Below, piece by piece: positions 1-64,000 of a stretch of 64,000 nt of DNA. The translations under genes and the position numbers were made by a program. The stretch's first letter is position 1; every line of letters begins with the position of its first letter. Below the pieces are notes generated by a model. That model searched no databases. It was not told where the DNA came from and was given only the letters and a program-made list of their open reading frames with translations. The stretch lies in NCBI RefSeq assembly GCF_021513235.1, contig NZ_CP090976.1:1488001-1552000 (forward strand), written 5' to 3'. The stretch is from Kaistella sp. 97-N-M2. Its GTDB lineage: Bacteria; Bacteroidota; Bacteroidia; Flavobacteriales; Weeksellaceae.

Positions 1-2141
1 GTTCCGGTTGCGCCAGGTTTTGTGCAGGGGCAAATGTCGCTTGAAAGTTCGTTTGACCTTACCGTACAGCCTCCCGAAAATGTAATAATCACATAATAAT
101 CTGCACTTACACCATCGTTGATAGGATTTAGCGTGTACGAATTCATTGTAGCGCCACTGATTGATTCATCATTTCTGTACCATTGATAGGTGCCTAAGCC
201 CGCGGGTACAGACAATCTGCTTTTGCCCACGCAAGGATATAGATAAGTAGTGTCCAGCGTGATCGTATAAATAGGCGTTTCCCCAAATCCGGAGTAATAT
301 CCTCCAAATCCGGCGTCTCCGTTGGCTCCGATAATTTCCGCCTGAATCGTTCCGGCGGAGGTCACTTTCACGTTTCCATTAGATGCAATCGGATATCGGT
401 AGGTAACCCAGTTCGCATTTCCCGTAACAACTCCTCCTGTGTTGGGTGAGCTTGTTGCTAATGCTATTCCGTTCAAGGTCGCCACCGGTTTGTTAGAAAC
501 CCCCGCGGCTGCCAACACAACCAGCTCGGTTCCGGTGTAGGCGGTGGTGCCAATTTTATTTGCATCGGGGACCAAATCTACCTGCTTCTGCCCAAAACAG
601 GAGAGGGGTGGGATGAACATTAAACTGTTCGTATTAATCCTGTCGCTTCCGAAGATTTTATGGAAAATATAGGAAGGCTGCGACACGCGCACGAACATAT
701 TTTTATTGATGAAGTAAGTACTTGGGATTAAAAAATAATCTCCTGCCTTCAAAAGGGTAGCGACGCGGTTTGCGTTTCCGTTCACAAAAACAGCGGTGTT
801 ATCTTCAGTAGCTACTACAATAACTTTCTCGGCACTTCCGCCATTGCCCTGCATGATAACATGTTCCAGTCCCAGTCTTTCTTTCGGCACCAACTGGTCT
901 AGACCAATATCTCTGTTGTCTGCGGAGTTTCCCTGCTGCATTAGACCGCCTACTACAACGCTGATGTTTTTATCAGATAGCACTTTTGCGCCCAGCCATC
1001 CGGTGTCTTGAATGCTTAAAACATTGTTCTGAACAGGCGCATATAAAATAAATGATTCTCCTTTTTTTAGCGTTCGGGTGATATTTGGACCCACTAAAGT
1101 TGTGCCTGCCGTGCCATTTACAAATTTAGTTCCCGTTTTGATGTTGGAGATAATGATTTTGGTATCGTCCTCGGTAGCCAGGATCGACAACATGTTTCCC
1201 GTTTCTGTAATCGTTGTAGGAAATTCAACCGGTGATCCGCCCCAACGAAATTCTTTCCCCAAAGCCACCGTGCCTTTCGTCAACACAGATCCCGCTTGCG
1301 GAGTTGATCTTGCTCTGTAATTCACATAAAATTTATCAGCGGCCGTGTTTGCTTTAAATATCAAACCTTGCGCAGTACCCGGGATAACTGTGCCGGAGGT
1401 ATTTAAAGGCACTGTGATCGGAGTTGTGCCGGGAGCAATAATCGAATTGTTTGGATTTACAAATTGTAGCCGAATTGGATTGCCGTTATTAAAAATGAGT
1501 TTTCCATCGGCAACGTAAGTAACGACACCTGTCGTAATATTGGTAACAGAAACCCGCGGGGCAGTAGTTGCCGCCGCGTAGCTCATTTGAACCGTAATAT
1601 TTGCAGCAGAGGGAGTAGATAAATAAATATATTCTTCTGATATTGTTGAAGTAGTGTAAGCTCCGGCAACAATTGGATTTAAATAATGAGTAGTATCTAA
1701 CTGTAAATTATTTTTGAAATTTTTTACTGACAATGAACGTTTCCCGCGACCTGCTTCTAAGATCCAGTCTCCATCAATCCCCGTAATGTTGGTCGATGCA
1801 GAAACGGAAATATTTAAGGCATTTTCCAGATACGCTACCGCAGCCAGACCTTTTTCTCCCTGAGCGAAATTGCACCCATAAACGTACAGTTCCGATTTGC
1901 CCCGGAGTTCATTTTTAAATCGTTTCGCAATTTGGGCGGCATTCAACCATTCATGCTCTACCAACAATTCGCCAGGTCGTCCGTGGCTGAATAAATGATA
2001 AGTTTCTGGATTTGGGTTCGATGAATCTAGGGTCAGTTTTGGAACCGAAGGATCGACAAAAACAGAGGATGCTGCCTTGTTTTTTGCGCAGAAAAGCGCT
2101 TGGCAAAAAATTGCCAGAACTAGAAATAAATTTTTACTCAT
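1..2141 (-). CDS. Large exported surface protein, N-terminal part (DUF4347-like and IgGFc-binding-like domains), runs off left edge
   Basis: The reading frame is open from an ATG at 2141 to the left edge, so 713 codons are visible and the C-terminus is missing. Residues 1-22 form a signal peptide (MSKNLFLVLAIFC...). Residues 45-130 match the second half of DUF4347, seen in giant adhesins: SHGRPG at 52-57, YGCN at 88-91, ASTN at 115-118 and GDW at 124-126. Around residues 350-515 (about 600-1090) the text resembles the N-terminal domain of IgGFc-binding proteins, with a GGLMQQG...RDIGLDQLVP stretch and a VVATEDNT motif. An Ig/PKD-like segment (TYQWYRNDE) lies near residues 640-700. In Flavobacteriia such proteins usually end in a T9SS or gliding-motility C-terminal domain, which is an inference here. 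Function is probably adhesion or cell-surface binding; the ligand is unknown. Confidence 0.75.
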   Translation of the reverse strand, partial: MSKNLFLVLAIFCQALFCAKNKAASSVFVDPSVPKLTLDSSNPNPETYHLFSHGRPGELLVEHEWLNAAQIAKRFKNELRGKSELYVYGCNFAQGEKGLAAVAYLENALNISVSASTNITGIDGDWILEAGRGKRSLSVKNFKNNLQLDTTHYLNPIVAGAYTTSTISEEYIYLSTPSAANITVQMSYAAATTAPRVSVTNITTGVVTYVADGKLIFNNGNPIRLQFVNPNNSIIAPGTTPITVPLNTSGTVIPGTAQGLIFKANTAADKFYVNYRARSTPQAGSVLTKGTVALGKEFRWGGSPVEFPTTITETGNMLSILATEDDTKIIISNIKTGTKFVNGTAGTTLVGPNITRTLKKGESFILYAPVQNNVLSIQDTGWLGAKVLSDKNISVVVGGLMQQGNSADNRDIGLDQLVPKERLGLEHVIMQGNGGSAEKVIVVATEDNTAVFVNGNANRVATLLKAGDYFLIPSTYFINKNMFVRVSQPSYIFHKIFGSDRINTNSLMFIPPLSCFGQKQVDLVPDANKIGTTAYTGTELVVLAAAGVSNKPVATLNGIALATSSPNTGGVVTGNANWVTYRYPIASNGNVKVTSAGTIQAEIIGANGDAGFGGYYSGFGETPIYTITLDTTYLYPCVGKSRLSVPAGLGTYQWYRNDESISGATMNSYTLNPINDGVSADYYVIITFSGGCTVRSNELSSDICPCTKPGATG

Positions 2142-2390
2142 TTGTGTGTGTGAGAGTGTTTAATCAAAATTTAAAGCAATATTTGCCCAAATTTTTTGCA
2201 AAACTAGGCAAAATAAATTAAATATCTAAAGCAGATTTATCGAAAGCTAAAATTCAAAACCAATTCTAATTTTTTTTTCTGCCAAAATTTCCCGTTACTT
2301 TCTCAAGCGGTGACAGATTTTCAGATAAACTTTGATGGCATTGTTTTAGTAAAACTGAGAACATAACATTAACATTTAAATCAAAATAAT

Positions 2391-2669
2391 ATGTCAGTAA
2401 AATTTAGACCATTAGCAGACCGCGTTCTAATTGAACCAAATGCTGCAGAAACGACAACCGCTTCCGGAATTATTATTCCCGATACTGCAAAGGAAAAACC
2501 TCAGGAAGGTACTGTAATCGCAGTAGGACCGGGAAAAGTAGATGAGCCAACCACTGTGAAAGAAGGTGATAAAGTTCTTTACGGAAAATACGCCGGTTCC
2601 GAATTAAAGTTGGATGGTAAAGATTATTTGATCGTAAAAGAATCTGACCTCTTGGGAATTTTGGGATAA
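2391..2669 (+). CDS. groES: Co-chaperonin GroES
   Basis: Encodes the 10-kDa heptameric lid of the GroEL folding chamber in the cytoplasm. The 92 residues cover the usual family length. It starts with [12 protein letters not shown], followed by the mobile-loop region (about residues 18-33, [16 protein letters not shown]), then VGPGK and [10 protein letters not shown], all standard GroES features. It lies 91 bases ahead of groEL on the same strand, so the two form the usual operon. No CIRCE element (TTAGCACTC-N9-GAGTGCTAA) is visible upstream, so HrcA control is not indicated by the sequence. Confidence 0.98.
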
Positions 2670-2748
2670 AAAAATGGTAGAAATTGCAACTCAATTACGA
2701 GGTGTTTTTCTGCGCAGAACTATTTAAAAATCATTGTACAAACATTAA

Positions 2749-4386
<1,638 letters not shown>

Positions 4387-4411
4387 TTCGCATCCACTCC
4401 ATATTATAATT

Positions 4412-4445
4412 AATCCGTTCAGAATTTTCTGAGCGGATTTTTTTT
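4412..4445 (+). terminator. Rho-independent terminator after groEL
   Basis: Two 12-base arms, 4412-4423 and 4428-4439, pair with one G-T wobble around a 4-base loop and are followed by a run of T to 4445. It ends the groES-groEL transcript. Confidence 0.85.
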
Positions 4446-4799
4446 CCCATAATCATTGCGCTTACTTTTTCTTTAGTAATTCTTTTTAATTGACATTACG
4501 GTTTTCCATAATGCTGTTTCTTTATTAAAAATTAGTTTTGTGGAAATCAATTGAACAATATTATTTTGAACGGTTTCATTTGTATTTCCAGGCATTTAAA
4601 CTTCATAATATAAAAAAATTCTTAGAGTCTCTGCGGAATAATTAAAGACATGAGATCAATTGAAATTAAATTTTGAAGTTATTATCTTCAAATTATTTTA
4701 AATAGGTTCTTACCCAATTACGCTAAAAAGATCAGGTAAAAAGCCGCAGTATTATCTTTCGAAATTCAAATCCATTAAAGAAAACTTAAAAATTTAAAT
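4446..4799. other. AT-rich intergenic gap between groEL and the CsgG-like operon
   Basis: About 350 bases with no convincing reading frame, tRNA or structured RNA. It must hold the promoter of the operon starting at 4800, but I could not find a full TTG/TAnnTTTG pair in it. Confidence 0.5.
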
Positions 4800-5330
4800 A
4801 TGAAAAAATCATTAATTACTGCCACCATTCTTCTATCCTTTACCTTCACATTTGCGCAAACCAAAGAAGAAATCCAATCTTCGGACGCGAGAATGGAAAA
4901 AATTCAAAAACTGGAAACTCCAAAATCTACAAGTATTGCAACGCTTGATGATTTGAATGTAACAATTGGAGCTTCAGCGATTGAGTCCGCTTCAATTACT
5001 CCACTTCTTAAGGGTCTTTATTACAGATCCGTTGGAGAAAGTACAGATGGTGTTGCAGATGTTACTATAAAGAAACCAAGTTTGGCGGAATGCCAGGAAT
5101 TAGCTTCTAGAATTTTAACTCAGGTGAAAACGGTACAAACCATTACCTCATCACTTCCGTCGGTAACAGAAGAAGCAAAAACCATAAAAAATCCTTTAAA
5201 ATTAGCTAAAGTTGCGTCGTCACTAGGATACGTAAAAACAGCGGTATCACTTTTAGGAGAAGAAACTTTGTTTCAATCTAAAGCCATAAAAAGTATCATA
5301 CAAACACTAACCTCAGCAGGTAATTTATAA
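4800..5330 (+). CDS. Exported protein of unknown function, first gene of CsgG-like operon
   Basis: I do not recognise a family. The 176-residue product has a clear signal peptide (MKKSLITATILLSFTFTFAQ, cleavage probably after FAQ) and no transmembrane segment or lipobox afterwards, so it is likely periplasmic or surface-exposed. The mature part is mostly polar and probably helical, rich in Ser, Thr and Lys, with one Cys. Its stop codon overlaps the next start as TAATG at 5328-5332, so translation of the CsgG-like gene is coupled to it. Its position as first gene suggests it is a substrate or accessory factor of the downstream proteins; this is inference. Confidence 0.85.
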   Translation: MKKSLITATILLSFTFTFAQTKEEIQSSDARMEKIQKLETPKSTSIATLDDLNVTIGASAIESASITPLLKGLYYRSVGESTDGVADVTIKKPSLAECQELASRILTQVKTVQTITSSLPSVTEEAKTIKNPLKLAKVASSLGYVKTAVSLLGEETLFQSKAIKSIIQTLTSAGNL

Positions 5331-6169
5331 TGCGGCTTCGTTTTTTTTTACTGACGGTATTTTTTCTCATTTTAAAAATAAATGCACAGCATAACGACGA
5401 CCGAATGGTAGTTGGCGTAAGTGCATTTACATGCGACGAAAATAACAGATTTGTTGGTTTGGTTACTGAGAAAGTGGTAGAAATGCTTACCAACACGAAA
5501 CGGTTCCGCGTTGTCGACAGAACCAGTATGGAAAAAGTAAATGAAGAGCTTGAACTGCAGAAATCTGAAGCATTTATAGACAGTAAAAATTTAGTCGAAC
5601 AGGGTGCGAATCTTGCGGCTGAAAAATTAATAACCGGACATATCACAAAAATACCGGTTTATGCCATGAAAAATTCTGTCGGAACTATTAATGGGTATAA
5701 AGCGAGTGTAGCTTTTCAGATGAAAGTTGTAGATGTATCTTCAGGGTTAAGTACAGATGCCACAAGTTTTGAAGGTAAAGCAAGTGACTTAATGCTTTCG
5801 CCCGAAAGTGCGGTACAACAGGCGATGAGATCGGTGCAGAATGAAATTCATCAGTATTTTAAAATCAATTTTGCATTGGTTGGTAAAATTGTAAAAATTC
5901 TTCCTATAGATGATAAGAATAAACTGAAAGTATTGCTTAATGTGGGCAAGAATTCGGGGATTAAAGTAGGAGATAAATTCACGGTGGAATCTGTAGAAAT
6001 GATTGAAAATCAAAAATACCCGCAGAAAATCGGCGTTTTGGAAATTGTAAATCTTGCCGGCGAAAACCTGAGCGAAGCTTTAATTTCTGATAAAAAATCT
6101 ATTGCGCAGATTACTGCAGATTTTGAAGCTAAAAAATTAGTAGAATGTACTTTAATATTGAAGAATTAA
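5330..6169 (+). CDS. CsgG/LpoB-type exported protein with FlgT-like C-terminal region
   Basis: A 279-residue protein with an N-terminal signal peptide (LTVFFLILKINAQ). Residues 25-150 follow the CsgG/LpoB pattern: VVGVSAF strand, VTEKVVEMLTNTKRFRVVDR, a following helix, then a GANLAAEKLITGHI-type segment. The C-terminal part (about 175-279) has ALVGKIVKILP and NVGKNSGIKVGDKFTV, resembling the FlgT C-terminal domain. CsgG forms the curli secretion pore, while LpoB-like relatives are periplasmic regulators; there is no lipobox here, so a nonameric outer-membrane pore is not shown. It overlaps both neighbours by one base (TAATG), indicating translational coupling. The precise role is unknown. 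Confidence 0.8.
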   Translation: MRLRFFLLTVFFLILKINAQHNDDRMVVGVSAFTCDENNRFVGLVTEKVVEMLTNTKRFRVVDRTSMEKVNEELELQKSEAFIDSKNLVEQGANLAAEKLITGHITKIPVYAMKNSVGTINGYKASVAFQMKVVDVSSGLSTDATSFEGKASDLMLSPESAVQQAMRSVQNEIHQYFKINFALVGKIVKILPIDDKNKLKVLLNVGKNSGIKVGDKFTVESVEMIENQKYPQKIGVLEIVNLAGENLSEALISDKKSIAQITADFEAKKLVECTLILKN

Positions 6170-6573
6170 TGAAAAATAAATTAAGAATTTTATATGTATT
6201 CGGATTGCTGTTGATGGTGTTCAGCTGTACCAGCAGAAGCATTATTCCTGATATTGGCGTAATAGAATCTAATGAAAATTATATCACCATAGATGTAAAT
6301 TCAGCAAACCCAGAGTATGCCGCAATGTACCAGCTGCTTTTTCGCGGAATTGCAGACAGCAGCCAAAAAACACCTTTAATTAAAGTAAGTGAATCAGCTG
6401 CGAGAAACAGTAATCCCGCATATTTTGAAAACTTTTTTAAAAAAGAAAGGTTTAAAACATTCATCACCTCTTCTACTAAAAATAGGGATTCCTCCCGAAG
6501 AATCGTGATTAATTTAAGTGCGCTGAAATTAGATTTAGAGTACAGTGCAATCATTAGAAAATTTGGTTATTAA
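6169..6573 (+). CDS. Small lipoprotein of unknown function in CsgG-like operon
   Basis: The start is placed at the ATG at 6169 because it overlaps the preceding stop (TAATG) and is directly followed by a lipoprotein signal; an earlier in-frame ATG at 6145 would lie inside the upstream gene. The 134-residue product begins MKNKLRILYVFGLLLMVFSC, with the lipidated Cys at about residue 20. The mature part is basic (several KK, RR and KKER clusters) and has no recognised domain. It probably sits on the inner face of the outer membrane, beside the CsgG-like protein. Confidence 0.8.
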   Translation: MKNKLRILYVFGLLLMVFSCTSRSIIPDIGVIESNENYITIDVNSANPEYAAMYQLLFRGIADSSQKTPLIKVSESAARNSNPAYFENFFKKERFKTFITSSTKNRDSSRRIVINLSALKLDLEYSAIIRKFGY

Positions 6574-6574
6574 T

Positions 6575-7468
6575 ATGAAAAATTATCAACTAAAAATAGT
6601 AGCCTTTCTACTGCTTGTTTTATCTGCACCAAAACTTTCTTCGCAAGTAAATACGTCATCACAGATACAGACCGTTCAACCAAAAATCATGGTTATTCCT
6701 TATGTGAAAGGAGGAGAAGATCTGCGAACAATTTTGGAAAGTGATATTAATAAAAGAATTGCGCTCACAAAAATTAAAGAATCTTTTGACACACGCGGTT
6801 TTACGACAGTCGATTTTGTTGCCAGGCTTAAATCTGCGAAGGACAATAATATTTTTACTTCCGATAACCAAACAGATATCAAGGATCAAATCGTACAAAT
6901 GTCTGGTGCAGATATTTATGTGCAGGCAGAAGTTGATATCAATAAAACCGGTTCCGGAAATTCTGTAGATTTACTTTTAACAGCATTCGAAGTTTCTACT
7001 GGGAATTCACTCTCCAATAAAGTAGGACAAAGTGGTAAGTTTTATACCGACGACTTTGGAAAATTAACTTCCAAAGCGGTAGAAAGTGTTTCTGAAGATT
7101 TTCTAAATGTAATGCAGACCAAATTTACAGATATTGTAAATAACGGAAAATCCATCAATATGGATATTAGTTTTGCACAGGGTTCATCACAAAAAATGTC
7201 TTCAGAAATTGCTCCGGAAAACCTCCCGCTATCTGACCAAATAGAAATGTGGATGGAGAATAATGCCTATAAAAATAATTATCATATTCAAGGTACCACG
7301 GATTTAAGAATGATTTTCGATGATGTTCGAATTCCATTAAAAGATCAAAACGGGAAAAACTACAATACAAATAAATTTGCGTTGGAAATATTTAAATTCT
7401 TTCGCGCTTTAAATCTTCAGGTAGACAAAGATATTAAAGGAAATACCATCTATATCACGATAAAATAA
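6575..7468 (+). CDS. Exported protein, DUF6175-like
   Basis: Translation most likely begins at the ATG at 6575, one base after the previous stop, giving 297 residues with the signal peptide KIVAFLLLVLSAPKLSSQ. The mature protein opens with PKIMVIPY and has a RGFTTVDFVARLK segment and a GADIYVQAEV strand, the layout I associate with the Bacteroidota family DUF6175; the family name is from memory and moderately certain. The fold looks related to the CsgG-type alpha/beta domain, since the same secondary-structure order occurs in the gene at 5330. No catalytic motif is seen. It probably acts with the neighbouring exported proteins. Confidence 0.75.
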   Translation: MKNYQLKIVAFLLLVLSAPKLSSQVNTSSQIQTVQPKIMVIPYVKGGEDLRTILESDINKRIALTKIKESFDTRGFTTVDFVARLKSAKDNNIFTSDNQTDIKDQIVQMSGADIYVQAEVDINKTGSGNSVDLLLTAFEVSTGNSLSNKVGQSGKFYTDDFGKLTSKAVESVSEDFLNVMQTKFTDIVNNGKSINMDISFAQGSSQKMSSEIAPENLPLSDQIEMWMENNAYKNNYHIQGTTDLRMIFDDVRIPLKDQNGKNYNTNKFALEIFKFFRALNLQVDKDIKGNTIYITIK

Positions 7469-7473
7469 AAGCA

Positions 7474-8412
7474 ATGAAAAAAATATTAGTTTCCTTTTTT
7501 ATAAATCTTTGGTTTTTTGGTTTCTCGCAGAATCCATCAGATTTAGGGAAAATACAATTGGCGATCGCTTTTACAGAAAACCAGCAAAGTTCCATCGACC
7601 ATGCTGTGCTGGAAAAAATAGATGGCAAACTCACTCAGCTTTTAGCCAATAATGGAATTGTTTCTACCGGGTATAATAATGGTCTGCTTTTGCAGCCCAG
7701 TTTTATAATTAATGGCAATGAGTTGGTAGAAGGCGGAATGCAAAATATAAATGTTACAGGAATTACCCTGCAGCTTTTAATAAAACAGGATCAGACCAAT
7801 GTTGTTTTTTCCTCTTTTTCAAAAGAACTTAAAGGAACAGGGAGAACGCAGCAGTTGGCGATTAATAATGCGGTAAATTCTCTGTCGGCAAATGATCCCT
7901 TACTGATTAATTTTTTGGAAAAAGGCAAAGAAAAACTGCAGGCATATTACGAGGCAAACTGTAGCAAAATTTTGAATGAAGCGAATAATCTAAGCAGATC
8001 CGGGAGGTATGAGGAATCTTTGGCATTAATCATGTCGGTGCCGGAAACAGCTTCGTGTTATAATACCGCTCAGAGCAAATCCTTAGAGGTTTATAAAAAT
8101 TATCAGAAAAAGATTTGTGCCGAAAATATTAAACAGGCCCAAATGCAGATCGCGTCAAAAGATTATTCTTCTGCCTTCCAGACCTTAGCTGAAATAGACA
8201 CGGAGTCACCTTGTGCTGCACAAAGCAGCAGTTTAATAAAAACAATTGATGCCAAAATAACTGCCGAAGAAAAAAAGCAGTGGGATCTTCAGGTAAAAAT
8301 TTATAATGATGCAGTTTCATTAGAAAAACAGCGTATCAGTGCAATTAAAGATGTTGCAGTCTCCTATTATAAAAGCCAGAAAAGACCCAGCCAGATTATT
8401 ATTGTAAAATAA
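7474..8412 (+). CDS. Exported helical protein, last gene of CsgG-like operon
   Basis: A 312-residue product with signal peptide MKKILVSFFINLWFFGFSQ. Residues 25-150 contain beta strands (IQLAIAFTEN, ITLQLLIKQD) like those of LPP20/FlgT-type outer-membrane accessory proteins. Residues 150-285 are helical, with paired Cys in repeated YEANC, ASCYN, KKICAEN and ESPCAA segments that look like short TPR-like hairpins. No enzyme motif is present. It follows the DUF6175-like gene after 5 bases and closes the operon. Confidence 0.75.
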   Translation: MKKILVSFFINLWFFGFSQNPSDLGKIQLAIAFTENQQSSIDHAVLEKIDGKLTQLLANNGIVSTGYNNGLLLQPSFIINGNELVEGGMQNINVTGITLQLLIKQDQTNVVFSSFSKELKGTGRTQQLAINNAVNSLSANDPLLINFLEKGKEKLQAYYEANCSKILNEANNLSRSGRYEESLALIMSVPETASCYNTAQSKSLEVYKNYQKKICAENIKQAQMQIASKDYSSAFQTLAEIDTESPCAAQSSSLIKTIDAKITAEEKKQWDLQVKIYNDAVSLEKQRISAIKDVAVSYYKSQKRPSQIIIVK

Positions 8413-8609
8413 GCTGTCTCGCTGCTTTCCTGCCATGCGTAAATCCGGAAGGTCTGATGATCTTTTTTATACTTAAATATTTTTGATGTTGAGCCCTTCT
8501 TTTAAATGACTCCATCATAAAAAAGAAAGCGTTTTAATACTGTTATTAACCCTCGGAGATTTTGCTGTTTGAAGTCGATGCTGGGATAGAAGTCCGCGAA
8601 AAAACTATA

Positions 8610-8647
8610 AAAAAAGCCACTTCATCGATTTATGAAACGGCTTTTTT
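8610..8647. terminator. Bidirectional terminator between the CsgG-like operon and pyk
   Basis: AAAAAAGCC at 8610-8618 pairs with GGCTTTTTT at 8639-8647, with five further pairs inside. T runs occur on both strands, so it can end the plus-strand operon and the minus-strand acpP-to-pyk operon. Confidence 0.75.
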
Positions 8648-8663
8648 GATTATTTCGAAACTT

Positions 8664-10109
8664 TTAGATCGTCGTTAATCTCAAAGTATTTGTCTTTCCG
8701 CCTTCATAAGCCGGCGTTGCATTTAAGTTGATCACAAAATCGCCTTTTTCTACAAAGCCGTGCGTGTGCGTTAACATATTTACCTGAATAATGGTTTCGT
8801 CCGTCGATTTTTCCATGTCGTAATGAAAGGCACGCACGCCCCACAATAAATTCAACATTGTTAAAACCCGTTTGTTTGAACTGAAAACAATGATGTTCGA
8901 ATTCGGCCGGTGCGCCGAGATCTGGAACGCCGTGTAACCCGAATAGGTTAACGTAACAATCGCTTCAACATTAGTCGTTTTTGCAATTCTTACGGCTGCC
9001 AAACAAACTCTGTTCGTAATAAAGCGTTCGTCGATACAGTTAAATTCGTGCTCGATAGGAGAGTTTTTCGTCTGATAAAAATGAGTTTGTTCAATATTTT
9101 TTACAATCTTCGACATGTTTTTCACCACATCCACGGGATATCTTCCTACCGAAGTTTCGCCGGAAAGCATCACAGCGTCGGCGCCGTCCAGAACGGAGTT
9201 CGCAACGTCGTTTACCTCGGCTCTTGTTGGCGTTAGGCTCGTGATCATCGTTTCCATCATCTGCGTAGCAATAATAACCGGTTTTGAATATTTTCGCGCG
9301 ATTTCCACCAGATTTTTCTGGATGGCCGGAACTTCTTCCATGGGAACTTCCACACCCAAATCTCCACGTGCCACCATCAGTCCGTCACATTCCAAAAGAA
9401 TCTGCTCGATATTTTTTACGCCTTCAGGTTTTTCGATTTTCGCGATGATTGGCGTTTTCTGCTTATTTGTCGGGTGATTTTTAATGATTTCCTTTAAATC
9501 CCTGATATCCTGTGCATGACGGACGAATGATAAAGCAATCCAATCCAGCTCCAGGTCGAGCATAAAGTTTGCATCTTCCACATCCTTTTCCGTTAAAGCC
9601 GGCAGCGACACATTTGTGTTCGGTAAGTTCACCCCTTTTTTGGAGCTCAACGGTCCACCCTGAATGGTTTTTGCACGTACCGTGTCAATTTCATTGGTCT
9701 CGATAACTTCAAGAACAAGTTTACCATCATCGATCAAAATGCGTTCTCCCGCTTTTACGTCCTGCGGAAACTGTTGATAGGTCATGTAAACACGTTTGGA
9801 GTCGCCTTCAATTTTTTCGTTCGTGAAGGTTAAGATGTCTCCGGGATTCAGATAAGAACCTTCCTTTACAACACCGACGCGAAGTTTCGGACCTTGTAAA
9901 TCTCCCAAAATTCCTACCGAGAAACCATATTCCTGGTTTAATTCCCGAATAGAGGCCACATTTCTTTTAACTAAATCGTAATCTGCGTGCGAAAAATTTA
10001 TTCTGAAAACATCGACTCCCGCCTGGATCAGCTGTAAAATGACTTCCTTGTCAGATGAGGCTGGGCCGAGCGTAGCGATGATTTTTGTCTTTTTTAAATA
10101 CTTATTCAT
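8664..10109 (-). CDS. pyk: Pyruvate kinase
   Basis: Catalyses phosphoenolpyruvate plus ADP to pyruvate plus ATP, the last step of glycolysis, in the cytoplasm. The 481 residues match the usual bacterial length. Visible features are KIIATLGPAS near the N-terminus, DVFRINFSHA, the substrate-binding region KIEKPEG, the ARGDLGVEVP motif, and MLSGETSVGRYP. The C-terminal regulatory domain is present (VTLTYSGYTAF). It overlaps the preceding IPExxxVDY gene by 8 bases and is the last gene before a terminator, so it appears to be co-transcribed with rnc and fabF. Confidence 0.98.
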   Translation of the reverse strand: MNKYLKKTKIIATLGPASSDKEVILQLIQAGVDVFRINFSHADYDLVKRNVASIRELNQEYGFSVGILGDLQGPKLRVGVVKEGSYLNPGDILTFTNEKIEGDSKRVYMTYQQFPQDVKAGERILIDDGKLVLEVIETNEIDTVRAKTIQGGPLSSKKGVNLPNTNVSLPALTEKDVEDANFMLDLELDWIALSFVRHAQDIRDLKEIIKNHPTNKQKTPIIAKIEKPEGVKNIEQILLECDGLMVARGDLGVEVPMEEVPAIQKNLVEIARKYSKPVIIATQMMETMITSLTPTRAEVNDVANSVLDGADAVMLSGETSVGRYPVDVVKNMSKIVKNIEQTHFYQTKNSPIEHEFNCIDERFITNRVCLAAVRIAKTTNVEAIVTLTYSGYTAFQISAHRPNSNIIVFSSNKRVLTMLNLLWGVRAFHYDMEKSTDETIIQVNMLTHTHGFVEKGDFVINLNATPAYEGGKTNTLRLTTI

Positions 10110-10575
10110 AATATTGAATTATTTGGTAAAGCTCTTCGATAGGGCTTAAGGGAAAACTCTGTATTGGAAACATAAGATTTTCCGGGAGCAAAATTAGGGA
10201 AAAATCGTCAGATGGTTCGGATGTTTTCAGGAGATAATCAACATCCTGAAAATGATCGAGCAAAAACCGGTGTTCCTGTTCGCCGGAAAATAACTCGGTA
10301 GAAACTTTCTTCTGAACTGTTTGAACCGATTTGTTTGCAATAAACTGAATGCAGGCTTTTGAATCCCGCTGAAAGCCTTGAAAGCGCGGAAAATAATAAT
10401 CATTGTACGTTCCGTTATAAATAAGATCCGAAATTCGCGAAAAAGTAAAAGAGTTGAGGTTGTTGAGGTGAAAAAAAAGTTCATGCTCCGGAATTTCCTT
10501 TGCCAGACGAACCAAACCTAAAGTGATTTCTTCATCGTCGTCGTCAATGTCAAGCAGTATCTTTTGAGATTTCAA
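10102..10575 (-). CDS. IPExxxVDY family protein
   Basis: A 157-residue cytosolic protein of unknown function belonging to the Bacteroidota family named for its two motifs. Here the motifs are EIPEHELFF (about residues 27-35) and DVDYLLK (about 111-117). The best start is a TTG at 10575, which gives MKSQKILLDID; no ATG is available nearby, and the frame overlaps the end of rnc by 26 bases. It lies between rnc and pyk, overlapping both, so its expression is tightly coupled to them. No catalytic or binding motif is known. Confidence 0.85.
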   Translation of the reverse strand: MKSQKILLDIDDDDEEITLGLVRLAKEIPEHELFFHLNNLNSFTFSRISDLIYNGTYNDYYFPRFQGFQRDSKACIQFIANKSVQTVQKKVSTELFSGEQEHRFLLDHFQDVDYLLKTSEPSDDFSLILLPENLMFPIQSFPLSPIEELYQIIQYYE

Positions 10576-11314
10576 TGATGCTTTGTTTTTTATTTAAAAT
10601 ATAAAAGGCTCTTTGGGCGGCTTTTTCTTCGGCTTTCTTTTTGGAAGTTTCCGTCGCGTTGGATATTTTTTCGTTATCCAGCCAAACGTAGCTTCGGAAA
10701 ACCAGGTTTTTATTGGCCTGCGTTTCTTCGCACGTTTCGTACCTGATGTTGACTTTCTTTTTCTGGCTCCATTCCAGCAGTAAGCCTTTGTAGCTCACAA
10801 TCTTGTTTTCAAGTTTATTGATTTCCGACGGTGTTAAAAGCCTTTCCAAAACAACTTTCTTGCAGGTTTCATAATCCACGTCGAGATAAAGTGCGCCAAT
10901 TAAGGATTCCAGCAGATTTCCGGCGATATTTTCGCTTAAGGTTGTTGGCGATTCATTTTGCAGAAACTGCGTTAAATTCAGTTCTGTACCTAACTTATTT
11001 AGGTTTTTGCGGTTGACGATCTTCGATTTCATCTGCGTTAAATATCCTTCGTTCGCTTCCGGATAAGTGGCGAAAAGATGACACGAAATAATCGCTCCCA
11101 AAACAGAATCACCCAGAAATTCAAGTCTTTCGTAATTTTTAATCTGTTTGTTTCGGGAAGAGGTTTTTAGAGAAAATGCTTCGCGGTAAAGATTGATGTT
11201 TTGAACTTCGCAACCAGTAATTTTACTGATTTCGGTGGTCAAAAAATAATCTTTTTCCGAGAGATTCTTTTTTCTGTTGCTGAGGAAGTGAGAAAGGTAT
11301 TTCTTTAACTCCAT
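10550..11314 (-). CDS. rnc: Ribonuclease III
   Basis: Double-strand-specific endoribonuclease that processes rRNA precursors and other duplex RNAs. The start is placed at the ATG at 11314, 10 bases after the fabF stop, giving 254 residues; a longer reading uses a TTG inside fabF. The RNase III signature ERLEFLGDSVL and the second acidic cluster ESLIGALYLD are present, followed by a C-terminal dsRNA-binding domain (KGLLLEWSQKK... KKKAEEKAAQRAF). Order acpP-fabF-rnc is widely conserved. Confidence 0.95.
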   Translation of the reverse strand: MELKKYLSHFLSNRKKNLSEKDYFLTTEISKITGCEVQNINLYREAFSLKTSSRNKQIKNYERLEFLGDSVLGAIISCHLFATYPEANEGYLTQMKSKIVNRKNLNKLGTELNLTQFLQNESPTTLSENIAGNLLESLIGALYLDVDYETCKKVVLERLLTPSEINKLENKIVSYKGLLLEWSQKKKVNIRYETCEETQANKNLVFRSYVWLDNEKISNATETSKKKAEEKAAQRAFYILNKKQSIIEISKDTA

Positions 11315-11324
11315 CCGTTTTGTC

Positions 11325-12569
11325 TTAGATTTTGGTAAAGAGAACACAGGCATTGTGGCCACCAAAACCGAAAGTGTTGCTCATGCCAATATTAACTTCT
11401 TTTTTAACAGCATGATTGAAGGTGAAATTTAGACGGCTGTCTATCTTTTCGTCATCGGTGAAATGGTTAATGGTCGGCGGAACAATACTGTGTGTAATGG
11501 TGTGCAATACTGCAATAGCTTCAATAACACCTGCTGCACCTAAAAGGTGACCGGTAATGGATTTGGTCGAATTTATTTGAATATCGAAAGCATGTTCGCC
11601 CAATAAGCGGGAAATCGCGTTGGATTCGGCGATGTCTCCCAATGGAGTAGAAGTCCCATGCATGTTAATGTGATCTACTTCGTCGGCCGTTACTCCTGCG
11701 TCTTCGAGACAATTTTTCATTACGAGATAGGCACCTAAACCTTCAGGATGTGGCGCCGTCATATGGTAAGCATCTGCGCTCATTCCACCACCCTTTAATT
11801 CTGCGTAAATAGTAGCACCACGTTTTATGGCGTGTTCGTACTCTTCCAAAATAATCGTTCCTGCACCTTCGCCTAAAACAAAACCGTCACGGTCTTTATC
11901 GAACGGGCGTGAGGCTGTTTTGGGATCTTCATTTCTTGTTGAAAGCGCCATCATCGCATTAAATCCACCAACTCCACTTGCCGTAACTGCAGCTTCGGAA
12001 CCTCCACAAACAATAACGTCGGCTTTTCCGAGCTGGATGAGCATTTTGCCATCAATTAGAGCGTTGGCTGAAGAAGCGCACGCTGACACGGTGGTATAAT
12101 TAGGACCATGAAATCCGTATTCTATGGAAATATGACCGCCTGTAATATCGGCAATCATCTTCGGAATAAAGAAGGGATTAAATCGGGGAACATCGGTATT
12201 TGCCCACCCTAAAACTTCCTGCTCAAAAGTGGATAAACCACCAATTCCGGAACCCCAAATTACGCCAACTCTGTTTTTATCCACGTTGTCCTCCATAATT
12301 CTGGAATGTGCTACAGCTTCTCTGGCAGCAACAACGCCAAACTGAGTGTTTCGATCCATCTTTTTGGACTCTTTCTTATCGAAATAGTTCAGCGGATCGA
12401 AATTTTTGACTTCACAGGCAAATTTGGTTTTAAAATTTGTGGCATCAAAAAGAGTAATAGGAGCGGCACCGCTCTCGCCTCTCACGAGGCTTTCCCAGTA
12501 ATCTTTGGCATTATTTCCAACAGGTGTGATAGCGCCGAAACCGGTAACAACTACTCTTTTTAATTCCAT
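11325..12569 (-). CDS. fabF: Beta-ketoacyl-ACP synthase II
   Basis: Condensing enzyme of fatty-acid elongation that joins malonyl-ACP to an acyl chain. Its 414 residues are full length. The catalytic triad is visible: the Cys in TVSACASSAN, the His in NMHGTSTPLGD, and the Lys/His region STKSITGHLLGAAG. A glycine-rich C-terminal GFGGHN motif is also present. It is 19 bases downstream of acpP, whose product carries its substrates, and upstream of rnc. Confidence 0.98.
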   Translation of the reverse strand: MELKRVVVTGFGAITPVGNNAKDYWESLVRGESGAAPITLFDATNFKTKFACEVKNFDPLNYFDKKESKKMDRNTQFGVVAAREAVAHSRIMEDNVDKNRVGVIWGSGIGGLSTFEQEVLGWANTDVPRFNPFFIPKMIADITGGHISIEYGFHGPNYTTVSACASSANALIDGKMLIQLGKADVIVCGGSEAAVTASGVGGFNAMMALSTRNEDPKTASRPFDKDRDGFVLGEGAGTIILEEYEHAIKRGATIYAELKGGGMSADAYHMTAPHPEGLGAYLVMKNCLEDAGVTADEVDHINMHGTSTPLGDIAESNAISRLLGEHAFDIQINSTKSITGHLLGAAGVIEAIAVLHTITHSIVPPTINHFTDDEKIDSRLNFTFNHAVKKEVNIGMSNTFGFGGHNACVLFTKI

Positions 12570-12588
12570 AAATTTTTTTTGTTGATCG

Positions 12589-12828
12589 TTATTTGTTCAC
12601 TACTTCTTCGATATAAGCGATAGCGTGTCCTACAGTGGTAATTTTCTCTGCTTGATCATCTGGGATTTGAATGTTAAATTCTTTTTCGAATTCCATGATT
12701 AATTCTACAGTATCCAAAGAATCAGCCCCTAAATCGTTAGTGAAGCTAGCTTCTGGAGTTACTTCTGTTTCCTCAACGTCGAGTTTATCAGCGATAATAG
12801 CTTTTACTCTTGATGCAATGTCTGACAT
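12589..12828 (-). CDS. acpP: Acyl carrier protein
   Basis: Small acidic carrier that holds acyl intermediates of fatty-acid synthesis on a 4'-phosphopantetheine arm. The 79 residues contain the attachment motif [10 protein letters not shown], with Ser37 as the modified residue. It is the first gene of the acpP-fabF-rnc-IPExxxVDY-pyk operon. Confidence 0.98.
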
Positions 12829-13059
12829 AGTAATTTATTTTAGTTAATTGTTAATTGGTGCAAATATATAAAATTCTTTATGATTTGCCGTTTTTTTAGT
12901 GATAATTAAGTCTGTAGAGATCGGTTTATTAACCACTTGAAAATAAGTTCCTTCACCATCTTATATGCTAAGATAAGATTAATTTTAAGAAAAATAATCA
13001 TCTACAGTCCATATTTTACGCATTATGCTGCCGGCAGACTAACTTCGTTCCGCCTATAA

Positions 13060-13093
13060 ATAAAAAAGATAGCCCGAATGTACATCGGGCTAC
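13060..13093 (-). terminator. Terminator after the GEVED/T9SS protein gene
   Basis: Arms TAGCCCGA (13070-13077) and TCGGGCTA (13085-13092) pair perfectly. On the minus strand the hairpin is followed by ATCTTTTTTATTTA, so it ends the gene at 13116-14900. Confidence 0.8.
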
Positions 13094-13115
13094 CTCTTAA
13101 TGAATAATCTGATAA

Positions 13116-14900
13116 TTATTTTTTAATTACTTTAAATGATTCATTCACACCTCCTTCAAGAATAGTACTGATGATGTAAACACCTGGAGCAAGTTTGCTC
13201 ATGTCTACTTTACCATTAACTACTTTGGCAGAAATCTGCATTTTTTGACCTGCAAGGTTATAAACGTGAACGGTTTCAATTGCTGTTTTAGAATTGATGT
13301 TCAAGTAATCTTTAACAGGGTTCGGATAGAAAGAAACATTTTTATTTACTGCTTCGGATACCGCTGCTGTAACGCATTCTGCATTTAAAGACCAAACGCT
13401 GTCGTATCGCGCATTTGGATCCGTACTACTTGCAATTACTGCATAAGTAACACCGTTGTCAGAAGACTGATAGTTTGGCGCAGTAATCCAACCGGTTGTA
13501 TAGTTATAGCCGATCCAGAAATAGCTGCTTGCAGAGGCAGAAGTAGATTGAAGAGAAAGCCAGTATCTGGTATCTGCGGCTGGATTTCCTGTTAGTTCAT
13601 AATCGCCAAGATTAATTACTGCGTCGTAAGTTGGGAATCCAGCGAAATTCGCTGCTCCAACAGTTACGGTTGGAATAACTCCATTCCAGGTTTTGATTGC
13701 AGTTCCCGGTGTTCCACTTCCGCTGTCGCTCATAAGTACAACGTCGAATGATTGTAGATCTGTAGTGTCAACTGTTGCAGACTGACGCACAAATGAAGCA
13801 GTCATTGTTTGAAGCTTGTAGCTGGAGAATTCTTTTGGTACGAAGAAGTCATTAGCAACGGCATAATTCAAACTTTTTGTTACTGCGTTTGCCTGAGACC
13901 ATGTACCTGTATAGGTTTGATCGCAACCATAATCAGGCTCAGTAGGTGGAGTTCCGCATTGAACGGATCTTGTATGAAGGGTTGCGCTGGTTCCACTTCC
14001 ACAGGCACTGTCGGTGTGTGCGTAGAATCTTACAACTCCAGTCATAGTCGCAGTCCAGACTACGCTTCCGGTTCCGGAGGCTAAAACTGTTGCTCCTGCA
14101 CTGTCTCCAATTGTAATAAAGTAAGCGGGTTTAGAAACCGTAAAAGTATAGGCCGTGCCCATCGTCACGTTTACAGTAGAATATTCACCTGCATATCCTG
14201 CGGTTGTAATCGTTGCCGGTGCGCCGTTACAGGTTGGGGTAAATGCAGCAGTTGGATAAGCGCCATTAGGAGCAGTTAAACATCCTGTTGGTGCAGCTAC
14301 GCCGACCATTAAACTGTAATCTTCCGTTTCTCCAAAACCTTGGGTTTCATCACAGGCAGCAGCAGCATCAGTAGGCTGCGCTGAATCTGCAGCAACCCGA
14401 ACTCTCATTTTGTATGTTCCGTTCGCTGTGCCCGCTGGTATCGCGATATTTCCGTTAATGACCAGACCTGTGGCGTTTCCATTCGCGTTTCCAATATACG
14501 TGAATTCGCTCGCATCAAACGTATCATTCATATTGTAGTCTACCCAAACAGACACATTTTCATAGGGCCACCCTGTGCCCACTGTAACGGCGATAGGATA
14601 GGACTGTCCCGCCAGTATCGGCGAGGTATTCATCATCGCGGTGTAGTCGCCGTAGCCCCCCGGACTACAGGCCGTGGTGTTGTTAATTCCGCCAAAATTG
14701 ACATTGGTAATCATGTCATCATCACTACAATCTAAAGCCGGCATACAGTACGCAGAGGGCAGATGGCTGGTCGGCGTCGCGATCGCTGCAGCTGTACTCT
14801 TCGCACTTAATGGCTGCGAAGAAACTTTGGATTTGGCACTTTGGCCGAAAGAAGCCAGCGGCAGTAGCGCCAGCATCAGTAAAGGTAATTTTGTTCTCAT
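13116..14900 (-). CDS. T9SS cargo protein with GEVED domain
   Basis: A 594-residue exported protein. Residues 1-20 are a signal peptide (MRTKLPLLMLALLPLASFGQ). Residues 65-200 form a GEVED domain: VSVWVDYNMNDTFDASEF, MRVRVAAD and the family ending FGETEDYSLMV. The middle holds Cys-containing beta-rich repeats and a long Gly/Ser/Thr-rich segment. The C-terminus (about 520-594) is a type A T9SS sorting domain, with SFYPNPVKDYLNI, VHVYNLAGQ, LAPGVYIIS and a basic KVIKK end. It should therefore pass SprA and be anchored or released at the cell surface. Its substrate or partner is unknown. It stands alone, with a terminator behind it. Confidence 0.9.
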   Translation of the reverse strand: MRTKLPLLMLALLPLASFGQSAKSKVSSQPLSAKSTAAAIATPTSHLPSAYCMPALDCSDDDMITNVNFGGINNTTACSPGGYGDYTAMMNTSPILAGQSYPIAVTVGTGWPYENVSVWVDYNMNDTFDASEFTYIGNANGNATGLVINGNIAIPAGTANGTYKMRVRVAADSAQPTDAAAACDETQGFGETEDYSLMVGVAAPTGCLTAPNGAYPTAAFTPTCNGAPATITTAGYAGEYSTVNVTMGTAYTFTVSKPAYFITIGDSAGATVLASGTGSVVWTATMTGVVRFYAHTDSACGSGTSATLHTRSVQCGTPPTEPDYGCDQTYTGTWSQANAVTKSLNYAVANDFFVPKEFSSYKLQTMTASFVRQSATVDTTDLQSFDVVLMSDSGSGTPGTAIKTWNGVIPTVTVGAANFAGFPTYDAVINLGDYELTGNPAADTRYWLSLQSTSASASSYFWIGYNYTTGWITAPNYQSSDNGVTYAVIASSTDPNARYDSVWSLNAECVTAAVSEAVNKNVSFYPNPVKDYLNINSKTAIETVHVYNLAGQKMQISAKVVNGKVDMSKLAPGVYIISTILEGGVNESFKVIKK

Positions 14901-15135
14901 AAGAAAATAAATTTAGTTAAACAAAAATTTGTAATGGTACTAAATTATAAAAATAATTTAATAAAACAACATTTTTGTTAAATTATTTGTTAGGTAACAG
15001 CAATTATAATGTCTATTGTTCAAATTCATCAGTATTCATCAGGTTTTGTCACTTTCGCGCACGACTGATGTTTCCTCATTTTTTTGATGGGGAGTTATCC
15101 ATGGAAAAAATTGATGAAAATTTATAAAAAGAAAA

Positions 15136-16053
15136 CTACTGCATGAACCACTCATTAATTAATGCAGCGGCAAGTCTTGCGGTTTGCTGAGAAGTATCAA
15201 TTTCAGGATTAACTTCGGCCACATCTAAAGCTATGTGTTTATCTGACTGGAGAAGGTGTTTGTAAAGGTGCATGAAAGCAGCATCCGCAAAAATTCCGTT
15301 ATAGGCTGGGGCGGAAACGCCGGGTGCAATCGCGGCGTTGAAAACGTCCATACAAATGGTAATGTATAAAATATCGACCGTTTCTAAAAAATTGTCGAGT
15401 TTTTCATATATAGCAGGAAGGTTTTCAAAGAAAATTTCTTCCGCTAAAATATATTTCATGCCGAAATGGTGCGCAGTATCAAACAGTTTTAAGGTATTTG
15501 AATTTCTTTGAATTCCGATATGAAGAGAATGAATTTTTTCTGAAGCAGCGATCTGCCTAAAACCGGTTCCGGAAGTTGCGCCTGTCCCCGGCTCTATTTC
15601 CCGGTTGTCAAAATGCGCGTCAAAATTGATGATTCCTATTCTTTGTTCAGGAAAAGCCTTTCTAATTCCCGAATAATGACCGAACATTACCTCATGTCCA
15701 CCGCCAAACAAAACAGATTTCGCACCTTTAGTTAAAGTTTCTCTCACTTTTTCAGCGAGTAAGATCTGCGATTTTTCCAAATTTCCATCTTCGCAGGAAA
15801 TATTGCCAAAATCTTTTAAAGCGAATTCAGCATTAACGACGGGAAAATTAGAAATATTTTTTCGAATTACATCCGGCGCATTTTTCGCTCCGGTTCGTCC
15901 TTTGTTTCTGCGTACACCTTCATCCACAGAAAAGCCGTGTAGTACAAAGTCTTTGGGGGAAATCGTTTCGTAATTATTTTCCACAGAAACCCGCTGAAAA
16001 ATACGGTGATATAATGGTTCCTCACCATCGAAGCGTCCGTCCCAATTTGTCAT
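15136..16053 (-). CDS. hutG: Formimidoylglutamase (arginase/ureohydrolase family)
   Basis: Hydrolyses N-formimidoyl-L-glutamate to glutamate and formamide in histidine degradation. The 305 residues show the binuclear Mn2+ motifs of the ureohydrolase fold: GGGHE, NFDAHFDNR, and ICMDVFNAAIAPGVSAP. SGTGFRQI and DVAEVNPEID fit HutG better than arginase or agmatinase; agmatinase is encoded separately at 46361. Other hut genes are not nearby. It begins 18 bases after the paaA stop, so it may be co-transcribed with paaE and paaA. Confidence 0.85.
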   Translation of the reverse strand: MTNWDGRFDGEEPLYHRIFQRVSVENNYETISPKDFVLHGFSVDEGVRRNKGRTGAKNAPDVIRKNISNFPVVNAEFALKDFGNISCEDGNLEKSQILLAEKVRETLTKGAKSVLFGGGHEVMFGHYSGIRKAFPEQRIGIINFDAHFDNREIEPGTGATSGTGFRQIAASEKIHSLHIGIQRNSNTLKLFDTAHHFGMKYILAEEIFFENLPAIYEKLDNFLETVDILYITICMDVFNAAIAPGVSAPAYNGIFADAAFMHLYKHLLQSDKHIALDVAEVNPEIDTSQQTARLAAALINEWFMQ

Positions 16054-16071
16054 TTTATATAAGTAAATAGA

Positions 16072-17016
16072 TTAATTAAAGGTATTTTGTTCTTTCGTGT
16101 TAGAGGCAAATGCCAGTGCCGCATCTTTTACCCAGGCATGATCGCGTTGCGCTTTTCGTTTGGTTTCCAAACGTTTTTTGTTACAGGGGCCATTGCCTTT
16201 CAAAACCTCCATAAACTCACCCCAGGGCAACTCGCCGAAATCGTAGTGTTGTGTTATTTCATTCCACTTCAAATTTTCATCCGGCACTTTCAGACCTAAA
16301 AATTCCGCCTGAGAAACGGTAACATCGACAAACCTCTGGCGAAGATCATCATTGCTTTCTCTTTTTACTCTGTAATTCATCGATTTTTGAGAATTCGGCG
16401 AATCGGCATCATTCGGGCCAAACATCATTAGCGCCGGCCACCAGAACCGGTTCAGGGCTTCCTGCGCCAGATCTTTCTGTTCTTTTGTGCCGCGGCAGAG
16501 CGTCATTAGTATTTCATAGCCCTGTCTCTGGTGAAAAGATTCTTCCTTACAAATTCTCACCATCGCTCTGGAATAAGGACCGTAAGAATTTCCCATCAAC
16601 ATTACCTGATTCATAATCGCCGCGCCGTCAACCAGCCAACCAATGGCGCCAATATCTGCCCAGGAAAGTGCAGGGTAATTGAAAATGCTGGAATATTTGG
16701 CTTTGCCGGATAGCATATCATTGTACGTAGAGTCGCGGTCTGAAGCGATTTCTCCGTTGTTCAAAGTTTCGGTAGCGGCATATAAATAAAGTCCATGTCC
16801 GGCTTCGTCCTGAATTTTGGCCAAAAGTGCCATTTTTCGGCGTAGCGTAGGCGCGCGGGAAATCCAGTTCGCCTCCGGCAACATTCCTACAATTTCGGAA
16901 TGGGCGTGTTGCGAAATTTGGCGAACCAACAACTTTCTGTAATCATCGGGCATTACATCTTTCGGTTCCACTTTATTTTCTGCCTGTACGTATTCTAAAA
17001 ATTTTTCCTGATCCAT
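16072..17016 (-). CDS. paaA: 1,2-phenylacetyl-CoA epoxidase subunit PaaA
   Basis: Catalytic diiron subunit of the oxygenase that epoxidises the aromatic ring of phenylacetyl-CoA. At 314 residues it is full length. The two carboxylate-bridge motifs are visible: E71-x-x-H74 in [11 protein letters not shown] and E158-x-x-H161 in [12 protein letters not shown]. PaaA normally works with PaaC (structural partner), PaaB and PaaE, with PaaD aiding assembly. paaE is two genes upstream, but paaB, paaC and paaD are absent; the next gene is hutG. Confidence 0.95.
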
Positions 17017-17056
17017 TTTTCTTGTTTTTTGTAAAGGTTTTTCGTAAAAAATTCCT

Positions 17057-17317
17057 TTAAGATTTACTCGTTATTGTACTTTCTTCTTTTAAATAGACAC
17101 CAATTTGACCATCGGAAAATTCTCCTGCCACAAAAGTGACTGTTTTTTCCGGGGTTTTAATCTCATACTCATTAAAGAAATAAATATTTCCTTCAAACGG
17201 GCTGATGACTTCGATCTTACGGTCGCAACAATGCCAGTAAAAATTCCAGATGTTCAGTCCGTCGATCTTAAAAACTTTGTCGACTTCAACTAACGAAGCA
17301 AATTTCCAGGTGTTCAT
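17057..17317 (-). CDS. Small unknown protein between paaE and paaA
   Basis: I do not recognise this family. The start is placed at the ATG at 17317, which gives 86 residues ([16 protein letters not shown]...); a longer frame uses a GTG inside paaE. The protein is beta-rich, with a WHCCDR segment at about residues 28-33 and an acidic C-terminal half. It has no signal peptide. It sits 26 bases after the paaE stop and 40 bases before paaA, so it belongs to the same transcript and may serve the epoxidase; this is inferred from position only. Confidence 0.65.
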
Positions 17318-17343
17318 GTTGTTAATTTTTTCTTTGATATTAT

Positions 17344-18432
17344 TTAAACATCGTAATTCAGCATCACCACGTTGGTTGTCGGGTGGCACTGGCAGGTAAG
17401 TACAAAACCCCGCGCTACCTCATCGTCGGTGAGGGCGAAATTTTTTTCCATAAACACTTCACCATCCATTACCTGAGCTTTGCAGGTGCAGCAAACGCCG
17501 CCTTTGCAGGCAAACGGAACTGGAAGTTTATCCTTCAACGCCTGATCTAAAATACTGTTTTTCTTTGAATTAAGGTGAAAAGAATATTCATCATCATCAA
17601 TAATCAGCGTTACCATGCTTTCTAAATTCGGAATGGCCTTAAATTCGTCGCTCATTTCGGTGTTGCTATCATCGTCGGGCGCAGAATAATATTCGTACAT
17701 AATCTGCAGCGACGGAACTTTTTGGTCTTTTTTTAAGTAATCAGAAATTCCTTTAATCATATCCGATGGTCCGCAAATAAAGTAAGTGGCTTCTTTTGCG
17801 GGAATTTCGGGAAATCTTTCAAATAATAAGTCCAGTTTCTGCGCAGAAATTCTTCCTTCAAAAAGTTCATCTTCAAAATGTTTCTCCCGCGAAAGCAGAT
17901 AAAAGACTTTTAATCTTCCGTCAAATTTTTCTACTAAAGCATCGATCTCTTTCTTGAAAATGATCTCGTTCAGGCTTTTGTTGCTGAAAAATAAATAGGC
18001 TGAACTTTTTGGTTCCTGATACAGCGCTTCCTTAATATTCGATAAAACGGGCGAAATTCCGCTGCCGGCCGCAAGGCCGATGTAAGTTTTTTCGTTGGAA
18101 AGATGATAGTGCGTGTAGAAATGCCCGGCGGGCGCCATTACTTCTACGAAGTCTCCCTGTTTTAATGCTGTATTCAGATAAGTGGAAACTTTGCCGTCTT
18201 CAAGATGTTTCACCAATATCTCGAGGTCCGAACTTCCTTCGCTTGGCGCGTTGATGATCGAGTAGCTCCGGCGGAGGTCTTCATCTCCTAAAAGAAAACG
18301 AACATTTAGATATTGGCCCTGTTTGTAGGAAAATTCGTGTCGTAGATTTTCCGGAATTTCAAAGGATATATGTACACAATCGTTGGTTTCCCGTACGACT
18401 CTGTTTGTTTTTAAAGAATGAAAATGATGCAT
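17344..18432 (-). CDS. paaE: 1,2-phenylacetyl-CoA epoxidase reductase subunit PaaE
   Basis: NADPH-dependent reductase that supplies electrons to the PaaABC oxygenase. The 362 residues show an FAD-binding ferredoxin-reductase domain (DLRRSYSIINAP), an NAD-binding domain (GLAAGSGISPVLS, YFICGPSDMI), and a C-terminal plant-type 2Fe-2S ferredoxin domain with CKGGVCCTC and a final Cys in FVLTCQC. Length and domain order match PaaE. It is the first gene of the minus-strand unit. Confidence 0.93.
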   Translation of the reverse strand: MHHFHSLKTNRVVRETNDCVHISFEIPENLRHEFSYKQGQYLNVRFLLGDEDLRRSYSIINAPSEGSSDLEILVKHLEDGKVSTYLNTALKQGDFVEVMAPAGHFYTHYHLSNEKTYIGLAAGSGISPVLSNIKEALYQEPKSSAYLFFSNKSLNEIIFKKEIDALVEKFDGRLKVFYLLSREKHFEDELFEGRISAQKLDLLFERFPEIPAKEATYFICGPSDMIKGISDYLKKDQKVPSLQIMYEYYSAPDDDSNTEMSDEFKAIPNLESMVTLIIDDDEYSFHLNSKKNSILDQALKDKLPVPFACKGGVCCTCKAQVMDGEVFMEKNFALTDDEVARGFVLTCQCHPTTNVVMLNYDV

Positions 18433-18756
18433 ATTGTTTTAAAATCTCATTAAAGGGGTGTTCAACAAATATACTTATTTTTTAAAATCTAATAAAGAGG
18501 CGCCTAGTTTTTAGAGTTCTTTCCAAAAAAAGTTTAGGGAAAATTTTAAAAAAAAGATATGAATTCGGAAATATTGTCTTGATCTTCAATATATTTGATG
18601 AATAATTCGGAAATTTTGACCATTTAATTAATATTTTTCATAAAAGAATACTTTTTGCGTGTTGTCTTGAAGAATTATAGAATAATTGAATAGAAGCAGA
18701 CGGAGTTCATCGATTGCGGTGAATTCCGCCGTTTCTCAAATATTAAAACATACATT
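18433..18756. other. Divergent promoter region between paaE and clpB
   Basis: An AT-rich gap of 324 bases with no reading frame of note. It contains an imperfect direct repeat, GAATTCGGAAATATTGTC at about 18561 and TAATTCGGAAATTTTGAC at about 18604, which could be an operator for either gene, although nothing else supports this. Confidence 0.4.
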
Positions 18757-21348
18757 ATGAACTTAAATCAATATACCGTAAAGTCACAGGAAGCCATCCA
18801 AAAAGCGCAACAGATTGCCATGGAATTTGGCAACCAAAGCATTGAACCGCAACATGTACTCGAAGGAATTTTTCAGGTAGATGAAAACATTTCTACATTT
18901 TTAATGAAAAAATCTGAAGCTGAAATTACTTTGGTAAGAGAGAGAAACAGAGAAAATTTAGAAAAACTGCCAAAAGTGGAGGGCGGCAATATTTATCTTT
19001 CCCAAACTGCAAACAAAGTTTTGCTGGATGCTCCCAATATCGCAAAAAAAATGGGTGATGAATTTGTTACGATCGAACATCTTTGGCTGTCCCTTTTAGA
19101 AGTGAATTCCGTCGTTTCGAAAATGCTGAAAGATATGGGCGTAACGAAAAAAGGTCTCGAAACCGCCATCAACGAATTGCGTAAAGGTTCCAAAGCCACT
19201 TCCGCAAGTTCTGAAGAAACTTACCAAAGTTTAAATAAATATGCAAAAAACTTCAACGTCCTCGCCGCGGAGGGCAAACTCGATCCTGTAATTGGACGCG
19301 ATGAAGAAATTCGACGGGTGCTGCAGATTCTTTCGCGAAGAACTAAAAATAACCCGATTTTAATTGGAGAACCCGGCGTGGGTAAAACTGCGATTGCAGA
19401 AGGGATTGCGCACCGCATCATTTCCGGTGATATTCCCGAAAATCTGCAGGACAAAACCTTGTATTCCTTGGACATGGGCGCTTTGATTGCCGGCGCAAAA
19501 TATAAAGGCGAGTTCGAAGAACGGTTGAAATCCGTCATCAACGAAGTAACAAAATCCGAAGGGCAGATTATTCTTTTCATCGACGAGATTCATACGCTTG
19601 TAGGTGCCGGTGGCGGCGAAGGCGCCATGGATGCCGCCAATATTCTGAAACCAGCTCTGGCGCGTGGCGAACTCCGGGCAATTGGTGCGACAACCTTAAA
19701 CGAATATCAAAAATATTTCGAAAAAGACAAAGCCCTAGAAAGACGTTTCCAAAAAGTGATGGTGGAAGAGCCCGACACAGAATCGGCGATTTCTATTTTA
19801 CGTGGAATTAAAGATAAATACGAAGCTCACCACAAAGTCCGCATCAAAGACGAAGCAATTATCGCCGCGGTGGAGCAGTCTCAACGTTATATTTCGGATC
19901 GGTTTTTACCAGACAAAGCCATCGATTTGATTGATGAAGCTTCCGCTAAATTACGTATGGAAATCAATTCGAAACCTGAAGAACTCGACGTTTTGGATCG
20001 GAAACTTATGCAGATGGAAATTGAGCTCGCCGCCATTTCACGAGAAGGAAATGATATTAAAGTGAGTCATTTAAAGGAAGATATTTCCAAAGTTTCCGAA
20101 CAGCGCAACGAAATCAATGCGAAATGGCTGAAAGAAAAACAAAAATCTGAGGATTTAACATCCATTAAAAAAGATATTGAAGCCTTAAAACTCGAAGCCG
20201 AACGGGCCTCCAGAATAGGCGATTACGCTAAAGTTGCGGAAATTCAGTACGGGAAAATTAAAGAGAAAGAAGATGATTTGCAGAAACTCGAACTCGAAAT
20301 GCAAAACCATCAAAATGAATTGATTAAGGAGGAAGTTACCGCCGAAAATATTTCCGAAGTTATTTCCAAATGGACCGGAATTCCCGTTACAAAACTGATT
20401 CAGTCTGAACGCGAAAAATTATTGCACCTCGAAGACGAACTCCACAAAAGAGTGGTGGGGCAGGAAGAAGCCATTACCTCCGTCGCCGATGCCATCCGAC
20501 GAAACCGCGCGGGACTGAACGACGAGAAAAAACCGATCGGAAGTTTCCTTTTCCTGGGAACAACCGGTGTGGGTAAAACTGAGTTGGCGAAAGCCCTCGC
20601 AGAATATCTCTTTAATGATGAAAATAACATGACCAGAATCGACATGAGCGAATACCAAGAAAGGCACGCCGTGTCGCGACTTGTTGGTGCGCCTCCCGGA
20701 TATGTGGGTTACGACGAAGGCGGACAGTTAACGGAAGCGGTTCGCAGAAGACCATATTCTGTGGTTCTTTTGGATGAAATTGAAAAAGCGCATCCGGATG
20801 TATTCAATACTTTACTACAGGTTTTGGATGATGGCCGTTTAACGGATAACAAAGGCCGACTGGTGAATTTCAAAAATTCAATTATCATCATGACGTCCAA
20901 TTTGGGATCGCATTTGATTCAGGAAAATTTCGAAACAATTACCGACGATAATGTAGCACAAGTCGTAGATAAGACCAAAGATGAGGTTTTTGCGCTGTTG
21001 AAGCAGACCTTGAGGCCCGAATTTTTAAATCGTATCGACGAAACTGTTTTATTCCAGCCTTTAAACAAAAAAGAAATCGGCAAAATTGTACATTACCAAC
21101 TTCGCGGATTTAACCAAATGCTAGAAAAACGTGGAATAATCATGACTGCAACAGATGATGCCATACAATATATTACAGACAAAGGTTACGACCCAAGTTT
21201 TGGTGCAAGACCTTTAAAAAGAGTTTTGCAACAGGAGGTTTTGAACAAATTATCGAAAGAAATCCTGGCCGGAAATGTGAACGATGGCGACCGAATTACC
21301 CTGGATTATTTTGATGAAAGTGGTTTGGTTTTCCGTCCAACCGAATAA
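18757..21348 (+). CDS. clpB: ATP-dependent disaggregase ClpB
   Basis: Hexameric AAA+ chaperone that pulls polypeptides out of aggregates, with DnaK. The 863 residues are full length and contain, in order, an N-terminal Clp repeat domain, AAA1 with Walker A GEPGVGKT and Walker B FIDEIH, a long coiled-coil middle domain (about 400-530), AAA2 with Walker A GTTGVGKT and Walker [10 protein letters not shown], and a ClpB C-terminal small domain ([11 protein letters not shown]). The middle domain separates ClpB from ClpC. No clear heat-shock operator was found upstream. Confidence 0.98.
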
Positions 21349-21561
21349 TTACGATTTGCAAGTTCGACAGTGAAATTACACAGAAACTTGGTATAATTTT
21401 TTATAGTATAGCATTTTATTAAGCTGATTAGCAATCTCAATGAAGAGAATTGATGAAATAAAATCCAATAAATTTTGTCATTTCATAAATAATATATTTC
21501 TTTGCGGTATTCTAATGCTGTTAAAGGCGAAGGAATAAATTTTTTTCATCATTTGTGTTTT

Positions 21562-21594
21562 AGAATCCATCAGTCATGATGGATTCTTTTTTTT
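21562..21594 (+). terminator. Terminator downstream of clpB
   Basis: Perfect 11-base arms (21562-21572 and 21577-21587) with a 4-base loop and a T run to 21594. It is 214 bases after the clpB stop and partly overlaps the 3' end of the convergent gene. Confidence 0.85.
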
Positions 21595-22426
21595 ATTTAT
21601 TAAAACGCAGCGTTACAAGAAGTGGAAAGTGATCCGACGGATAAAGAAGGTTCTCGCGCCGGTCGTTAATTGTTCGAAAGGTTTCCGTTTCAAACTTTTT
21701 TACAAAAATATAATCGATTCTCTGCGTCGGGATGGTTTTAATATCGAAAGCGGTAAAAGTGCCATTCGGACCGTACGGTTTCTGCGCGGAATGATAGTAA
21801 GTGTTGATGAGGTTTTTCGAAATTATTTTAATCGGTTCGGAATCATCCGTTAAATTAAAGTCGCCTGTTAAAACCACCGGAAGATCTTGCGTGTTGAATT
21901 TTTTTATTTTCTCTAAAATTAATTTGGATGAATTTACGCGCGCTACATTTCCCACATGATCGAAATGAACATTGAATGCCCAGAATTTCTTGCCGTCTTT
22001 TTTCAATTTAAATAAAGCATACGTGCAAACCCTGTTGTAAGCCGCATCCCAACCTTTCGACGGAATATCCGGAGTTTCGCTGAGCCAAAAAGTACCGGAT
22101 TTTAAGACTTCAATTTTTGCCATTTCATAAAATATTGCGGAATATTCGCCTTTGTTTTGTCCGTCGTCCCGGCCCACGCCCACAAAATTATAATTTTTAA
22201 GACCGCTTTTGATGTCATTCATCTGCTCCGGCAGCGCTTCCTGCACGCCGAAAAAATCCGGATGGTAATAATCCAAGAGCTGTATCGCTTCGGTTTTTCG
22301 GTTTTCCCAGGAATTTTCCTGATCCGATTCTAACGAAAGGCGAATATTATACGTCATCACTTTCAGAACCTGACTTTGGTTCGAAGTAAAAAAGAGCAGC
22401 GTTATAAGTCCGAGCAGTCTTTTCAT
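21593..22426 (-). CDS. Exported endonuclease/exonuclease/phosphatase family protein
   Basis: The start is placed at the ATG at 22426, giving 277 residues; a TTG two codons earlier is less likely. A signal peptide (MKRLLGLITLLFFTSNQSQ) points to the periplasm or beyond. The EEP fold motifs are visible: VMTYNIR at the N-terminus, the metal-binding Glu in FFGVQEAL, NVHFDH, LTGDFN, and the C-terminal RIDYIFV and PSDHFPL. Such proteins cleave phosphodiesters or dephosphorylate small molecules. The substrate cannot be told from sequence. Confidence 0.88.
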   Translation of the reverse strand: MKRLLGLITLLFFTSNQSQVLKVMTYNIRLSLESDQENSWENRKTEAIQLLDYYHPDFFGVQEALPEQMNDIKSGLKNYNFVGVGRDDGQNKGEYSAIFYEMAKIEVLKSGTFWLSETPDIPSKGWDAAYNRVCTYALFKLKKDGKKFWAFNVHFDHVGNVARVNSSKLILEKIKKFNTQDLPVVLTGDFNLTDDSEPIKIISKNLINTYYHSAQKPYGPNGTFTAFDIKTIPTQRIDYIFVKKFETETFRTINDRRENLLYPSDHFPLLVTLRFNK

Positions 22427-22518
22427 TTTCAATTTTTTAAGGTTTCTAAAGGTAATTATTTATGTTGAAATAAGATCAACTCTGCCCGCAAGATAGTCTG
22501 CAATTCAATTAGTTTCAC

Positions 22519-22526
22519 TACTTTTG
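22519..22526 (+). promoter_or_regulatory. Candidate -7 promoter element for the ABC-F gene
   Basis: TACTTTTG matches the Bacteroidota -7 consensus TAnnTTTG and lies 39 bases before the ATG. No convincing -33 TTG is seen at the expected distance. Confidence 0.4.
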
Positions 22527-22564
22527 CACCTCGAAAATTCACTTATCAATTAGCATTCAAAAAT

Positions 22565-24490
22565 ATGATTTCGGTTCAAAATTTAGGTCTTCATCATTCA
22601 GGAAATTACCTTTTTCAAAACGTCAACTTTACCATCAAAAAAGATGATAAAATCGGTTTGGTGGGGAAAAATGGAGCGGGTAAATCTACTTTGTTAAAAA
22701 TGCTTACGGGCGAAATTAATTTTTACGAAGGCAGTATTGTTCAGGAAGGCGCCGTAACCATTGGGTTTTTAAAACAGGATTTGGATTTCGTAAAAGGCCG
22801 TACCGTTTGGAATGAAACCCTTCAGGCATTCGAAGCCATTAATGCGATGAAGAACGAACTGGAAGACGTAAACCATCAAATGGTGACGAGAACCGATTAT
22901 GAAAGCGATTACTACGAAAATTTAATTCACCGTATGACGGAACTGAATGATCTGTTAATGCATCATGACGCGTACAATTTGGAAGGCGATGTCGAAAAAG
23001 TTTTGCTAGGATTAGGTTTCAAGGCTGATGATTTTCACAAGATTACCGACGAATTTTCCGGTGGATGGAGAATGCGGATTGAGCTGGCGAAACTGCTTTT
23101 GCAGAAAAATGATCTCATGTTGTTGGATGAGCCGACCAATCACCTGGATATGGAATCCATCATTTGGCTGGAATCATTTTTAAAAGAATATCCCGGTGCT
23201 ATTGTTTTGGTAAGTCACGATAAGCAATTTATGACCTCTGTTTGCAACCGGACTTTCGACATTAACAACAAAAAAGTCGACGATTACAAAGCCAATTACA
23301 CCAAATATCTGGAATTGAGTTCGGAAAGGAAAGAAAAACAAATTCAGGCCAAGAAAAATCAGGATGTCGAGATCAAGCAAATGGAAGATAACATCAACCG
23401 TTTCCGGGCTTCTGCCACCAAATCTTCGTTTGCGCAATCTTTGATCAAAAAATTAGATAAACTGGAAAGAATTGAAGTGGATACCGACGATGTTTCCAAA
23501 TTCAATATCCGTTTCCAGCCCGCGGTAACTCCGGGAAAAGTTATTTTCGAAGCCAAAAACTTAGGAAAAGCATACGGTAAAAAACAGGTTTTTGATGAGG
23601 TTGATTTCTTTATCGAAAGGGGACAGCGCATTGCTTTACTGGGGCAAAACGGGCAGGGCAAAACAACAATTGCAAAAATCCTTTCCGGAGAAATCACCGA
23701 TTATTCCGGCGAATGGAATCTGGGGCACAACGTTAACATCGGTTATTTTGCGCAGAACCAGGAAGAAGTTTTAACGCCGAATAAAACCGTTTTAGAAGAA
23801 GCTGAAGATGCGGCAACCGAAGAAACGCGCCCAAGAGTACGCGATTTGTTGGGAAGTTTCCTTTTTCAGGGCGATGATGTGACGAAGAAAACAAAAGTAC
23901 TTTCGGGTGGCGAAAGAAACCGTTTGGCTTTGTGTAAATTATTGCTTCGTCCTTTCAATACGTTGATTATGGATGAGCCCACGAATCACCTGGATATTCA
24001 GTCCAAGGAAATTATTAAACTGGCTTTGCAGAAATTTGAAGGAACATTAATCGTTATTTCTCACGACCGGGAATTTTTACAGGGCTTGAGCGATAAAATT
24101 TTCGAATTCCGGGATGGGCGAATGAAAGAATTTCTGGGTGATGTGAATGAATACTTAGAATTCCGTCAAAAAGAAAGCATTCGCGAGATCTCTGCAGAGA
24201 AATCCAAGTTACAGGAACTTCGGAACGAACCCGTCGTCGAAAAAGAAGTTGCAAAACCCGTGGAAAAAGCGCCTGTTATGGTTTCGAAAGATCAAAAGAA
24301 TATTCAAAATAAAATTAAAAAAGTAGAAGAGCGGATTTCTGACCTCGAATTAAAGATCGAGGAAATGGAAGCCACCTTCACCAAAGAAAATCCTTCCGAA
24401 GAAACTTTAGAAGTTTACAATACAAAGAAAGCAGATTTAGATTTGGCTTTGCAGGAATGGGAGTTTTTGGGAACGCAGTTAGAAGCGTAA
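22565..24490 (+). CDS. ABC-F family ATPase
   Basis: A soluble protein with two ATP-binding cassettes and no membrane segment. The 641 residues include Walker A GKNGAGKST (34-42) and GQNGQGKTT, signature motifs SGGWRMR and SGGERNR, and two LDEPTNHLD Walker B motifs. The linker between the cassettes is charged, and the last 100 residues form a coiled coil (KKVEERISDLELKIEEMEA), as in Uup/YheS-type members. ABC-F proteins act on the ribosome to relieve stalling, and some give antibiotic resistance; which applies here is unknown. The gene is alone, with a strong terminator. Confidence 0.93.
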   Translation: MISVQNLGLHHSGNYLFQNVNFTIKKDDKIGLVGKNGAGKSTLLKMLTGEINFYEGSIVQEGAVTIGFLKQDLDFVKGRTVWNETLQAFEAINAMKNELEDVNHQMVTRTDYESDYYENLIHRMTELNDLLMHHDAYNLEGDVEKVLLGLGFKADDFHKITDEFSGGWRMRIELAKLLLQKNDLMLLDEPTNHLDMESIIWLESFLKEYPGAIVLVSHDKQFMTSVCNRTFDINNKKVDDYKANYTKYLELSSERKEKQIQAKKNQDVEIKQMEDNINRFRASATKSSFAQSLIKKLDKLERIEVDTDDVSKFNIRFQPAVTPGKVIFEAKNLGKAYGKKQVFDEVDFFIERGQRIALLGQNGQGKTTIAKILSGEITDYSGEWNLGHNVNIGYFAQNQEEVLTPNKTVLEEAEDAATEETRPRVRDLLGSFLFQGDDVTKKTKVLSGGERNRLALCKLLLRPFNTLIMDEPTNHLDIQSKEIIKLALQKFEGTLIVISHDREFLQGLSDKIFEFRDGRMKEFLGDVNEYLEFRQKESIREISAEKSKLQELRNEPVVEKEVAKPVEKAPVMVSKDQKNIQNKIKKVEERISDLELKIEEMEATFTKENPSEETLEVYNTKKADLDLALQEWEFLGTQLEA

Positions 24491-24521
24491 CCCAAAATTA
24501 ATCTAAAAAATATACGTATAT

Positions 24522-24558
24522 AACCGTGTCAAGGCTCAAAACCTTGACACGGTTTTTT
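24522..24558 (+). terminator. Terminator after the ABC-F gene
   Basis: Thirteen-base perfect arms (24522-24534 and 24542-24554), a 7-base loop and a T run. Confidence 0.92.
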
Positions 24559-24638
24559 ATTATTCAGAAACATGAATTTTTCCTGTGAAATTGGAGTTGC
24601 AGAAAATATTATATTTGATTTTAATTAAAATACTTTTT

Positions 24639-25463
24639 ATGAAAATAAAATACCTTTTTCAAGTTCTTCTTTTTTCGATATTTATGATTTCTTGCAGTAG
24701 AGACGCAGAACCCGAAACAATGGTAGAGAAGAAACATTAACTACTAAAGTTAAAACCGGTTATCTTTACCCGGATCTGCGGATCCAAAATTTAGCTGAAG
24801 TTAATTTCATGTTCGAATATGACAGCCAAAAAAGAGTGACGAAAAAAAACGGAGGATTTCTTTCAATCTCCGGATCAACAGGTTTTAACGCATCATTTAC
24901 AGATAAAATATATACTTCAGTCCTTTATGATAATGATAAAGTAACCGTAGAAGATTTTTATAATTCCACCGAATTTACCGTCCCAAAAAATAGTAAGTAT
25001 TTTACTTTAAGTTCTTCGAATTTGATTGCGGAAAAAGAAGTGCCAGATAGATTTAGTTCTTATAGGTATAAAAAAGAATTTTACTATTATAAAAATGGTC
25101 TTCTAGACGAAATAAAGACCACTTTTCCCAATGCACTATATGATCCAACTGATCCCAATGATTATATCGAAACTTATTCTGAAAGATTTTATTATGATGT
25201 TACAGGAAATTTAACAAGGACAGAATACTTTGAACTTCATGATGGGGTTAAAACGGAAAACAAACGCATTCGACAGTTTGAAAATTATGATAATTCGGGC
25301 AATCCGTTCAAGAGATTTACACTTTTGGATGAACCGCTCACTTTCCAAAAATAATTTTAGAAGTTACAGGGAAGAAGTGTATAGATTTGATGAATTAATC
25401 TCGAGAAAGACGCAAGAATGGACTTTTAATTATGATGCAAACGGACAAATCATAATCAATTAA
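24639..25463 (+). pseudogene. Lipoprotein gene with two apparent frameshifts
   Basis: An ATG at 24639 starts a lipoprotein signal (MKIKYLFQVLLFSIFMISC) that reaches a stop at 24736-24738 (TAA). Adding one A to the AAA at 24732-24734 restores the frame into KKTLTTKVKTGYLYPDL and the long frame that continues to 25354. Removing one A from the five-A run near 25350 then joins LTFQ to NNFRSYREEVYRFDE and ends at 25463. Net frame is kept, so the ancestral product was about 274 residues. It resembles uncharacterised Flavobacteriia lipoproteins with YD-type repeats (FEYDSQKRVTKK, FNYDANGQI). It may be a real pseudogene or a sequence error. Confidence 0.7.
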
Positions 25464-25513
25464 GAATCTTTTGTGCAAAACGTTATTAGTTTTTAGCTAC
25501 AAAAACATTTTAG

Positions 25514-25541
25514 AAATCACCAAAGTCTCGGTGATTTTTTT
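25514..25541 (+). terminator. Terminator after the frameshifted lipoprotein gene
   Basis: AAATCACC (25514-25521) pairs with GGTGATTT (25530-25537), followed by T residues. Confidence 0.75.
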
Positions 25542-25614
25542 GATTTTTAGAAATGATCATCAACATTAAACATCCCCCTGAATTTGCTATCTTTACATTT
25601 CAAATTTTGTTTCT

Positions 25615-26943
25615 ATGAATCACAGTCCGGTTGAAGGTTTTTCTAAACTTTCAAAACAAAGAAAAATCGATTGGCTTATTAAAGAATATCTGAGTGATGA
25701 CCGCAGTTACGAACAGGTTCTTCAGCAATATTGGAACGGCGACGAAACTTTGCAAAAACTTCACGAAGAATTTTCCGAAAACACCATTTCCAACTTTTAT
25801 ATGCCTTACAGCATTGCCCCGAATTTCCTTATCGACGGAAAATTATTTGCGCTGCCTATGGCCGTAGAAGAAAGTTCCGTAGTCGCGGCGGCTTCGAAGG
25901 CTGCGAAATTCTGGATCGATAAAGGCGGGTTCAAAACAACCATCATCAACACGAAGAAATTAGGTCACACCCATTTTATAATGGCCGTGGAACCTCATAA
26001 AATACTGCATTTTTTCAATTTCAAATTAAAGAAAAGATTATTTGAAGCAACCGAAGCCGTAACGAAAAACATGCGCAACCGCGGCGGCGGAATCTTAAAC
26101 ATCCGTCTGATCGACAAAACCGTCGATCTCGAAAATTATTTTCAGCTGAAAGCCAGTTTCGACACGGTGGATTCCATGGGCGCGAATTTCATTAATTCGT
26201 GTTTGGAGCAGTTTGGAAAAACCTTGGTTGAAGAGGTTCAAAAAGACGAAGAATTCACGCAGGAAGAAAAAGATTCTTTACAGATCGTGATGAACATTTT
26301 GTCCAACTTTACGCCGGACTGTATTGTGCGCGCGGAAGTTTCCTGTAAAATCGAGGATCTGAAGGACGACAGCGGCATTTCCAACGAGGAATTCGCAACC
26401 AAATTCAAACGTGCCGTTACAATTGCCGAAATCGAACCTTTCCGCGCCACCACACATAACAAAGGAATTATGAACGGTGTTGATGCCGTTGTGATCGCAA
26501 CCGGAAACGATTTTCGCGCGACCGAAGCCTGCGCTCATGCGTACGCGGCAAAAGACGGAAAATATTCAAGTCTAACGCATTGCACGATCAATAACGGAAT
26601 TTTTAGATTCTGGATCGATTTGCCGATTTCCGTGGGCGTTGTCGGTGGTTTAACCAATCTTCATCCACTGGTGAAATTCTCGTTGGCACTTTTAGGAAAG
26701 CCTTCTGCGCAGGAGCTCATGAGCATTTTAGCCGTTTCGGGTTTGGCCCAAAATTTCGGCGCTCTGCGTTCCCTGGTGACTACTGGTATTCAAAAAGGTC
26801 ACATGAAAATGCATCTGTTTAATATTTTGAATCAGCTTGGCGCGACGGAAGAGGAGAAAAATCATTTTGTAACGTATTTTAAAGACAAAACCGTAACGCA
26901 TCATGAAGTTATTAATGAATTTAACCATCTAAGAAATAAATAA
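25615..26943 (+). CDS. mvaA: Class II hydroxymethylglutaryl-CoA reductase
   Basis: Reduces HMG-CoA to mevalonate, giving precursors for isoprenoids; Flavobacteriia use the mevalonate pathway. The 442 residues match the class II (degradative-type) enzyme. Visible motifs are EESSVVAAASKAA, the catalytic region DSMGANFIN, TTHNKGIMNGVDAV, and the C-terminal GLAQNFGALRSLVT...GHMKMH. There is no membrane domain, as expected for class II. It heads a tightly spaced unit; the next start codon follows its stop directly. Confidence 0.95.
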   Translation: MNHSPVEGFSKLSKQRKIDWLIKEYLSDDRSYEQVLQQYWNGDETLQKLHEEFSENTISNFYMPYSIAPNFLIDGKLFALPMAVEESSVVAAASKAAKFWIDKGGFKTTIINTKKLGHTHFIMAVEPHKILHFFNFKLKKRLFEATEAVTKNMRNRGGGILNIRLIDKTVDLENYFQLKASFDTVDSMGANFINSCLEQFGKTLVEEVQKDEEFTQEEKDSLQIVMNILSNFTPDCIVRAEVSCKIEDLKDDSGISNEEFATKFKRAVTIAEIEPFRATTHNKGIMNGVDAVVIATGNDFRATEACAHAYAAKDGKYSSLTHCTINNGIFRFWIDLPISVGVVGGLTNLHPLVKFSLALLGKPSAQELMSILAVSGLAQNFGALRSLVTTGIQKGHMKMHLFNILNQLGATEEEKNHFVTYFKDKTVTHHEVINEFNHLRNK

Positions 26944-27114
26944 ATGTTCGGAATCATCTTAGCCGTCGCCATCATGGTTTTCGGTATCTTTCTTAAAACC
27001 ACCAACGACCCGAAATTCGCAGGTTCCAAAAAATTTTCCTGGATGTTTATTATTCTGGGCATTTTAAGTGTGGTAGGGAAATTAGTCATCATGTATCAAA
27101 AAGGAGAATTATAA
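26944..27114 (+). CDS. 56-residue membrane microprotein
   Basis: A short frame that begins at the base after the mvaA stop and ends one base before the DUF423 gene. It encodes two hydrophobic segments, MFGIILAVAIMVFGIF and WMFIILGILSVVGKLVIM, separated by a basic loop (KTTNDPKFAGSKK). The tight spacing on both sides and the clean membrane topology support it as a real gene. No family is recognised. Confidence 0.7.
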   Translation: MFGIILAVAIMVFGIFLKTTNDPKFAGSKKFSWMFIILGILSVVGKLVIMYQKGEL

Positions 27115-27115
27115 A

Positions 27116-27502
27116 ATGAAAAATGCAACATTAATCATTGGCGCGATTTACGGATTGGTTTCCGTTATTTTAGGCGCTTTCGGCGCGCACGCTTTAAAAA
27201 AAGTAATTTCCGTGGAGAAACTTGCGAGTTTTGAAACTGGCGTAAGATATCAGATGTATTCCGCTCTGTTTTTATTGGTGGTCGGCTACATTTTGAAATT
27301 TGAAACGCCCTCCGAAAAATGGATCTCAATTTTAATGATTGCGGGAACATTTATTTTCTCCGTGACGATTTATCTCTTGGCTTTCAGCGAAGTTGCGGCC
27401 ATTCCGACGAAAATTGTGGGACCTCTCACGCCGCTCGGCGGCCTGTTGATGATTGTTTCCTGGGCGATGTTGATTTGGTATTTCGTAAAAAATAAGGTTT
27501 AA
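27116..27502 (+). CDS. DUF423 family membrane protein
   Basis: A 128-residue inner-membrane protein with four predicted transmembrane segments. Family signatures are GAFGAHALKK near residues 21-30, ETGVRYQMYSAL, a GTFIFSVTIYLLA segment, and GPLTPLGGLLMI. The function of DUF423 proteins is not known. It overlaps the next gene by one base (TAATG), so it belongs to the mvaA transcript. Confidence 0.9.
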   Translation: MKNATLIIGAIYGLVSVILGAFGAHALKKVISVEKLASFETGVRYQMYSALFLLVVGYILKFETPSEKWISILMIAGTFIFSVTIYLLAFSEVAAIPTKIVGPLTPLGGLLMIVSWAMLIWYFVKNKV

Positions 27503-27759
27503 TGTTCTTCTTTTTCGGATTTAACAAAAAACCCGTGGGCAAAGAACAGCGCAAACTCCGGAAAAATGGTTTGGAGGTGAACGCCCTCATCACGGTCTAT
27601 AAAAAATATTTTGAGCTTTTCTTTATTCCAATTATTCCCCTCGGAAAAAGTTACAGCATTTATATCCCGCATTCCGATGAGTATTTTGAAGACGGATTTT
27701 TCGGTAAAATTCCGCCCGAATATTTAGAGATTTGTAAAGAAGTCGGAAGACTCTACTGA
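27502..27759 (+). CDS. Zinc-ribbon-like small protein lacking the Cys ligands
   Basis: An 85-residue protein starting MFFFFGF, followed by a basic segment and KYFELFFIPIIPLGKSYSIYIP. This layout matches the small zinc-ribbon family proteins (often MFFIFG...CPNC...WFTLFFIPIIP...CP.C) but only one Cys remains, so zinc binding is unlikely. Assignment rests on the shared N-terminal and FFIPIIP segments. The one-base overlap with DUF423 shows it is translated with it. Confidence 0.65.
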   Translation: MFFFFGFNKKPVGKEQRKLRKNGLEVNALITVYKKYFELFFIPIIPLGKSYSIYIPHSDEYFEDGFFGKIPPEYLEICKEVGRLY

Positions 27760-27760
27760 A

Positions 27761-28627
27761 ATGACCAGACCCAGAATCGCTTTATTTCTCGGCATTTTAT
27801 GCATCTCCATCTTTCCGGTTATCGTGAAGATGAATCTCACCTCGGGTTTAATTTCGGCCTTTTACCGAATGGCAATTGCCACAGCGATCATTGTACCCGT
27901 CGCGGTTTGTAAAAATAAAATGCGGCTCGAAAATCCGGCGATTTTACGGCCGGTCTTGCTCTGTGGTTTGCTCTTCGCCTGCGACATTGCGGTGTGGAAT
28001 GTTTCCATTCAGAAATCATCGGCTACACAGGCCACTTTGTTAACCAATCTTTCCCCCATCTGGGTTGGGATTTTTTCCTTCGCCTTCCTCGGATATCGCC
28101 CACGCAATAGTTTTTGGCTTGGGACCGCCATTGCCTTAACCGGAATGATCGTTTTTGTGGGTGTCGACACCATTATGGGCTTAAAACTCGATCTTGCCTT
28201 TTTCCTCGCGCTGCTGTCTGGCTTGCTTTACGCCATTTATATTTTGGTGAGCAAAAGAGTTTTGGAAAAAATCGGAGTCATTCCGTTTATGACGTACAGC
28301 ATGATCACCAGTACAATATTTTTATTTGCGGTGAATGTGTTTTTCGGTGAAAGTTTTGTGGGTTTTTCCGAAAAAGCCTGGCTCTCACTTTTCGTTCAGG
28401 GAATTGTCTGCCAGTTGATCGCCTGGCTGCTCATCAGTTACGCCACGCAAAAAATGCGGCCGACCAGAGTTTCCTTAAGCCTTTTAAGTCAGGCTATTTT
28501 TGCCACAGTCTTAGCCGCGCTTTTCGTGAACGAAAAAATTACTTCCATTCAAATGATAGGGAGCGGCATTATCCTCATCGGGATTGCAACCACTTTTTAC
28601 GAAAAGAAATCAAAGCAAATCAAGTGA
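27761..28627 (+). CDS. DMT superfamily (EamA) transporter
   Basis: A 288-residue inner-membrane protein with about ten transmembrane segments in two EamA halves. Each half ends with a typical pattern: LTNLSPIWVGIFSF in the first and SLLSQAIFATVLAALFVNEKIT in the second. EamA members export or import small metabolites, and the substrate cannot be told. It is the last gene of the mvaA operon, starting one base after the previous stop. Confidence 0.88.
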   Translation: MTRPRIALFLGILCISIFPVIVKMNLTSGLISAFYRMAIATAIIVPVAVCKNKMRLENPAILRPVLLCGLLFACDIAVWNVSIQKSSATQATLLTNLSPIWVGIFSFAFLGYRPRNSFWLGTAIALTGMIVFVGVDTIMGLKLDLAFFLALLSGLLYAIYILVSKRVLEKIGVIPFMTYSMITSTIFLFAVNVFFGESFVGFSEKAWLSLFVQGIVCQLIAWLLISYATQKMRPTRVSLSLLSQAIFATVLAALFVNEKITSIQMIGSGIILIGIATTFYEKKSKQIK

Positions 28628-28697
28628 TTTTTGAGTTCCTGCAGCGAAATTCCGCCAAATTATGGTTACGTTTCAATCATTATCCTTCAAATTTTCT

Positions 28698-28705
28698 TAA
28701 ATTTG
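28698..28705 (+). promoter_or_regulatory. Candidate -7 promoter element for sucC
   Basis: TAAATTTG matches TAnnTTTG exactly and lies 39 bases before the ATG. The -33 element is not obvious. Confidence 0.42.
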
Positions 28706-28743
28706 TAAATCTTTAAAAAAAATAAAAATCTAATTAAAATAAT

Positions 28744-29937
28744 ATGAATCTTCACGAGTACCAATCGAAAGAAATTTTGGCAAAATACGGCGTAACCATT
28801 CAGCGTGGTTTTACGGCAAATAATGTTGATGAGGCAGTAGATGCAGCAAAAAAGTTAACCGAACTGAACGGTAACGAAGGCTGGGTTGTAAAAGCGCAGG
28901 TTCACGCTGGTGGACGTGGTAAAGGCGGCGGCGTAAAGTTTTCTCCAAACATGGAAAAACTTAAAGAAAATGCCGGCAACATCATCGGCATGCAGTTGGT
29001 AACTCCACAAACTTCTGCGGAAGGGAAGAAGGTAAACTTCGTTTTGGTGGCAGAAGATGTATATTATCCGGGAGAAACCGAAACCAAAGAGTTTTATGTT
29101 TCTATCCTTTTAGACCGAGCACAAAGGAAAAACATGATCGTTTATTCTACCGAAGGTGGGATGGACATTGAGCACGTTGCGGAAGTAACGCCGCATTTAA
29201 TTCATAACGAAACCATCGATCCGGGCGTAGGATTACAGGGTTTTCAAGCCAGAAAAATCGCTTTTAATTTAGGCTTGGAAGGCGCCGCATTCAAAGATTT
29301 CGTGAAGTTTATTACGAATTTATACAGTGCTTACGTCGGAATTGATGCCTCACTTTTCGAAATCAACCCGGTTTTGAAAACTTCAGATAACAAAATTATT
29401 GCCGTAGACGCGAAGGTTTCCTTGGATGGTAACGCTTTATTCCGTCACAAAGATCTGGCAGAATTACGAGATACAAGAGAAGAAGATCCAACAGATGTTG
29501 AAGCGGATGCTGCAGGTTTGAATTTCGTGAAATTAGACGGCGACGTTGCCTGTATGGTAAACGGCGCAGGTTTGGCAATGGCGACCATGGATATCATTAA
29601 ATTATCCGGCGGAAACCCTGCCAACTTCCTGGACGTTGGTGGTACAGCCGATGCAGAAAGAGTTCAGAAAGCTTTCGGAATCATTTTAAAAGATCCGAAC
29701 GTAAAAGCAATTTTAATCAATATTTTTGGTGGAATTGTTCGTTGCGACCGTGTTGCGCAAGGTATTGTAGATGCATACAAAGCCATGGGAAGTCTTCCCG
29801 TTCCATTGATCGTGAGGTTACAGGGAACGAATGCCGTTGAAGCCAAGCAATTGATTGATGATTCCGGTCTACCGGTTCACTCGGTGATCACTTTGGAAGA
29901 AGCCGCCAACAAGGTAAAAGAAGTTTTAGGACACTAA
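28744..29937 (+). CDS. sucC: Succinyl-CoA synthetase beta subunit
   Basis: ADP-forming subunit of succinate-CoA ligase, a TCA-cycle enzyme. The 397 residues have an ATP-grasp domain (MNLHEYQSKEIL, KAQVHAGGRGKGGGVK), the Mg2+/nucleotide site region FEINPVL, and the C-terminal ligase domain with DVGGTAD, NIFGGIVRCD and RLQGTNAVEAK. The alpha subunit gene (sucD) is not adjacent, and a terminator follows immediately. Confidence 0.98.
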   Translation: MNLHEYQSKEILAKYGVTIQRGFTANNVDEAVDAAKKLTELNGNEGWVVKAQVHAGGRGKGGGVKFSPNMEKLKENAGNIIGMQLVTPQTSAEGKKVNFVLVAEDVYYPGETETKEFYVSILLDRAQRKNMIVYSTEGGMDIEHVAEVTPHLIHNETIDPGVGLQGFQARKIAFNLGLEGAAFKDFVKFITNLYSAYVGIDASLFEINPVLKTSDNKIIAVDAKVSLDGNALFRHKDLAELRDTREEDPTDVEADAAGLNFVKLDGDVACMVNGAGLAMATMDIIKLSGGNPANFLDVGGTADAERVQKAFGIILKDPNVKAILINIFGGIVRCDRVAQGIVDAYKAMGSLPVPLIVRLQGTNAVEAKQLIDDSGLPVHSVITLEEAANKVKEVLGH

Positions 29938-29956
29938 AAATTTAAAAGAAAATTGT

Positions 29957-29987
29957 AAAAACCGTTTCACTTGTGAGGCGGTTTTTT
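29957..29987 (+). terminator. Terminator after sucC
   Basis: AAAACCG at 29957-29963 pairs with CGGTTTT at 29979-29985 around a partly paired loop, followed by T residues. Confidence 0.7.
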
Positions 29988-30293
29988 GTTGCTTTCTTTC
30001 GAAGAATTCTGCAAAAAATTGGCGAACCGCTTTTTTCTATTTTCCTGAAAAGATGTAACCTTTTGGAGGTGCCCGAATAACAATTTTGTTGTACGATATG
30101 AATTTAATAAGTTGGCAGAGCATCTAAAAAACGACAACAAACCTGGAAAATTTAAAAAAGTGCGAAATTTAGTAAGGATTTCAAATTTTTTAGCTGAATA
30201 ATTTAATGACTTTATTGATTCTATTTTAATTTATTGCTAAAATTGTTTTTACGTATTCTGCAATTTATTACCTTTACTGCACATTAAAATTCC
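29988..30293 (+). other. Gap between sucC and a lipoprotein gene, with a possible coding relic
   Basis: Within this gap, 30049-30201 is open for 50 codons after a TGA, has no ATG, and reads like protein (RYEFNKLAEHLKND...NFLAE) up to a TAA. It may be the 3' end of a decayed gene. Nothing else is seen. Confidence 0.3.
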
Positions 30294-30740
30294 ATGAAAT
30301 ATCTTATCGCTCTGCTGATCATATCGCTCTCCGGTTGTGCGGCGCAGATTTTAAACACGCCTAAAACGTCCATCGAATTTGAGGACATCAATCATTATCC
30401 ATATGATCTCATCTCCGGAAAATTCCGTATTATACAGACGCAGGAAGAGATGGATAATATATTTTCAGTTATTCATCAGAAGTCGGGCGGCGTTCGATTA
30501 GCCCCCATCCCTACAGTGAATGACACGGAATCATATCTTATTTTTAAACCGGAACTTAAAAGCACAAATGATGTTGAAGTCTCCGGTATTTACGTAGAAA
30601 ACAATACACTGTTTGTGAAGGTTAAAAATTTGAATAATCCTCAACGCGCAAAAACAGACCGAAGTTCCCCAAGCATTCTTCTAAAATTATTGAGCAAGGT
30701 TTCCACACAAAAAATTACAGTACAATCCTTAAATAACTAA
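30294..30740 (+). CDS. Small lipoprotein of unknown function
   Basis: A 148-residue product with a lipoprotein signal, MKYLIALLIISLSGC, the lipidated Cys being residue 15. The mature part has alternating strands (VEVSGIYVENNTLFVKV) and no recognised domain. It is 4 bases ahead of the secreted metalloprotease gene at 30745, so the two are probably co-expressed. Confidence 0.82.
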   Translation: MKYLIALLIISLSGCAAQILNTPKTSIEFEDINHYPYDLISGKFRIIQTQEEMDNIFSVIHQKSGGVRLAPIPTVNDTESYLIFKPELKSTNDVEVSGIYVENNTLFVKVKNLNNPQRAKTDRSSPSILLKLLSKVSTQKITVQSLNN

Positions 30741-30744
30741 AACG

Positions 30745-32922
30745 ATGAAAACAAAAATCTTTACTCTTTCGACCCTGCTCCTTGCGATCATGGGTTTCGG
30801 ACAAAATTACTGGACAAAATCTACAAATGTTCCTACGGAAAATCTGACTCAGCGTTGGGTAAAACCCCAGAAAAGTGCGGTATATCAGGTTAATTTAGAA
30901 AAAATTAAAAATGATTTGTCCCGTGTTCCGCAAAGGTTCTCCGGCGATAAAAGCCATCTTGTTACCTTTCCGTCGGCGGACGGAAAATATCGCGAATACC
31001 AAGTGCAGGAAGCACCTGTAATGACCGCGGAACTTCAGGCTAAATATGCCGATATTCGCTCCTATGTAGGATGGCAAAAAGACAATCCCCAAAATTCCAT
31101 CCGTTTCAGCGTGACGCCCGAAGAAGGAATCAGCGTGATGTATTTCGACGGATGGGAGGTGAGTTATCTCGACAAATACACGAACGATAATTCGCAATAT
31201 ATTCTTTATAAAAGAAACGATTTACCTGCAAATGACCGTCTTTTTTCCTGCGATGTCGAAGGTCTAAAAGAACAGACTGCCGAAGATCTGGCTGGTAAAG
31301 CTCCGTTGGTTTCGGACGGCCAGTTCCGGACGTACCGACTTGCCCTCTCGGCCACGGGAGAATACACTGCTTTTCACGGGGGAACCGTGCCGAAAGCCCT
31401 TGGTGCGATGGCGGTTACCATGACGAGAGTAAATGGAGTATACGAAAAAACCATCTCCGTAACAATGGTGATGATTCCGAACAATGATCTGATCGTGTAT
31501 ACGGACGCGGCTACAGATCCCTATACGAACGGCAATCCGAGTGCGATGATCACGCAAAATCAAACCAATACAAATGCGGTGATAGGTGTCGCCAACTACG
31601 ACATTGGCCATGTGTTTGGAACAAACAGTGGCGGTTTGGCCGGACTGGGAGTACTTTGTACAGCAAGCAAAGCACGAGGTGTTACAGGTTCGGGCGCACC
31701 CGTCAACGATCCCTTTGATATCGATTATGTGGCGCACGAAATGGGCCATCAGTTCGGGGCAAATCACACCTTTCGGGCAAGCACCGGTTCCTGCAACGGA
31801 AATGCAAACAATTCCACCGCTTACGAAGTGGGAAGTGGAAGCACCATTATGGCCTACGCAGGAATTTGTGGTGTAAACAATGTACAGGCTAACAGCGATG
31901 CGTACTTTCATTCCGCCAGCGTCAACGAAATGTACACCGTGATCCGCAGAGCCACCGACTGTTCTGTGAAGGTTCCTAATAACAATCAGGTTCCGACCGC
32001 AGATGCAGGTTTGGATTACAGCATTCCCAAAGGAACCGCATTCGTTTTAACGGGCACTGGTACGGATCCGGATAACGACCCTATATCTTACTTGTGGGAA
32101 CAGCTGGATAACCAGGTTAATACACAGCCGCCCGTTGCAACTGCCACTGCAGGGCCGGTCTACCGTTCCTTGACGCCAACAGTGTCTCCTTCACGATATT
32201 TTCCTTCCATGAATTTTATTTTAGCCAACAATCTGGTTCCAAAGTGGGAGGTAACACCCTCTGTGGCGAGAACTTTAAATTTCTCCCTTTTGGTAAATGA
32301 TGATAAAGTAACCGGAAACCAGGCGGCAAGAGACCAGATGACCGTATCGGTTACAAACGACGGTCCTTTCGTCGTAACCTCACAGCCCACAAATGTTGAA
32401 TATGATGCCGCAGATCCGCTTACCGTAACCTGGGATGTAGCTGGAACCGCCGTCGCGCCCATAAACACGCAAAATGTAAGCATCCTTTTATCGAAAGATA
32501 ACGGGGCCAATTTCGACGTTATTTTGGCAGCGGCTGTTCCAAATAATGGCTCTGCGACTGTAAATCTGCCCAACGAAAATATTGCTTCCGCAAGAATTAT
32601 GGTAAAAGCGGTTGATAATATTTATTTTGCGTTGAATGCCTCTTTCTTTTCCGTCAAAAAAACTTTAGCCACAGTTGAAAGCAACGCGAAAAGTATTGGC
32701 ATCTATCCAAATCCCGCAAAACATGAGGTGAATATAAAAATGGGCAGGTCACAAAGCGCAGCGTTCACGATTTATGATGCATCGGGAAGAGTGGTGAATT
32801 CCGGAAACGTATCCGGTAAAGGAAAAATTAATGTAGAGAAACTCACCAATGGAAATTACATTTTAAAAATCGTAACGAAAGGTGGGGAGCAACTCTCCGA
32901 AAAACTCCTGATTCGGAAATAA
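30745..32922 (+). CDS. Secreted zinc metalloprotease (reprolysin-like) with T9SS sorting domain
   Basis: A 725-residue exported protease. A signal peptide (KIFTLSTLLLAIMGFGQ) is followed by a propeptide-like region, then a metzincin catalytic domain whose zinc site is HEMGHQFGANH at about residues 332-342 (HExxHxxGxxH). The Met-turn is likely GSTIMAYAG. Next comes a PKD-like/FN3-like beta region (TADAGLDYSIPKGTAF) and, from about residue 650, a T9SS type A sorting domain (IGIYPNPAKHEVNI, FTIYDASGR, LTNGNYILKI, basic end LLIRK). It should be exported through SprA and cleave extracellular proteins. The terminator is at 32943. Confidence 0.92.
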   Translation: MKTKIFTLSTLLLAIMGFGQNYWTKSTNVPTENLTQRWVKPQKSAVYQVNLEKIKNDLSRVPQRFSGDKSHLVTFPSADGKYREYQVQEAPVMTAELQAKYADIRSYVGWQKDNPQNSIRFSVTPEEGISVMYFDGWEVSYLDKYTNDNSQYILYKRNDLPANDRLFSCDVEGLKEQTAEDLAGKAPLVSDGQFRTYRLALSATGEYTAFHGGTVPKALGAMAVTMTRVNGVYEKTISVTMVMIPNNDLIVYTDAATDPYTNGNPSAMITQNQTNTNAVIGVANYDIGHVFGTNSGGLAGLGVLCTASKARGVTGSGAPVNDPFDIDYVAHEMGHQFGANHTFRASTGSCNGNANNSTAYEVGSGSTIMAYAGICGVNNVQANSDAYFHSASVNEMYTVIRRATDCSVKVPNNNQVPTADAGLDYSIPKGTAFVLTGTGTDPDNDPISYLWEQLDNQVNTQPPVATATAGPVYRSLTPTVSPSRYFPSMNFILANNLVPKWEVTPSVARTLNFSLLVNDDKVTGNQAARDQMTVSVTNDGPFVVTSQPTNVEYDAADPLTVTWDVAGTAVAPINTQNVSILLSKDNGANFDVILAAAVPNNGSATVNLPNENIASARIMVKAVDNIYFALNASFFSVKKTLATVESNAKSIGIYPNPAKHEVNIKMGRSQSAAFTIYDASGRVVNSGNVSGKGKINVEKLTNGNYILKIVTKGGEQLSEKLLIRK

Positions 32923-32942
32923 CGATATTAACAATTAAAAAT

Positions 32943-32976
32943 AAAGAGGATGCCTGAGTAATGCATCCTCTTTTCT
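32943..32976 (+). terminator. Terminator after the metalloprotease gene
   Basis: AAAGAGGATGC (32943-32953) pairs with GCATCCTCTTT (32963-32973), followed by TTCTATTTTTT. Confidence 0.85.
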
Positions 32977-32995
32977 ATTTTTTTAGGAGCTTCAT

Positions 32996-33062
32996 CCGGC
33001 TCTCCACTGTATCTTTTTTACCGTTTGCAACGGCAAAAAAGGATGCCGTTGCGATCCGGGCT
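32996..33062. repeat. Dispersed palindromic intergenic repeat, copy 1
   Basis: Contains CCACTGTATCTTTTTT, an inner palindrome (TTTTTTACCGTT...AACGGCAAAAAA), then GGATGCCGTTGCGATCCGGG. The flanking words are shared with copies at 45463-45525 and, less exactly, 51015-51090. Confidence 0.65.
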
Positions 33063-33098
33063 AGTTACTGGTACAAATTCAAACCGAAAGATATGTAA

Positions 33099-33953
33099 TT
33101 ATCCAGGTCCAATTTGGTTCACCACCTGTGATGCGAGATCCGCCTGTGTGGCCAGCTGCACGCCTCCGCTTTCAAGTTTGCTTTTCAAACGCATCAAAGC
33201 ATCTGTTTTTACTTTGTTAATGCTTGCGCCGGTTTTCATAAAAAATCTGGCCTGCATATAGAAAACGCCGAAAGACTGTTTCTGGATAAACACCTGTGCA
33301 TCTTCCACGTGATCTGCAAAATCAAACGTTCTGATTTCACTCAAAATCAATTCGCTTACTTTTTCCAGATCCTGATTGTTGGAAATCTGAATATCCAGAA
33401 ATACTTTTCGCTGCCCGGAAGCGGAATAGTTTGTAAACGGCGCGCTGAAAACCAACTGGTTCGGCACGTGAACTTTCTTACCTTCGTCTGTAATTATTTT
33501 CGTGGTAAGAAAATCGATACTTTCTACGGTACCCGAAATATCTTTGATTGTGATATAATCTCCGACCGCAAACGCTTTATCCACACTAATCAGCGCCCCG
33601 GAAAACATTGAGGAAACCAAATCCTTCAATGCCACCCCGGCAATTACCCCCGCAACACCCAAACTTCCGATAAACTTCAAAACAAAACCGCCCAGACCCA
33701 TAATCTCCATAGAGATAAATGCGCCGGAAAGGATGATGAGGAATTTAAAAACTTTAATGAGAGTAACAACGGATTTATTTTTGCTTTTCGGGAAAAACCG
33801 GTGGAAGATCTTAACTGCGACTTTACTCAAAAAAGAACTCAGTGCCAGAAAAAGCAGGAAGACTAAAACCCCGACGGCGATTCTGGGTGTTGCCAGCGCA
33901 AACCCTCTGTACCACTTGTCGAGGACAGCCATTATCGTTTCGTAATAATTCAT
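33099..33953 (-). CDS. Small-conductance mechanosensitive channel (MscS family)
   Basis: A 284-residue inner-membrane channel that opens on membrane tension to release solutes during osmotic downshock. It has three hydrophobic segments: residues 25-42, 64-84 and the pore helix TM3 around 88-118 (GSLGVAGVIAGVALKDLVSSMFSG), rich in Gly and Ala as in MscS. The beta domain follows (VGDYITIKDISGTVESIDFLTTKI, VHVPNQLV) and then a C-terminal alpha/beta domain. It lies opposite to the repeat and rnpB and appears to be monocistronic. Confidence 0.93.
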   Translation of the reverse strand: MNYYETIMAVLDKWYRGFALATPRIAVGVLVFLLFLALSSFLSKVAVKIFHRFFPKSKNKSVVTLIKVFKFLIILSGAFISMEIMGLGGFVLKFIGSLGVAGVIAGVALKDLVSSMFSGALISVDKAFAVGDYITIKDISGTVESIDFLTTKIITDEGKKVHVPNQLVFSAPFTNYSASGQRKVFLDIQISNNQDLEKVSELILSEIRTFDFADHVEDAQVFIQKQSFGVFYMQARFFMKTGASINKVKTDALMRLKSKLESGGVQLATQADLASQVVNQIGPG

Positions 33954-34036
33954 TGTTTAAATTTAGTGCTAAATTAAGTTCTCTCCACAGCAAAATTCTT
34001 TCCAAAAAAATAAAGAGGTTAATTTTCAACTTTACG

Positions 34037-34044
34037 TATCTTTG
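34037..34044 (+). promoter_or_regulatory. Candidate -7 promoter element for rnpB
   Basis: TATCTTTG matches TAnnTTTG and ends 5 bases before the first base of the P1 helix of the RNase P RNA. Confidence 0.55.
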
Positions 34045-34048
34045 TCGG

Positions 34049-34380
34049 CCACAAGAAAAACGGCCTGTTGATTTCCGTTTCGGCGGAGGTAGGAAAGTCC
34101 GGACACCAAAGAGCAGCAAAGCGGGTAACGCCCGTCGGTCGCGAGATCAGGACAAGTGCAACAGAAAGTATGTATATTAATTTATAGTGAAACCAGGTAA
34201 ACTCTTTGCGGTGCAATGTTAAGTATATCGGATTTCCCGAATTTTTCAGGATAGGAGTGGCTCGCTCCAAAAACCGAGGGGTAAACAGCTCAAGTTTTGC
34301 AGCAATGTAAAACGCAGATAAATAACAGGCATTTTGGTTTCGGCCAATTTACAGAATCCGGCTTACAGTTTTTCTTGTGG
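34049..34380 (+). ncRNA. rnpB: RNase P RNA
   Basis: Catalytic RNA that matures tRNA 5' ends. The 5' arm CCACAAGAAAAAC (34049-34061) pairs perfectly with GTTTTTCTTGTGG (34368-34380), forming P1 and setting both ends. Conserved core words are GGAGGTAGGAAAGTCCGGAC, GAGCAGCAAAGC, GTAACGCCCGTCGG, GACAAGTGCAACAGAAAG, GTGAAACCAGGTAAACTC, and the 3' CAGAATCCGGCTTACAG. Length is 332 bases, within the class A range. Short reading frames crossing it are not real genes. Confidence 0.95.
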
Positions 34381-34421
34381 TTTTTAATTGAAGATTGACG
34401 TTTAAATATTTACAAAAATTC

Positions 34422-34469
34422 AAACACTCAAACACTCAAACACTCAAACATTCAAGCACTCAAACACTT
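34422..34469. repeat. Tandem 8-base repeat (AAACACTC), six units
   Basis: Units at 34422, 34430 and 34438 are identical; the next three differ by one base each. It lies between rnpB and the 3' end of the PPK2 gene. Not a CRISPR: there are no spacers. Confidence 0.9.
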
Positions 34470-34473
34470 TCCT

Positions 34474-35346
34474 TTACTCGCTTTCCAGTTCTTTTTTCGC
34501 ATCATCCAGACCTTCCATCTCTTTTTCGAAAAGGGTCGGAAATTTCAGATCCATTTTTTCCAGCGCCTCAATAATAATCTGGATCGCAGTCACGCGCGCA
34601 AACCATTTGTGATCGGCCGGAATAACGTACCACGGCGCATATTCTTTGGAGGTTTCGTTGATGGCTTCTTCGTAAGCTTCCATGTACTTTGGCCACAGTG
34701 CGCGCTCGGTGAGATCGCCGGCTGCAAATTTCCAGTTCTTATCCGGTTCGTTAATGCGGTCCAGAAATCTTTTCTTCTGTTCTTCCTGCGAAACATTTAA
34801 AAATATTTTTACAATGGTTGTTCCGTTCGCTGCCAGGTGTTTTTCAAAATCCCGGATGCTTTCATATCGGTTTGCCCAGAATTCCGCATCAAAATCATCT
34901 ACAGAATCCCAGACTTTTTCGTTTAAATTATAGGCCGGATGCACCTTGCAGACCAAAACACTTTCGTAATGGCTTCGGTTGAAGATTCCTATTTTCCCTT
35001 TCTCCGGAAGTGCCACGTAATGCCGCCACAAAAAATCGTGACCATATTCTTTGGAACTCGGTGTTTTAAAACTATGGACTTCGCAGCCTTGTGGATTCAC
35101 GCCACCGAAAACATGCTCGATCAATGAGTCTTTGCCCGCTGCATCCATCGCCTGCAGCACGATCAACAAAGATTTACTGCCGTCTGCATATAATTTTTCC
35201 TGCAGATCGCGGAGTTTATCTATCTCGTCCTTCAACATTTTTTTGCCCTCGCTTTTCTCCAGTTTGCCCTTGTATTCGTGGGGCGCGTCTTTAATCGAAA
35301 ATTTTCCCTCAATTCTGTACTCGTCGCTGAAATCTACATTCATCAT
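34474..35346 (-). CDS. Polyphosphate kinase 2 (PPK2) family protein
   Basis: Transfers phosphate between polyphosphate and nucleotides. The start is placed at the first of two adjacent ATG codons at 35346/35343; a longer frame would run through the terminator of the upstream gene. The product is about 290 residues. Visible are Walker A AMDAAGKDS, the following GVNPQGCEVHSFK and HDFLWRHY motifs, Walker B-like GIFNRSHYE, and the lid helix region NEPDKNWKF. These sequences look like class III PPK2, which can phosphorylate AMP and ADP, but the class is an inference. Confidence 0.92.
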   Translation of the reverse strand: MMNVDFSDEYRIEGKFSIKDAPHEYKGKLEKSEGKKMLKDEIDKLRDLQEKLYADGSKSLLIVLQAMDAAGKDSLIEHVFGGVNPQGCEVHSFKTPSSKEYGHDFLWRHYVALPEKGKIGIFNRSHYESVLVCKVHPAYNLNEKVWDSVDDFDAEFWANRYESIRDFEKHLAANGTTIVKIFLNVSQEEQKKRFLDRINEPDKNWKFAAGDLTERALWPKYMEAYEEAINETSKEYAPWYVIPADHKWFARVTAIQIIIEALEKMDLKFPTLFEKEMEGLDDAKKELESE

Positions 35347-35370
35347 TTTTATTTTGCTTAAAAATAAAAA

Positions 35371-35394
35371 AATCACCTCAATAAAGAAGTGATT
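35371..35394 (-). terminator. Terminator after the DUF1573 gene
   Basis: AATCAC and GTGATT arms (35371-35376, 35389-35394) with inner pairs. On the minus strand the hairpin is followed by TTTTTTATTTTT. Confidence 0.72.
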
Positions 35395-35423
35395 TAGTCA
35401 TTTATTTTAAGAAAGTATTCTCT

Positions 35424-35903
35424 TTACAAAGCAGCTTTTTTGGCAACTTTTTTAGATTTTACGGTGCTTGCAGCTTCAATCTTTGCCGCAGGCATTGCTT
35501 TTTCTTCTCTTTTAGCGTCAGCTGCGGACATTGCAGCGGCGCCGTCTACGGTTCCTTTGATGTTAATTACAGATCTGCTGTTCTCCGGATCGTTAGAGTA
35601 AACTTCGATAATTTTGGTGAAAGGTCCTACGATAGTAGTGTTGTACCCAACTTTAATATCAGCGGTTTTCCCCGGCATAATCGGATCCTGACTCCATTCC
35701 GGTGTAGTACATCCGCAAGATGCCTGAACTTTAGAAATAATCAGGGGCTTGTCTCCTGTATTCTTTACTACGAAAACGCGGTGTCCGTCTGCGCCTGTTT
35801 TCACAGTTCCATAGTCAAAAGTAGTCTTATCAAAAGAAATTGTTTGCGCAGAAGCTAATGCGAAAGAGGCGGTTAAAAATAAACCGGCGAAAATCTTTTT
35901 CAT
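35424..35903 (-). CDS. Exported DUF1573 protein
   Basis: A 159-residue protein with a signal peptide (MKKIFAGLFLTASFALASAQ). Residues 22-120 are a DUF1573 domain: TFDYGTVKTGADG, VVKNTGDKPLIIS, the conserved SCGCTTPEW, and PGKTADIKVGYN. This Ig-like fold is common in Bacteroidota, with no defined activity. The tail (about 125-159) is Ala/Lys-rich (AKREEKAMPAAKIEAAS, KKVAKKAAL) and low in complexity. Confidence 0.92.
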   Translation of the reverse strand: MKKIFAGLFLTASFALASAQTISFDKTTFDYGTVKTGADGHRVFVVKNTGDKPLIISKVQASCGCTTPEWSQDPIMPGKTADIKVGYNTTIVGPFTKIIEVYSNDPENSRSVINIKGTVDGAAAMSAADAKREEKAMPAAKIEAASTVKSKKVAKKAAL

Positions 35904-35995
35904 ATTTTTAATTGTTTTTAATTGATGGTTTGATAAAGTTTGAAAAGCAAAGTTAAAAATTATTTCAATATGGAGATATCTTTTTTTAATTTACC

Positions 35996-36003
35996 TATTT
36001 TTG
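35996..36003 (+). promoter_or_regulatory. Candidate -7 promoter element for valS
   Basis: TATTTTTG fits TAnnTTTG and lies 28 bases before the ATG at 36031. Confidence 0.42.
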
Positions 36004-36030
36004 CACCTATTAAGCCCAAGAAAAGACTTT

Positions 36031-38649
36031 ATGCAGATTTCAGAAAAATATAATCCTCAGGAAACAGAAAATAAATGGTACCAATACTGGCTGAAAAACA
36101 ACTATTTCCATTCCGAACCCAACGATAAACCGCCTTATACCATTGTAATTCCGCCACCAAACGTCACGGGAATTCTTCACATGGGTCACATGCTGAACAA
36201 CACCATTCAGGATGTATTAGTGCGACGCGCCAGAATGCAGGGTTTCAACGCCTGCTGGGTTCCCGGCACCGATCACGCATCCATTGCAACAGAAGCAAAA
36301 GTGGTGGCTAAACTGAAATCTGAAGGCATCAACAAAGCAGATCTTTCCCGCGAAGAATTCTTGAAACACGCATGGGACTGGACCGACAAATATGGCGGAA
36401 CAATCCTGGAACAGTTGAAAAAATTAGGCTGCTCTTGCGATTGGGAACGAACGCGCTTTACGCTGGAACCAAAACTTTCTTCCCAGGTTATAAAATCTTT
36501 TGTTGATCTATATAATAAAGGTCTTATCTACAGAGGTTACCGAATGGTCAACTGGGATCCGGAAGCCAAAACCAACATTTCCGATGAAGAGGTTATTTTC
36601 AAGGAGCAAAACGGTAAACTCTATTATTTAAAATATAAGATTGAAGGCACAGAAGAATTTCTTTCTGTTGCCACAACGCGCCCCGAAACTGTTTTCGGCG
36701 ATACGGCGGTTTGTATCAATCCCAATGACGAGCGTTACGCGCATTTACGCGGAAAAAATGTAATTGTTCCCATCGTTAATAGGGTAGTTCCAATTATTCA
36801 GGATGATTATGTGGATATCGAATTTGGAACCGGGGCGTTGAAAATTACACCGGCGCACGACACGAATGATTATGAAATCGGAAAGCGCCATCATTTGCAA
36901 ATGATCGATTCTTTGGATGATGATGCTAATTTGAATGAACACGGTTTGCACTACGCCGGAAAAAACAGATTCGACGTTCGGAAGCAGATCGCAAAAGAAT
37001 TGGAAGAAAAAGATCTTCTTCTAAAAGCAGAAGATTACGTTAATAAAGTCGGAACATCGGAAAGAACCGGTGCGGTGATCGAACCGAAAGTTTCGGTGCA
37101 GTGGTTTTTGAAAATGGCAGATATCGCAAAACCTGCTTTGGATGTCGTGATGAATGATGAGGTAAAATTTCACCCCGAAAAATTTAAAAACACTTATAAA
37201 CACTGGATGGAAAACATCCGCGACTGGAATATATCGCGCCAGCTTTGGTGGGGACAGCAAATCCCGGCTTTCTATTATGGAGACGGCGAAAACGATTTTG
37301 TGGTTGCCGAAACAATCGAAGAAGCGTTGGATTTAGCGAAAGAAAAGTCTCAAAACTCAAGTCTTCAAATCTCCAGTCTGCGTCAGGATGAGGATGCGCT
37401 CGACACGTGGTTTTCTTCCTGGTTATGGCCAATGTCGGTTTTTGATGGAATTACAGAGCCCGATAATAAGGAAATCAACTATTATTATCCAACGTCCGAT
37501 TTGGTAACCGCGCCCGATATTATTTTCTTTTGGGTCGCGCGTATGATCATGGCAGGTTTGGAATACCGAAATGAAGTTCCCTTCAAGAACGTTTATTTCA
37601 CCGGAATCGTTCGCGATAAACAGCGCCGTAAAATGTCGAAGCAGTTGGGGAATTCTCCGGATCCGATTGAACTCATAGAAAAATATGGTGCCGATGGCGT
37701 TCGTGTGGGAAGTTTACTGAGTTCCGCCGCCGGAAACGATCTGCTTTTCGACGAAGAATTAATGTTACAGGGCAGAAATTTCGCCACCAAAATCTGGAAC
37801 GCCTATAAATTAACGCAAGGCTGGCAGAAAGACGAAACCATCAAAGCCAACGGTTCCGATAAGCAGGCCATCGACTGGTTTGGAAACCAAATGGATAAAA
37901 CCATCGTCGAAATTGCCGATCAGTTCGAGAAATTCCGGATTTCCGACGCGCTGCATTTGCTTTATAAATTGATTTGGGACGATTTCTGTTCCTGGTATCT
38001 CGAAGCCGTTAAACCCAATTATGGCGAACCGATTTCGCAGGAAGTGTACGACCGAACCCTTGTCTGTTTCGAGGAATTAATGAAATTGCTGCATCCGTTT
38101 ATGCCTTTTTTAACGGAAGAATTATGGCAGAATATTGCGGAAAGAACCCCGAATAATGCGTTGGTGATCACGCAGCAGCGCAAAGGCGAAAGCTTTGATG
38201 CATCTGTTATTAAAAGTTTCGAAACCACAAAAGAATTAATTTCCGGTGTACGGAATTACCGGCAAAGCAAAGGGATTTCCCCACGCGAAGAAGTAGAAGT
38301 TTTCACAAACGCCCCGAAATTCGACAATGAAAATTTAGTAAAAAAACTTGCAAATATTTCTCAAATTCACTTTGAAGAAAAAACCGATAAACCCACTTTT
38401 TCTTTTCTTCTTGGTGGAACGGAAATTTCAATTCCTTTGAGTGAAAAACTCGACCTCGCGGAAGAAAAAGAAAAAACAGAAGAAGAAATTAAATATTTGA
38501 AAGGTTTCTTAATTTCCGTAGACAAAAAATTGTCCAACGAAAAATTTGTCGCCAACGCAAAACCCGAAGTAGTTGAGGTAGAACGCAAAAAACAGAAAGA
38601 CGCGCAGGAAAAAATTGTACTTCTGGAAGAAAAACTGAAGGCGCTTTAA
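36031..38649 (+). CDS. valS: Valyl-tRNA synthetase
   Basis: Charges tRNA-Val in the cytoplasm. The ATG at 36031 is preferred over an in-frame TTG at 36001, because the latter sits on the promoter element. The product has 872 residues. The class I signatures are HMGH in PPNVTGILHMGH and KMSKQ in RRKMSKQLGNSPDP. The editing domain (TTRPETVFGDTAV) and the anticodon-binding region follow, and the C-terminal coiled-coil arm is present (last 70 residues, rich in Glu and Lys). KMSKQ replaces KMSKS, a common Bacteroidota variant. Confidence 0.98.
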   Translation: MQISEKYNPQETENKWYQYWLKNNYFHSEPNDKPPYTIVIPPPNVTGILHMGHMLNNTIQDVLVRRARMQGFNACWVPGTDHASIATEAKVVAKLKSEGINKADLSREEFLKHAWDWTDKYGGTILEQLKKLGCSCDWERTRFTLEPKLSSQVIKSFVDLYNKGLIYRGYRMVNWDPEAKTNISDEEVIFKEQNGKLYYLKYKIEGTEEFLSVATTRPETVFGDTAVCINPNDERYAHLRGKNVIVPIVNRVVPIIQDDYVDIEFGTGALKITPAHDTNDYEIGKRHHLQMIDSLDDDANLNEHGLHYAGKNRFDVRKQIAKELEEKDLLLKAEDYVNKVGTSERTGAVIEPKVSVQWFLKMADIAKPALDVVMNDEVKFHPEKFKNTYKHWMENIRDWNISRQLWWGQQIPAFYYGDGENDFVVAETIEEALDLAKEKSQNSSLQISSLRQDEDALDTWFSSWLWPMSVFDGITEPDNKEINYYYPTSDLVTAPDIIFFWVARMIMAGLEYRNEVPFKNVYFTGIVRDKQRRKMSKQLGNSPDPIELIEKYGADGVRVGSLLSSAAGNDLLFDEELMLQGRNFATKIWNAYKLTQGWQKDETIKANGSDKQAIDWFGNQMDKTIVEIADQFEKFRISDALHLLYKLIWDDFCSWYLEAVKPNYGEPISQEVYDRTLVCFEELMKLLHPFMPFLTEELWQNIAERTPNNALVITQQRKGESFDASVIKSFETTKELISGVRNYRQSKGISPREEVEVFTNAPKFDNENLVKKLANISQIHFEEKTDKPTFSFLLGGTEISIPLSEKLDLAEEKEKTEEEIKYLKGFLISVDKKLSNEKFVANAKPEVVEVERKKQKDAQEKIVLLEEKLKAL

Positions 38650-38673
38650 ACGCACAAAATATCAAAATTCGAA

Positions 38674-38713
38674 AAAAAAGGCTCCGAAAAACAATGTTTT
38701 TGTAGCCTTTTTT
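38674..38713 (+). terminator. Terminator after valS
   Basis: AAAAAAGGCT at 38674-38683 pairs with AGCCTTTTTT at 38704-38713, with an inner AAAAAC/GTTTTT helix. Confidence 0.85.
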
Positions 38714-38741
38714 CAATTATCTTTACTTTTTGAACACTCCT

Positions 38742-39380
38742 ATGGAACACCTGGAAAATATTAAAAAACTTTTTAGCAAAAACTTTGTCGAAAATCCTTT
38801 GATCGAAACTTTCGAAGCCGGAAAAATAATTCTTCCCACCGGAAGATTAATCGCCTGCGATCCTTTGATTACAAATGATATGAAGGAATTCAAAATCCAT
38901 TTTCCGCAGGGTGAATTTCCTGTTTTGGTGCACAAAGAACGGGACAGCAACTGTATCGCTTATGTAGAAGTTGTTTTCGGCGAGGAGGAAATTGTAGAAT
39001 GGAAACTGGCCACCACGGAAGATCAAAATATTGAAGAATTGAAAGGCGAAGAAATTTTCGGTTATCCCGTCGAAAGTGGCATGGGCTGTCTGATGGATTT
39101 CGAAACGCAGGATTGCCTCAATCATCTGGAAAAAAGATTGTTTCATCGGAAAGGTGCCGAATTCATGGGTATTTACGAAGAGTTTTTTCACGATCATTTT
39201 TTTGATGAAAACGGCGCAATCGATCAGTTTGCCTTTTTGAAACCCGATGAAGAGAAACCCGGAAATTTATTTGCCTTTGAAACCGGTTATGGCGAAGGTT
39301 TTTATGCCAGTTACATCGGTTTTGGCATCGACAATCAGCCCATAAAATTACTGACAGAATTTATTGAAATCGGAAGTTAA
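38742..39380 (+). CDS. DUF4241 domain protein
   Basis: The ATG at 38742 gives 212 residues; an earlier TTG in frame is unlikely. Family motifs are GRLIACDPL near residue 40, FPQGEFPVLVH, the WKLATTEDQN region, YPVESGMGCLMDF, and the ending FETGYGEGFYASYIGFG. DUF4241 proteins are cytosolic, often linked to immunity or toxin-type gene sets elsewhere, but nothing here supports such a role. It lies alone between valS and the ribokinase-like gene. Confidence 0.88.
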   Translation: MEHLENIKKLFSKNFVENPLIETFEAGKIILPTGRLIACDPLITNDMKEFKIHFPQGEFPVLVHKERDSNCIAYVEVVFGEEEIVEWKLATTEDQNIEELKGEEIFGYPVESGMGCLMDFETQDCLNHLEKRLFHRKGAEFMGIYEEFFHDHFFDENGAIDQFAFLKPDEEKPGNLFAFETGYGEGFYASYIGFGIDNQPIKLLTEFIEIGS

Positions 39381-39418
39381 TTAAAGTTAAAAAATTTTTC
39401 GGTCTCTAATTAAAAGGA

Positions 39419-39426
39419 TAAATTTG
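39419..39426 (+). promoter_or_regulatory. Candidate -7 promoter element upstream of the ribokinase-like gene
   Basis: TAAATTTG matches TAnnTTTG exactly, 85 bases before the ATG at 39511. A GC-rich hairpin (about 39445-39465) lies between. Confidence 0.35.
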
Positions 39427-39510
39427 TTCAGCAACAATCCCCGAAGGCGCGATTTTTCGCGTCTTTGTATTTAGACGAAAATAGTAATAAAGCCAAAACC
39501 TTTAGAAATA

Positions 39511-40404
39511 ATGAATATCACTTCGGAGCAACCCAAAATTATTGTGGTAGGCAGTTCCAGCATCGATTTGGTGCTGAATACGGAACATCTTCCAAAACCC
39601 AATGAAACCGTGATGGCAGAGAAATCCGAAAGTTTTTTTGGGGGTAAAGGTGCAAACCAGGCCGTTGGCACGGCGCGTCTGGGCGCAAGTGTGTATTTTA
39701 TCGGCTGTGTGGGTATGGATCCTTACGGCCAGCAAATCCTTCGGAACCTGGTTGATGAAGGTGTGAACGTTGGTTACGTGGCCGAAAACGAAGAAACGGC
39801 AACAGGAACCGCGTATGTAACTTCCGCGCACGGCGTCAATACAATTGTTGTCGTGCCCGCGTCGAATTACTGCATGACGGTTTCGCACGTGTCTGAGGCG
39901 GAAAAACTTTTTCCGACAGTCGATCTTGTTCTTATTCAGTTGGAAATTCCCATGGAAGTGGTGGATTTCACGTTTGATTTGGCGCTGAACAACGGCAAAA
40001 AAGTGGGTATTTACGCTTCACCGGCAAAAAAACTCTCGCCGAAAATTATTCAGAACGCCAGCTTTATCGTTGCAAAAAGCAACGAACTTTCCATTGTTTT
40101 TGGCGACGAACAGCGCGAGGATATCCTCAGAAAATATCCGAATAAACTTTTTGTGCGCGACGATTCCAATTCCACCACCTATTTCAACGGCTCGGAAATG
40201 AAATATTACCGCAACGATCACGATTCTATGCTGCACAAAATGGGAATGGGCGATGCTTTTACGTCGGGTTTCGCGGTAGCTTTGTGCCATGGCAATTCGG
40301 TGGACGAATGCGTACAATTTGGCAATGATGTTTCGCTGAAAGTTGCAAAAAACCGCGGGTCGCAAAGTGGTTTGCCGTTTCTAAAGGATTTCTCACCGGA
40401 ATAA
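39511..40404 (+). CDS. rbsK: Ribokinase (PfkB family)
   Basis: Phosphorylates ribose, or a related sugar, with ATP. The 297 residues have the PfkB signatures: the N-terminal GGKGANQAVGTARLG, the substrate-binding region GCVGMDPYGQQIL, and the C-terminal MGMGDAFTSGFA with the catalytic Asp. AVGTA and GGKGANQA favour ribokinase over adenosine or fructose kinases. No transporter or deoxyribose genes flank it, so the substrate is not fixed by context. Confidence 0.85.
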   Translation: MNITSEQPKIIVVGSSSIDLVLNTEHLPKPNETVMAEKSESFFGGKGANQAVGTARLGASVYFIGCVGMDPYGQQILRNLVDEGVNVGYVAENEETATGTAYVTSAHGVNTIVVVPASNYCMTVSHVSEAEKLFPTVDLVLIQLEIPMEVVDFTFDLALNNGKKVGIYASPAKKLSPKIIQNASFIVAKSNELSIVFGDEQREDILRKYPNKLFVRDDSNSTTYFNGSEMKYYRNDHDSMLHKMGMGDAFTSGFAVALCHGNSVDECVQFGNDVSLKVAKNRGSQSGLPFLKDFSPE

Positions 40405-40506
40405 TTCCTATTTTCCACATATCGAAATTTCGCACCGGTTATACAAAATCTCTTATTTTTAAAGCATAGTTTTCTCTGTTTTTATTTTGGAGGAAACTGA
40501 TCTAGA

Positions 40507-41349
40507 ATGCAAGAATTATTTCTAAAAACTTCCGGTCCCGCTTCCATCGCAGTTAAAATTTTTGAACCTCAAATTTCAAAGCAAAAATTGCTGCTCATCA
40601 ATTCCGCCACGGGCGTTAAACAGCAAATCTATTTTTCTTTTGCTAAATATTTTGCCGAAAACGGCTTCACTGTTATTACCTACGATTACCGCGGCATCGG
40701 CGAATCCAAGCCGAAGCAAATGAAAGGTTTTAAAGCATCCATGAGAAGTTGGGGTACCGAAGATTTTAAAGCACTCACGGATTTTATTCAGGAAAACTAT
40801 CAAAATCATCAAAAATATTGCGTAGGACATTCCGTTGGCGCTTTAATACTCGGAATGAATGAAGATGCTTTGATTTTTGAGAAATTTATTTTCGTGGCCA
40901 CGCAGGATGCATTTGTGGGAAATCTCAATTTTAAAGTTGCGGCGACCGCGGTGTTGGGTTTCGGACTTGCCGTTCCGCTGACGAATCTTTTATTTGGATA
41001 TTTTCCCGCACACCGCTTTGGTTTAGGCGAATCTTTACCAAAAGGGGTTGCCTGCGATTGGCGGACTTTAATTTTAAATAAAAAATCGACGAGTCGACTT
41101 TATGAAAAAATTGAAAATGATTATTCGAAAAATTTAAGGCAGAAAACATTCATCGTGTATGCCGAAGACGATCCTTGGGTGACGATGAAAGGCATGGAAA
41201 GTCTTATGAACAGTGTGTATCCGAATGCGAAGAAAACCTATCGCGAAATTAAAACTGCAGAATCTCCAAAAAAGGAAATCGGCCACATTAATTTTTTCCG
41301 CAGTTTTAATAAAGCGTTGTGGAAAATTGTTTTAGCCGAAATTCAATAA
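40507..41349 (+). CDS. Alpha/beta hydrolase
   Basis: A 280-residue cytosolic protein with the alpha/beta-hydrolase fold. TYDYRGIGES gives the usual strand-turn before the nucleophile, and GHSVGALILG is the nucleophile elbow (Gly-His-Ser-Val-Gly), so Ser is the nucleophile. The acid is probably in VYAEDDPWV and the histidine in GHINFF near the C-terminus. It lacks a signal peptide. The substrate is unknown. Confidence 0.85.
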   Translation: MQELFLKTSGPASIAVKIFEPQISKQKLLLINSATGVKQQIYFSFAKYFAENGFTVITYDYRGIGESKPKQMKGFKASMRSWGTEDFKALTDFIQENYQNHQKYCVGHSVGALILGMNEDALIFEKFIFVATQDAFVGNLNFKVAATAVLGFGLAVPLTNLLFGYFPAHRFGLGESLPKGVACDWRTLILNKKSTSRLYEKIENDYSKNLRQKTFIVYAEDDPWVTMKGMESLMNSVYPNAKKTYREIKTAESPKKEIGHINFFRSFNKALWKIVLAEIQ

Positions 41350-41378
41350 TAAAAAAAGGGACCGTTTTTCGCGATCCC
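41350..41378 (-). terminator. Terminator after the sigma-linked membrane protein gene
   Basis: GGGACCG (41358-41364) and CGATCCC (41372-41378) pair with one mismatch, and the minus strand then reads TTTTTTT. Confidence 0.65.
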
Positions 41379-41389
41379 ACTTTTTGGTT

Positions 41390-41983
41390 TTAATGAAACT
41401 GATTTTCCAGACTTTTCAGTTCGGCAATAATACAATTGATGCGTGCATCCTCTTTTTTGAGGCTTTTTCTGCCGAGATAGAAATACGCAAAAAGCATCCA
41501 GGCGTAGGTAACGACGAAGGCCAAAATCATCTTCCAAAGATCCACGTTTTTCAGGATTTCTAAAAAATAGACGCCCAGACTTACTGCCAGAAGCAGGAAA
41601 TAAACGGGCATATTCCAACGCCTTTGTTTCAGCTGAAAGATGCGAAAGTTTTGCCACTGTTTCAAATGTGTGGCCGGAGTTTGAATTTCGTCAATTGCTG
41701 AAATTTTTCCGGCGGTGAAAAGCATCAGAACAGCCTGCAGAAAGCAGATGGCGCTGAGCGCAATCATTGCGGAAATCACCGCGGTCGTTTTAAGCGGCGC
41801 GTCCAGATAGGTCATGGTTACAAGGATAATAGTTCCGGTAATAAAAAGCATAATCGCTCCTTTGATATACGTATTTTTCATTTTGTTTCGGTTGTTTTTA
41901 ATTTTTAAAAAGTCTGTCTTGTTGGTGGGCACTTGGGTTTCCGAGTGTTTCCAAAGATTCTCCAGGTCGCTAAATTCTTCCAT
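41390..41983 (-). CDS. Membrane protein encoded with an ECF sigma factor
   Basis: A 197-residue protein with a soluble N-terminal part (about 40 residues, MEEFSDLENLWKHSE...) and four hydrophobic segments at about 41-61, 67-91, 123-142 and 147-167. The start overlaps the sigma-factor gene by 14 bases, so the two are co-translated. No anti-sigma zinc motif (HxxxCxxC) is visible; a role as anti-sigma partner is an inference from gene order and topology. Confidence 0.72.
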   Translation of the reverse strand: MEEFSDLENLWKHSETQVPTNKTDFLKIKNNRNKMKNTYIKGAIMLFITGTIILVTMTYLDAPLKTTAVISAMIALSAICFLQAVLMLFTAGKISAIDEIQTPATHLKQWQNFRIFQLKQRRWNMPVYFLLLAVSLGVYFLEILKNVDLWKMILAFVVTYAWMLFAYFYLGRKSLKKEDARINCIIAELKSLENQFH

Positions 41984-42455
41984 GATTGGTGTAAATTTCT
42001 TTGAGTTCTTTTTTAATTCGGTGGATTTTTACACGCAGATTATTTTCGGTAATTCCGGTTATTTCTGCGATTTCTTCGTAGGATTTTTCTTCTAAAACCA
42101 GCGTGATGATGATTCTTTCGTTCTCCTTAAGTTTGCTGATGGATTCGTACAAAAGATTAATTTCTTTCGTCGAATCGTGGCTTTCTTCGTGCACGAGTCT
42201 GGCTAAGATTTCCTCGGAATGATCACTCTTCTTCGTCTGCTTTTTGATTCCGGTTAAGCACGTGTTAATCGCGATTCTATAAATCCAGGTTCCAATTTTG
42301 CTTTCATTGCGGAATTTGGGTAAACTGTTCCAGACCGCGATCCAGGTTTCCTGATGAAGGTCGTCCGCGAAAAGCCGGTCGCCAGAGTAACTCAGGCAAA
42401 GTTTGTAAATCCTTGGCGAAAACTCCTTGTAGAGTTCTTCAAATGTGGAATTCAT
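41970..42455 (-). CDS. ECF-type RNA polymerase sigma factor
   Basis: Directs RNA polymerase to a set of target promoters. The ATG at 42455 gives 161 residues; an earlier TTG is less likely. Region 2 is seen as ADDLHQETWIAVWNSLPKF with FRNESKIGTWIYRIAINTCL, and region 4 as YEEIAEITGITENNLRVKIHRIKKEL, a helix-turn-helix. The product has no N-terminal extension, as expected for ECF factors. It is followed by the membrane protein gene at 41390. Confidence 0.9.
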   Translation of the reverse strand: MNSTFEELYKEFSPRIYKLCLSYSGDRLFADDLHQETWIAVWNSLPKFRNESKIGTWIYRIAINTCLTGIKKQTKKSDHSEEILARLVHEESHDSTKEINLLYESISKLKENERIIITLVLEEKSYEEIAEITGITENNLRVKIHRIKKELKEIYTNHGRI

Positions 42456-42702
42456 TGGGAACAAGAATTTTTGCGCGGAAAGTTATGGTGTTTCTGTTTT
42501 TTAAATTTTTCATTCGCGTTGAATTTTTAAAATTATTGAATTTAACTTTTAGAATATTCTGCTCATTGGATGCTTCAACCCGAAAATTATTACAAAAAAA
42601 ATTAAAAAAAATTAAAATTACATACCGCCGGGAACGACGTTTGGACAGATGCCGGCTTCGAAGTCTAATAAAATCCTTAAATTTACGTCAAGCATCAATC
42701 TA

Positions 42703-43272
42703 ATGAAAATATATACGAAAACCGGCGACAAAGGCGAAACCGCGCTCTACGGCGGAACGCGCGTGTCGAAAGCGTCGTCGCGCGTCGAATCTTACGGAAC
42801 CATCGATGAACTGAATTCTTTTATCGGTTTTGCGAAATGCGAAATTACGGACACGACAATTTTAACGCAACTTAAAAAGATTCAGTTTGATCTTTTTACG
42901 GTGGGTTCGGAATCTGCGACGCCAACGGAAAAACTGACGTTAGCCAACGGAAAATCGCGCCTGGCTTTGATGATTTCCGAAGTGGAGATTGAAGACCTCG
43001 AAAAATGGATGGATGATTTTGAAAAAGAATTAAAACCGCTTCAATACTTTATTCTTCCGGGTGGCGGAAGGGCCGCGACATCGCTTCATATTTGCCGAAC
43101 CGTCTGCCGACGCGCGGAACGCAGTTTGGTTTTCCTCAACGAATCGGAGGAAGTTCGTCCGGAACTCATCAAGTATCTTAATCGGCTTTCGGATTATCTT
43201 TTTGTTTTGGCGCGCTACGTTTCGCACTTAAATAATGAAGCGGAAGAATACTGGAATCCCAATGCTCGGTAA
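42703..43272 (+). CDS. ATP:cob(I)alamin adenosyltransferase, PduO type
   Basis: Transfers the adenosyl group of ATP to cob(I)alamin to make coenzyme B12. The ATG at 42703 gives 189 residues, starting MKIYTKTGDKGETALYGG, the classic PduO N-terminus. Further motifs are VESYGTIDELNSFIG, ILPGGGRAATSLHICR and CRRAERSLV with the conserved Arg and Glu residues. It overlaps the thiamine pyrophosphokinase gene by 11 bases. Confidence 0.95.
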   Translation: MKIYTKTGDKGETALYGGTRVSKASSRVESYGTIDELNSFIGFAKCEITDTTILTQLKKIQFDLFTVGSESATPTEKLTLANGKSRLALMISEVEIEDLEKWMDDFEKELKPLQYFILPGGGRAATSLHICRTVCRRAERSLVFLNESEEVRPELIKYLNRLSDYLFVLARYVSHLNNEAEEYWNPNAR

Positions 43273-43882
43273 AGCGCTTCTTTTCATCAACGGAATTCCG
43301 CCCATCAACCTTCCCGAAACCGACGGTTATTCACTCATCGCCTGTTCCGACGGGGCGTTTCATTATTTGAAAGACAAAAATTTTCCGCTCGAAAAACTCG
43401 ATTTTATCTCCGGCGATTTCGATTCGCATTCGGGCAGGGATGAAAGCATCTACGCAGAAAAATTCATTTACACCCCGGATCAAAATAAAACCGATTTCCA
43501 GAAATCACTGGAAATCATTGCCGAGCGCGGTTTTGCAAAAGTTAATATTTATGGCGGAAGTGGTGGCGAAATGGATCATTTTCTCGGAAATCTTACGGTA
43601 GCCTATCTTTTTAAAGATAAAATGAACCTCACTTTTTTTGATGAATATTCCACCTATTTTTTCGCGCCGAAAGAACTCGTTTTAGAGCAGGCGAAAGGAA
43701 AAACAATTTCTCTTTATCCCTTTCCGGTTGCCGGAAATATTGTTACAAAAGGCTTAAAATGGCCTTTGCATCATGAAAATTTAGAAGCCACACACCGGAT
43801 CGGAACGCGTAATATTGCTAATGATGAAAAGGTCGAAATTCGGTTTGATTCCGGTGATCTTGTGGTTTTTGTGTCGAATTAA
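43262..43882 (+). CDS. Thiamine pyrophosphokinase
   Basis: Converts thiamine and ATP to thiamine pyrophosphate. The start at 43262 (MLGKALLFING) gives 206 residues and overlaps the upstream gene by 11 bases. Characteristic segments are ACSDGAFHYL, ISGDFDSH, TPDQNKTDFQKSLEI with the catalytic Asp and Lys, YGGSGGEMDHFLGNL, and the C-terminal TKGLKWPLHHENL. The shared transcript with the cobalamin gene links two cofactor steps. Confidence 0.9.
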   Translation: MLGKALLFINGIPPINLPETDGYSLIACSDGAFHYLKDKNFPLEKLDFISGDFDSHSGRDESIYAEKFIYTPDQNKTDFQKSLEIIAERGFAKVNIYGGSGGEMDHFLGNLTVAYLFKDKMNLTFFDEYSTYFFAPKELVLEQAKGKTISLYPFPVAGNIVTKGLKWPLHHENLEATHRIGTRNIANDEKVEIRFDSGDLVVFVSN

Positions 43883-44014
43883 ATTGATTCCGAAGCGATC
43901 TTCGCATTATACCGTAGCAAATGACGGATGCAGAAGTTTGGCGAAATAGCAGGCGTAAAACCACTTTTTTTTCTCAAATTTGCACTTCAAACCTTATAAA
44001 TACTATTCCTTAAA

Positions 44015-45406
44015 ATGAAAATTAAATATTCAGAGCTCATCGACCAAACCCTGTATTTCCCCACCGAAGAATTTAACGTTGCGGAAAATACGTTGCAGTT
44101 TCACGATATTCCTTTGCTGGAGGTGATCGAACAGTTTGGTACGCCTTTGAAATTTAATTATCTGCCCAAAATTTCGATGAATATTCAGCGCGCAAAAGGC
44201 TGGTTTAAAGAAGCGATCGAAAAACACGATTACAAAAAAGGTTATAAATACTGCTACTGCACGAAATCGAGTCAGTTTGCCTTTGTGGTGGAAGAGGCGT
44301 TGAAAAACGATATTTCCCTGGAAACTTCCTCTGCCTATGATATGGATATTGTAAAGGCGCTTTATGAAAAAGGAAAATACGGAAAGGATGTTGAGGTGAT
44401 TTGCAACGGTTTCAAAACCGACGATTATCTGGCAAAAATCTCAGATCTCATTAATAACGGTTTCCAAAATATTATTCCCGTCCTCGATAATTACCGCGAA
44501 CTCGATAAGCTCACCGAAAGCATTGATACCACGTTTAATATCGGAATCAGGATTGCGTCGGAAGAAGAGCCAAAATTTGAATTTTATACGTCCAGATTAG
44601 GAATCGGGTACAAAGACATCATTCCTTACTACAGCCAGAAAATTGCAGAACATCCGAATGCAAGGCTCAAAATGTTGCATTTTTTCATCAACACCGGAAT
44701 TAAAGACACAGCGTATTACTGGAACGAACTTTATAAATGTCTGCGTGTTTACGCGCGTCTGAAAAAGATCGCACCCGAAGTGGATTCCCTCAATATTGGC
44801 GGCGGTTTTCCCATTAAAACCTCTTTAAATTTCGATTATGATTACCAGTATATGGTGAACGAGATCGTTTCTCAGATTAAAAAATTCTGTGAAGAAGAAG
44901 GCGTAGAAGAGCCGAATATCTATACCGAATTTGGTAGTTTCACAGTGGGCGAAAGTGGCGGTCATCTGTATAAGATCATCTCGCAAAAACGCCAGAACGA
45001 CCGCGAAAAGTGGAACATGATCGACTCCTCATTTATGACCACACTGCCCGATACGTGGGCGATTTCGCGCAAATTTATCATGTTGCCCCTCAACCGCTGG
45101 GAAGATACTTATGAGCGCGTTTTCCTTGGCGGACTTACGTGCGACTCCGACGATTATTACAATTCCGAGCAGCATACGAATGCCATTTATCTGCCCGTTT
45201 TCAGCGAAACCAAACCTTTATACATCGGTTTTTTCCACACGGGCGCCTATCAGGAGACCATTGGTGGGTACGGTGGCGTTCATCACTGTTTGATGCCGCA
45301 GCCGAAACATATTTTGATCGATAAAGATGACGAAGGAAATTTTACGTATAAAGTGTTCCGCGAGGAGCAGAAAGCGGAGGAAGTCTTGAAAATTCTCGGC
45401 TATTAG
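44015..45406 (+). CDS. speA: Arginine decarboxylase
   Basis: Converts arginine to agmatine; together with speB at 46361 this yields putrescine. The 463 residues have a PLP-dependent alanine-racemase fold: KYCYCTKSSQF with the PLP Lys, LNIGGGFPI, EFGSFTVGESGGHLY, and the C-terminal LGGLTCDSDDYY plus GAYQETIGGYGG. It is shorter than the Escherichia coli SpeA, which is usual for the Bacteroidota form. A terminator follows at 45423. A HAD phosphatase frame from the other strand overlaps its 3' end. Confidence 0.93.
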   Translation: MKIKYSELIDQTLYFPTEEFNVAENTLQFHDIPLLEVIEQFGTPLKFNYLPKISMNIQRAKGWFKEAIEKHDYKKGYKYCYCTKSSQFAFVVEEALKNDISLETSSAYDMDIVKALYEKGKYGKDVEVICNGFKTDDYLAKISDLINNGFQNIIPVLDNYRELDKLTESIDTTFNIGIRIASEEEPKFEFYTSRLGIGYKDIIPYYSQKIAEHPNARLKMLHFFINTGIKDTAYYWNELYKCLRVYARLKKIAPEVDSLNIGGGFPIKTSLNFDYDYQYMVNEIVSQIKKFCEEEGVEEPNIYTEFGSFTVGESGGHLYKIISQKRQNDREKWNMIDSSFMTTLPDTWAISRKFIMLPLNRWEDTYERVFLGGLTCDSDDYYNSEQHTNAIYLPVFSETKPLYIGFFHTGAYQETIGGYGGVHHCLMPQPKHILIDKDDEGNFTYKVFREEQKAEEVLKILGY

Positions 45407-46232
45407 AAAAACTAAAATATTTAAAGGAGCACCAGATGAAGTTGCTCCTTTTCTTTTGAGTACCCGTTTTCCACTGTATCTTTTTCTTTTTTTCAAAAGA
45501 AAAAGGATGCCGTTTCAACCGGGGCTGGAAGTTCAGGAAGTTTCTTCTCCCGAAAGGACGAAGAGTAAAAATTTCAAAATACTTACGCATATTTTCGGGC
45601 GCCATTTCTTTGAAATCAGAAATCACCAGATTCGCTTTGTCATAATTCTGCCCCACGGAATGTTCACTTTTGTACGCCACGCAAAAAATTCCCGCCGCAT
45701 AAGCTGCCAAAATTCCATTTGTAGAATCTTCTACGACGAAACAGTTTTCTTTCGGTTCCTGTGCAATCTGCGCAGCGAGCAGAAAAATCTCCGGATTGGG
45801 TTTGGATTCCTTTAATTCATCACCACTTATTTTTCCCACAAAATACTTTTCCAACTCAAATTTTTCAAACACCATGTCAATCGTCGTCATGCTTGCCGAA
45901 GAGGCCAAAACGAGTTTAATGCCGTCTTCAAAGTATTTTTCAATCGACTCTTTCACGCCGGCAATCAGATGGAAATCGGGATCATTGTAAAAATAGTATT
46001 TAAAATATTTGCGTTTAATTTTCGCGAGGTCATCTACGCTTTTGTCTAAATGATAGAGATTGATCAGCGTCTCGCATACTTTTTTCGTAGCAGCACCCGT
46101 AAAAGTTTCATATAATTCTTCGGAAACGGGTATGCCCAGATCTTTAAACATCTGGAAATACGCTTTGCGGTGGAGTGGTTCTGTATCGACAATAACTCCG
46201 TCCATGTCGAAGAGTACGGCTTTTAAAAGCAT
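45342..46232 (-). CDS. HAD-family phosphatase with repeat-derived C-terminal extension
   Basis: Residues 1-222 form a complete HAD hydrolase of the beta-phosphoglucomutase type: DMDGVIVDTEPLH with the nucleophile Asp, LVLASSAS, and KPNPEIFLLAA and VVEDSTNGILAA. Residues 223-296 do not match the family. Residues 236-257 are translated from the repeat at 45463-45525, and the frame then crosses the speA terminator and the last 60 bases of speA. The original stop appears to be lost. The substrate is unknown. Confidence 0.82.
   Translation of the reverse strand: MLLKAVLFDMDGVIVDTEPLHRKAYFQMFKDLGIPVSEELYETFTGAATKKVCETLINLYHLDKSVDDLAKIKRKYFKYYFYNDPDFHLIAGVKESIEKYFEDGIKLVLASSASMTTIDMVFEKFELEKYFVGKISGDELKESKPNPEIFLLAAQIAQEPKENCFVVEDSTNGILAAYAAGIFCVAYKSEHSVGQNYDKANLVISDFKEMAPENMRKYFEIFTLRPFGRRNFLNFQPRLKRHPFSFEKKKKIQWKTGTQKKRSNFIWCSFKYFSFSNSREFSRLPPLSAPRGTLYT
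45423..45452 (+). terminator. Terminator after speA
   Basis: AAAGGAGCA (45423-45431) and TGCTCCTTT (45443-45451) pair perfectly around an 11-base loop, then a short T run. Confidence 0.78.
45463..45525. repeat. Dispersed palindromic intergenic repeat, copy 2
   Basis: Contains CCACTGTATC, an inner palindrome of CTTTTTCTTTT and AAAAGAAAAAG, then GGATGCCGTTTCAACCGGGGCT. The outer words are shared with copy 1 at 32996-33062. Confidence 0.68.
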
Positions 46233-46318
46233 TTTTTTCTTTTTGTAAAATTAAGCTTTTGAAACGGAATATTGCACGGACGAACGGCGGGCAACTCGTA
46301 AAAATCCCGGCATTTTCT

Positions 46319-46326
46319 TATCTTTG
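46319..46326 (+). promoter_or_regulatory. Candidate -7 promoter element for speB
   Basis: TATCTTTG matches TAnnTTTG exactly and lies 35 bases before the ATG. Its own promoter explains expression separate from speA, which has a terminator. Confidence 0.48.
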
Positions 46327-46360
46327 AACATCTCAATTCAAACTTAAAATTTAAACAGAT

Positions 46361-47218
46361 ATGCAAACTTACGCCGGCATTCCCGAAGAAAATGCAACCC
46401 TCGAAAACTCCAAAGTAATGCTCGTCACTGTTCCCTACGACGGCACTTCAACCTGGGGAAAGGGCGCGGACAAGGGCCCGGAACTTTTTTTAGATGCTTC
46501 CGAAAATATGGAACTTTACGACATCGAAACCAATACCGAGCCGTATTTGGAGGGCGTTTACATTGGCGGCGACATTACCGAAAAATCTTCGCCGGAAGCC
46601 ATGACGGAAGCAGTTTATCAAAAAACAAAAGAGCTTTTGAGCAACGAAGGTAAATTATTCACGCTTTTTGGCGGCGAACATTCCGTTTCCATCGGCTCCA
46701 TTCGTGCGGTGGGAGAAAAATTCGAAAACCTGACCGTTTTGCAGCTCGACGCTCACACGGATTTGCGTCCGGATTTTCACGGGTCCACGTCCAATCATGC
46801 GTGTGCAGTGTACGAAGCGAGCAAAAAACACAATTTGGTGCAGGTCGGAATCCGGTCCTGCGACATCGAAGAAATGGAACATGTGAACAAAGAGCAATGT
46901 TTCTGGGCACATGAAATCGCTAAAAAAGAAGACTGGATTGATGATGTTCTGGAAAAAGTTTCCGGTAATGTTTATATTACCATCGATTTAGATGCGTTCG
47001 ATCCCTCTATCGCGCCATCAACCGGAACACCAGAACCAGGAGGTTTACAATGGTATCCCACTTTAGAATTATTGAAAAAAGTCTTCGAAAAATGCAACGT
47101 AGTTGCGTTTGATATTGTAGAATTAATGGATTCGCCGATGCCGAAGCCAACTGCGTTCCTAGCGGCGAAACTCTACTACAAAATGTTGGCGTATTACCAC
47201 ATTTCTAAAGGCCAGTAA
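46361..47218 (+). CDS. speB: Agmatinase
   Basis: Hydrolyses agmatine to putrescine and urea. The 285 residues are of ureohydrolase type with the Mn2+ ligand motifs GGEHS, LQLDAHTDLR and TIDLDAFDPSIAP. GTPEPGGL is typical of agmatinase. It follows speA and the HAD gene, completing the route from arginine to putrescine. A bidirectional terminator follows. Confidence 0.92.
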   Translation: MQTYAGIPEENATLENSKVMLVTVPYDGTSTWGKGADKGPELFLDASENMELYDIETNTEPYLEGVYIGGDITEKSSPEAMTEAVYQKTKELLSNEGKLFTLFGGEHSVSIGSIRAVGEKFENLTVLQLDAHTDLRPDFHGSTSNHACAVYEASKKHNLVQVGIRSCDIEEMEHVNKEQCFWAHEIAKKEDWIDDVLEKVSGNVYITIDLDAFDPSIAPSTGTPEPGGLQWYPTLELLKKVFEKCNVVAFDIVELMDSPMPKPTAFLAAKLYYKMLAYYHISKGQ

Positions 47219-47241
47219 ATAATAGACAGTTAAATAAAAAC

Positions 47242-47274
47242 AAAAATCCTTTCAAAAATTTTGAAAGGATTTTT
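47242..47274. terminator. Bidirectional terminator between speB and the CocE-type hydrolase gene
   Basis: Long near-perfect arms (AAAAATCCTTTCAAAA and TTTTGAAAGGATTTTT) with T or A runs on both sides. Confidence 0.85.
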
Positions 47275-47330
47275 ATATCGTCTTTTTCAGCGATCAGAAA
47301 AATTGTAATTTTTCATTAATCATTCGTCAC

Positions 47331-49187
47331 TTATTTCAAAACATCAACTTCCAGAGAACTGTCTCCGAAAATTTTTATGAACGCTTTCGTGTAATCTTCT
47401 TTCGTAGCAAAGTTCGGATTGTCCATAAATTTCTGTGGATTCACAGCGAAAAGCGGAAACCACGTGCTCGAAATTTGGATCTGGATTTTATGCCCTTTTT
47501 TAAAAGTGTGCATCACATCCTGCAATCTGAAAGTAACTGCCGTTTTTTGATTCGGCACCAACGCTTCGGGTTTTTCGCGCGAATTTCTGAATCTCGCCGG
47601 CATAATTTCGCTGCGCACCATCTGGTGGTAATTGCTGTAGATCACGCCGTCTTTTTTCTCTTTCGGTACGAAATCTTCCGGATAAACATCGATCAGCTTT
47701 ACGGCAAAATCCGCATCGGTGGATGTGGAAGCGATGTTTAATTTCGCTAAAATCTCTCCGCCAAAAGTCAGGTCTTCCGTTAAAGCATCGGTCGTAAACG
47801 TGACTACATCAGGCCTTCCTTCCGCAAATCTTTGATCTTCGCTCATGTAATTTCTCGGTGTGAAACCATTAAAATCTTTCAGATTGGCGGAACTCAAAAC
47901 AGGATTCGAAGGATCGCTGTAATATTCCGAAACGCTGTTGGAAGAAGCATTCTTTAAGGTTCCGTCCGCCAAATAGAAGCTGACTTTCTGCGCGTTTTTT
48001 GGTGGATATTGTGCGAACTCCCGCCATTGCATACTTCCGGTATCAAACATCACTGCTTCCGGAATTCCGGCGTCTGTTTTTGTGTCGCCTTTTAAATAAT
48101 GGTTAAAGAATTTTGTCTCCAGATTTTTTTGGTAATACGTTGCAATACTGTCGCCAAAATAAATGTCGTTATGAAAAGCCTTTCCGGTTTCGCGCGCCCA
48201 GGCTCCGTGAGAAAAGGGTCCCATCACGATTGTATTCTTCGCTTTCGGACTTGTTTTTTCAATGGTTTTGTAGATGTTTAAAGGTCCGGAAAGATCTTCC
48301 GCGTCAAACCAGCCGCCCACGGTCATTACCGCATGTTTTACATTTTTAAGATGTGGAAGCAAGCTCCGTTTTTGCCAGTACTCATCGTAGTTTGGATGGT
48401 TCATAATTTCCGTCATGAAGAAATTATTTTTATAATATTTTTCGTAGCCATCCTTTAAGGTTCCCATTTCACGGTAAAATTTCAGACCATCATCCGAAGT
48501 CGGTTTGATGAACGAATCCATAAACCAGCCGTCTTTTTCTGGTTTTGTTTTCTGTACACCAAATACAGGAAAAGTTCGGAAATAACCCAACATAAACTTG
48601 CCGTTGTGCAGAAAATCGTCATTCCAGAAATCGGAAATCGGAGCCTGTGGTGAGGATGCTACCAAGGCCGGATGATCAGACAGAATTCCCGCAGCCGTAT
48701 AAAATCCGGGGTACGACGTTCCGTATTGCCCGACTTTTTTGTTGTTGTTATCAATGTTTTTCAATAGCCATTCAATCGTGTCGTAGGTATCGGTGCTTTC
48801 ATCTACATCTTTTTTAGTCTTGTGATCTACCTGCGGCGTCATGTTCGTGAATGTTCCTTCGCTCATATATCTACCGCGGACATCCTGATAAACAAAAATA
48901 TATTCGTCCTTCATGAGATACGGGTTCGGTCCCAGGCCGTTGCGGAATTCATTTTCGCCGTAAGGTGCCACGCTGTAACAGGTGCGCTGCATCAAAAATG
49001 GATATTTTTTATTTTTCGAAATATCGTTCGGAATGTAAATCGACGTAAACAATTTCACGCCGTCCCGCATCGGAATGTAGACCTCTTTTTTTGTGTAATT
49101 TTCTTTAATAAAAGTGTTGTCCGCGGTCTTTTGAGCCCATGTAAACATCATCAAAAGCAGGAACATGAAGGTGAAGGATTTTTTCAT
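47331..49187 (-). CDS. CocE/NonD family hydrolase (X-Pro dipeptidyl-peptidase-like)
   Basis: A 618-residue exported hydrolase with signal peptide MKKSFTFMFLLLMMFTWAQ. The alpha/beta-hydrolase domain carries the nucleophile motif GTSYPGF (Ser near residue 155), and the catalytic His probably lies in GPFSHGAWA. The C-terminal jelly-roll domain (about 400-615, LTFGGEILAKLNIAST) is typical of CocE/PepX proteins. These act on esters, amides or X-Pro dipeptides; exact substrate unknown. No T9SS tail is present, so a periplasmic location is likely. Confidence 0.9.
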   Translation of the reverse strand: MKKSFTFMFLLLMMFTWAQKTADNTFIKENYTKKEVYIPMRDGVKLFTSIYIPNDISKNKKYPFLMQRTCYSVAPYGENEFRNGLGPNPYLMKDEYIFVYQDVRGRYMSEGTFTNMTPQVDHKTKKDVDESTDTYDTIEWLLKNIDNNNKKVGQYGTSYPGFYTAAGILSDHPALVASSPQAPISDFWNDDFLHNGKFMLGYFRTFPVFGVQKTKPEKDGWFMDSFIKPTSDDGLKFYREMGTLKDGYEKYYKNNFFMTEIMNHPNYDEYWQKRSLLPHLKNVKHAVMTVGGWFDAEDLSGPLNIYKTIEKTSPKAKNTIVMGPFSHGAWARETGKAFHNDIYFGDSIATYYQKNLETKFFNHYLKGDTKTDAGIPEAVMFDTGSMQWREFAQYPPKNAQKVSFYLADGTLKNASSNSVSEYYSDPSNPVLSSANLKDFNGFTPRNYMSEDQRFAEGRPDVVTFTTDALTEDLTFGGEILAKLNIASTSTDADFAVKLIDVYPEDFVPKEKKDGVIYSNYHQMVRSEIMPARFRNSREKPEALVPNQKTAVTFRLQDVMHTFKKGHKIQIQISSTWFPLFAVNPQKFMDNPNFATKEDYTKAFIKIFGDSSLEVDVLK

Positions 49188-49247
49188 AGAAATAATTTGA
49201 GACGAATTTATAAAAAAAAACAGAACTTTGACTTTTTAATCGCGCCC

Positions 49248-49871
49248 ATGGAACTATTCGAAAATATTGCAGACCCAACACTCAACTTATTGCCACAGGA
49301 CGGAACCGTGAATTATTATGGCCAAATCTTAAACGGCAAAGACGCCCGTGCGTTCTACGAAATATTATTAGAAAGCGTCGCGTGGCGAAATGATGAAGCC
49401 GTAATCTTCGGCAAAAAGATCATTACAAAACGAAAAGTTGCCTGGTATGGCGACGAAACTTTCGAATACACCTATTCCAATTCCACCAAAAAAGCGCTTC
49501 CCTGGACGACAGAACTTTTGTTGCTGAAAAACCTGACCGAAGCAAAAACGGGCGAAAAATTTAATTCCTGTCTTCTGAATCTTTATCACGACGGAAATGA
49601 AGGGATGGCCTACCACAGCGACGGCGAAAAAGACCTGAAAGAAAATGGTGCCATCGCGTCCTTAAGTTTTGGCGCGGAAAGAAAGTTTTCTTTTAAACAC
49701 AAAATCACAAAAGAAAAAGTAGAACTTTATCTGGCCCCCGGAAGTTTGCTCGTCATGAAAGGCGAAACCCAAAAATTTTGGCTTCATCGCCTGCCGCCTA
49801 CTAAAAAGATTTTCACGCCGCGCATCAATTTAACCTTTCGGACCATCGAAAATACAGCGGATTCTTTATAA
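49248..49871 (+). CDS. AlkB-like 2-oxoglutarate/Fe(II) dioxygenase
   Basis: Repairs alkylated bases in DNA or RNA by oxidative demethylation. The start is the ATG at 49248, giving 207 residues; a longer frame into the upstream antisense gene is not real. The Fe(II) ligands are the HSD in YHSDGEKDL and the His in FWLHRLPP, and the 2-oxoglutarate-binding Arg is in TPRINLTFR. SLSFGAERKF is also diagnostic. No ada gene is nearby. Confidence 0.93.
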   Translation: MELFENIADPTLNLLPQDGTVNYYGQILNGKDARAFYEILLESVAWRNDEAVIFGKKIITKRKVAWYGDETFEYTYSNSTKKALPWTTELLLLKNLTEAKTGEKFNSCLLNLYHDGNEGMAYHSDGEKDLKENGAIASLSFGAERKFSFKHKITKEKVELYLAPGSLLVMKGETQKFWLHRLPPTKKIFTPRINLTFRTIENTADSL

Positions 49872-49945
49872 CATTCAGCACTTTAATTCTTGAATTTAAG
49901 GCAGATTTCTTAAAAATTTTAAGAAAAGTTTATCATTGTTAAAGG

Positions 49946-49975
49946 TTTGAAGCGGGTATTTTTTTATTAAATTTG
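49946..49975 (+). promoter_or_regulatory. Promoter of the BON-domain lipoprotein gene
   Basis: TTTG at 49946-49949 and TAAATTTG at 49968-49975 are separated by 18 bases, close to the Bacteroidota TTTG/TAnnTTTG consensus. The ATG at 50009 lies 33 bases further on. Confidence 0.65.
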
Positions 49976-50008
49976 ACTTTATAATTTTTAACAATAATAA
50001 ATTCGACT

Positions 50009-50488
50009 ATGAAAAAAACAATTGCAATGGCGGCTTTGGCACTTGCCGTGTCTTTCGGTTCTATCGCTTGTAAAAAGAAAGTTTCTGATGCAGAACTTCA
50101 AACACAGGCTACAACGGTTGTAACTGCTAATCCAAATGCTTCTGTCGAAGTAAAAGACGGAACAGCCCATTTGAGCGGTACTTTCGCCGATCAGGCTTCA
50201 AAAGATAATATGATTACTTCCTTAAAAGCAATTCCCGGCGTAAAAGATGTTATGGATATGTCGACCATCGCAGCTCCCGTTGTTGTAGATACCGCTTCTG
50301 CCGTAGATCCAATGGTTCAGCAAAAAGTTCAGGATGCGGTAAAAGATTTTCCGTCGGTAAAAGTTGAAGTAGTGAATGGTGAATTAACGCTAACCGGAAA
50401 CGTTTCTCCGGAGCAGGCAAGACAAATTAAAATGTCTGTAGACGCTGTAAAAGCTGGAAAAGTAAATTATAACTACACTGTAAAATAA
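50009..50488 (+). CDS. BON-domain lipoprotein
   Basis: A 159-residue lipoprotein: the signal ends GSIAC with the lipidated Cys at residue 21. Two BON domains follow (about 35-85 and 98-155), each with the VKDGTAHLSGTF or VVNGELTLTGNV strand and a helix before. BON domains bind membrane lipids, and OsmY-like members act in envelope stress. Its promoter is clear, and the BON/SH3 gene at 50494 follows after 5 bases. Confidence 0.9.
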   Translation: MKKTIAMAALALAVSFGSIACKKKVSDAELQTQATTVVTANPNASVEVKDGTAHLSGTFADQASKDNMITSLKAIPGVKDVMDMSTIAAPVVVDTASAVDPMVQQKVQDAVKDFPSVKVEVVNGELTLTGNVSPEQARQIKMSVDAVKAGKVNYNYTVK

Positions 50489-50493
50489 TTAAA

Positions 50494-50913
50494 ATGAGCG
50501 ACTTACAAAATAAATATGCAGGAGTAATTTCTGCAGCACAATCCGCCGGAGTTTCAAACCTTCAGGTAACCGAGCAGGACGGAATTCTGTATGTTTCAGG
50601 AAATGCAGCTTCCACATCAGCCAAAGATGCCGTGTGGAATGCTTTAGGCGCCATCGATTCTACGTATTCTGCCTCCGATATAAACGTAGATGTACAGGTT
50701 GCAGGATTGTCTTCCGGTGCGTCCCTAAAAGTGGCCACCGAAGATTCTAACCTCAATATCAGACAGGAACCCTCCACCGACGCTGCTATCGTAGGCAAGG
50801 CGGCAAAAGGCGATTCCGTTTCTTTGGTAGAGCAGACTTCCGATGACTGGTGGAAAGTAAGAACTTCCGACGGCAAAGAAGGTTACGCCTATGCAAGATA
50901 TTTGCAGGCCTAA
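50494..50913 (+). CDS. BON-like and bacterial SH3 domain protein
   Basis: A 139-residue protein with a BON-like N-terminal domain (about 5-70, VTEQDGILYVSGNA) and a C-terminal SH3b domain (about 75-139, LNIRQEPSTDAAIVGKAAKGD, WWKVRTSDGKEGYAYARYL). It lacks a signal peptide, unusual for SH3b proteins, which generally act in the envelope. It is co-transcribed with the BON lipoprotein and probably partners it. Confidence 0.85.
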   Translation: MSDLQNKYAGVISAAQSAGVSNLQVTEQDGILYVSGNAASTSAKDAVWNALGAIDSTYSASDINVDVQVAGLSSGASLKVATEDSNLNIRQEPSTDAAIVGKAAKGDSVSLVEQTSDDWWKVRTSDGKEGYAYARYLQA

Positions 50914-50934
50914 TTTTTTACAAAATACTTACGA

Positions 50935-50961
50935 AACCTCTGATTTTTCAGAGGTTTTTTT
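50935..50961 (+). terminator. Terminator after the BON/SH3 gene
   Basis: AACCTCTGA and TCAGAGGTT form a perfect 9-base stem, followed by a T run. Confidence 0.88.
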
Positions 50962-50971
50962 CTTGGGGCCA

Positions 50972-51014
50972 TGCCGAAAAAACCCCACGGACCGGCAGCC
51001 GCCATTTTTCGGCA
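50972..51014. repeat. Inverted repeat adjoining repeat copy 3
   Basis: TGCCGAAAAA at 50972-50981 and TTTTTCGGCA at 51005-51014 are perfect 10-base inverted arms enclosing a GC-rich 23-base centre. Confidence 0.6.
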
Positions 51015-51090
51015 CCGCGCTTTCCATTGCAATCTTTTTGCCCCCGCTTTGCCGCGCAAAAAAGGATTTCCATTTCAATCGCTTGTCCGA
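51015..51090. repeat. Dispersed palindromic intergenic repeat, copy 3 (diverged)
   Basis: Shares TTCCATTGCAATCTTTTT, an inner hairpin and AAAAAAGGATTTCCATTTCAATC with the plan of copies 1 and 2 (TCCACTGTATCTTTTT, hairpin, AAAAAGGATGCCGTT). The resemblance is weaker than between copies 1 and 2. Confidence 0.5.
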
Positions 51091-51125
51091 AGTGCTGTTT
51101 ATCGCCAATTTTTGCCAAAAAAAAC

Positions 51126-51133
51126 TATATTTG
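51126..51133 (+). promoter_or_regulatory. Candidate -7 promoter element for the symporter gene
   Basis: TATATTTG matches TAnnTTTG and lies 26 bases before the ATG. Confidence 0.42.
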
Positions 51134-51158
51134 TACCTCTTACTTATAAAAAATTTCC

Positions 51159-52409
51159 ATGAAAGGTCAAAACAAACTGTTCATTTTTATCATCATTGCC
51201 TTAGTTTTAGGTGTAATCATGGGCGGCGTCGTTCATCTTCAATATCCCGAAAGTTCCGAAGGATTTGCCAATAACATCAAATTGTTAGGCACCATATTCA
51301 TCCGGTTGGTGCAGATGATTATTGCTCCACTTGTTTTTACCACTCTGGTGGTGGGCATCGCCAAAATGAGCGATATGAAAATGATTGGCAGGGTAGGCAC
51401 CAAAGCCATGCTTTGGTTTATTACCGCTTCCCTGGTTTCCCTTTTTATCGGGTTAATTTTTGTGAACTGGCTAGAGCCGGGGCACGTTACCCAACTTCCC
51501 ATTCAGGATGCTTCCTCCGCCGACGAACTTTTAAAAACATCCAAAGGATTTTCCCTCGAAGATTTTGTAAAACATATAATTCCGAAAAGTTTATTTGAAG
51601 CCTTCGCCACCAACGAAGTGCTGCAGATCGTGGTTTTCTCCATCATGTTTGGTGTTGCCCTGGCCAATATGGGCGAAGAATACACAAAACCCATCGTACG
51701 AGCTTTGGATATTTGTGCCCACGCCATCCTGAAAATGGTAGGCTACATCATGTGGTTCGCACCATTTGGAGTTTTAGGCGCCATTGCAGCCGTTGTAGCC
51801 ACAAATGGTTTCGAAATCTTCAAAGTATACGCCATTTACCTGCGCGACTTCTTCTTCGCACTGGGCGTTTTGTGGCTCGTTCTCTGTCTGGTTGGTTATT
51901 TAATTTTAGGCAACCGTTTGTTTGAATTATTAAGAAGAATTAAAGAACCTTTGCTCATCGCTTTTTCCACAACAAGTTCCGAAGCAGTGTTCCCGAAACT
52001 CGTCGAAGAACTGGAAAGATTTGGGTGTAATAACAGAATTGTCTCCTTCATCTTACCCTTAGGATATTCTTTTAATCTGGACGGAAGTATGATGTACATG
52101 ACTTTCGCCTCAATATTTATCGCTCAGATCTACGGCATCGATATGACGCTGGGCCAACAGATCACCATGCTTTTAGTCTTAATGCTGACCTCTAAAGGAA
52201 TTGCCGGTGTTCCGCGTGCAAGTTTGGTAATTATTGTCGCAACCTGTACCATGTTTGGCATTCCGCCCGAGGGGATTGCCTTAATTTTGCCGATTGATCA
52301 TTTTTGCGATATGGGCAGAAGTATGACGAATGTTTTGGGAAATGCCTTAGCAACGTCTTCCGTTTCCAAATGGGAAGGACAGCTCGAAAATCATGGCGGC
52401 GACATGTAA
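51159..52409 (+). CDS. Dicarboxylate/amino acid:cation symporter (DAACS family)
   Basis: An inner-membrane carrier that imports glutamate, aspartate or C4-dicarboxylates with Na+ or H+. The 416 residues contain eight hydrophobic segments and the reentrant loops. The serine-rich HP1 motif is AFSTTSSEAVFPKLVEEL, the TM7 motif is GYSFNLDGSMMYMT, and HP2 is SKGIAGVPRASLVI. IDHFCDMGRSMTNVLGN in TM8 fits the substrate-binding helix. GltP- and DctA-like members cannot be separated from sequence alone. Confidence 0.92.
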   Translation: MKGQNKLFIFIIIALVLGVIMGGVVHLQYPESSEGFANNIKLLGTIFIRLVQMIIAPLVFTTLVVGIAKMSDMKMIGRVGTKAMLWFITASLVSLFIGLIFVNWLEPGHVTQLPIQDASSADELLKTSKGFSLEDFVKHIIPKSLFEAFATNEVLQIVVFSIMFGVALANMGEEYTKPIVRALDICAHAILKMVGYIMWFAPFGVLGAIAAVVATNGFEIFKVYAIYLRDFFFALGVLWLVLCLVGYLILGNRLFELLRRIKEPLLIAFSTTSSEAVFPKLVEELERFGCNNRIVSFILPLGYSFNLDGSMMYMTFASIFIAQIYGIDMTLGQQITMLLVLMLTSKGIAGVPRASLVIIVATCTMFGIPPEGIALILPIDHFCDMGRSMTNVLGNALATSSVSKWEGQLENHGGDM

Positions 52410-52541
52410 TCCCGGCGCACTTCCGGGTTAGGTGCTGTTAAAACCTGTAAAAAGTGGAGCGGACTATGCAAAAACTGTAAGCAAATAATTTTATTTTCCC
52501 TTTTTAAGTTTTTTCTATATCTTTAATTATCAAAAGAATAC

Positions 52542-53383
52542 ATGATGAAAAAACTTTTACTATTATTATTGCTCCCGATTTTTCAATGGTACAGCTCCCA
52601 GATTACTTTCGACACTTATACGTATTCCTTCGGGCCAGATCCTTATACAGCCCATATTTCCGGCCAGGGCACCATTTATTACACGACCGATGGTACAGAT
52701 CCAACGGTGAATTCGTCTTCGGTGATGTACAATCTCGACCTGAGCATTTCAGCAGTTACTACAGTTAAAGCGATGCTGAAAAATCTATCCGGCGAATTTT
52801 CACCGATTTTTACCAAAAAATATTATTTTGGGCCATTTCCACACAAAACTGTTTATTTTAAAAAACCACCAACGTGGGCCAACGTGTGTTCCTTCAGTAA
52901 TTCGTACGATCCGGAATTAGCGTTGGATATTTACTCCGGACCGCAAATGACGCCGGTTTGTGAAGGTTGGTACAGCGGAAATTCTGCTTTTTTCGTTGGA
53001 TCAGTAACTTTTGATAATTGTATATATCCTCAAATTCCTCCTGTTTATCAACATTTTAATATCGTAACAGAAGATACCGTTTATTACGATTATTCCGAAG
53101 GTCCTATTACAAATCCCCCTGCCTGCGTACTGGCGGTGAGCGATCCCACCCAGAGCATAGCGGTCCTGAAATTTTTTCCGAATCCTGTAACGGACTTTAT
53201 TACTATCGAATCCGACATCAATTTTCAAACCTATGAAATCATCGACCTAGCGGGGAAATCATTTGGAAAAAAGTTCTTTCAGGTAAAAAAATCGAAGCGT
53301 CCACACTACCAGCCGGAATTTACTTACTAAGACTTACTTCTTCAGGTACAGTAACAAATTTTGTAAAATTCATTAAGAAATAA
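52542..53383 (+). pseudogene. T9SS protein with chitobiase-like C-terminal-type domain, frameshifted near its end
   Basis: The first frame (52542-53330, 262 residues) has a signal peptide (MMKKLLLLLLLPIFQWYSSQ), a CHB_HEX_C-type repeat near residues 37-90 (GQGTIYYTTDGTDPTVNSS), and the start of a T9SS sorting domain (LKFFPNPVTDFITIE, YEIIDLAGK). After the six-A run at 53267-53272 the frame goes off and stops. One extra A would give KVLSGKKIEASTLPAGIYLLRL, ending in the basic FVKFIKK at 53383. So the sorting tail is broken by a one-base deletion or a sequence error. Confidence 0.78.
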
Positions 53384-53427
53384 TTATCCCAAATTGATAA
53401 GGCAGCAAGTGACTTTCAAGAAAAGTT

Positions 53428-53457
53428 CAAAAAAAATCCCGCCGAAAAGCGGGATTT
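53428..53457 (-). terminator. Terminator after the DUF4142 gene
   Basis: AAATCCCGC (53434-53442) and GCGGGATTT (53449-53457) pair perfectly, and the minus strand continues with TTTTT. Confidence 0.83.
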
Positions 53458-53479
53458 AATTTTTATAAATTTCAGCAGC

Positions 53480-54082
53480 TTATTTTACTGCATTCTGCGC
53501 TTCCTGAGACGCGGTTAAATGGTGCTCTAATGTCGGCACCGTTTTGCTTGCAAAGGCTTTCAAGTCTGCAGTTGTTCCGTCGGAAGCCTGATTTTTAAAA
53601 GCTGCGATATCCTTTTTGTGATCTGTAACCATCATGTCGGTATAACTCTTATCGAAATCGGCACCTTTTTTCGCTTTCAGATCATCATACATTTTTTGTT
53701 GATCTGCTTCCATCGCAGTCGGTAATGTATAATTAGCACTGGCGGCCCAAGTCTTCAATTCGCTGTTCGCTTTGGAGTGGTCTTCTTTCATCATCTTACC
53801 TAAAGCTTTCACTTTCGCATTTGTTCCATTGCTTTCTGCCAGCTCGCCCATCATTACCTCCATCATCCCACCTTTTGCGGCGTCGTTTGCAAATGTTTTG
53901 TCCTGATCGCTCATACTGCTCATGTCACTGGAGACTGAAGTAGAATCATTCGTCATCATGGTTGAATCTACGGGTGCAGCCATATTTAAGCTGTCGGTAG
54001 AATCGGAGACAACGGTGGTTTCGTTCTTTTTGCAACTTACAAGTGCACCTACCATAAGAAGGGCTAAAATTGAATTTTTCAT
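53480..54082 (-). CDS. DUF4142 lipoprotein
   Basis: A 200-residue lipoprotein (MKNSILALLMVGALVSC, Cys at residue 17) with a Ser/Thr/Met/Asp-rich linker to about residue 60, then a DUF4142 helical domain: FANDAAKGGMMEVMMGELA, KALGKMMKEDHSKANSELK and YTDMMVTDHKKDIAAFKNQA. The paired HD-containing helices resemble ferritin-like four-helix bundles. The role is unknown; similar proteins are common in envelope stress contexts. Confidence 0.9.
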   Translation of the reverse strand: MKNSILALLMVGALVSCKKNETTVVSDSTDSLNMAAPVDSTMMTNDSTSVSSDMSSMSDQDKTFANDAAKGGMMEVMMGELAESNGTNAKVKALGKMMKEDHSKANSELKTWAASANYTLPTAMEADQQKMYDDLKAKKGADFDKSYTDMMVTDHKKDIAAFKNQASDGTTADLKAFASKTVPTLEHHLTASQEAQNAVK

Positions 54083-54396
54083 AATAATTAAATTTAAAAT
54101 GTTGGTTATAAAATGTTTACCTGTTTTTCAAGCGAAGGTATTGAAGCAACTTTTTTGCCAAATTTTAATTTTTATGTAACGTTCCTTACCAAAATCGCTA
54201 GAAATTCGGCTATTGTTTCCAATTATTTATCAGGCAGCTGCCCATTTTAGGATTAAATTAAAAAATTTAATATCCCACTGCAAATCCCTCTTTTTTTCGC
54301 CGCCGGTTGCTGCGACCAAATATATCTCATAAAGTTTACTCATTCTAAATAGTAAAAAATTGCCTAAATTTGTAACTCAATTTATTACAAGAAATT
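54083..54396. other. Divergent gap between DUF4142 and mrp genes
   Basis: No coding frame or RNA is recognised. The gap has an AT-rich palindrome near 54250-54273 (ATTAAATT...AATTTAAT) and the mrp -7 element at 54365. Confidence 0.4.
54365..54372 (+). promoter_or_regulatory. Candidate -7 promoter element for mrp
   Basis: TAAATTTG matches TAnnTTTG exactly, 25 bases before the ATG. Confidence 0.45.
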
Positions 54397-55500
54397 ATGT
54401 TGACGAAAGAAAAAGTTCAGGCCTTTTTAAAAGAAATAGAAGTAGACGATTTGGTACACAATTTCCAGGTGATGGGAAATGATGTTTATATCGATATGAC
54501 CGCGCATTCGCCCGCGATGCACGAAAAGAAAAAGCTCGAAGCTGCCATGAAACAGGCTTTTGCCTCTGAATTTGGTGAAGAAATCGTGCTGAAATTGAAG
54601 ATCGCTTCGCCGGAACCTTCAGTCGTTCAGCAAAGCCAGATCAAAGGAAAACAGATTAAGGGAATCCAAAATATTATTGCCGTTGCGTCTGGAAAAGGCG
54701 GTGTGGGCAAATCGACCGTGGCAGCAAATCTTGCAGTAACTTTGGCCAATATGGGTTTCAAAGTGGGTATTTTAGATGCCGATATTTATGGACCGTCAAT
54801 TCCGACGATGTTTGATACTGTTGGTGTAAAACCGGTTTCTGTAGAAGTAGAGGGCAAAAGTTTAATGAAACCTGTGGAAAATTACGGCGTGAAAATGCTG
54901 TCCATCGGCTATTTCTCCGGAGCCAACCAGGCAGTGGTATGGCGCGGACCTATGGCCAGTAAAGCTTTAAATCAAATGATTCGCGATGCTGCGTGGGGCG
55001 AGCTGGATTTTCTTCTGGTCGATTTACCACCGGGTACGGGTGACATTCATTTGTCCATCATTCAGGAAGTTCCGGTTACCGGAGCGGTCATCGTCAGCAC
55101 ACCGCAGCACATTGCGCTCGCCGATGTCCGAAAGGGAATTGCAATGTTCCAGATGGAAAGTATCAATATTCCGGTATTGGGTTTAATTGAAAATATGTCG
55201 TACTTTACTCCGGAAGAATTGCCGGATAATAAATACTACATTTTCGGAAATCAGGGCGCGCAATATTTGGCAGAAGATTTAGGAATTCCTGTGTTGGGCG
55301 AAATTCCCCTCATCCAAAGCATCAGAGAGGCGGGTGATGTTGGCCGGCCGGCAGTTTTGCAGGAAGGTTCGCAAATTGAAGCCATTTATATTAAAACCGC
55401 ACAGAATATGATCGAAAGTTTGGTAGAAAGAAACAAATTGCTTCCGCCCACCGAAGCCGTAAAAATAACGACGATGGCGGGTTGCTCTACAAAGAAATAG
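54397..55500 (+). CDS. Mrp/NBP35-type iron-sulfur cluster carrier
   Basis: A P-loop ATPase that carries and delivers Fe-S clusters. The 367 residues have an N-terminal DUF59-type domain (about 1-95) and an ATPase domain with the deviant Walker A SGKGGVGKST near residues 108-117. Other motifs are ILDADIYGPSIP and LVDLPPGTGD. The CxxC expected for cluster binding is not obvious; a lone Cys is near the C-terminus. NifU follows 45 bases downstream, supporting an Fe-S role. Confidence 0.93.
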   Translation: MLTKEKVQAFLKEIEVDDLVHNFQVMGNDVYIDMTAHSPAMHEKKKLEAAMKQAFASEFGEEIVLKLKIASPEPSVVQQSQIKGKQIKGIQNIIAVASGKGGVGKSTVAANLAVTLANMGFKVGILDADIYGPSIPTMFDTVGVKPVSVEVEGKSLMKPVENYGVKMLSIGYFSGANQAVVWRGPMASKALNQMIRDAAWGELDFLLVDLPPGTGDIHLSIIQEVPVTGAVIVSTPQHIALADVRKGIAMFQMESINIPVLGLIENMSYFTPEELPDNKYYIFGNQGAQYLAEDLGIPVLGEIPLIQSIREAGDVGRPAVLQEGSQIEAIYIKTAQNMIESLVERNKLLPPTEAVKITTMAGCSTKK

Positions 55501-55545
55501 ACCGGTTGAAGATCTACAAATGGATCGTGACATCATAAAAATATA

Positions 55546-55794
55546 ATGAAAACAGAAATAAAACACGAAGAAACCGTTACCAGAGTTCTTTATGCGCTGG
55601 AGAGTATTCGTCCCTTTCTTAACAAGGATGGCGGGGATATCGAATTGGTCGATGTAAAAGACCAAATTGTATACGTAAAGTTGCAAGGTAACTGCAACGG
55701 CTGCCCCATGAGTTTTTCTACGATGAAATTAGGCGTGGAAAATACCATAAAACAACACGCTCCCGAAATTCTCGAAGTAATGGAGGTCGATTAA
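55546..55794 (+). CDS. NifU-like iron-sulfur scaffold protein
   Basis: An 82-residue NifU C-terminal domain protein, a scaffold or carrier for Fe-S clusters. It has the characteristic IRPFLNKDGGDIELVDVKD and the cluster-binding CNGCPMS (CxxC). It is probably co-transcribed with the Mrp-type gene. Confidence 0.93.
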   Translation: MKTEIKHEETVTRVLYALESIRPFLNKDGGDIELVDVKDQIVYVKLQGNCNGCPMSFSTMKLGVENTIKQHAPEILEVMEVD

Positions 55795-55814
55795 GATCGC
55801 GCTCAATAATAAAT

Positions 55815-55844
55815 AAGCAATTCATTGACGGATTGCTTTTTTTT
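55815..55844 (+). terminator. Terminator after the nifU-like gene
   Basis: AAGCAAT (55815-55821) and ATTGCTT (55832-55838) pair, followed by eight T residues. Confidence 0.75.
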
Positions 55845-55945
55845 AGCTTCATACTTTTCCGGGCCGGTGCGCAAAAAAATTGTGTTACCAAAAACAAAGC
55901 GTTTAAAATTAAATTGATATTTTAGCGCATTAAATTCAACAAAAT

Positions 55946-56806
55946 ATGATTGCCATTGTCGACGGCGGCTCCACAAAATGTGATTGGGTGATACTGGAAA
56001 ACTCCGGGAAAATTCATTTGAAAACCACCACTCTGGGCTTCAATCCAAATATCATCAACCCCGATTTTATTTTGCAGGAAATCGATAAAAATCCGGAACT
56101 TTTTTTCCTGAAAAATCACATCGAACAGGTGTTTTTTTACGGTTCAGGCTGCGGCACTCCCGATAATGCGCTAAAAGTGAAAAACGAATTTAAACAAACC
56201 TTTCCACACGCCGCTGTTTCCATCAAAGAAGATATGACCGCTGCGGCTTATGCGGCATATAACGGCAAACCCGCCATCGTCTGCATCCTCGGAACGGGCT
56301 CCAATTCCTGTTTTTTCGACGGCGATAAAATACGCATTGATTTGCCTTCGCTGGGTTTTCTAATCGGCGACGAAGGCAGTGGCAGCGCTTTGGGTAAGCA
56401 TCTTTTGCGACGGTTTTTTATGAAAAAACTTCCGCAGGATTTAGAAAATGATTTCCGCGCCACTTATAACCTTACCATCGAAGAAGCGATTCGAAGAATG
56501 TATCATAATCCGCGGGCAAATGCCTATTTAGGCGAGTTTAATAAATTTATAGCGGAGCGCAAAAAACATCCGTACTTTCAGAATATGGTGTTCGACGAAT
56601 TAAAGAATTTCCTAGATTATCAGGTGCTTCCTTATCCGGAAGCCGGTGAAACCGAAATTAATTTTATCGGGTACATCGCTTTTATTTACGAAGATATTCT
56701 GCGGTCTGCCGCAGCGGAACTCAACCTAAAAATTGGAAAAGTTGTGCAGAAACCTATTGAAAGTCTTGTAGATTATCACAAAAAATATATTTTGAATTTA
56801 AATTAA
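55946..56806 (+). CDS. BadF/BadG-type kinase, N-acetylglucosamine kinase-like
   Basis: A 286-residue ASKHA-family sugar kinase. The N-terminal phosphate motif is VDGGSTKCDW, the second is CILGTGSNSCFFDG, and LGFLIGDEGSGSALG matches the BadF/BadG/GlcNAc kinase family. It probably phosphorylates N-acetylglucosamine or a similar amino sugar from cell-wall turnover; a small bcrA-like activator role is less likely. It lies 68 bases upstream of maeB. Confidence 0.85.
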   Translation: MIAIVDGGSTKCDWVILENSGKIHLKTTTLGFNPNIINPDFILQEIDKNPELFFLKNHIEQVFFYGSGCGTPDNALKVKNEFKQTFPHAAVSIKEDMTAAAYAAYNGKPAIVCILGTGSNSCFFDGDKIRIDLPSLGFLIGDEGSGSALGKHLLRRFFMKKLPQDLENDFRATYNLTIEEAIRRMYHNPRANAYLGEFNKFIAERKKHPYFQNMVFDELKNFLDYQVLPYPEAGETEINFIGYIAFIYEDILRSAAAELNLKIGKVVQKPIESLVDYHKKYILNLN

Positions 56807-56874
56807 TTCAAAAATTCATTAACAGGTATTTAAAAAGTTTAAAAAACTTTTCACTTATCATCAAATAGAAAATT

Positions 56875-59159
56875 ATGTCAAGCAAAACGAACAGAGACGA
56901 AAAGAATTTTAAACAGGCCGCTCTGGATTATCACAGTATCGAACCAAAAGGAAAAATCGAAGTCATTCCCTCCAAACCACATTCCTCTCAGAGGGACCTG
57001 TCATTAGCATATTCGCCGGGTGTTGCCATACCGTGTCTGGAAATTGAAAGAGATCCTAAATTAGCTTACGAATATACCGGAAAAGGAAATTTAGTTGCCG
57101 TTATTTCTAATGGTACTGCAGTTTTAGGTTTAGGAGACATCGGCGCAGAAGCATCGAAACCGGTGATGGAAGGAAAAGGACTTTTATTTAAAATTTTCGC
57201 CGACATCAATGTTTTTGATATTGAAATCAATGAAAAAGATCCCGATAAATTCATTGAAATTGTAAAAGGAATCGCGCCTACTTTTGGTGGAATTAATTTA
57301 GAAGACATCAAAGCGCCCGAAGCATTCTACATTGAACAAAGATTAAAAGAAGAGCTCGATATTCCTTTGATGCACGATGATCAACACGGAACCGCCATTA
57401 TTTCTGCAGCTGCTTTGATTAATGCTTTAGAAATTGCCGGCAAGAAGATTGAGGACGTAAAAGTAGTCGTTAATGGCGCCGGAGCCGCAGCCATCGCCTG
57501 TACGAAACTCTATCTGGAACTGGGTTTAAAAAAAGAAAATGTTTTGATGTGCGATTCCAAAGGCATCATCAATCAGAACAGAGAAAATCTTACGCCGGAA
57601 AAACTCGATTTTATCGCAGAAACTGACATGGAGACCCTGGCTGAAGCTTTAGACGGCGCCGATGTTTTTATTGGACTTTCCAAAGCCGATGTGATGACTG
57701 CCGAAATGCTTTTGAGCATGGCAGAAAATCCCGTTGTCTTCGGGTTGGCCAATCCAGATCCTGAAATTAATTACGAACTCGCCATGGAAACGCGCCCGGA
57801 TACTATTATGGCAACAGGCAGAAGCGATTATCCTAATCAGGTGAACAACGTTCTTGGCTTTCCGTATATTTTCCGTGGTGCACTCGATGTACAGGCGACC
57901 GGAATTAACGAAGCCATGAAACTCGCTGCGGTAAAAGCAATCGCCGATTTGGCAAAAGAACCCGTGCCGGAAGCTGTAATTTTGGCGTACAATCTTAAAA
58001 ATTTAAACTTCAGCAGAGAATATTTTATTCCAAAACCGTTCGATAACCGCCTGATCACCAAAGTTTCCATCGCTGTGGCAAAAGCTGCCATGGAAAGTGG
58101 AATCGCCGGTAAACCCATCGAAAATTTCGAAGATTATGAAAACGCCTTGCTCGACCGGATGGGTCGGGACGAGAAGTTGATCCGCATGATGCAGAACAGA
58201 GCGCGATCCAACCCGAAGCGCGTAACCCTGGGAAATGCAGAAGAATATAATGTTCTAAAAGCGGCTCAAATTCTTTATGAAGAGGGCATTGCGCAACCCA
58301 TTTTGTTGGGAGAAAAAAATACGTGCAGGAACAGATGAAAAAATTCGGGATTGAACTGGATGTGCCTATTGTTGATCCAATGGATGATGATCAGGAAGAC
58401 AACCGCGTAAAATACCGCGAAACACTTTGGAAACTTCGCCAGAGAAAGGGAATGAACGAGTACAAAGCAAAAAGATATGTTCGCCAGCGAGATTATTTTG
58501 GTCCTTTAATGCTTCATCATGGCGATACCGATGCTTTGATTGTGGGGTTCTCTAAAAATTATTCGTCTACGCTTAAGCCAATTTTAAAAATCATCGAAAA
58601 GGAAAAAGGCGTGGAAAAAATCGCCTCGATGATGATGATTATGACGGGTAAAAAACCCCTGTTTTTTGCAGATACGTCAATCAATCAAAATCCCACCTCG
58701 GAAGATCTGGTGAATATTGCGAGAATGTCGGAAATGACGGTAAAAACCTTTGCCGTAGAACCGCGTGTTGCGATGCTTTCTTTTGAGAATTTCGCAGGAA
58801 TTTCCGAAACCTCCAAAAAAGTACAGAAGGCAGTTGCGGTGCTCCACGAGAAATTTCCGAATATGATTGTGGATGGCGAAATTCAACCCGATTTTGCTTT
58901 AAATGCAGATCACCTTTCCGACTATCCTTTTTCAAAACTCGGGACAACGCCGGCCAATGTTTTTGTCTTCCCGAATCTGGAGAGCGCCAATATTTCCTAT
59001 AAGATCATTCGCGGCTTGAAAATCGCGCAGGTGGTCGGGCCTATCTTAATGGGCTTAAAAAAGCCGGTCCACGTTTTACAGATGCGTGCCAGCGTCGACG
59101 AAATAGTGAATTTGGCAACAATCGCCGTTTTGGATGCGCAGAGAAGGGGAAAAGATTAG
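56875..59159 (+). CDS. maeB: NADP-dependent malic enzyme with phosphotransacetylase domain, frameshifted here
   Basis: The usual protein is about 760 residues: malic enzyme (malate to pyruvate and CO2 with NADP+) fused to a phosphotransacetylase-like domain. Here the first frame (56875-58338) contains the malic enzyme domain (SLAYSPGVAIPCLE, DDQHGTA, NGAGAAAIAC) and ends with a CRNR tail. The second frame (58323-59159) holds the PTA-like domain. The seven-A run at 58313-58319 explains the break: with eight A, the text reads LLGEKKYVQEQMKKFG without interruption. The result is probably a sequence error, otherwise a split protein. ruvA follows. Confidence 0.9.
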
Positions 59160-59248
59160 ATAAAACCGTATCTACAGTTATTTCTGATTATAAATGCGAT
59201 GGCAGGAATTACCCTTCAAATCTTAAAAAAAAGCAGTATTTATTACAA

Positions 59249-59275
59249 AGACAGTCTGAAAAGACTGTTTTTTTT
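59249..59275 (+). terminator. Terminator after maeB
   Basis: ACAGTCT (59251-59257) and AGACTGT (59262-59268) pair around GAAA, with an extended T run. Confidence 0.85.
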
Positions 59276-59291
59276 GTTTCATTCAAATTAT

Positions 59292-59299
59292 TAACTTTG
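59292..59299 (+). promoter_or_regulatory. Candidate -7 promoter element for ruvA-sprA
   Basis: TAACTTTG matches TAnnTTTG and lies 23 bases before the ruvA ATG. A TTTG at 59273-59276 lies 15 bases upstream, slightly short for a -33 element. Confidence 0.48.
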
Positions 59300-59322
59300 G
59301 CTCTTTCAAAAAAACAGTAAAA

Positions 59323-59907
59323 ATGATTTATTCTCTGAAAGGTATTGTGCAGGAACTCAACCCGACTTCTGTGATTGTCGACGTGAACGGCGTGGGCTAT
59401 TTTGTGGGCATCAGTTTGCAGACATCGGAGAAATTATCGCCGGGTACACCAACCTTTCTCAATATACAGCAAATCATCCGCGAAGACGCGCATTTGCTTT
59501 TTGGTTTTAACACAATTTTAGAAAAAGAAATGTTTAATCTGTTAATAAGTGTTAACGGCGTTGGACCCGTGTCTGCCATTATTATGCTCTCCTCTGTGAG
59601 CCTAGAAGAGATCGCTTCTGCAATCCTTTCCAACAACAGTTTAATGCTTCAGAAGGTGAAGGGAATAGGCACCAAAACAGCCGAAAGGATCATCGTTGAT
59701 CTGCGGGATAAAGTCCAAAAATTCAAGAATTCGGCAGAAAATATTTCTACATTTGCAAATAATAAAATAAAAGAAGAGTCGTTATCTGCTTTAGAAGTTT
59801 TGGGCATTCCAAAAAAGATGAGCGAGAAGATTGCAGACCGAATTTTAAAACAAAATCCGGAATTTTCTGTCGAAGAGTTAGTGAAGCAAATCTTAAAAAA
59901 CATTTAA
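59323..59907 (+). CDS. ruvA: Holliday junction branch migration protein RuvA
   Basis: Binds four-way DNA junctions and recruits the RuvB motor. The 194 residues show domain I (MIYSLKGIVQELNPTSVIVDVNGVGYFV), the helix-hairpin-helix segments (LLISVNGVGPVSAI and LQKVKGIGTKTAERIIVDL) and the C-terminal RuvB-binding domain (SALEVLGIPKK). ruvB and ruvC are not nearby. The sprA gene starts 3 bases after its stop, an order known in Flavobacteriia. Confidence 0.97.
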   Translation: MIYSLKGIVQELNPTSVIVDVNGVGYFVGISLQTSEKLSPGTPTFLNIQQIIREDAHLLFGFNTILEKEMFNLLISVNGVGPVSAIIMLSSVSLEEIASAILSNNSLMLQKVKGIGTKTAERIIVDLRDKVQKFKNSAENISTFANNKIKEESLSALEVLGIPKKMSEKIADRILKQNPEFSVEELVKQILKNI

Positions 59908-59910
59908 CAT

Positions 59911-62900
59911 TTGGAGAAGAATAATTTTTTTCAGCATATTTTTTTAGTCTTAATTTTTCTGTGTTTATCTACCACAGGAATTTTTGCACAGGTAATTCCG
60001 CAGGACAGCACTTCCATCAGAGAAGATTACTCGCTTCCGAATCCTACAAGATATGAAGCGTTTTACGATGTTGCCAGCGGAATGTATTTTTTGTATCCCA
60101 AAATTGGCAATATGGTCGTGGGAAATCCCGTTTCCATGACTTCCGCGGAATATAACCAGTACATGCTAAACAATCAGTTAAGTGCATATTACAAGGAAAA
60201 ATCTTCTACCAATAATTTAGGGTACCGAAAAGACCAAAGTGATGCCATTAAAAAAGGCTTACTTCCCAGTGTTAACATAAAAAACAAGCTTTTCGAATCC
60301 CTCTTTGGCGGCAATAAAATTGAAATAATTCCGCAGGGTTTCGCCTCCTTCGATATTGGCGGTCTTTACCAAAAAATAGATAACCCTTTAATTTTACCGC
60401 AGAACCGAACGAGTTTTGCCATCGACATTCAACAGAGAATTCAACTCGGATTGCTCGGGAAAGTGGGCGAAAATCTACAGCTAAAAGCAAATTACGATAC
60501 CCAAAGCGGTTTCGCTTTCGAAAACAGAATGAATTTGGTTTGGCAGGCAAAAGGAACGTGGAAAGATTTGCAAAGCAAAGGTTTAGCCGATAAAACCACG
60601 GGCGGCGAAGATAAAATTATTAAAAGAGTCGAGTTCGGAAACGTGAATATGCCACTTTCAACAAGTTTAATTCGGGGTTCCGAATCGCTTTTCGGGTTGA
60701 AAACTGAATTTCAACTCGGAAAAACCTACGGAACTTTGGTCTTTTCCCAGCAGCAGGGCGAATCCAGAAACATTATCGCGCAAGGCGGCGGGGTCATGAA
60801 CACCTTTAAATTGAATGCGATCGACTACGAGGATAATCAGCATTACTACATCGGACACTACTTTTTGGATAATTACGACAAATCGCTTTTAAATTATCCA
60901 CAAATTAATTCCAGAGTCAACATTACGCGAATTGAAGCCTGGGTTTTAGATCAGGGTTCGGGGAATCTTCAGGATCAGAAAGGGATTTTGGGGATTCGCG
61001 ATTTAGGCGAGGGAACTTCGGGTTATCCCGATAATTCTCAAAATGGTCTTTATCAGGGGATTGTAAATTTGGGAGCGTCAATTCGGGACGTTAATACGGC
61101 GTATAACGCGATCAACGGGCAATCTTTTCCAAACGCGAACGGTTCACCGGAAACTTATACGGACGGGGAACAGTTTATTTTTAACCGAAAAGCCCGAAAA
61201 TTAAATCAAAACGAATTTACCTATCATCCGCAATTGGGTTATATCTCCCTTAATCAACGTTTAAATGATAATCAACTTTTATCCATTGCGTACACTTTTA
61301 CGTTGAACGGCGATAACAAAGTATATAAAGTAGGGGAGTTTTCCGAGGAAAGTCCTGTCCTGATTACGAAATTGCTGAAATCTAATATCAAAACCACCAC
61401 AACCACCCCGATGTGGGATTTGATGATGAAGAATATTTATTCTTTAAACTCCAACCAAATTAATAGCGACGGTTTTTTACTAAATGTTTATTTGCGTGAT
61501 CCTACAAACGGAAAAGTAAATTATCTGCCGAATACGCCGGTTCAGGATATAAACCTCCTGAAACTGTTCAACTGGGATCGGCTGAACATGAACAACGATT
61601 TGCAGCAGAACGGAAACACCACCGGCGACGGAATTTTCGATTTTGTGCCGGGGATAACAGTGGATCCGGAGAACGGAAAAATCATCTTTACAAAGGCAAA
61701 ACCTTTTGGCGCGTATCTGCAAAACGTCTTGGGCAGCAGTGATCCGAAATATGTTTTCAATGATCTTTACGACAAATTTAAAAATGTAGCCTCCGAAAAC
61801 AGGCTGGCTTTGGGATACACACTCGAGGGTCGCTTTAAAGGATCGCAGGGAAGCGGCATTTCTTTAGGAGCCATCAATGTTCCACAAGGGTCAGTGAAAG
61901 TGACGGCGAATGGCGTTCAGCTTCAGGAAGGCATTGATTATACCGTAGATTATATGCTTGGTACCGTAAATATTATTAACGAAACCGTGAAGCAATCGGG
62001 TCAGGCCATTAATATTTCTTTGGAAAATCAGCTAACCTTCAATACCCAACGAAAAAGATTTTTAGGTTTAAATTTAGAACGCAGGTTTAATGAACATCTA
62101 ACGGTTGGCGGAACCGTGGTGAATTATGCAGAAACGCCTTTAACGCAGAAAGTGAATTTTGGGCAGGAAGCGGTGAACAATACGATGGCAGGATTCAATA
62201 TTTTATACAATAACGAATTGCCGTTCCTGACGCGGTTAACCGATAAAATTCCGCTCGTCAATACCGAAGCACCGTCTAATCTTAATTTTATGGCGGAAGG
62301 CGCGTATCTGATTCCGGGACAAAGCAACGGCATTGGTAACCAGTCTTATATTGATGATTTCGAACAAACTACGTCGAAAATTTCGTTAAAGGAACCCGCG
62401 ATGTGGAGTCTTGCTTCAAAACCGGAGAAAAATCCGGAGCCTTACTTCTCCAATGCAAATCTCAACGATGATCTTGCTTTTGGAAACGGCAGAGGGTTGA
62501 TGACCTGGTACAATATCGACCCTCGATTCTATGGCATCGGCGGTAAAGCACCGAATGGAATTAATGCGCAGGCAGTTTCCAACCACGCATCCAGAAGAGT
62601 TCAAACCAAAGAATTATACAATTCGCGGGATTTTGTTGCAGGCGAGCAGTTATTTACGAATACGTTCGACATCAGTTATTTTCCCGCAGAAAGAGGACCT
62701 TACAACGTAAACCAAAACACCGAATCTACACAGGACAGATGGGGTGGAATTATGCGCCCGATTTCGGTTTCCAATTTTATTAACTCCAATATCGAATATG
62801 TTGAATTTTGGATGATGGATCCTTATGCGGACGGAAATAATCTTGGAGCGAATCCGAAATTATTGCTCCAGTTAGGAAACGTGAGCGAAGATGTGCTGAA

Positions 62901-64000
62901 AGACGGAAAACTACAGTACGAAAACGGCTTGCCAACGCCTAATGTTCCCGCCAATACGACGACAACAAATTGGGGCACACAGCCGAACCAGTTTCCAATT
63001 TTATATGCTTTTTCTACGGAGAACGAAGAAAGAACCGCGCAGGATTTAGGCTATGACGGTTTGGATGCGGCGGGAGAAGCAGCAAAATTCGGGACCAACT
63101 TCGTTAATCCGGTTAAAAACGTAGAGGATCCGGCTTCCGACGACTTTGTATTCTATCTCTCGGATCAGTTTCAAGGCACTCAGGCTTCCTCGCTGACAGA
63201 ACGTTATAAATATTTCCGCGGTCCCGAAGGCAATTCCCAGAGCAATACTTTGGAAGTCGCCACCCAAACGCCGGATGCAGAAGATGTTAACAGAGATTAT
63301 AACTTAGATCAAAGCGAGAACTATACGCAGTACACCATTAATTTAGATAAAGCTAGTTTAGCTTTAGGTCAGAAATTTATCGTTGATGAGAAAGAAGTGG
63401 ATGTGAAATTCCAGAACGGACAGGCCGGAAAAAACAAGTGGTATTTGTTCCGCGTTCCTGTAACCCAATTCGATCAGGGCGCTAATGAAGGCGGCGTGAA
63501 AGACCTTTCCATTTTGAACAACGTTCGGTTTGCAAGAATGCTTTTAACAGGGTTCGATCAGGCCTCCACCATTCGTTTCGGAACTTTAGATCTGGTACGC
63601 AGCGACTGGAGAAAATATACAAAAGATATCGCCACAAACATTACCGATACAGAAGGTGTAAATCCTGCCGACAATCAATTTGTTGATGTGGGAAGTGTAA
63701 ATCTGGAAGAAAACGGACTCAGCCAGCCGCCGTATGTGCTGCCTCCGGGAATCGACCGACAAATTTTAAGCGGAAATGCGGGCGCACAGCGACAAAACGA
63801 AGCCTCACTTTACATTAAAACCGCGCCTATTGAGGCAAAAACTTCAAAAGGGGTTTTCAAAAATGTAGCTTTGGACATGCGTCGTTACAAAAATTTAGAA
63901 CTTTTTGTCCATGCAGAAGATGTAAGAGCGGGTGCGCAAAGCAACAGTCTGGATCCGGATGCGAAATTCTTTATCCGTTTCGGAAGCGATGCGACCGATA
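59911..64000 (+). CDS. sprA: SprA, T9SS outer-membrane translocon (N-terminal part, runs off right edge)
   Basis: Giant outer-membrane beta-barrel that forms the export pore of the type IX secretion system. The visible 1363 codons are all open. The start is a TTG at 59911, directly after ruvA, giving the signal peptide MEKNNFFQHIFLVLIFLCLSTTGIFAQ-like; no ATG is available before the signal. It continues as DYSLPNPTRYEAFYDVASGMYFLYPKIG and QRIQLGLLGKVGENLQLKANYDTQSGF, which match SprA. It serves the T9SS cargo at 13116 and 30745. The complete protein is usually about 2300-2400 residues, so the C-terminal barrel half lies outside the window. Confidence 0.95.
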   Translation, partial: MEKNNFFQHIFLVLIFLCLSTTGIFAQVIPQDSTSIREDYSLPNPTRYEAFYDVASGMYFLYPKIGNMVVGNPVSMTSAEYNQYMLNNQLSAYYKEKSSTNNLGYRKDQSDAIKKGLLPSVNIKNKLFESLFGGNKIEIIPQGFASFDIGGLYQKIDNPLILPQNRTSFAIDIQQRIQLGLLGKVGENLQLKANYDTQSGFAFENRMNLVWQAKGTWKDLQSKGLADKTTGGEDKIIKRVEFGNVNMPLSTSLIRGSESLFGLKTEFQLGKTYGTLVFSQQQGESRNIIAQGGGVMNTFKLNAIDYEDNQHYYIGHYFLDNYDKSLLNYPQINSRVNITRIEAWVLDQGSGNLQDQKGILGIRDLGEGTSGYPDNSQNGLYQGIVNLGASIRDVNTAYNAINGQSFPNANGSPETYTDGEQFIFNRKARKLNQNEFTYHPQLGYISLNQRLNDNQLLSIAYTFTLNGDNKVYKVGEFSEESPVLITKLLKSNIKTTTTTPMWDLMMKNIYSLNSNQINSDGFLLNVYLRDPTNGKVNYLPNTPVQDINLLKLFNWDRLNMNNDLQQNGNTTGDGIFDFVPGITVDPENGKIIFTKAKPFGAYLQNVLGSSDPKYVFNDLYDKFKNVASENRLALGYTLEGRFKGSQGSGISLGAINVPQGSVKVTANGVQLQEGIDYTVDYMLGTVNIINETVKQSGQAINISLENQLTFNTQRKRFLGLNLERRFNEHLTVGGTVVNYAETPLTQKVNFGQEAVNNTMAGFNILYNNELPFLTRLTDKIPLVNTEAPSNLNFMAEGAYLIPGQSNGIGNQSYIDDFEQTTSKISLKEPAMWSLASKPEKNPEPYFSNANLNDDLAFGNGRGLMTWYNIDPRFYGIGGKAPNGINAQAVSNHASRRVQTKELYNSRDFVAGEQLFTNTFDISYFPAERGPYNVNQNTESTQDRWGGIMRPISVSNFINSNIEYVEFWMMDPYADGNNLGANPKLLLQLGNVSEDVLKDGKLQYENGLPTPNVPANTTTTNWGTQPNQFPILYAFSTENEERTAQDLGYDGLDAAGEAAKFGTNFVNPVKNVEDPASDDFVFYLSDQFQGTQASSLTERYKYFRGPEGNSQSNTLEVATQTPDAEDVNRDYNLDQSENYTQYTINLDKASLALGQKFIVDEKEVDVKFQNGQAGKNKWYLFRVPVTQFDQGANEGGVKDLSILNNVRFARMLLTGFDQASTIRFGTLDLVRSDWRKYTKDIATNITDTEGVNPADNQFVDVGSVNLEENGLSQPPYVLPPGIDRQILSGNAGAQRQNEASLYIKTAPIEAKTSKGVFKNVALDMRRYKNLELFVHAEDVRAGAQSNSLDPDAKFFIRFGSDATD

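Follow-up and report, generated by a model that had tools for sequence, protein, structure and literature searches.

The window, that is, the whole stretch of 64,000 nucleotides analysed here from Kaistella sp. 97-N-M2, is part of a complete 2.87-Mb genome (G000), and a unit of five genes (g1 to g5) is situated in it between groES-groEL and pyk. All five genes lie on the + strand over positions 4800-8412, and all of their products are exported. The features of the locus are as follows.

4412-4439, + strand: terminator-like hairpin 3′ of groEL, present too in near relatives without the cassette
4446-8663, no strand: interval missing from the nearest relatives, where pyk comes directly after groEL
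4800-5330, + strand: g1, exported protein of 176 amino acids, of no family
5330-6169, + strand: g2, exported, non-lipidated protein with a CsgG/LpoB-fold domain and then a FlgT_C-like domain, too short for the CsgG TM2 hairpin
6169-6573, + strand: g3, small outer-membrane-type lipoprotein (lipobox Cys20) with the conserved C-terminal motif NxxALRxDLExxxIIRKFGY
6575-7468, + strand: g4, DUF6175 protein with a PelC/CsgG/FlgT-middle-like domain and a second alpha/beta domain
7474-8412, + strand: g5, CsgG/FlgT/LptE-like domain and then a C-terminal arm that is helical and TPR-like and has conserved Cys at four positions (163, 195, 215 and 247)

The coordinates and export signals of this unit, as given in a preliminary description, were confirmed together with the TAATG overlaps at 5328-5332 (g1/g2) and 6167-6171 (g2/g3) and the gaps of 1 base (g3/g4) and 5 bases (g4/g5). 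Among orthologues, the Gln following the signal peptide was invariant, or conserved to at least 90%, in g1, g2, g4, and g5; for the g3 lipobox Cys, conservation was likewise at least 90%. The cassette is probably transcribed as a unit of its own, because the hairpin behind groEL persists where near relatives lack the cassette. A promoter scan gave no more sites than were found in shuffled sequences, and an Rfam search of positions 1-16000 gave no structured RNA match.

The protein encoded at 5330 (g2) had been called CsgG/LpoB-like, and the profile search did return a CsgG/FlgT match: both Pfam cut-offs were passed, with 34.7 bits for CsgG (cut-off 20.8) and 37.1 bits for LpoB, the best Pfam match (cut-off 22.3). 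CsgG was matched by 30 of the 33 members of the g2 family at E 0.01 or better, and LpoB by 32. The FlgT-type tail was accepted as FlgT_C-like, with a Pfam FlgT_C score (21.4 bits) that lies under the cut-off of 27; at E 0.01, FlgT_C was found in 5/33 and FlgT_M in 3/33 members, and the top match of the family profile was FlgT (3W1E), spanning the border of the middle and C-terminal domains (E 0.013). The signal peptide ends NAQ-H, Gln20 is invariant in 33/33 members, and no lipobox was found in these 33 members, so that there is no N-terminal acylated Cys. From the STG-equivalent motif to the FlgT_C-like domain there are 44 residues in g2 versus 93 in E. coli CsgG; the latter contain the TM2 hairpin, for which g2 has no space, and the TM1 region is 8 residues shorter than that of E. 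coli CsgG. Profile comparisons gave 94% for g2 with g5 and a weak 36-64% for g2 with g4.

The lipoprotein is separate from the CsgG-like protein, as had been suggested, g3 being a small, distinct subunit. No family was matched by g3, its C-terminal end is almost invariant, and its identification as LPP20 by sequence was rejected (no profile match in 29 members). The assignment of g4 to DUF6175 (PF19672) was unambiguous, with 283.1 bits against a cut-off of 23; DUF6175 is nowhere mentioned in the literature searched. The AlphaFold2 model of g4 (mean pLDDT 84.5) has a domain at residues 34-190 that matched PelC (Z 11.5), CsgG (Z 10.4), and FlgT (Z 9.3), followed by the second alpha/beta domain. 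Since functionally unlike prolyl-tRNA synthetase domains also scored up to Z 9.8, these matches show fold class and not function. In the AlphaFold model of g5 (mean pLDDT 81.3), residues 24-160 matched HpaA (Z 9.1), FlgT (Z 8.6-8.8), CsgG (Z 8.0), and also LptE-type lipoproteins, all within Z 7-9. The Z values of both predicted models thus fall where distant, functionally unlike proteins also score, and the fold matches are limited to the N-terminal parts, the comparison having barely covered g4 beyond residue 191 and g5 beyond residue 161. The four conserved Cys of the g5 arm are spaced 32-20-32, and a PrimPol match to this arm (E 0.008) was discarded as a helical-repeat artefact. PDB sequence searches with g3, g4, and g5 gave chance matches only. 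An LPP20 label on the protein at 7474 (g5) found no support in the sequence or the model, its N-terminal domain being CsgG/FlgT-middle-domain-like; LPP20 was not among the members' matches listed, and was confined to distant g5 homologues of greater length (E 1.3e-7 and 6.7e-6). An LPP20 profile search of the own genome gave 0 matches, with the controls likewise silent.

Genome records were scanned with g4 as the query, and 37 loci were obtained from Flavobacteriales, Bacteroidales, Sphingobacteriales, Chitinophagales, Cytophagales, and Saprospiria, many of their organism names being those of metagenome bins. In the majority, g2-g3-g4-g5 lie on one strand in constant order, with g1 in front in about half, and the order g1-g5 or g2-g5 is kept in at least five taxonomic orders; certain Saprospiraceae, and also Runella, have g2 after g4 or g5, at times with a second, longer copy of g2. 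Gene order is not due to chance, given that the same order recurs in many genomes. The neighbours are therefore conserved together well beyond Flavobacteriia, which bears out the proposal of a single uncharacterised envelope operon. When the flanking ORFs of the loci were clustered, no further recurrent family was found in more than 4 loci. No description of the operon, nor any experiment on one of the five proteins, was found in the literature searched, and a defence system was rejected (no relevant PADLOC match).

The slowest-evolving and most conserved member is g4 (about 70-77% between orders), whereas g1, g2, g3, and g5 drop to 30-48%. Between genera of the family, dN was 0.09-0.45 with dS at least 1.5 or saturated, and this low dN against near-saturated dS indicates purifying selection on all five genes. 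Of the 286 good genomes available for the family, 20 had matches to g4 at E 0.001, a count that includes remote types. In a sample of the phylum (395 genomes), DUF6175 was found in 19, g5 in 18, and both in 16, a co-occurrence with a Fisher value of 1e-23 when the kinship of genomes is ignored.

Several near relatives (GroEL 97-99% identical) lack the cassette, and in them groEL and pyk are about 210 bp apart; homology of the window with such relatives ends near 4445 and restarts at the 3′ end of pyk near 8664. The cassette is likewise placed behind groEL in Halpernia (L029) and in another genus (L123), and at a different site in a genome of the same genus as the window (G306). The unit is therefore gained, lost, or moved as a whole. 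A mobile element was rejected, with no flanking repeats, integrase, or target duplication at the boundaries compared with the empty site. In the g4 tree, the window stands beside a Chryseobacterium sequence; horizontal transfer within the family was rejected as a reading of the tree, because grouping with the own genus is kept possible by the AU test (p 0.086). Order labels are scattered on the tree (10 changes versus a minimum of 4), a count weakened by metagenome-derived labels and long branches.

The cassettes differ in composition. All 21 cassettes whose g2 shares more than 42% identity with that of the window contain g1, and it is absent from all cassettes with a diverged g2 subtype (18/18 versus 0/13 in loci with enough upstream sequence, kinship ignored). 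Given this strict pairing, g1, which matched no known family, probably works with the close g2 subtype. Other Kaistella, Flavobacteriaceae, and further groups have a second cassette type, with a protein of 400 amino acids (protein X) in place of g2 and g1; the C-terminal part of protein X bears a weak likeness to the FlgT_C-like part of g2. A third type occurs in distant families of the phylum: there, g5 has an extra LPP20 domain at its N-terminus, and g3 and g4 form a single polypeptide in three loci (L113, L114, and L121); L122 is a likely fourth fusion, in which only the g4 part was detected. Of the hints that g3 and g4 touch each other directly, this fusion is the strongest.

No FlgI was found in the genome, whereas 3 control genomes were positive, and no flagellar genes surround the cassette, in agreement with the earlier remark that a flagellar gene is absent. 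Curli csgEFG-like genes, with a true csgG, are present at a separate locus. The cassette itself contains no CsgE/CsgF-like partner or amyloid cargo, and no beta-barrel protein accompanies it in the loci read.

From these results, the operon is read as encoding a periplasmic ring or collar, non-flagellar and not described before, that is anchored by a lipoprotein and assembled from domains of FlgO/P/T and PelC type; a probability of about 0.45 is given to this reading. A non-flagellar periplasmic collar is favoured by the combination of ring-kit-like parts, the absence of FlgI, and the separate curli genes; an envelope-ring assembly, one of the two possibilities raised in the preliminary description, is compatible with the folds of g2, g4, and g5. 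We infer, with good support, that the five products share one complex. The g3 lipoprotein would hold this complex to the inner face of the outer membrane and, as its fusion elsewhere suggests, would bind g4. The common alpha/beta domain of g2, g4, and g5, which is that of the ring-formers PelC, CsgG, and FlgT, would probably oligomerise to the ring or collar. Docking of partners or cargo may fall to the SH3-like FlgT_C domain in g2 and to the helical g5 arm, and g1 would be a helical accessory that goes with one g2 subtype only. The mode of working would be akin to that of the Vibrio H-ring FlgO/FlgP/FlgT or the PelC ring, and unlike that of the curli pore. The ring shape itself is argued from analogy and stays conditional, since several ABL-type relatives (LptE, LpoB, and the TolB N-domain) are not rings and the fold alone is no proof of one. 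A wider and more doubtful extension is that three paralogous subunits of ABL fold, together with exchangeable partners that bear FlgT_C (g2 or the unrelated protein X), constitute a non-flagellar, lipoprotein-anchored periplasmic ring machine of Bacteroidota, possibly related to the domain kit behind flagellar H-rings.

Four other explanations were weighed against this collar. The secretion channel also raised in the preliminary description, in which g2 would be an outer-membrane beta-barrel pore of CsgG/HfaB type with g1 or another exported protein as its cargo, draws on the CsgG score of g2 and on an exported g1 directly upstream that is paired with one g2 subtype; the claim is not supported, given the missing acylated Cys, the shortened TM1, and the lack of room for TM2 before the FlgT_C domain. 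Together with the absence of a CsgE/CsgF-like partner, the real csgEFG-like genes at another locus, and the many otherwise intact cassettes without g1, this makes a channel very improbable. An LpoB-type activator of a peptidoglycan synthase, positioned by the other proteins, would account for LpoB being the top Pfam match of g2 and of nearly its whole family. This cell-wall role is nevertheless judged quite unlikely, because g2 reached only 32.7 bits with the LpoB equivalog model TIGR02722, far under the cut-off of 110.55, and has neither a lipid anchor nor a long periplasm-crossing linker, and no peptidoglycan gene is a consistent neighbour.

A collar that helps to transport a surface polymer or lipid, as PelC does with PelB or LptE with LptD, and serves a beta-barrel encoded elsewhere is unlikely to a lesser degree: PelC is the top structural match of g4, g5 matches LptE-like and HpaA lipoproteins, and the g5 arm parallels the TPRs of PelB. 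Against such a role stand the lack, in the loci read, of polysaccharide or lipid synthesis genes or a barrel linked to the cassette, and the occurrence of the same folds in non-transport proteins. Some loci point instead to a complex for periplasmic stress or signalling, which certain species would couple to CHAT-protease or TPR proteins; a CHAT protease with a signal peptide is encoded 20 bp upstream of g2 in a Saprospiraceae locus (L060), and a large TPR protein abuts g3 in Runella (L061). As each association is confined to one or two loci and such a gene is missing from the window and from most relatives, this reading is judged very improbable.

The cassette gives DUF6175 a gene context and a fold. 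Many multi-protein assemblies of Bacteroidota envelopes are uncharacterised, and this one is compact, recurs across the phylum, and is testable in culturable species (Kaistella, Flavobacterium, and Epilithonimonas). Should a ring be formed, the FlgT/FlgP/PelC domain kit would be in use outside flagella and known exporters, and the cassette would offer a natural comparison for the origin of flagellar outer rings.

Among known families and systems, g4 is a clear member of Pfam DUF6175, a family without described function. LpoB, the PBP1b activator, shares its domain profile with g2, which differs from it in failing the equivalog cut-off and in having no anchor or linker. The CsgG/HfaB export pores have in common with the cassette the CsgG core domain of g2 and the fold class of g4 and g5, whereas g2 is without lipidation and the TM2 hairpin and has an extra FlgT_C-like domain. 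PelC forms a ring of twelve lipoproteins with the TPRs of PelB inside (PMC12141448). The PelBC exporter resembles the cassette in the g4 N-domain, in being a lipoprotein-linked periplasmic assembly, and in its TPR elements; PelC is itself the lipoprotein, however, whereas that of the cassette is a separate protein, and neither a PelB barrel nor Pel synthesis genes belong to the cassette. To our knowledge, the Vibrio H-ring has no counterpart of DUF6175 or g1. It differs further in that the cassette is without flagellar genes nearby or FlgI in the genome, and sequence likeness to FlgT is very weak. The likeness to FlgO/FlgP/FlgT consists in adjacent genes and in the pairing of a soluble FlgT_M/FlgT_C-like protein with a small outer-membrane lipoprotein, with g2, g4, and g5 each matching FlgT in profile or structure. 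In Vibrio fischeri, the locus tags of the H-ring genes flgP, flgO, and flgT follow one another without a break (VF_1883-1885; PMC6375700). An SHS2-like domain is common to FlgP and FlgT, and in that family the formation of rings accompanies an insertion in the domain, after the first helix of the SHS2 fold (PMC12222027).

Among the loci covering the groEL-pyk interval (L127-L155), the gene content behind groEL was found to differ between species of the genus of the window's genome, and the interval therefore looks like a variable insertion site.

Within the cassette, variants were observed in the placement of g1 and g2: in Kaistella pullorum, an extra, diverged copy of g2 was located immediately 5' of g1 (L028:6097-7059), and in one genome (L015:1-534) g1 was found 3' of g5, not 5' of g2. 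The lipoprotein g3 of Weeksellaceae (window:6169-6573) lacks a stretch of approximately 20-25 residues, the RxxGxGxxxxxAxxxA region, which is retained in other orders.

In the cassette of a Saprospiraceae genome, a gene for a CHAT-family protease with a signal peptide, TPRs and a membrane segment at its C-terminal end was located immediately 5' of g2 (L060:3211-5499). TPR proteins sharing an N-terminal region adjoin or lie close to the cassette in two unrelated genomes (Runella, L061:6163-8367; and L119:2-463).

Elsewhere in the window's genome, a curli-like csgE-csgF-csgG set is present (G000:C1:2727055-2730696, locus L001), whose CsgG comprises 453 amino acids in total and carries a long C-terminal extension.
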